A stretch of 13,640 nt of DNA from an uncultured Ruminococcus sp. (GTDB taxonomy: Bacteria; Bacillota; Clostridia; Oscillospirales; Ruminococcaceae). The notes beneath the pieces are model-generated. The model worked only from the letters and a program-made list of their open reading frames with translations. It made no database searches and was not told where the DNA came from. Every line of letters starts with the position of its first letter. Position 1 is the stretch's first letter. Of this stretch, positions 1-13,640 are shown one piece after another. Where the stretch lies: NCBI GenBank assembly GCA_946183385.1, contig CAMHBN010000022.1, forward strand, positions 1-13,640. Direction: 5' to 3'. Made by a program: the position numbers and the translations under genes.

Positions 1-75
1 CTGACCATACAGCGTGTAGATGCGGGCGTCATCAGTGAAGACGACCTTCCCGTATATCCCGAATCAGACAACTGA
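1..75 (+). CDS. C-terminal tail of an upstream gene (partial)
   Basis: Frame 1 is open from the window edge and stops at TGA 73-75, giving 24 residues that end in an acidic tail (ISEDDLPVYPESDN). The other two plus frames close early. The tail is too short to identify a family. The stop lies 41 bp before the diguanylate cyclase start with no terminator-like hairpin between them, so the two could be cotranscribed. That it is a real gene end is an inference from the open frame and plausible codon use. Confidence 0.4.
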   Translation: MTIQRVDAGVISEDDLPVYPESDN

Positions 76-116
76 TATTTCCAACTCTCCCACAGCAGAA
101 CGGACGTGAACGATCA

Positions 117-1196
117 ATGACAATATCCGGCTACCTGTCCGAGCACTGGGGCTTACTGGTCGTGCTGGCTGGTATGGCGATACTCCTGTATTCCGACAAG
201 CAGCTCGACAGGCGAATGGTCTGGCAGATAATCCTCACGAACATAATGCAGTTTGTGTATTCCATATTCTGCTACACCGAGACCTGCCTCGGCAATCAGG
301 CTGAGTACAGCATAATGCGCCCTGTATTCAGCGCGGCGAGCTACTCGCTCATTGCATTCATACTTGTGAGCATTATTATGATACTGTTCCCGAACGAGAG
401 GAAGCTGCTTTACATACCCGCTGTGATAAACGCGGCACTGTGCTTCATCTCGGTACCGACGGGCATAGTCTTCTACTTCACAGATGACAACCACTTCCAG
501 CGCGGCACACTTGGCTATCTCCCGTATTTCGTCACGGGACTGTACATATTATACCTTATCATAAGCATATTCCGCACCCGCAGATATCAGATAGAGGACT
601 ACATCATACTGATATTCCTCTCGCTGACGGCTCTGCTGTGCATGATAATGCCGCTCGAGCTGCAAAGCTTCTCCGACCACTGGTTCAACATCACCATTGC
701 CATGGACGTGCTTATCTACTACGTGTTCCTGCTCCAGCAGTTCACGAAGCGCGACCCGCTGACGAAGCTGCTGAACCGCCAGAGCTACTACTCCGACGCA
801 GAGAAGTACGCTGGCAGTTTAACGGCGCTGGTAGCGATTGATATGAACGGCTTGAAGGAGATAAACGACAGCGCGGGACACCTTGCGGGCGATACGGCTC
901 TGAAAACGCTTGCCGACTGCTTCAGCAAGTCCGCGCAGCACGGACAGCGCGTATACCGCATCGGCGGCGACGAGTACATCATACTTTGCACGGGCTCGTC
1001 CGAGGCGGACGTACAGGCGCTGACAGCACGCATAAAGGAAAACGTGGCAAAGACGGAGTACACCTGCTCTGTCGGCTATGCGATGAATACGGACAAGAGC
1101 ACCACGGATGTCCTCTACAACCGCGCCGACAAAATGCTGTACGAGGAAAAACAGCAGTTCTACGAGCGCACAGGAAAGCTCCGCCGCAATCGATGA
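117..1196 (+). CDS. Membrane-bound diguanylate cyclase (7TM-like sensor + GGDEF)
   Basis: 359 aa. About seven hydrophobic helices fill residues 12-207 (near 12-25, 36-52, 70-91, 97-120, 134-152, 160-180, 188-207), followed by a cytoplasmic GGDEF domain (about 208-350). The domain opens with DPLTKLLNR (213-221). It has the metal-binding Asp in IDMNGLKEIND (D242) and an active-site GGDEY (283-287), a Tyr variant of GGDEF that is usually compatible with activity. The inhibitory RxxD site expected just upstream is absent: the R and D positions are both Gln. Family knowledge says GGDEF domains dimerise and make c-di-GMP from two GTP. The signal sensed by the membrane part is unknown. The start at ATG 117 has only a weak ribosome binding site, and no better in-frame ATG lies upstream of it before the TGA at 36-38. 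It may be translated with the upstream gene. It ends at a strong terminator. Confidence 0.88.
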   Translation: MTISGYLSEHWGLLVVLAGMAILLYSDKQLDRRMVWQIILTNIMQFVYSIFCYTETCLGNQAEYSIMRPVFSAASYSLIAFILVSIIMILFPNERKLLYIPAVINAALCFISVPTGIVFYFTDDNHFQRGTLGYLPYFVTGLYILYLIISIFRTRRYQIEDYIILIFLSLTALLCMIMPLELQSFSDHWFNITIAMDVLIYYVFLLQQFTKRDPLTKLLNRQSYYSDAEKYAGSLTALVAIDMNGLKEINDSAGHLAGDTALKTLADCFSKSAQHGQRVYRIGGDEYIILCTGSSEADVQALTARIKENVAKTEYTCSVGYAMNTDKSTTDVLYNRADKMLYEEKQQFYERTGKLRRNR

Positions 1197-1234
1197 AAAA
1201 AGCCATAGAGATGATTCTCTATGGCTTTCTTTTT
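1196..1234. terminator. Bidirectional intrinsic terminator
   Basis: A perfect 13-bp stem AAAGCCATAGAGA (1199-1211) / TCTCTATGGCTTT (1216-1228) has a 4-nt loop. It is flanked by an A-run (1196-1201) on the left and a T-run (1230-1234) on the right. It can therefore end transcripts from both convergent neighbours, the diguanylate cyclase on + and pncB on -. The A-run overlaps the cyclase stop codon. Confidence 0.9.
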
Positions 1235-1243
1235 GTCCCTACA

Positions 1244-2443
1244 TTATTTTCCTGTTTCTCTTTTGATTCTGAAATCAACAGAGCGCTTGAGATATTCGAG
1301 GTATTCCTCGTCGCGGCACATAGCCTTGCCGATATCGTCCGAGAGCTTCGCGACGGGTCTGCCGTTGACGTACTGGAGCTTGATAACGATATTCAGCGCC
1401 TGCTCCTCGGTGTCGTTCGAGCAGAACGTGCCGATACCGAACGACACCTTCGACTTGTCGCAGAAGTATTCGTGGAGCTTCTGTGCCCTGTCGAAGTCGA
1501 GGCTGTCGCTGAACAGCAGGAGCTTGGTCTTGGGGTCAACGCCGAAGCTCTTATAATGCGCGATTATCTTGTCGCCCCACGCGTAGGGGTCGCCGCTGTC
1601 GTGGCGGACGCCCGTATAGTTGTTGACCATCGAGCGGTTGAAGTCGAGCAGGAACAGGTCGGTGGTGACGGTATCGGTCAGCGCCGTACCGTTGTCGCCG
1701 TCGTACTCGTCGTACCAGTCCTTCATCGCGTAGTGATTGGTATAGGCGAGCGGTATCGAGTCGATTCCCTGATACATCTGCACGAACTCATGCGCATAAG
1801 TACCGATGGGCGTAACGTTGTACTTCATCGCGAGATACACATTCGACGTGCCCACACACTTGTCAGTCTCGGTGCAGAGCCTCTTCACGACAACATCCTC
1901 CCACTCGCGGGAGAGCCTTCTGCGGCAGCCGAACTCCGCGAACTTGAAGGTGTAGGTGCCGTCGTTGAGAGCCTTTATCTTCGCGTCGAGCCTCTCCTCC
2001 GCAGACTTCCTCAGCCTGTCGTAGTCGAACTTCATACGGAAGTAGACCTCGTTGACTATCTCGAGCAGGTATATCTCGAACTGCATAGCCGAGAACAGCG
2101 GACCGTCCACGACGATACGCAGCTGACCGTCCCCGTCGAGCTCCGCGGTGACGTAGTCGCGGATAGGGTGCCACAGTCTCAGGAATTCGACATAGTCGTC
2201 CTTGATGAAGCGTATCGAGCGGAGATAATCGAGCTCCTCCTTTTTGAAGCTGAGCGTGCAGAGATGGTCTATCTGCTCGTTTATCTCCTGCACCATTTCG
2301 GGCGTGAAAACGACGTCCTTATTGCGGCACTTGAAGAAATACTGACCGCAGAGGTCGGTGTGCTTGTGGAAGATGACCTGATCCATATTGAACTTGTAGA
2401 GGTCGGTATCGAGTAGTGAAACTACGATGGGTTGAAGCTTCAT
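1244..2443 (-). CDS. pncB: Nicotinate phosphoribosyltransferase
   Basis: 399 aa, the length of the E. coli-type enzyme (about 400). It joins nicotinate to PRPP with ATP hydrolysis to give nicotinate mononucleotide, the entry step of the Preiss-Handler NAD salvage pathway in the cytoplasm. Visible family motifs: N-terminal LLDTDLYKFNMDQ (10-22), FGCRRR (171-176), GTSNVYLA (198-205), GTYAHE (214-219) with the His (H218) that is phosphorylated in this family, and RHDSGDPYAWG (280-290) near the PRPP site. The start is fixed by AGAAAGGAA placed about 9 nt upstream of the ATG. It is monocistronic, with its own promoter divergent from the TetR operon, and its 3' end meets the diguanylate cyclase at the shared terminator. 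Nothing is missing or frameshifted. Confidence 0.96.
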   Translation of the reverse strand: MKLQPIVVSLLDTDLYKFNMDQVIFHKHTDLCGQYFFKCRNKDVVFTPEMVQEINEQIDHLCTLSFKKEELDYLRSIRFIKDDYVEFLRLWHPIRDYVTAELDGDGQLRIVVDGPLFSAMQFEIYLLEIVNEVYFRMKFDYDRLRKSAEERLDAKIKALNDGTYTFKFAEFGCRRRLSREWEDVVVKRLCTETDKCVGTSNVYLAMKYNVTPIGTYAHEFVQMYQGIDSIPLAYTNHYAMKDWYDEYDGDNGTALTDTVTTDLFLLDFNRSMVNNYTGVRHDSGDPYAWGDKIIAHYKSFGVDPKTKLLLFSDSLDFDRAQKLHEYFCDKSKVSFGIGTFCSNDTEEQALNIVIKLQYVNGRPVAKLSDDIGKAMCRDEEYLEYLKRSVDFRIKRETGK

Positions 2444-2497
2444 AGCGATGATTCCTTTCTGTAAGCGTTTTTATCGTATAGCGCGCAATGCGCTGAA

Positions 2498-2519
2498 AAT
2501 GAATGCTTTTGCATTCATT
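2498..2519. promoter_or_regulatory. Perfect palindrome over the pncB start site (candidate operator)
   Basis: AATGAATGC (2498-2506) and GCATTCATT (2511-2519) form a perfect 9-bp inverted repeat around TTTT. The right arm shares three bases with the pncB -10 box, and the left part covers the predicted start of transcription near 2510. That is where a repressor would bind. There is no U-tract, so a terminator is unlikely. I do not recognise the cognate regulator. A second short hairpin, AGCGC (2480-2484) / GCGCT (2490-2494), lies in the pncB leader. Confidence 0.5.
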
Positions 2520-2545
2520 ATATCATAAAAATACAGAAAAAGCAA
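2517..2545 (-). promoter_or_regulatory. pncB promoter
   Basis: Read on the minus strand, a -35 box TTGCTT (2540-2545) and a perfect -10 box TATAAT (2517-2522) are separated by exactly 17 bp. The predicted leader to the pncB ATG is about 65 nt. The -10 box overlaps the palindrome at 2498-2519. Confidence 0.75.
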
Positions 2546-2646
2546 CAACCCCTCGCCCCTGCAAATGCGGTCCCCCTTATGTTACAACCGCGAAAGCAAA
2601 CTTGCCTTATTTATGTTATAAGCGAGTTTACGAGCGTCCCCGCCTC

Positions 2647-2675
2647 TTGACAACGCCGCCGAAAAGGTGTATAAT
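2647..2675 (+). promoter_or_regulatory. Consensus sigma-A promoter of the TetR-hydrolase operon
   Basis: TTGACA (2647-2652), a 17-bp spacer and TATAAT (2670-2675) match the housekeeping consensus at every position. Transcription should start near 2682, about 34 nt before the TetR ATG. A promoter this strong in front of a repressor gene suggests tight autorepression. Confidence 0.88.
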
Positions 2676-2686
2676 GTATCTACAAC

Positions 2687-2698
2687 TAAACACGTTTA
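2687..2698. promoter_or_regulatory. Candidate TetR autoregulatory operator
   Basis: TAAAC (2687-2691) and GTTTA (2694-2698) form an inverted repeat around AC, just downstream of the predicted transcription start. TetR-family repressors often bind a palindrome at this position of their own promoter. The arms are short, so the assignment rests on position. Confidence 0.4.
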
Positions 2699-2715
2699 AT
2701 TGCGGAGGCGATACA

Positions 2716-3288
2716 ATGAAAAGAGACATAGAAGCCACGAGGTCGGCGCTTCTGAGCGCGGCAAAGGAGCTGATGACGAGCTGCGATGACGTTGATACGG
2801 TGACATCGCGGGCGATTACGTCGCGGGCAGGAGTCAACCTCGCGATGATAAACTACTGCTTCGGCTCGCGTGAAGCGCTGCTGTACGAGGTGTTCAGGCA
2901 GCTTCTGAGCGACGCACAGCGTGCCGACACCGAGCTCGCGGGACTGATGTCCGCGGGGATTAGCGCACGCGAGCGCATCATTCTCATACACTGCCGCATG
3001 ATGCGGCTGATGATAGCGAATTTCAGCTATGCAAAGGCGGCGACGAAGTTCATCCTGCTAAACCGTACGTCCGACGAAGAGCTCGGGATACTGCCCCTTG
3101 TCGAGGAGCACTTCGCGGGCAGACGCAGCAGGGACGAATGCCGGCTCATCGCATTCGAGCTGACGAGCCTGCACGAGCTCGCGGTGCTGCGCCACGCGGA
3201 GCTGAAAAAAATATGCGGCACAGACCTGACCGACGACAGCGCACTTGAGCGCTACGTAAGGGAGTCCGCCGCAAGATATCTTGACTGA
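2716..3288 (+). CDS. TetR/AcrR-family transcriptional regulator
   Basis: 190 aa, usual for the family. The N-terminal helix-turn-helix spans about residues 8-55. Its recognition part reads TSRAGVNLAMINYCFGSREA (residues 35-54), matching the TetR pattern with the conserved aromatic-F-G-S turn that leads into helix 4. The C-terminal two thirds are helical and would hold the ligand pocket; no ligand can be read from them. The start at ATG 2716 is chosen because GGAGG sits 8 nt upstream and the promoter would cut off any longer N-terminus. It is followed by the cysteine hydrolase after 12 bp, so the two form an operon divergent from pncB. By family behaviour it probably represses its own operon and is released by a small molecule. 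Whether it also controls pncB is open. Confidence 0.9.
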   Translation: MKRDIEATRSALLSAAKELMTSCDDVDTVTSRAITSRAGVNLAMINYCFGSREALLYEVFRQLLSDAQRADTELAGLMSAGISARERIILIHCRMMRLMIANFSYAKAATKFILLNRTSDEELGILPLVEEHFAGRRSRDECRLIAFELTSLHELAVLRHAELKKICGTDLTDDSALERYVRESAARYLD

Positions 3289-3300
3289 GGAGGAACGAAT

Positions 3301-3819
3301 ATGGACAAGAAAACAGCACTTATCGTGATAGATATGCAGAACGACTATCTCTGGGAGAAGCGCAGGAGCAATTTCTCCTACGACACGCCGAAGCTCACGG
3401 CTGACGTGAACGCGCTCATCCACCGCTACGCCGACGCGGGCTGCGACGTGATATACATCCGCCACATCATACAGAACCTGCCGACTAACCGCCTGCTCTT
3501 CGGCTACTCCATCGCAGGCACGGAAGGCGCGGAGCTCTACGGCGGGCTCGATATCGTCTCCGACCTCTGCTTCGACAAGCTGCTCGGCGACGCGCTGACG
3601 AACAGGGAGCTGCTCGCAATGGTGCGCGAGCGCGGCTATACCGAGCTCCACCTGTGCGGGCTCGACGAGTGCGGCTGCGTGACCTCGACGGCACTGGGCG
3701 CGGCTAAAAGAGGCATCACGGCAAAGGTCGTGCGAGCGGGAACAGTGACCGTATTTCCCGAAAAGAAGGTCACGAAAGCACGCAAAAAGCTCGCAGAAGC
3801 GGGAGTGGAGTTTATATGA
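3301..3819 (+). CDS. Isochorismatase-like cysteine hydrolase
   Basis: 172 aa. The isochorismatase-superfamily triad is visible: D11 in VIDMQNDY, K93 in FDKLLGDAL, and the nucleophile C126 in CGLDECGCVTSTALGAA. GTEGAEL (73-79), common in the family, is also present. Relatives hydrolyse nicotinamide, N-carbamoyl compounds or isochorismate. The neighbouring pncB makes nicotinamidase tempting, but the metal-binding DxHxxH motif of classical PncA is missing. The corresponding stretch reads IYIRHIIQNL, so substrate is unassigned. GGAGGA sits directly before the start, 12 bp after the TetR stop, and the two are surely cotranscribed. The hydrolase is therefore a likely target of that regulator, possibly removing a toxic amide or ester that is also the inducer. 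No signal peptide; cytoplasmic. Confidence 0.85.
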   Translation: MDKKTALIVIDMQNDYLWEKRRSNFSYDTPKLTADVNALIHRYADAGCDVIYIRHIIQNLPTNRLLFGYSIAGTEGAELYGGLDIVSDLCFDKLLGDALTNRELLAMVRERGYTELHLCGLDECGCVTSTALGAAKRGITAKVVRAGTVTVFPEKKVTKARKKLAEAGVEFI

Positions 3820-3832
3820 CCCCGCTCCCGCT
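3798..3832. terminator. Hairpin at the convergent ends of the hydrolase and the ECF operon
   Basis: AGCGGGAG (3798-3805) pairs with CTCCCGCT (3825-3832). The stem extends inward through a U-G pair and two more G-C pairs, leaving a 13-nt loop. It overlaps the end of the hydrolase gene and abuts the stop of the S-component gene. Neither side has a clean U-tract right after the stem, so it is a weak or imperfect intrinsic terminator at best. Confidence 0.35.
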
Positions 3833-4518
3833 CACACGCCGTATTTAGTTTTTATCCTGTCGAGCTTGTCCCCGAACGGCTTCGCGAGCAGAGCGAGGAA
3901 CAGCACGTTCGACACCGCATACGAGACAGTGTATGGTATCGCGGTGAACAGCGCCGCGAAGTAGAGCCTGAAGCTGAACCCCTCCGCGTACCACAGCACC
4001 GTCCAGATGTCCATCGTGAACGAGTACGCCACGCCCGCGAGAGCTCCGTACACGAGAAGCGCCCATTTACGCCGCTTCAGCGGCTCCGCGAGCAGTCCCG
4101 CGATGAAGCCCGTCATACCCCACGCGAGCATCTGGAATGCCGTCCACGGACCCTGTCCGAAGTAAAAATTCGAGAGCACCGCCGTCATTGCCCCGACGAG
4201 GAATCCCGCCTCGCCGCCGAGGTAGAGGGCGGTGATTATCGTGAGCGCGGCAATCGGCTTGAGGAAGGGAATGAACCTCCCCGCGAAGCAGAGCGCCGTC
4301 ATCACGGAAACTATCACCAGCCGCCGCGAGCCCGTCGTTTTGCGCTCGAAGCCCGCCGCGAACAGCAGCAGAGCCATTGCCGCGACCGCGAGGGATATGA
4401 TGATGTGGCGCTTGCGGTCGAAGACGACGGCTCCCGCGAGCGTTATCGCGGGTATCACGAGGAAGGGCACTGCCACGCGTATCACGCCGCGGAGGTCGCG
4501 GTTCTTTATCACTATCAT
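3832..4518 (-). CDS. ECF transporter S component (probable cobalamin/corrinoid specificity)
   Basis: 228 aa, very hydrophobic. Two N-terminal helices (about 13-33 and 39-57) precede an S-component core (about 65-212). The core contains AALTIITALYLGGEAGF (90-106) and FYFGQGPWTAFQMLAWG (118-134), a signature I associate with the CbrT-like group of S components. S components bind the vitamin in the membrane and dock onto the EcfT-ATPase module. The start is ATG 4518, with GGGAGG 8 nt upstream and an ATGA overlap with the ATPase stop; a reading frame extending upstream lies inside the ATPase gene. The cobalamin assignment rests mainly on the B12 riboswitch heading the operon and the transcobalamin-like proteins encoded upstream. 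The sequence alone does not prove the substrate. It is the last gene of the operon. Confidence 0.82.
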   Translation of the reverse strand: MIVIKNRDLRGVIRVAVPFLVIPAITLAGAVVFDRKRHIIISLAVAAMALLLFAAGFERKTTGSRRLVIVSVMTALCFAGRFIPFLKPIAALTIITALYLGGEAGFLVGAMTAVLSNFYFGQGPWTAFQMLAWGMTGFIAGLLAEPLKRRKWALLVYGALAGVAYSFTMDIWTVLWYAEGFSFRLYFAALFTAIPYTVSYAVSNVLFLALLAKPFGDKLDRIKTKYGV

Positions 4519-6152
4519 CGCGCCGCCTCCCTTTTCCCGTTGAGACGGCAGAGCTCCGCCGCCTGCGCGACCGTGACCGCTCCCTCGTAGAAGCCGCGTG
4601 TCATGCGGCTGACGGCGGTGGTATAGAAGCTGCTGCACGAGAAGAATTCGCGCGGCGTGCCGACCGAGACTATCTGCCCGCCGAAGAACATTGCGCACCT
4701 GTCGGCGGCTTCGGCGGCAAACTCCACGTCGTGCGTGACGATGACGGTGGTTACTCCGTCCGCTTTCAGACGCCGCAGAATCGCAGTCATATCAGCTTTT
4801 GCATTCGCATCGAGTCCCTTTGTCGGCTCGTCGAGGAGCAGCAGCTTCGGCTTCGAGGCGAGCACCTTCGCAAGCGCGACCAGCTGCTGCTCGCCGCCCG
4901 AGAGGTCATACGGGTGCTTGTCCATGAGGCGGGAAACGTCGTAGGGAAGGGATTTCACGTCCGCGCCGCACTCGCTCAGCTCCTCGCGCACGGAATTGTG
5001 CAGGAATGTGGTCTGCACGTCCTGCGGCAGCAGCGCGAGACATTCGCGGTAGAGCGAGCGGTTTTTGTAGTCCCGCAGCTTCTTCCCGAACACGCGTATA
5101 TCGCCCTTGTAGGGCTTCAGCAGCCCCGCCGCCGCGTTGAGAGTAGTCGTCTTGCCCGAGCCGTTGCCGCCAAGGATACAGAATATCTCCCCCGCCCCGA
5201 CTGCGAGCTCCAGCCCCTTGATGATATCGCGCGAGCCGCGCTCATAGCGGAACCACACGTCTTTCAGCGACAGTGCCGCCTCCACGGGAACGGTATACTC
5301 CTCCGCGGGGAGCTCCCTCGTCTCGAAGCGGTAGTTTTCCTCGATATATCGCCGTCCCTCGCGCACAGTGAGCGGACAGCTGCCGCCCTTTTCGAGCTCC
5401 GCATACAGTCTCGACGCCGCGGGCATCCCCCGCAGGAGCTCCTCCCGCCCGCGAAGCCGCGTTATCACGTCCGCGGGAGCACCGTTCGCCGCGAGCGTGC
5501 CGCCCTCCATTATCATCAGCCTGTCGCATATCGGCACGACCTCCTCAAGGCGGTGCTCCGCCATTATCATCGTCAGCGACATATCGCGGTTGAGGCGTTT
5601 CAGCGCGGCGATGAAGTCGGAAGCCGCTATCGGGTCGAGCTGCGCGGTCGGCTCGTCGAGAATGAGGATATCGGGCTGCATGACGAGCACCGCCGCGAGA
5701 TTGAGCAGCTGCTTTTGTCCGCCCGAGAGCTCGGAGACGTCCCTGTCGTACCACTCGCCGATGCCGAAATAGCTTGCCATTTCGGCTGTGCGGCGGGCTA
5801 TCTCGCCCTGCGGCACGCCGAGGTTTTCGAGCCCGAACGCAAGCTCATGCCACACCTTGTCGGTGACTATCTGCTGCTCGGGCTGCTGCATGACGAAGCC
5901 TATTTTTGCCGCAGAATCGCGGTCTGCGAGCTCTGACAGCTCCTTCCCGCGGAAGAGTATGCGCCCCGTGCGCTCCCCGAGCGGCGTGAGCTCGCGCTTG
6001 AGCATACGCAGGAGCGTGGATTTGCCGCTTCCCGTAGCTCCGCAGAGCACCGCAAATTCGCCCTTTTCGAGCGTCAGCGAAACGTCCCTGACGGCGGGAG
6101 AACCGCATTTCGGATACGTGAAGGTCAGACCTTCGACTGCAAGTATTTCCAC
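4515..6152 (-). CDS. ecfA: ECF transporter ATPase, fused double domain (EcfA-EcfA')
   Basis: 545 aa holding two complete ABC ATPase domains in one chain. Domain 1: Walker A GATGSGKST (38-46), Q-loop QQPEQQ (89-94), signature LSGGQ (142-146), Walker B DILILDEP (161-168), switch His 200. Domain 2: Walker A GGNGSGKTT (328-336), LPQ (375-377), LSGGE (417-421), Walker B LLLLDEP (437-443), H474. Both sites look catalytically complete. The pair powers vitamin uptake by rocking EcfT and the S component. Many ECF systems encode the two ATPases separately; here they are fused by a linker of about 80 residues. The start is GTG 6152, with GGAGG 10 nt upstream; it overlaps the end of ecfT by 28 nt. The stop overlaps the S-component start as ATGA. 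The C-terminal extension after about residue 500 has no motif I recognise. Confidence 0.93.
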   Translation of the reverse strand: MEILAVEGLTFTYPKCGSPAVRDVSLTLEKGEFAVLCGATGSGKSTLLRMLKRELTPLGERTGRILFRGKELSELADRDSAAKIGFVMQQPEQQIVTDKVWHELAFGLENLGVPQGEIARRTAEMASYFGIGEWYDRDVSELSGGQKQLLNLAAVLVMQPDILILDEPTAQLDPIAASDFIAALKRLNRDMSLTMIMAEHRLEEVVPICDRLMIMEGGTLAANGAPADVITRLRGREELLRGMPAASRLYAELEKGGSCPLTVREGRRYIEENYRFETRELPAEEYTVPVEAALSLKDVWFRYERGSRDIIKGLELAVGAGEIFCILGGNGSGKTTTLNAAAGLLKPYKGDIRVFGKKLRDYKNRSLYRECLALLPQDVQTTFLHNSVREELSECGADVKSLPYDVSRLMDKHPYDLSGGEQQLVALAKVLASKPKLLLLDEPTKGLDANAKADMTAILRRLKADGVTTVIVTHDVEFAAEAADRCAMFFGGQIVSVGTPREFFSCSSFYTTAVSRMTRGFYEGAVTVAQAAELCRLNGKREAAR

Positions 6153-7003
6153 CTCAGGGACACCTCCGTTTCAATGAATACCGGCAGGAGCACGAGCGCT
6201 CCGTATGCTATAGACCCGCACACGCCGAGCGTGCCCGTCACGCCGACGTCAATGCGCGGATAGAATGTGAATGTGAGCGAGTCGGTCGCTATCGCGGCGG
6301 CGACAACTCCGAGCAGAGCCAGCGTAATTGCCGTAAATACGCCGTCTGCGGCGGTGAATCGGAAGCGCCGCAGCTGTGTCCGCCTGCCCGTACCGTAGCC
6401 GCGGGCGGTCATGCTGTCGGCGGTGATGATGCCGTTTTCGAGCGCCCACGTCGAGATGATGGAAAAGACGCGCATACGCCCGCGCAGGTCGTCGATGATG
6501 TTGTCCTCGCTGTAGAGCCCCATCGCCTTCTGCGCGTCGCTGACCTGCTTTGCCCGCCTCGCGAACATCGGCACGGCTCGCAGCGCCATCGACAGCACGA
6601 GTGCCAGCTTCGGGGAGACCGTCCCTGCGACGCAGAGGATCTTCTCGCTCGTCATTATCTGCGTGAACGAACGGAACCAGTACAGCACGCCGACTATCAT
6701 CGCCGCCGAATTCACGCCGTACAGCAGCGCCTCGAGGGTGACGGGTCGGTCGTTGAGCACGAAGAGCACCGTTGCGCCGTTGTGGGAGACGAGCGGGTTC
6801 GCGAGCGCCAGCACCGCGAACAGCAGCACAAAAAACAGGTGCGACCTGCCGTGCTTTCTGCCGTTGCGGACGGCGAAGAACAGCACCGCTCCCGCCAATG
6901 ATACCGCCATCAGGAGCGGATGTCCGCAGAACATCGCCACTCCGACTACGGCGAAGAACCACACCGTCACCGCCACAGGGTCAAATTCAGAAAAGCTTCT
7001 CAT
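6125..7003 (-). CDS. ecfT: ECF transporter transmembrane component EcfT
   Basis: 292 aa with about five to six transmembrane helices (near 11-28, 31-45, 56-72, 94-110, 222-241, 255-275) and long cytoplasmic coupling helices between about 120 and 210. EcfT proteins carry two short Ala-Arg-Gly motifs that contact the ATPases. The second is intact in SMTARGYGTGRR (A200-R201-G202). The first position reads AQKAMG (A160-M161-G162), so its Arg is replaced by Met. EcfT links the S component to the fused ATPase encoded immediately downstream. The ATG start overlaps the stop of the transcobalamin-like gene as ATGA (7000-7003), implying translational coupling. The gene appears intact. Confidence 0.9.
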   Translation of the reverse strand: MRSFSEFDPVAVTVWFFAVVGVAMFCGHPLLMAVSLAGAVLFFAVRNGRKHGRSHLFFVLLFAVLALANPLVSHNGATVLFVLNDRPVTLEALLYGVNSAAMIVGVLYWFRSFTQIMTSEKILCVAGTVSPKLALVLSMALRAVPMFARRAKQVSDAQKAMGLYSEDNIIDDLRGRMRVFSIISTWALENGIITADSMTARGYGTGRRTQLRRFRFTAADGVFTAITLALLGVVAAAIATDSLTFTFYPRIDVGVTGTLGVCGSIAYGALVLLPVFIETEVSLRWKYLQSKV

Positions 7004-8838
7004 TCCTCGTACACCTCGTTAAGGTCGTGCCCGAGCTCGCAGGTATACAGCCACTCGATGACGTCGCCGTCCGAGAGGACGTAGTCGCCGCTGTTGCGCG
7101 AGGGCGAAATGCCGTTGACGTGGTAGACCCAGCCCGACAGGTCGCCGAAATCTAACTCGTAGATGTAATTTATTCCCGCGACGTATATCATACTCTTCGA
7201 GCCGCCGCGCGCGTCTATCTGTATGCCGTAGGTCTGCGCCGCGTCGGTGAGCACGTCGTAGGCGGTATCGCCCGCCTCGATGTCGAACGTGGTCACGGGC
7301 AGGATAACGCCGTCCGCGGGGATATAGTCCGCGTCGGACTTCCCGACCACGGTATCGCAGCGTATCTCCATAGTTACCGTCCCGACGGCGTTGGTCTTCT
7401 CCGACGCCGAGCCGTAGTAATCGTCCGCGGAGCGTATATCCGTGACGAGCACGATGACGACTCCCGCCGCCACAGCCGCGCCGACGAAGATGAAGTTCTT
7501 GTAGCTGCGCTTGCCGAGCGCGAGCAGCAGCACGGACAGCAGAGCTCCCGCACCGATGATTACAATGATAGCGACGGGCTTGTAGCCGCCGCTTTTTTCT
7601 CCGTTATCAGCGGAGCTTATCACCGCCGCGGATGTACCCGCCGAGGTTACGGTAGTCGGCAGCTCAGAACTTGCAGAGATATGGGAAGCTGTGTCCGAAG
7701 CCGAAGTTATCGCCGTACCTGTTGCCGTCGCGGAGGTCGCGGACACGCTCGATGCAGTCGTAACCTTTTCCGATGCAGAGCTGTGTGATGTCGCCGTCGT
7801 GCTCACCGATTCCCCTGCCTTAGCCGTCGTGACCGCACTCGTCTGAGCCGCCGTGGTCTGCACGGGAGCCGAAACGGGCTGCCGCGCGTCGATGACATAG
7901 AGCGGGCCCTCGCCCTCGAGCATACGCTTGTACGCGACGAAGGAATACATCGCCTGAATGGTGGCAGTCTCGTTGAAATCGCCGCCCGCAACGTGGCTGT
8001 ATCCGCCGTCCGCACGCCGATAGGTCAGCATACTGTCGATGATGGTATTGCCGTCCTTGATGAAGCGGCTGTCCTCGCCGCAGTCGATACCGAGCGCCGA
8101 CAGCGCCACAAGCACCTGCGCGGAGCTCTCGGGATTGGGCGTCCCGAAGCTCTGATAGCCGCCGTCGTCCATCTGTCTGCGCGAGAGGAGCTCCAGCCCG
8201 CGGTCTATCGCTGCACGGACGTCGCCGCGCTCGTCATAGTACGGAGCAAGAGCCTGTATAGTCATAGCCGTGACGTCGATGTCGCCGTACTCGCCGAAGA
8301 GCGCCCAGCCGCCGTCGTTATACTGGAGGTCAAGGAGCTCGTCCGCGACGGATTCGGCTGTATACTTATCGCAGGTGTAGCCGTTGTTGAGGACGTGCAG
8401 ACCGTAGATACGGCTCATAATTCCGTTCGCGCCGATGGAGTCGTCGAGGATATCCGCGATATAGCTGTCGGAGCTCCCCGCCGCACACAGCGCGAGCGCG
8501 TACTTCTCTCGCATGGTCGCCGAGTTTATCTTAGTCGAGCCGATGTAACCTTTCAGCGCCCGCTCATAAGAGCCCATCCCGCGCACACCGTCCTGACTGA
8601 GCGCGATGATGTACCACTCCGACATCACACCCGCCTTCTCGGAGAGGTAGCCGTCTATCCACTCCTGAACGTCGTCCGCGCCCGATTCTTCGAGCTTATA
8701 AGCAAGTATACCGCCGATAAGGTCATCGACCTCGTCGGCGGTATATCCGTAGCCTGCGGCTCTTATAGGTACGAGCGCGAGCAGCAGCACCAGCGCTGCC
8801 GCCCGGCACATCAGCCCTCCGAGAGCCTTAGTTCTCAT
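7000..8838 (-). CDS. Membrane-anchored transcobalamin-like protein (alpha/alpha toroid + DUF4430)
   Basis: 612 aa. A signal peptide (about 1-28) leads to an alpha/alpha-toroid region (about 35-310) with prenyltransferase/squalene-cyclase-type repeats, for example LQYNDGGWALFGEYG (171-185), RRQMDDGGYQSFG (220-232) and YRRADGGYSHVAG (273-285). A Ser/Thr-rich linker (about 322-412) follows, then two adjacent transmembrane helices (about 420-441 and 448-467), then a DUF4430/transcobalamin-C-like beta domain (about 485-602) ending in GWVYHVNGISPS and DGDVIEWLYT. Toroid plus this beta domain is the fold pair of animal intrinsic factor and transcobalamin, which hold cobalamin between the domains. 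The helix hairpin would leave both domains outside the cell. Placement between a B12 riboswitch and an ECF transporter supports corrinoid capture. A terpene-cyclase role is unlikely for a secreted protein in this context. ATG 8838 overlaps the upstream gene by 11 nt; its ribosome binding site (AGAAAGAAG) is weak, so coupling is likely. Confidence 0.85.
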   Translation of the reverse strand: MRTKALGGLMCRAAALVLLLALVPIRAAGYGYTADEVDDLIGGILAYKLEESGADDVQEWIDGYLSEKAGVMSEWYIIALSQDGVRGMGSYERALKGYIGSTKINSATMREKYALALCAAGSSDSYIADILDDSIGANGIMSRIYGLHVLNNGYTCDKYTAESVADELLDLQYNDGGWALFGEYGDIDVTAMTIQALAPYYDERGDVRAAIDRGLELLSRRQMDDGGYQSFGTPNPESSAQVLVALSALGIDCGEDSRFIKDGNTIIDSMLTYRRADGGYSHVAGGDFNETATIQAMYSFVAYKRMLEGEGPLYVIDARQPVSAPVQTTAAQTSAVTTAKAGESVSTTATSHSSASEKVTTASSVSATSATATGTAITSASDTASHISASSELPTTVTSAGTSAAVISSADNGEKSGGYKPVAIIVIIGAGALLSVLLLALGKRSYKNFIFVGAAVAAGVVIVLVTDIRSADDYYGSASEKTNAVGTVTMEIRCDTVVGKSDADYIPADGVILPVTTFDIEAGDTAYDVLTDAAQTYGIQIDARGGSKSMIYVAGINYIYELDFGDLSGWVYHVNGISPSRNSGDYVLSDGDVIEWLYTCELGHDLNEVYEE

Positions 8839-9745
8839 GCTTCTTTCTCAGAGAGAATGCTGCAAACACGCCTGTTCCGAGAAGAACGAGCGAAACTGCC
8901 GCACCTGTATCGCCTGTCTTGGGCGAAGCTGTACCTGCTGCTGCGGTAGACTTAGCAGTAGAAGTTGAAGCGGTAGTAGTAGCAGTTGTTGTAGTAGTAG
9001 TGGTAGTAGTTGCAGCCTCTGTAGTGGTAGTTGTAGTCTCGGCAGCCTTTACGTCAGCGATGAGCACGGGAGAGATAAGTGTCATACCCTCGATGCTTCC
9101 TGCACTGATAACGTTCCTGCCTGCCTTGTCGAGCTTTATCTTAGCCTTGCCCTCGGCGTCTGTCTTGACGTCTGTAGCCTCGCCGTTAACGGTGACAGCC
9201 GCACCCTCGACTGCAACGGGCACCAGCTGATAATTCTCGTCGAAGCTTGCACGCTTGAGAGTGACCTCAATTTCGTCGCCCTCATTTGCCTCGGTGTTGT
9301 TCTTGTCGAACCAGCTGTAGAATGTAGTAGCCCATCCGTTGGGATCGGGATAGATGAAAGCGTTGAGGTAATCGCCGCTCTTCAGCTCATCTGTAAGACC
9401 CATAGCAATGTTGTTGTTTATATAGTAGCCGTAGCTTCCGCCGTTCTCAACACCCCAGAGCTTGTCGATGGAATCGCCGTACTGTGTCTCGACAGTCTTG
9501 TAGCCTGCCTCGGAGCCGCCCTCGAAGAACTTATCGTGGGTGATAACGAGCGCATCGTTTACGGTGAGCTTGCCGTCGCTGTCGATATCGGTAACGGTAA
9601 CAGCCTCCTGTGCAACAGCGACCTTGCTCTCGGCGTCGATAACAGATACGAAGATATCGGCTGAGTTCTCCTCAGCGAAAGCGGTAACGCTCATAGCCGA
9701 GCAGGTGATGAATGCGGCAGCAGCCGCAGCGATGAATTTTTTCAT
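8828..9745 (-). CDS. Sortase-anchored surface protein with DUF4430-like domain and calcium-type loop
   Basis: 305 aa. Signal peptide about 1-24 (cut after AFA). A first domain (about 29-135) includes DIDSDGKLTVND (53-64), a 12-residue EF-hand/dockerin-type loop with acidic residues at positions 1, 3, 5 and 12, then DKLWGVENGGSYGYYINN (94-111) and LKSGDYLNAFIY (121-132). Those two stretches resemble the last strands of DUF4430/transcobalamin beta domains. A second, Ig- or Cna-B-like domain (about 155-232) carries VTVNGEATDVKTDAEGKAKI. A Thr-rich stalk (235-272) precedes SPKTG (274-278), a hydrophobic helix and the tail RKKHEN, a sortase sorting signal. ATG 9745 has AAAGGAGAGG upstream and follows the B12 riboswitch leader, so this is the first gene of the operon. 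Role inferred: wall-attached corrinoid binder ahead of the membrane protein. The Thr codons are unusually ACT/ACA-rich compared with its neighbours. Confidence 0.82.
   Translation of the reverse strand: MKKFIAAAAAAFITCSAMSVTAFAEENSADIFVSVIDAESKVAVAQEAVTVTDIDSDGKLTVNDALVITHDKFFEGGSEAGYKTVETQYGDSIDKLWGVENGGSYGYYINNNIAMGLTDELKSGDYLNAFIYPDPNGWATTFYSWFDKNNTEANEGDEIEVTLKRASFDENYQLVPVAVEGAAVTVNGEATDVKTDAEGKAKIKLDKAGRNVISAGSIEGMTLISPVLIADVKAAETTTTTTEAATTTTTTTTTATTTASTSTAKSTAAAGTASPKTGDTGAAVSLVLLGTGVFAAFSLRKKHEN
8972..9039. repeat. Trinucleotide-repeat tract encoding the Thr stalk
   Basis: On the minus strand this is a run of near-identical Thr codons (ACT/ACA/ACC, seen as GTAGTAGTAG-type triplets on +). 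It codes for the Thr-rich stalk between the Ig-like domain and the sortase signal. Slippage in such a tract would change stalk length in whole codons without breaking the frame. Confidence 0.65.
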
Positions 9746-9763
9746 GGTGACCTCTCCTTTAAC

Positions 9764-9794
9764 AATAAAAATGCTTTCCTTGCAGATGGAAAGC
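9764..9794 (-). terminator. Leader terminator of the B12 operon
   Basis: On the minus strand GCTTTCC (9788-9794) pairs with GGAAAGC (9773-9779) across an 8-nt loop, followed by ATTTTTATT. It lies after the riboswitch aptamer and just before the ribosome binding site of the first gene, as expected for a riboswitch that stops transcription when cobalamin is bound. I could not resolve a clear anti-terminator. Confidence 0.62.
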
Positions 9795-9818
9795 GGAAAA
9801 CGAACAAAACAAACGATG

Positions 9819-9845
9819 CTCCGTTTTTCACTGTCCAAAAACGAG
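9819..9845 (-). other. Secondary hairpin in the riboswitch expression platform
   Basis: On the minus strand CTCGTTTTT (9837-9845) pairs with AAAAACG-AG (9819-9828) with one bulged G, around an 8-nt loop. It lies between the aptamer and the leader terminator. It may be part of the switching structure; no function is shown. Confidence 0.35.
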
Positions 9846-9850
9846 AATAT

Positions 9851-9946
9851 CCGCACGCCTGACGAGCGACCCGACTTCGGCACACGCCTCATACGGTAGT
9901 GACTGCTGTGGCGGACTCTCACCGCACTTCCCTCAGCTTCAGGCTG
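9851..9946 (-). promoter_or_regulatory. Cobalamin (B12) riboswitch
   Basis: On the minus strand the aptamer shows conserved pieces in the right order: GGGAAGT (9926-9932), GGTGAGAGTCC (9913-9923, the B12-box core), a following CAGTCACTACCGTA (9892-9905) in place of the usual ...CACTGTGA, a small GGC-GCC hairpin (9879-9888), and CGAAGTCGGG (9870-9879) matching the GAAGTCAGG element. The closing P1 helix is GCCTGA (9939-9944) with TCAGGC (9857-9862). It starts within a few nt of the predicted transcription start. Established behaviour: cobalamin binding lowers expression of downstream uptake genes. The aptamer is compact and somewhat divergent, which leaves open which corrinoid form it prefers. 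Confidence 0.87.
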
Positions 9947-9953
9947 CATAGAC

Positions 9954-9982
9954 ATTATATCACACTGAAATATGAATGTCAA
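9954..9982 (-). promoter_or_regulatory. Consensus promoter of the B12 operon
   Basis: On the minus strand TTGACA (9977-9982), a 17-bp spacer and TATAAT (9954-9959) match the sigma-A consensus fully. Transcription should begin near 9947, giving a leader of about 200 nt that contains the riboswitch and terminator. The 110 bp between this promoter and the GGDEF-EAL stop at 10094 hold only a short GC-rich inverted repeat (10011-10029) and no gene. Confidence 0.9.
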
Positions 9983-10093
9983 GGGAGCACTTATATCTCC
10001 TTCACGAAGAGGCGGTCGCTATCGCCGCCGTAAAAATACAGGCAGACACAAAACGTGCTGAATGTGTAATGGGGCAGGTTTTTGTCAGCCCGG

Positions 10094-11797
10094 CTATTTC
10101 AGTATCTCCGCAAGGTCGTACCTGTGGCGGCTGAGCACCTTCTCGAACCGGTCGCGCGGGAGCGGCTTATCGAAGATGAAGCCCTGCGCGTGCTGGCAGT
10201 GGTTGGCGCGGAGTATCTCTATCTGCTTGGTGGTCTCGACGCCCTCGGTGATACATTCAAGCCCGATATCGAGCGCCATCGCGACAACGTGGCGGTACAT
10301 CAGGCTCGTAACGCTCGACTCGTCCTCGTCGTCCTCCGGGAGGAAGCAGCGGTCTATTTTGAGCACATTCCACGGTATCTCGCGGATGAGGTTCAGCGAC
10401 GAATAGCCCATACCGAAGTCATCGACGGAGGTATATATCCCCTCGTCCTGCAAGCCGCTGACAATGCGCTTGAGCACGCGGAACTCTACATCGGTGGTCG
10501 TTTCGGTGAGCTCAATCTCGATGTACTGGTGCGGGACATTGTGGCGGTCGATTATCTCGATGATATGCCTGAGCAGGTCGATGTCGATGAGGTGCTTTCT
10601 CGACAGGTTGACGGAGGTGCGCACGGGTTCGAGGCAGGCGTCGAGCCACCTGCGTATATCGGCGCAGACCATGTCGAGGATATAGAAGTCGAGGAGGCAT
10701 ATATCGTTGCTCTGCTCAAGCACGGGGATGAAGTCCGCGGGAGGTATCATCTTATCCTCGTGGAACCATCGGCACAGAGCCTCCGCGCCTACTATCTCGC
10801 CCGTGTTTACATCGACCTTGGGCTGATAGTAGACCTTGAACTCCTTCCTTGCGAGCGCGGGCTCAAAGAGCTGCTGAATGCGCATTTCCGAATCGCGCTT
10901 CACGCCCATACTCTCGTTATAGTAGGAGATAGTCTCGCTCGAGCTCTGCTTGGCGGCGTGGTAGGCGCGGTTGAGCTTGTCCATGATATCGCCATGCGAT
11001 TCAAAGGAAAAATCCTCGGGGATCTCATAGATACCCGCACGCGCATAGACCATCACGCGCTTTTCGTTTTCCTTGTCGTAGTATATGGGCACGCCGCGCA
11101 GTATCGTGAGGACGTGCTCGACCAGCTCATTCCTCATCAGTGCGAGGAAGCTGTCTCCGCCAAGTCGGCTGACGATACCGTCGGCGTCGGCTATTGCGGC
11201 GATGAGCTTATAGAAATTCTTCATAACGATATCGCCGTTCTGCCGACCGATATCCTGATTGATTATCGTGAAGTGACGCAGGTTTATCAGCATAGCGGTA
11301 TAGTTCCCGCACAGCCTGCCCTGACCGAAGAGCCGCTCGACCTGACGCATAAACGCACGGCGGTTCTTGTAGCCGAAGTCGTCATAGAAGCCGAGGGCCT
11401 CTATCGCGGCGGCAAGGCGGTTTCGCGCAACAAAGCTGAGCAGCTCGAGCACAACGAGGTCGAGCCTCTTTAAATCAGTCTCTGATAGCGGCTCCTCGTC
11501 CTCGGAGCGATAGAGAGTACCCTTGATGACAGCCTGCGACTTCGTGACGAAGCGGTGCTGAATAATAGCGGGACCGCCCTTGTCGTTGTCGTAGTCGCAC
11601 ATTATCTCGCCCTCGCCGAGCTTTTCCTTGTTTTCATTGATATAGAATTCTGTGACGCCGCGCGAAATGCGGTATGCCTCCGAAAGCTCTCTGAGTGTGC
11701 CGATGAAGCCTTCGCGGTCGAAATACTCTGTATTGTTCATCTGACTTACCATTTTCACGAACAGCTCATAAAATTTCTCGTTTGGTACCAGATCCAT
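10094..11797 (-). CDS. Soluble GGDEF-EAL protein, probable c-di-GMP phosphodiesterase
   Basis: 567 aa with no transmembrane segment. An N-terminal region (about 1-135) that I do not recognise, possibly a GAF-like sensor, precedes a degenerate GGDEF domain (about 137-295) and an EAL domain (about 305-560). The GGDEF site reads GGDSF (213-217), and the metal-binding Asp is Asn in LINLRHF (N172), so cyclase activity is unlikely. The EAL domain has the expected active-site pieces: EAL (339-341), SVNLS (395-399), IELTE (428-432), DDFGMGYSS (459-467), LKID (479-482), EGVET (518-522), QGF (538-540). It should hydrolyse c-di-GMP to pGpG, perhaps with the degenerate domain binding GTP. ATG 11797 is chosen because GGGAGG lies 8 nt upstream; a frame extending 18 codons further has no such site. 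It has its own promoter and diverges from the second EAL gene. Confidence 0.9.
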   Translation of the reverse strand: MDLVPNEKFYELFVKMVSQMNNTEYFDREGFIGTLRELSEAYRISRGVTEFYINENKEKLGEGEIMCDYDNDKGGPAIIQHRFVTKSQAVIKGTLYRSEDEEPLSETDLKRLDLVVLELLSFVARNRLAAAIEALGFYDDFGYKNRRAFMRQVERLFGQGRLCGNYTAMLINLRHFTIINQDIGRQNGDIVMKNFYKLIAAIADADGIVSRLGGDSFLALMRNELVEHVLTILRGVPIYYDKENEKRVMVYARAGIYEIPEDFSFESHGDIMDKLNRAYHAAKQSSSETISYYNESMGVKRDSEMRIQQLFEPALARKEFKVYYQPKVDVNTGEIVGAEALCRWFHEDKMIPPADFIPVLEQSNDICLLDFYILDMVCADIRRWLDACLEPVRTSVNLSRKHLIDIDLLRHIIEIIDRHNVPHQYIEIELTETTTDVEFRVLKRIVSGLQDEGIYTSVDDFGMGYSSLNLIREIPWNVLKIDRCFLPEDDEDESSVTSLMYRHVVAMALDIGLECITEGVETTKQIEILRANHCQHAQGFIFDKPLPRDRFEKVLSRHRYDLAEILK

Positions 11798-11839
11798 ACA
11801 AGCGCCTCCCTTCGCACTTATAAAATGTGGTTCATAATC

Positions 11840-11868
11840 ATTGTAGCACACTTTACCAAAAAAAGCAA
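11840..11868 (-). promoter_or_regulatory. Promoter of the soluble GGDEF-EAL gene
   Basis: On the minus strand TTGCTT (11863-11868), a 17-bp spacer and TACAAT (11840-11845) form a near-consensus sigma-A promoter. The predicted leader is about 35 nt. The -35 hexamer is the same as that of pncB. Confidence 0.7.
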
Positions 11869-11913
11869 CAGTTGACCGCGAAATTATAGCGATAAATTCG
11901 TGTATAATGTGTA

Positions 11914-11929
11914 AACTTTTTATAAAGTT
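11914..11929. promoter_or_regulatory. Palindrome between the divergent EAL promoters
   Basis: AACTTT (11914-11919) and AAAGTT (11924-11929) form a perfect inverted repeat around TTAT, just upstream of the + strand -35 box. Possible operator; AT-rich sequence makes chance occurrence a real alternative. Confidence 0.3.
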
Positions 11930-11930
11930 G

Positions 11931-11959
11931 TTGTCTTTTTACAGTTTTTATGTTATAAT
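11931..11959 (+). promoter_or_regulatory. Promoter of the 7TM-PAS-GGDEF-EAL gene
   Basis: TTGTCT (11931-11936), a 17-bp spacer and TATAAT (11954-11959) sit 53 bp upstream of the ATG. A second TATAAT at 11903-11908 has no matching -35 box. Confidence 0.7.
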
Positions 11960-11976
11960 AACATAGGATTATTATA
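11954..11976. promoter_or_regulatory. Palindrome covering the -10 box (candidate operator)
   Basis: TATAATAA (11954-11961) and TTATTATA (11969-11976) form a perfect 8-bp inverted repeat with a 7-bp centre. It contains the whole -10 box and the predicted start site of the 12012 gene. A protein bound here would block RNA polymerase. Confidence 0.45.
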
Positions 11977-12011
11977 CATTTTTCTCTGGTAGATAAAGGT
12001 CAGGTGATAAT

Positions 12012-13640
12012 ATGAGGGATCAGTTTTCGATCATCTTCGTTTTCCTGATAATGGCGCTCGGAAGCTGTTCCGCAGCGGCTCTGACGTCAAAAAAGCTCAT
12101 CGGCAGCTCGGTTGCCATGTTCACGGCATTCATAACCCCGCCTATTATCGGAAATCTTATAATCATCCGCTCGGGGACAGTCGTTCCCGCAAGGATAGGT
12201 TACTATATCTACTTTCTCGGCATGGACTTCATGATATGGTCGATGTACAAATTCGTCACGGAATACTGCAATAACAAGTGGAAGGGAAGCAGGCTGAGGT
12301 TCGTGCTCGAGCTCCTCCTCGCGGCGGATATGGCACAGTACGCCTTCGACCCGTTTTTCCATCAGGCATTCACCACCGAGCCCATAAAGGTGGACGGCTT
12401 CAACTACTACCGCCTCGTTCCCAAGCTCGGACAGACGTTCCACCGTCTGGTTGTATACGGCATACTAATCGTGGTGCTGATCATGCTTTTCCGCAAGATG
12501 ATACACTCGTCGAGGATATATTCCGAGCGATATTCCGTCGTATTCGGCTCGCTCGTGATTGCGGCGCTGTGGCAGTCGTTCTACATTTTCTCGCGCACGC
12601 CCGTAGACCGCTCGATGATAGGCTTCGGCGTGATAGGACTGCTGATATTCTACTTCTCGCTGTACTACCGCCCCATGCGTCTGCTCGACCGTATGCTCGC
12701 GAATATAGCCTCCGAGATGCCCGAAGCCCTGTTCTTCTTCGACTCCAACGGCAAGTGTATATGGGCTAACGAGCCCGCCAAGGAGCTCACAGGTCTGAAC
12801 GACGACACCATAGACAAGGCTGACAAGGTGATCGGCGAAAAGCTGGGCGACTGCACAGACAAGCCCGACAACTGGTTCACAGGCGTAGTGCTCGGAGAGG
12901 ACGACGACGCACAGTATTACAACATCGAGAACCACCACGTCAACGACGACCACGGCAGATTCGCGGGCTCGTTCCTCACCGTCCGCGACACTACCGAAGA
13001 GCAGCGCAAGCTCAAGCGCGAGATGTACAACGCCACGCACGACAGGCTCACGGGTCTGTACACGAGGGAATATCTCTACAGCCGCATATCCGAGCAGCTG
13101 CGCAGCTCTCCTGATGTAAAGCACTACATCGTAGTCCTCAACATCAGGAACTTCAAGATGGTAAACGACATCTTCTCCAATGAATTCGGCGACAAGGTGC
13201 TCATCTATCTCGCCGAGCGCATACGCGCCACGCTGACGGATAACAGCGTATACGGCAGGATAGCGGGCGATATATTCGCCGCCTGCATACCCGTTGACGA
13301 ATTCGACACCGACGAGATGAACAGGAGATTCTCCGACTACAAGGTCGGCGACGGAACAGTCGAGTATACTATCCTCGTCCACCTCGGCGTGTACGAGATA
13401 ACAGACCCGAGCACCGACATCAGCGTGATGATAGACCGCGCAAACCTTGCTCTCACCACGATAAAGGACGACTACCACAAGCACGTCGCGGTATACGACG
13501 AAAATATGCGCAGGAACGTGCTGTGGGGTCAGCACATATCCACCCAGCTCGACGACGCGCTCGCCGAGGGACAGATACGCCCTTATCTGCAAGCCATCGT
13601 CGATAAGAGCGGCAGGATAGTCGGCGCCGAGGCGCTCGTG
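12012..13640 (+). CDS. 7TM-PAS-GGDEF-EAL c-di-GMP signalling protein (3' truncated by window)
   Basis: 543 codons are present and the frame runs off the window edge. Residues 1-220 hold about seven hydrophobic helices, resembling the 7TM input region of some histidine kinases. A PAS-like domain follows (about 225-335; MPEALFFFDSNGKCIWANE starts it). The GGDEF domain (about 340-495) is degenerate: the motif is AGDIF (418-422) and the metal Asp is Asn in LNIRNFKMVND (N377). The EAL domain begins near 505 and reaches its EAL triplet (540-542) as the window ends, so its remaining catalytic residues cannot be checked. Phosphodiesterase activity is therefore likely but unproven. ATG 12012 is preceded by AAAGGTCAGGTG. 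It diverges from the soluble GGDEF-EAL gene and shares a 214-bp control region with it. The upstream signal is unknown. Confidence 0.88.
   Translation, partial: MRDQFSIIFVFLIMALGSCSAAALTSKKLIGSSVAMFTAFITPPIIGNLIIIRSGTVVPARIGYYIYFLGMDFMIWSMYKFVTEYCNNKWKGSRLRFVLELLLAADMAQYAFDPFFHQAFTTEPIKVDGFNYYRLVPKLGQTFHRLVVYGILIVVLIMLFRKMIHSSRIYSERYSVVFGSLVIAALWQSFYIFSRTPVDRSMIGFGVIGLLIFYFSLYYRPMRLLDRMLANIASEMPEALFFFDSNGKCIWANEPAKELTGLNDDTIDKADKVIGEKLGDCTDKPDNWFTGVVLGEDDDAQYYNIENHHVNDDHGRFAGSFLTVRDTTEEQRKLKREMYNATHDRLTGLYTREYLYSRISEQLRSSPDVKHYIVVLNIRNFKMVNDIFSNEFGDKVLIYLAERIRATLTDNSVYGRIAGDIFAACIPVDEFDTDEMNRRFSDYKVGDGTVEYTILVHLGVYEITDPSTDISVMIDRANLALTTIKDDYHKHVAVYDENMRRNVLWGQHISTQLDDALAEGQIRPYLQAIVDKSGRIVGAEALV

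Follow-up and report, generated by a model that had tools for sequence, protein, structure and literature searches.

A five-gene operon on the minus strand of a rumen-type Ruminococcus genome, placed under a cobalamin riboswitch, very probably directs the cobalamin-repressed capture and import of corrinoids. The operon lies within a stretch of 13,640 nucleotides (the window) and encodes two surface proteins, P1 and P2, followed by an EcfT transmembrane component, a fused pair of ATPases (EcfAA') and an S component. The riboswitch, gene order, predicted folds, relationship to CbrT and conserved linkage of the genes were obtained by computation. From these we infer that P1 and P2 bind corrinoid and hand it over in some order, the ligand being cobalamin, cobinamide or another corrinoid. 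Counting against this reading are a riboswitch score below cut-off, riboswitch-free operons among relatives, a P1 with no DUF4430 match, P1 homologues lacking PxTG, a toroid that resembles cyclases, and a sample made up of near kin.

When intracellular cobalamin is low, the riboswitch would permit transcription past a terminator and all five proteins would be made. P2 would act as a membrane-held transcobalamin whose toroid and beta domain both lie outside the cell, joined through a membrane hairpin, and its halves may be able to clasp a corrinoid next to the transporter. P1 would bear another beta domain of the transcobalamin type, set on a stalk that is probably attached to the wall, where it would concentrate corrinoid. 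The CbrT-like S component would then take the corrinoid, presumably handed over by P1 and P2, and EcfT and EcfAA' would turn S over with ATP. We tentatively suggest, at a little under even chances, that P2 is an outer substrate-loading subunit seated on S, to which it passes corrinoid, and that P1 is its wall-borne feeder. ECF transporters are not known to rely on extracellular binding proteins. If P2 does load the transporter, the system would represent an ECF transporter equipped with dedicated capture proteins, and a present-day bacterial counterpart to the B12 carriers of animals.

Table 1. Features of the operon and its leader, with positions in the window.
Feature	Position	Strand	Basis
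Sigma-70 type promoter, TTGACA-17-TATAAT, TG before -10	9954..9982	-	12/12 consensus matches; consensus match only
Cobalamin (AdoCbl) riboswitch aptamer	9816..9961	-	RF01482 37.5 bits, E 6e-4; model R1; kept in relatives
Hairpin after aptamer core (CGTTTTT..GAAAAACG), probable kissing-loop arm	9822..9843	-	Sequence; similar hairpins in related leaders
Intrinsic-terminator-like stem-loop before P1	9773..9794	-	Stem-loop search; related leaders
P1, 305 aa surface protein (signal peptide, transcobalamin-type beta domain, Ig-like domain, Thr-rich stalk, SPKTG tail)	8828..9745	-	Sequence and predicted fold
P1 residues 26-133, transcobalamin/haptocorrin-like beta domain	9347..9670	-	Predicted fold
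P1 C-terminal sorting-signal-like region (SPKTG, hydrophobic helix, basic tail)	8831..8926	-	Sequence
P2, 612 aa, membrane-held, two-domain transcobalamin-like	7000..8838	-	Foldseek; DUF4430
P2 residues 30-320, alpha/alpha toroid	7879..8751	-	Predicted fold
P2 residues 419-465, two-helix membrane hairpin between toroid and beta domain	7444..7584	-	Model helices 419-440, 446-465
P2 residues 486-605, DUF4430/transcobalamin beta domain	7024..7383	-	PF14478 E 3e-12
EcfT transmembrane component	6125..7003	-	PF02361 CbiQ E 9e-9
EcfAA', two ATPases fused	4515..6152	-	PF00005 twice; TIGR04520 over cut-off
S component, CbrT-like, N-terminal extension ~60 residues	3832..4518	-	Profile A1 vs PDB; hydrophobic peaks

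Operon architecture and leader

One promoter and five overlapping genes had been proposed in the initial annotation, and both are borne out: neighbouring genes overlap by 11 (P1/P2), 4 (P2/EcfT), 28 (EcfT/EcfAA') and 4 (EcfAA'/S) bases. EcfT, the ATPases and S stand together in one operon, which is the arrangement of a group I (dedicated) ECF transporter. A second CbiQ-family protein is encoded elsewhere in the same genome.

The riboswitch, also annotated initially, is confirmed at sequence level by its conservation among relatives, the window's Rfam score alone lying below cut-off. The covariance-model check proposed for it gave a mixed outcome, as the RF01482 match is full length and its 37.5 bits fall short of the curated cut-off of 50. 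Across 41 genomes no RF01482 match exceeded that cut-off, and a search of the window's own genome with RF00174 (E<=0.001) did not list the operon riboswitch, giving only a different site on contig 27. Our model R1, built from 22 riboswitch cores minus one (L041, the same region as L117), gives the window 86.5 bits, the window being one of its training rows; R1 is mostly a sequence model because RNAalifold recovered just 12 pairs from the alignment. By R1 and Rfam together, the same core precedes the same operon in 47 of 52 P1 operons, and the remaining five have no riboswitch by either. Six relatives missed by R1 exceed the RF00174 cut-off of 31.5 at that site, with 47.4-96.3 bits; weak R1 matches in L128 and L142 (E 0.04 and 0.19) were scored as misses and then run against Rfam.

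Downstream of the core is a hairpin that we take to have a kissing-loop role, followed by the terminator-like stem-loop. Across the whole window such sites are not above chance (8 found, 10.1 expected), and the leader folded by itself does not exceed shuffled sequences in stability (z -0.48). A stem of at least 7 bp with a T run is found in 12 of the 13 related leaders; in 200 base-shuffled sets the mean was 0.6 such leaders and the highest count 4.

The ECF module

The initial assignment of EcfT, fused EcfAA' and S agrees with the Pfam results: CbiQ in EcfT (9e-9), the ABC ATPase family over two separate parts of EcfAA' (2e-59) and ECF S-component families in S (1.6e-10). The S profile A1 found only two S-type chains in the PDB at E<=10, namely CbrT (6fnp_A, 3.5e-16) and 4hzu_S (4.9e-4). 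These profile scores, taken among solved structures and not from a tree, support grouping S with CbrT and not with the transporters of another vitamin. The N-terminal extension of S has hydrophobic peaks at residues 15-33 and 39-57.

EcfT falls in a family named CbiQ 'cobalt transport', the genome carries corrin-synthesis genes, and B12 riboswitches are also described, in the portions of the literature available, as controlling cobalt transporters. An importer of cobalt serving B12 synthesis is nevertheless very improbable, given that S matches CbrT and that the families reported for the operon's five proteins include neither CbiM nor CbiN.

The surface proteins

That P2 is a membrane-anchored toroid plus DUF4430 protein, as initially annotated, is upheld. 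The 14 best PDB matches of its predicted fold in Foldseek are all transcobalamin, intrinsic factor or haptocorrin chains, and together with the PF14478 match they support a toroid linked to a transcobalamin-type beta domain. Two hydrophobic peaks coincide with the hairpin in 56 of 56 aligned P2 homologues (the alignment omits 3 of 58: L094, L100 and L106), and in the three relatives examined in which P2 is split into two genes the break falls at the hairpin. A membrane hairpin joining the two halves was not found described in the accessible parts of the literature searched.

The toroid taken by itself lies closer to terpene cyclases than to any B12 carrier among the matches listed. PDB sequence searches with P2 returned mainly cyclases and thioester proteins and no B12 carrier, and the 50 VIA-align matches listed comprised toroid enzymes and no transcobalamin, a result of little weight given the different placement of the domains. 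We give scant credence to a reading in which the toroid is an enzyme, a terpene cyclase or a glycan-active protein, and the operon serves another purpose: with both domains included the best fold matches are the animal carriers, the riboswitch and the likeness to CbrT point to B12, and the squalene-hopene cyclase profile matches at cyclase residues 446-531, away from the catalytic DxDD motif, which we take to lie outside that range.

For P1 the initial label of DUF4430-like stands by predicted fold and fails by sequence profile. PF14478 matches neither the window protein nor any of 49 homologues (E<=0.1, among the 25 families listed out of 47), an hhalign comparison of P1 with the beta domain of P2 gives a probability of 1.7, and a PDB sequence search with P1 gives zero matches. 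Plain Foldseek placed intimin, Ig-like and phage capsid domains among the top 50, and a second structural aligner raised transcobalamin beta domains. A transcobalamin-type beta domain in P1 is supported by the predicted fold, which decided the question after hhalign and Pfam had given nothing. The P1 alignment omits 4 of 52 homologues (L085, L106, L109 and L141).

For the sortase anchoring of P1, likewise claimed at first, the evidence is mixed: the genome has five sortase matches, the SPKTG motif departs from LPXTG, and anchor models score below cut-off for the window protein. Among the 49 homologues, 25 have a PxTG motif and 24 do not, some of the latter lacking any anchor in the called ORF; at E<=0.1, 20 match Rumino_NPXTG and 16 match LPXTG_anchor. 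The stalk is probably wall-attached.

Alternatively, P1 and P2 could bind corrinoid for storage or to withhold it from competitors, being co-regulated with the ECF transporter and not feeding it; in favour of this are the presence of two like surface proteins in a single operon and the lack of direct evidence that either touches S. We regard this as improbable, since a conserved hairpin holds P2 in the membrane, the P2 gene overlaps ecfT, and linkage with the S component is conserved.

Relatives and B12 capacity of the host

Conserved linkage of the surface proteins, ECF genes and riboswitch, a check suggested at the outset, was found among near kin, the 80 loci being the best 80 of at least 574 relatives. 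Nine of them are labelled Ruminococcus flavefaciens, including FD-1 and other named strains. Some loci of the named set duplicate genomes of a second set (L089/L032, L117/L041 and L126/L044), and the count of 52 operons refers to the named set alone. Gene neighbourhoods were taken from a simple longest-ORF caller, and some absent genes reflect contig ends or frame splits.

The window's own genome carries CbiC, CobQ-type, CobD-like and other corrin-synthesis genes, and a genus-mate additionally has CobU and CobS. The host may therefore make its own corrinoid, which counts against capture and import. A second B12 riboswitch (contig 27, RF00174) lies beside probable BtuFCD-type genes. Read as a sole route of uptake, the 'complete route' of the initial annotation is accordingly not supported; an ECF module with its own S is. 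Such a host could use the system to take in corrinoids that are incomplete or foreign (cobinamide and pseudo-B12, for example) and remodel them, rather than to import cobalamin itself, the system then serving salvage in a bacterium that already makes B12; the CbrT of Lactobacillus delbrueckii, in the accessible text of PMC5997447, handles both cobalamin and cobinamide. We consider this the less likely course, though a serious one, because CbiC is absent from 106 of 117 S-bearing genomes of the order and most carriers therefore probably need external corrinoid. These counts derive from one even draw of 295 genomes at E<=0.001, with no correction for kinship; the weakest S matches in it may represent S components of other kinds.

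Comparison with known systems

Animal transcobalamin, haptocorrin and intrinsic factor share the P2-like fold, with the toroid followed by the beta domain. They are secreted as single chains that are not known to contain a membrane segment. In P2, by contrast, a hairpin separates the halves, which in some relatives are two genes.

The CbrUVT importer was reportedly predicted by Rodionov in 2009. It is an established prediction and is named in the available part of PMC6593275. ECF-CbrT of L. delbrueckii, in the portion of PMC5997447 at hand, performs ATP-driven import of cobalamin and cobinamide, and its S component belongs to the same family as that of the window. There, one ECF module is common to several S components, whereas the window's module lies inside the operon; the window further differs in its fused ATPases, its longer S and its two added capture-type surface proteins.

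The capture-operon idea is not new, and the novelty first attached to it falls away: Burroughs et al. 2007 (PMC1796856), in the text accessible, predicted B12 scavenging by transcobalamin-like/toroid proteins on the surface of Gram-positive bacteria, encoded in CbiO/CbiQ operons and mostly in genomes without key B12 synthesis genes. The 2007 work also proposed that animals acquired their toroid plus beta-domain proteins from Gram-positive bacteria. As in the window, the SLBB proteins described there combine a toroid with a beta domain, carry Gram-positive anchors and are accompanied by a second, paralogous surface protein and by CbiO/CbiQ genes. The accessible text mentions neither a CbrT-type S nor a membrane hairpin, the word 'riboswitch' is absent from the main text, and the window, which has all three, comes from a genome that does hold corrin-synthesis genes. 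Among the titles and abstract starts of the matches listed, with subscription papers mostly outside the scope, none describes a cobalamin-riboswitch operon with transcobalamin-like proteins. As far as the available text goes, the 2007 proposal was based on gene neighbours and missing synthesis genes; the conserved cobalamin riboswitch and CbrT-type S point independently to the same substrate. The P2 hairpin offers a concrete docking model open to test, and the operon makes the predicted uptake route easy to test.

RUMGNA_00854 of Ruminococcus gnavus (PDB 3u7z, 'putative metal binding protein') has one small domain, unlike the window proteins. The surface-exposed B12 lipoproteins of gut Bacteroides (PMC6143338, available text) have a like role, since they take hold of B12 on the cell surface before it reaches a transporter; they differ in belonging to a Gram-negative outer-membrane system.

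Genome context and operon organization

The host genome, of which the window is contig 22, is a 2.1 Mb assembly of 334 contigs and is 75% complete. Among the best 80 of at least 574 relatives, the nearest named ones by S component are a yak-omasum Ruminococcus sp., with 91% identity to that of the window, and records of R. flavefaciens, with 72-88%. The five minus-strand genes encode, in order, the surface protein P1, the toroid and DUF4430 protein P2, EcfT, the fused ATPases EcfAA' and the CbrT-like S component, and neighbouring genes overlap by 4-28 bases.

Features mapped in the window
Feature	Positions	Strand	Location or content
Perfect-consensus promoter	9982-9954	-	Upstream of riboswitch
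Terminator-like stem	9794-9773	-	Between riboswitch and P1
Ribosome-binding site		-	After terminator-like stem, before the five genes
Second perfect consensus promoter	2647-2675	+	
Possible NAD-salvage cluster	1244-3819	-, then +	Nicotinate phosphoribosyltransferase gene (-), then TetR-type regulator and isochorismatase-family hydrolase (+)
Cyclic-di-GMP type genes	117-1196, 10094-11851, 12012-13640		On both sides of operon

The hydrolase of the possible NAD-salvage cluster has a weak nicotinamidase-type match. The cyclic-di-GMP set includes one GGDEF protein and one GGDEF-EAL protein; a further GGDEF-type protein, recognized by residues only, continues past the window end.

Riboswitch and leader

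The Rfam match to the cobalamin riboswitch of the window spans the full model length and scores 37.5 bits against a curated cut-off of 50. By pattern search, the riboswitch core was present on the same strand as the operon in 22 of 121 scanned sequences, including the window, and 21 of these cores were used to train a dedicated model, R1. The R1 element (E<=0.002) was found in 45 of the 80 named loci, the best 80 of at least 574 relatives; 29 of the 45 were absent from the training set. R1 also matched 20 of the 40 neighbourhoods of the first set, the window not counted; in L069 and L070 of this set the match lies some kilobases from the mapped genes. P1 was recognized in 52 named loci, 41 of which carry the R1 element. 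When all 11 R1-negative P1 loci were tested with Rfam, RF00174 scored above cut-off 5' of P1 in six (L088, L095, L122, L128, L137 and L142; 47.4-96.3 bits), and none was found above cut-off upstream of P1 in L100, L107, L121, L133 and L135. A riboswitch thus precedes 47 of the 52 P1 operons.

A stem of at least 7 pairs followed by a T run occurs in 12 of 13 mutually related leaders; over 200 base-shuffled sets the corresponding count averaged 0.6 and never exceeded 4. Pairing in the terminator stems is kept among relatives although the letters change. This arrangement matches that of a transcriptional OFF switch. One relative has a small gene of 96 aa between riboswitch and P1 (L150:4671-4961), and comparable starts occur in the leaders of L115, L117, L129 and L131. 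We take its product to resemble homing-endonuclease-associated repeats.

Surface proteins

The P1 homologue at L046:4427-6655 carries choline-binding repeats, so the mode of fixing P1 to the wall seems exchangeable.

In P2 a signal peptide is followed by a toroid, a disordered linker, a pair of hydrophobic helices and a DUF4430 domain. Its 14 best Foldseek matches in the PDB, with E values from 2e-7 to 1e-5, all belong to transcobalamin, intrinsic factor or haptocorrin; the rmsd values are large (10.6-16.9) because domain placement differs from that of the animal carriers. Two hydrophobic peaks separate toroid from beta domain in all 56 aligned P2 sequences, and both domains should therefore lie outside the membrane. 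Across the same 56 sequences D188, T190, Q241 and H282 of the toroid and Y552, Y560, W570 and N575 of the beta domain are invariant; N575 is not kept in split relatives. Animal transcobalamin presumably uses a Trp at about the position of W570.

The halves of P2 are separate genes in several relatives, among them L048, L049, L053, L054, L055 and L068. In L053, L055 and L048 one hydrophobic helix closes the toroid protein and another opens the beta protein, and in L063 the beta protein starts with two; the hairpin seems to be the point of cutting or joining. L048, L049, L054, L055 and L068 also encode additional surface proteins that are large (about 1,050-1,550 residues) and have toroid-like matches, some in frames cut by the locus end; the two tested have Ig-like, cadherin-like or DUF4430 domains.

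Transporter

The S profile matched 6FNP at 3.5e-16, followed by 4hzu_S at 4.9e-4, and no further S-type chain appeared in the PDB at E<=10. The text of its own paper identifies 6FNP as ECF-CbrT (PMC5997447). The N terminus of the S component is extended by about 60 residues that contain two hydrophobic peaks, and in four loci of the first set S is fused with the double ATPase in one open frame (841-1,199 residues). Searches recovered S from 117 of the 295 genomes sampled from the order and, at E<=1e-8, from 118 of 398 of the phylum. One further CbiQ-family match in the host genome scores above the operon's EcfT, which makes the operon's ECF module an additional one.

Probable corrinoid synthesis

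Contig 27 of the same genome encodes a CobD-like aminotransferase (by reading), a CobQ-type synthase, CbiC, a CbiK-family protein and a second protein, without family match, both with lipoprotein-like starts, and an ABC ATPase; it also carries a second cobalamin riboswitch (97 bits). No permease was called on this contig; the corresponding gene run of a genus-mate (G201) includes CobU, CobS and a FecCD permease. From these two runs, the lineage probably makes corrinoids and holds two riboswitch-controlled systems. The CbiK (cobalt chelatase) family protein (L153:5693-6724) lies directly 3' of the riboswitch and 5' of ABC-transporter genes; an exported relative of this chelatase is odd there for a biosynthetic enzyme.

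Across the 295 genomes of the order, kinship ignored, CbiC was found in 11 of 117 genomes with S versus 49 of 178 without (p 1e-4), and in 14 of 211 with DUF4430 versus 46 of 84 without (p 1e-18), so its absence tracks DUF4430 more strongly than S. The available text of Burroughs et al. 2007 (PMC1796856) describes the same tendency toward missing synthesis genes. The genus of the window is an exception to the opposition of S and CbiC.

Proposed function and comparison with known systems

The operon very probably serves corrinoid capture and import, a reading that overlaps with its rival on which corrinoid is taken up. Low cobalamin would allow transcriptional read-through, as the riboswitch anatomy suggests, and all five proteins would be made. 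P1 and P2 would gather corrinoid, judging from fold and linkage only, and S would receive it for import by the ECF module, a step modelled on the relationship to CbrT. That P2 is the physical loader of the S component is a tentative proposal, somewhat short of an even chance.

In the portions of the literature covered by our search we met neither the linkage of the surface proteins to a riboswitch, nor an assignment of the S component of such operons to CbrT, nor the membrane hairpin of P2-type proteins. The available text of Burroughs et al. 2007 (PMC1796856) describes proteins that fuse a toroid to the beta domain, anchors of Gram-positive type, surface proteins that occur in pairs, genes for CbiO and CbiQ, and a role in scavenging B12. 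Likewise, as far as the text available to us goes, the CbrUVT importer is an established prediction (PMC6593275), and CbrT of L. delbrueckii is proven (PMC5997447).
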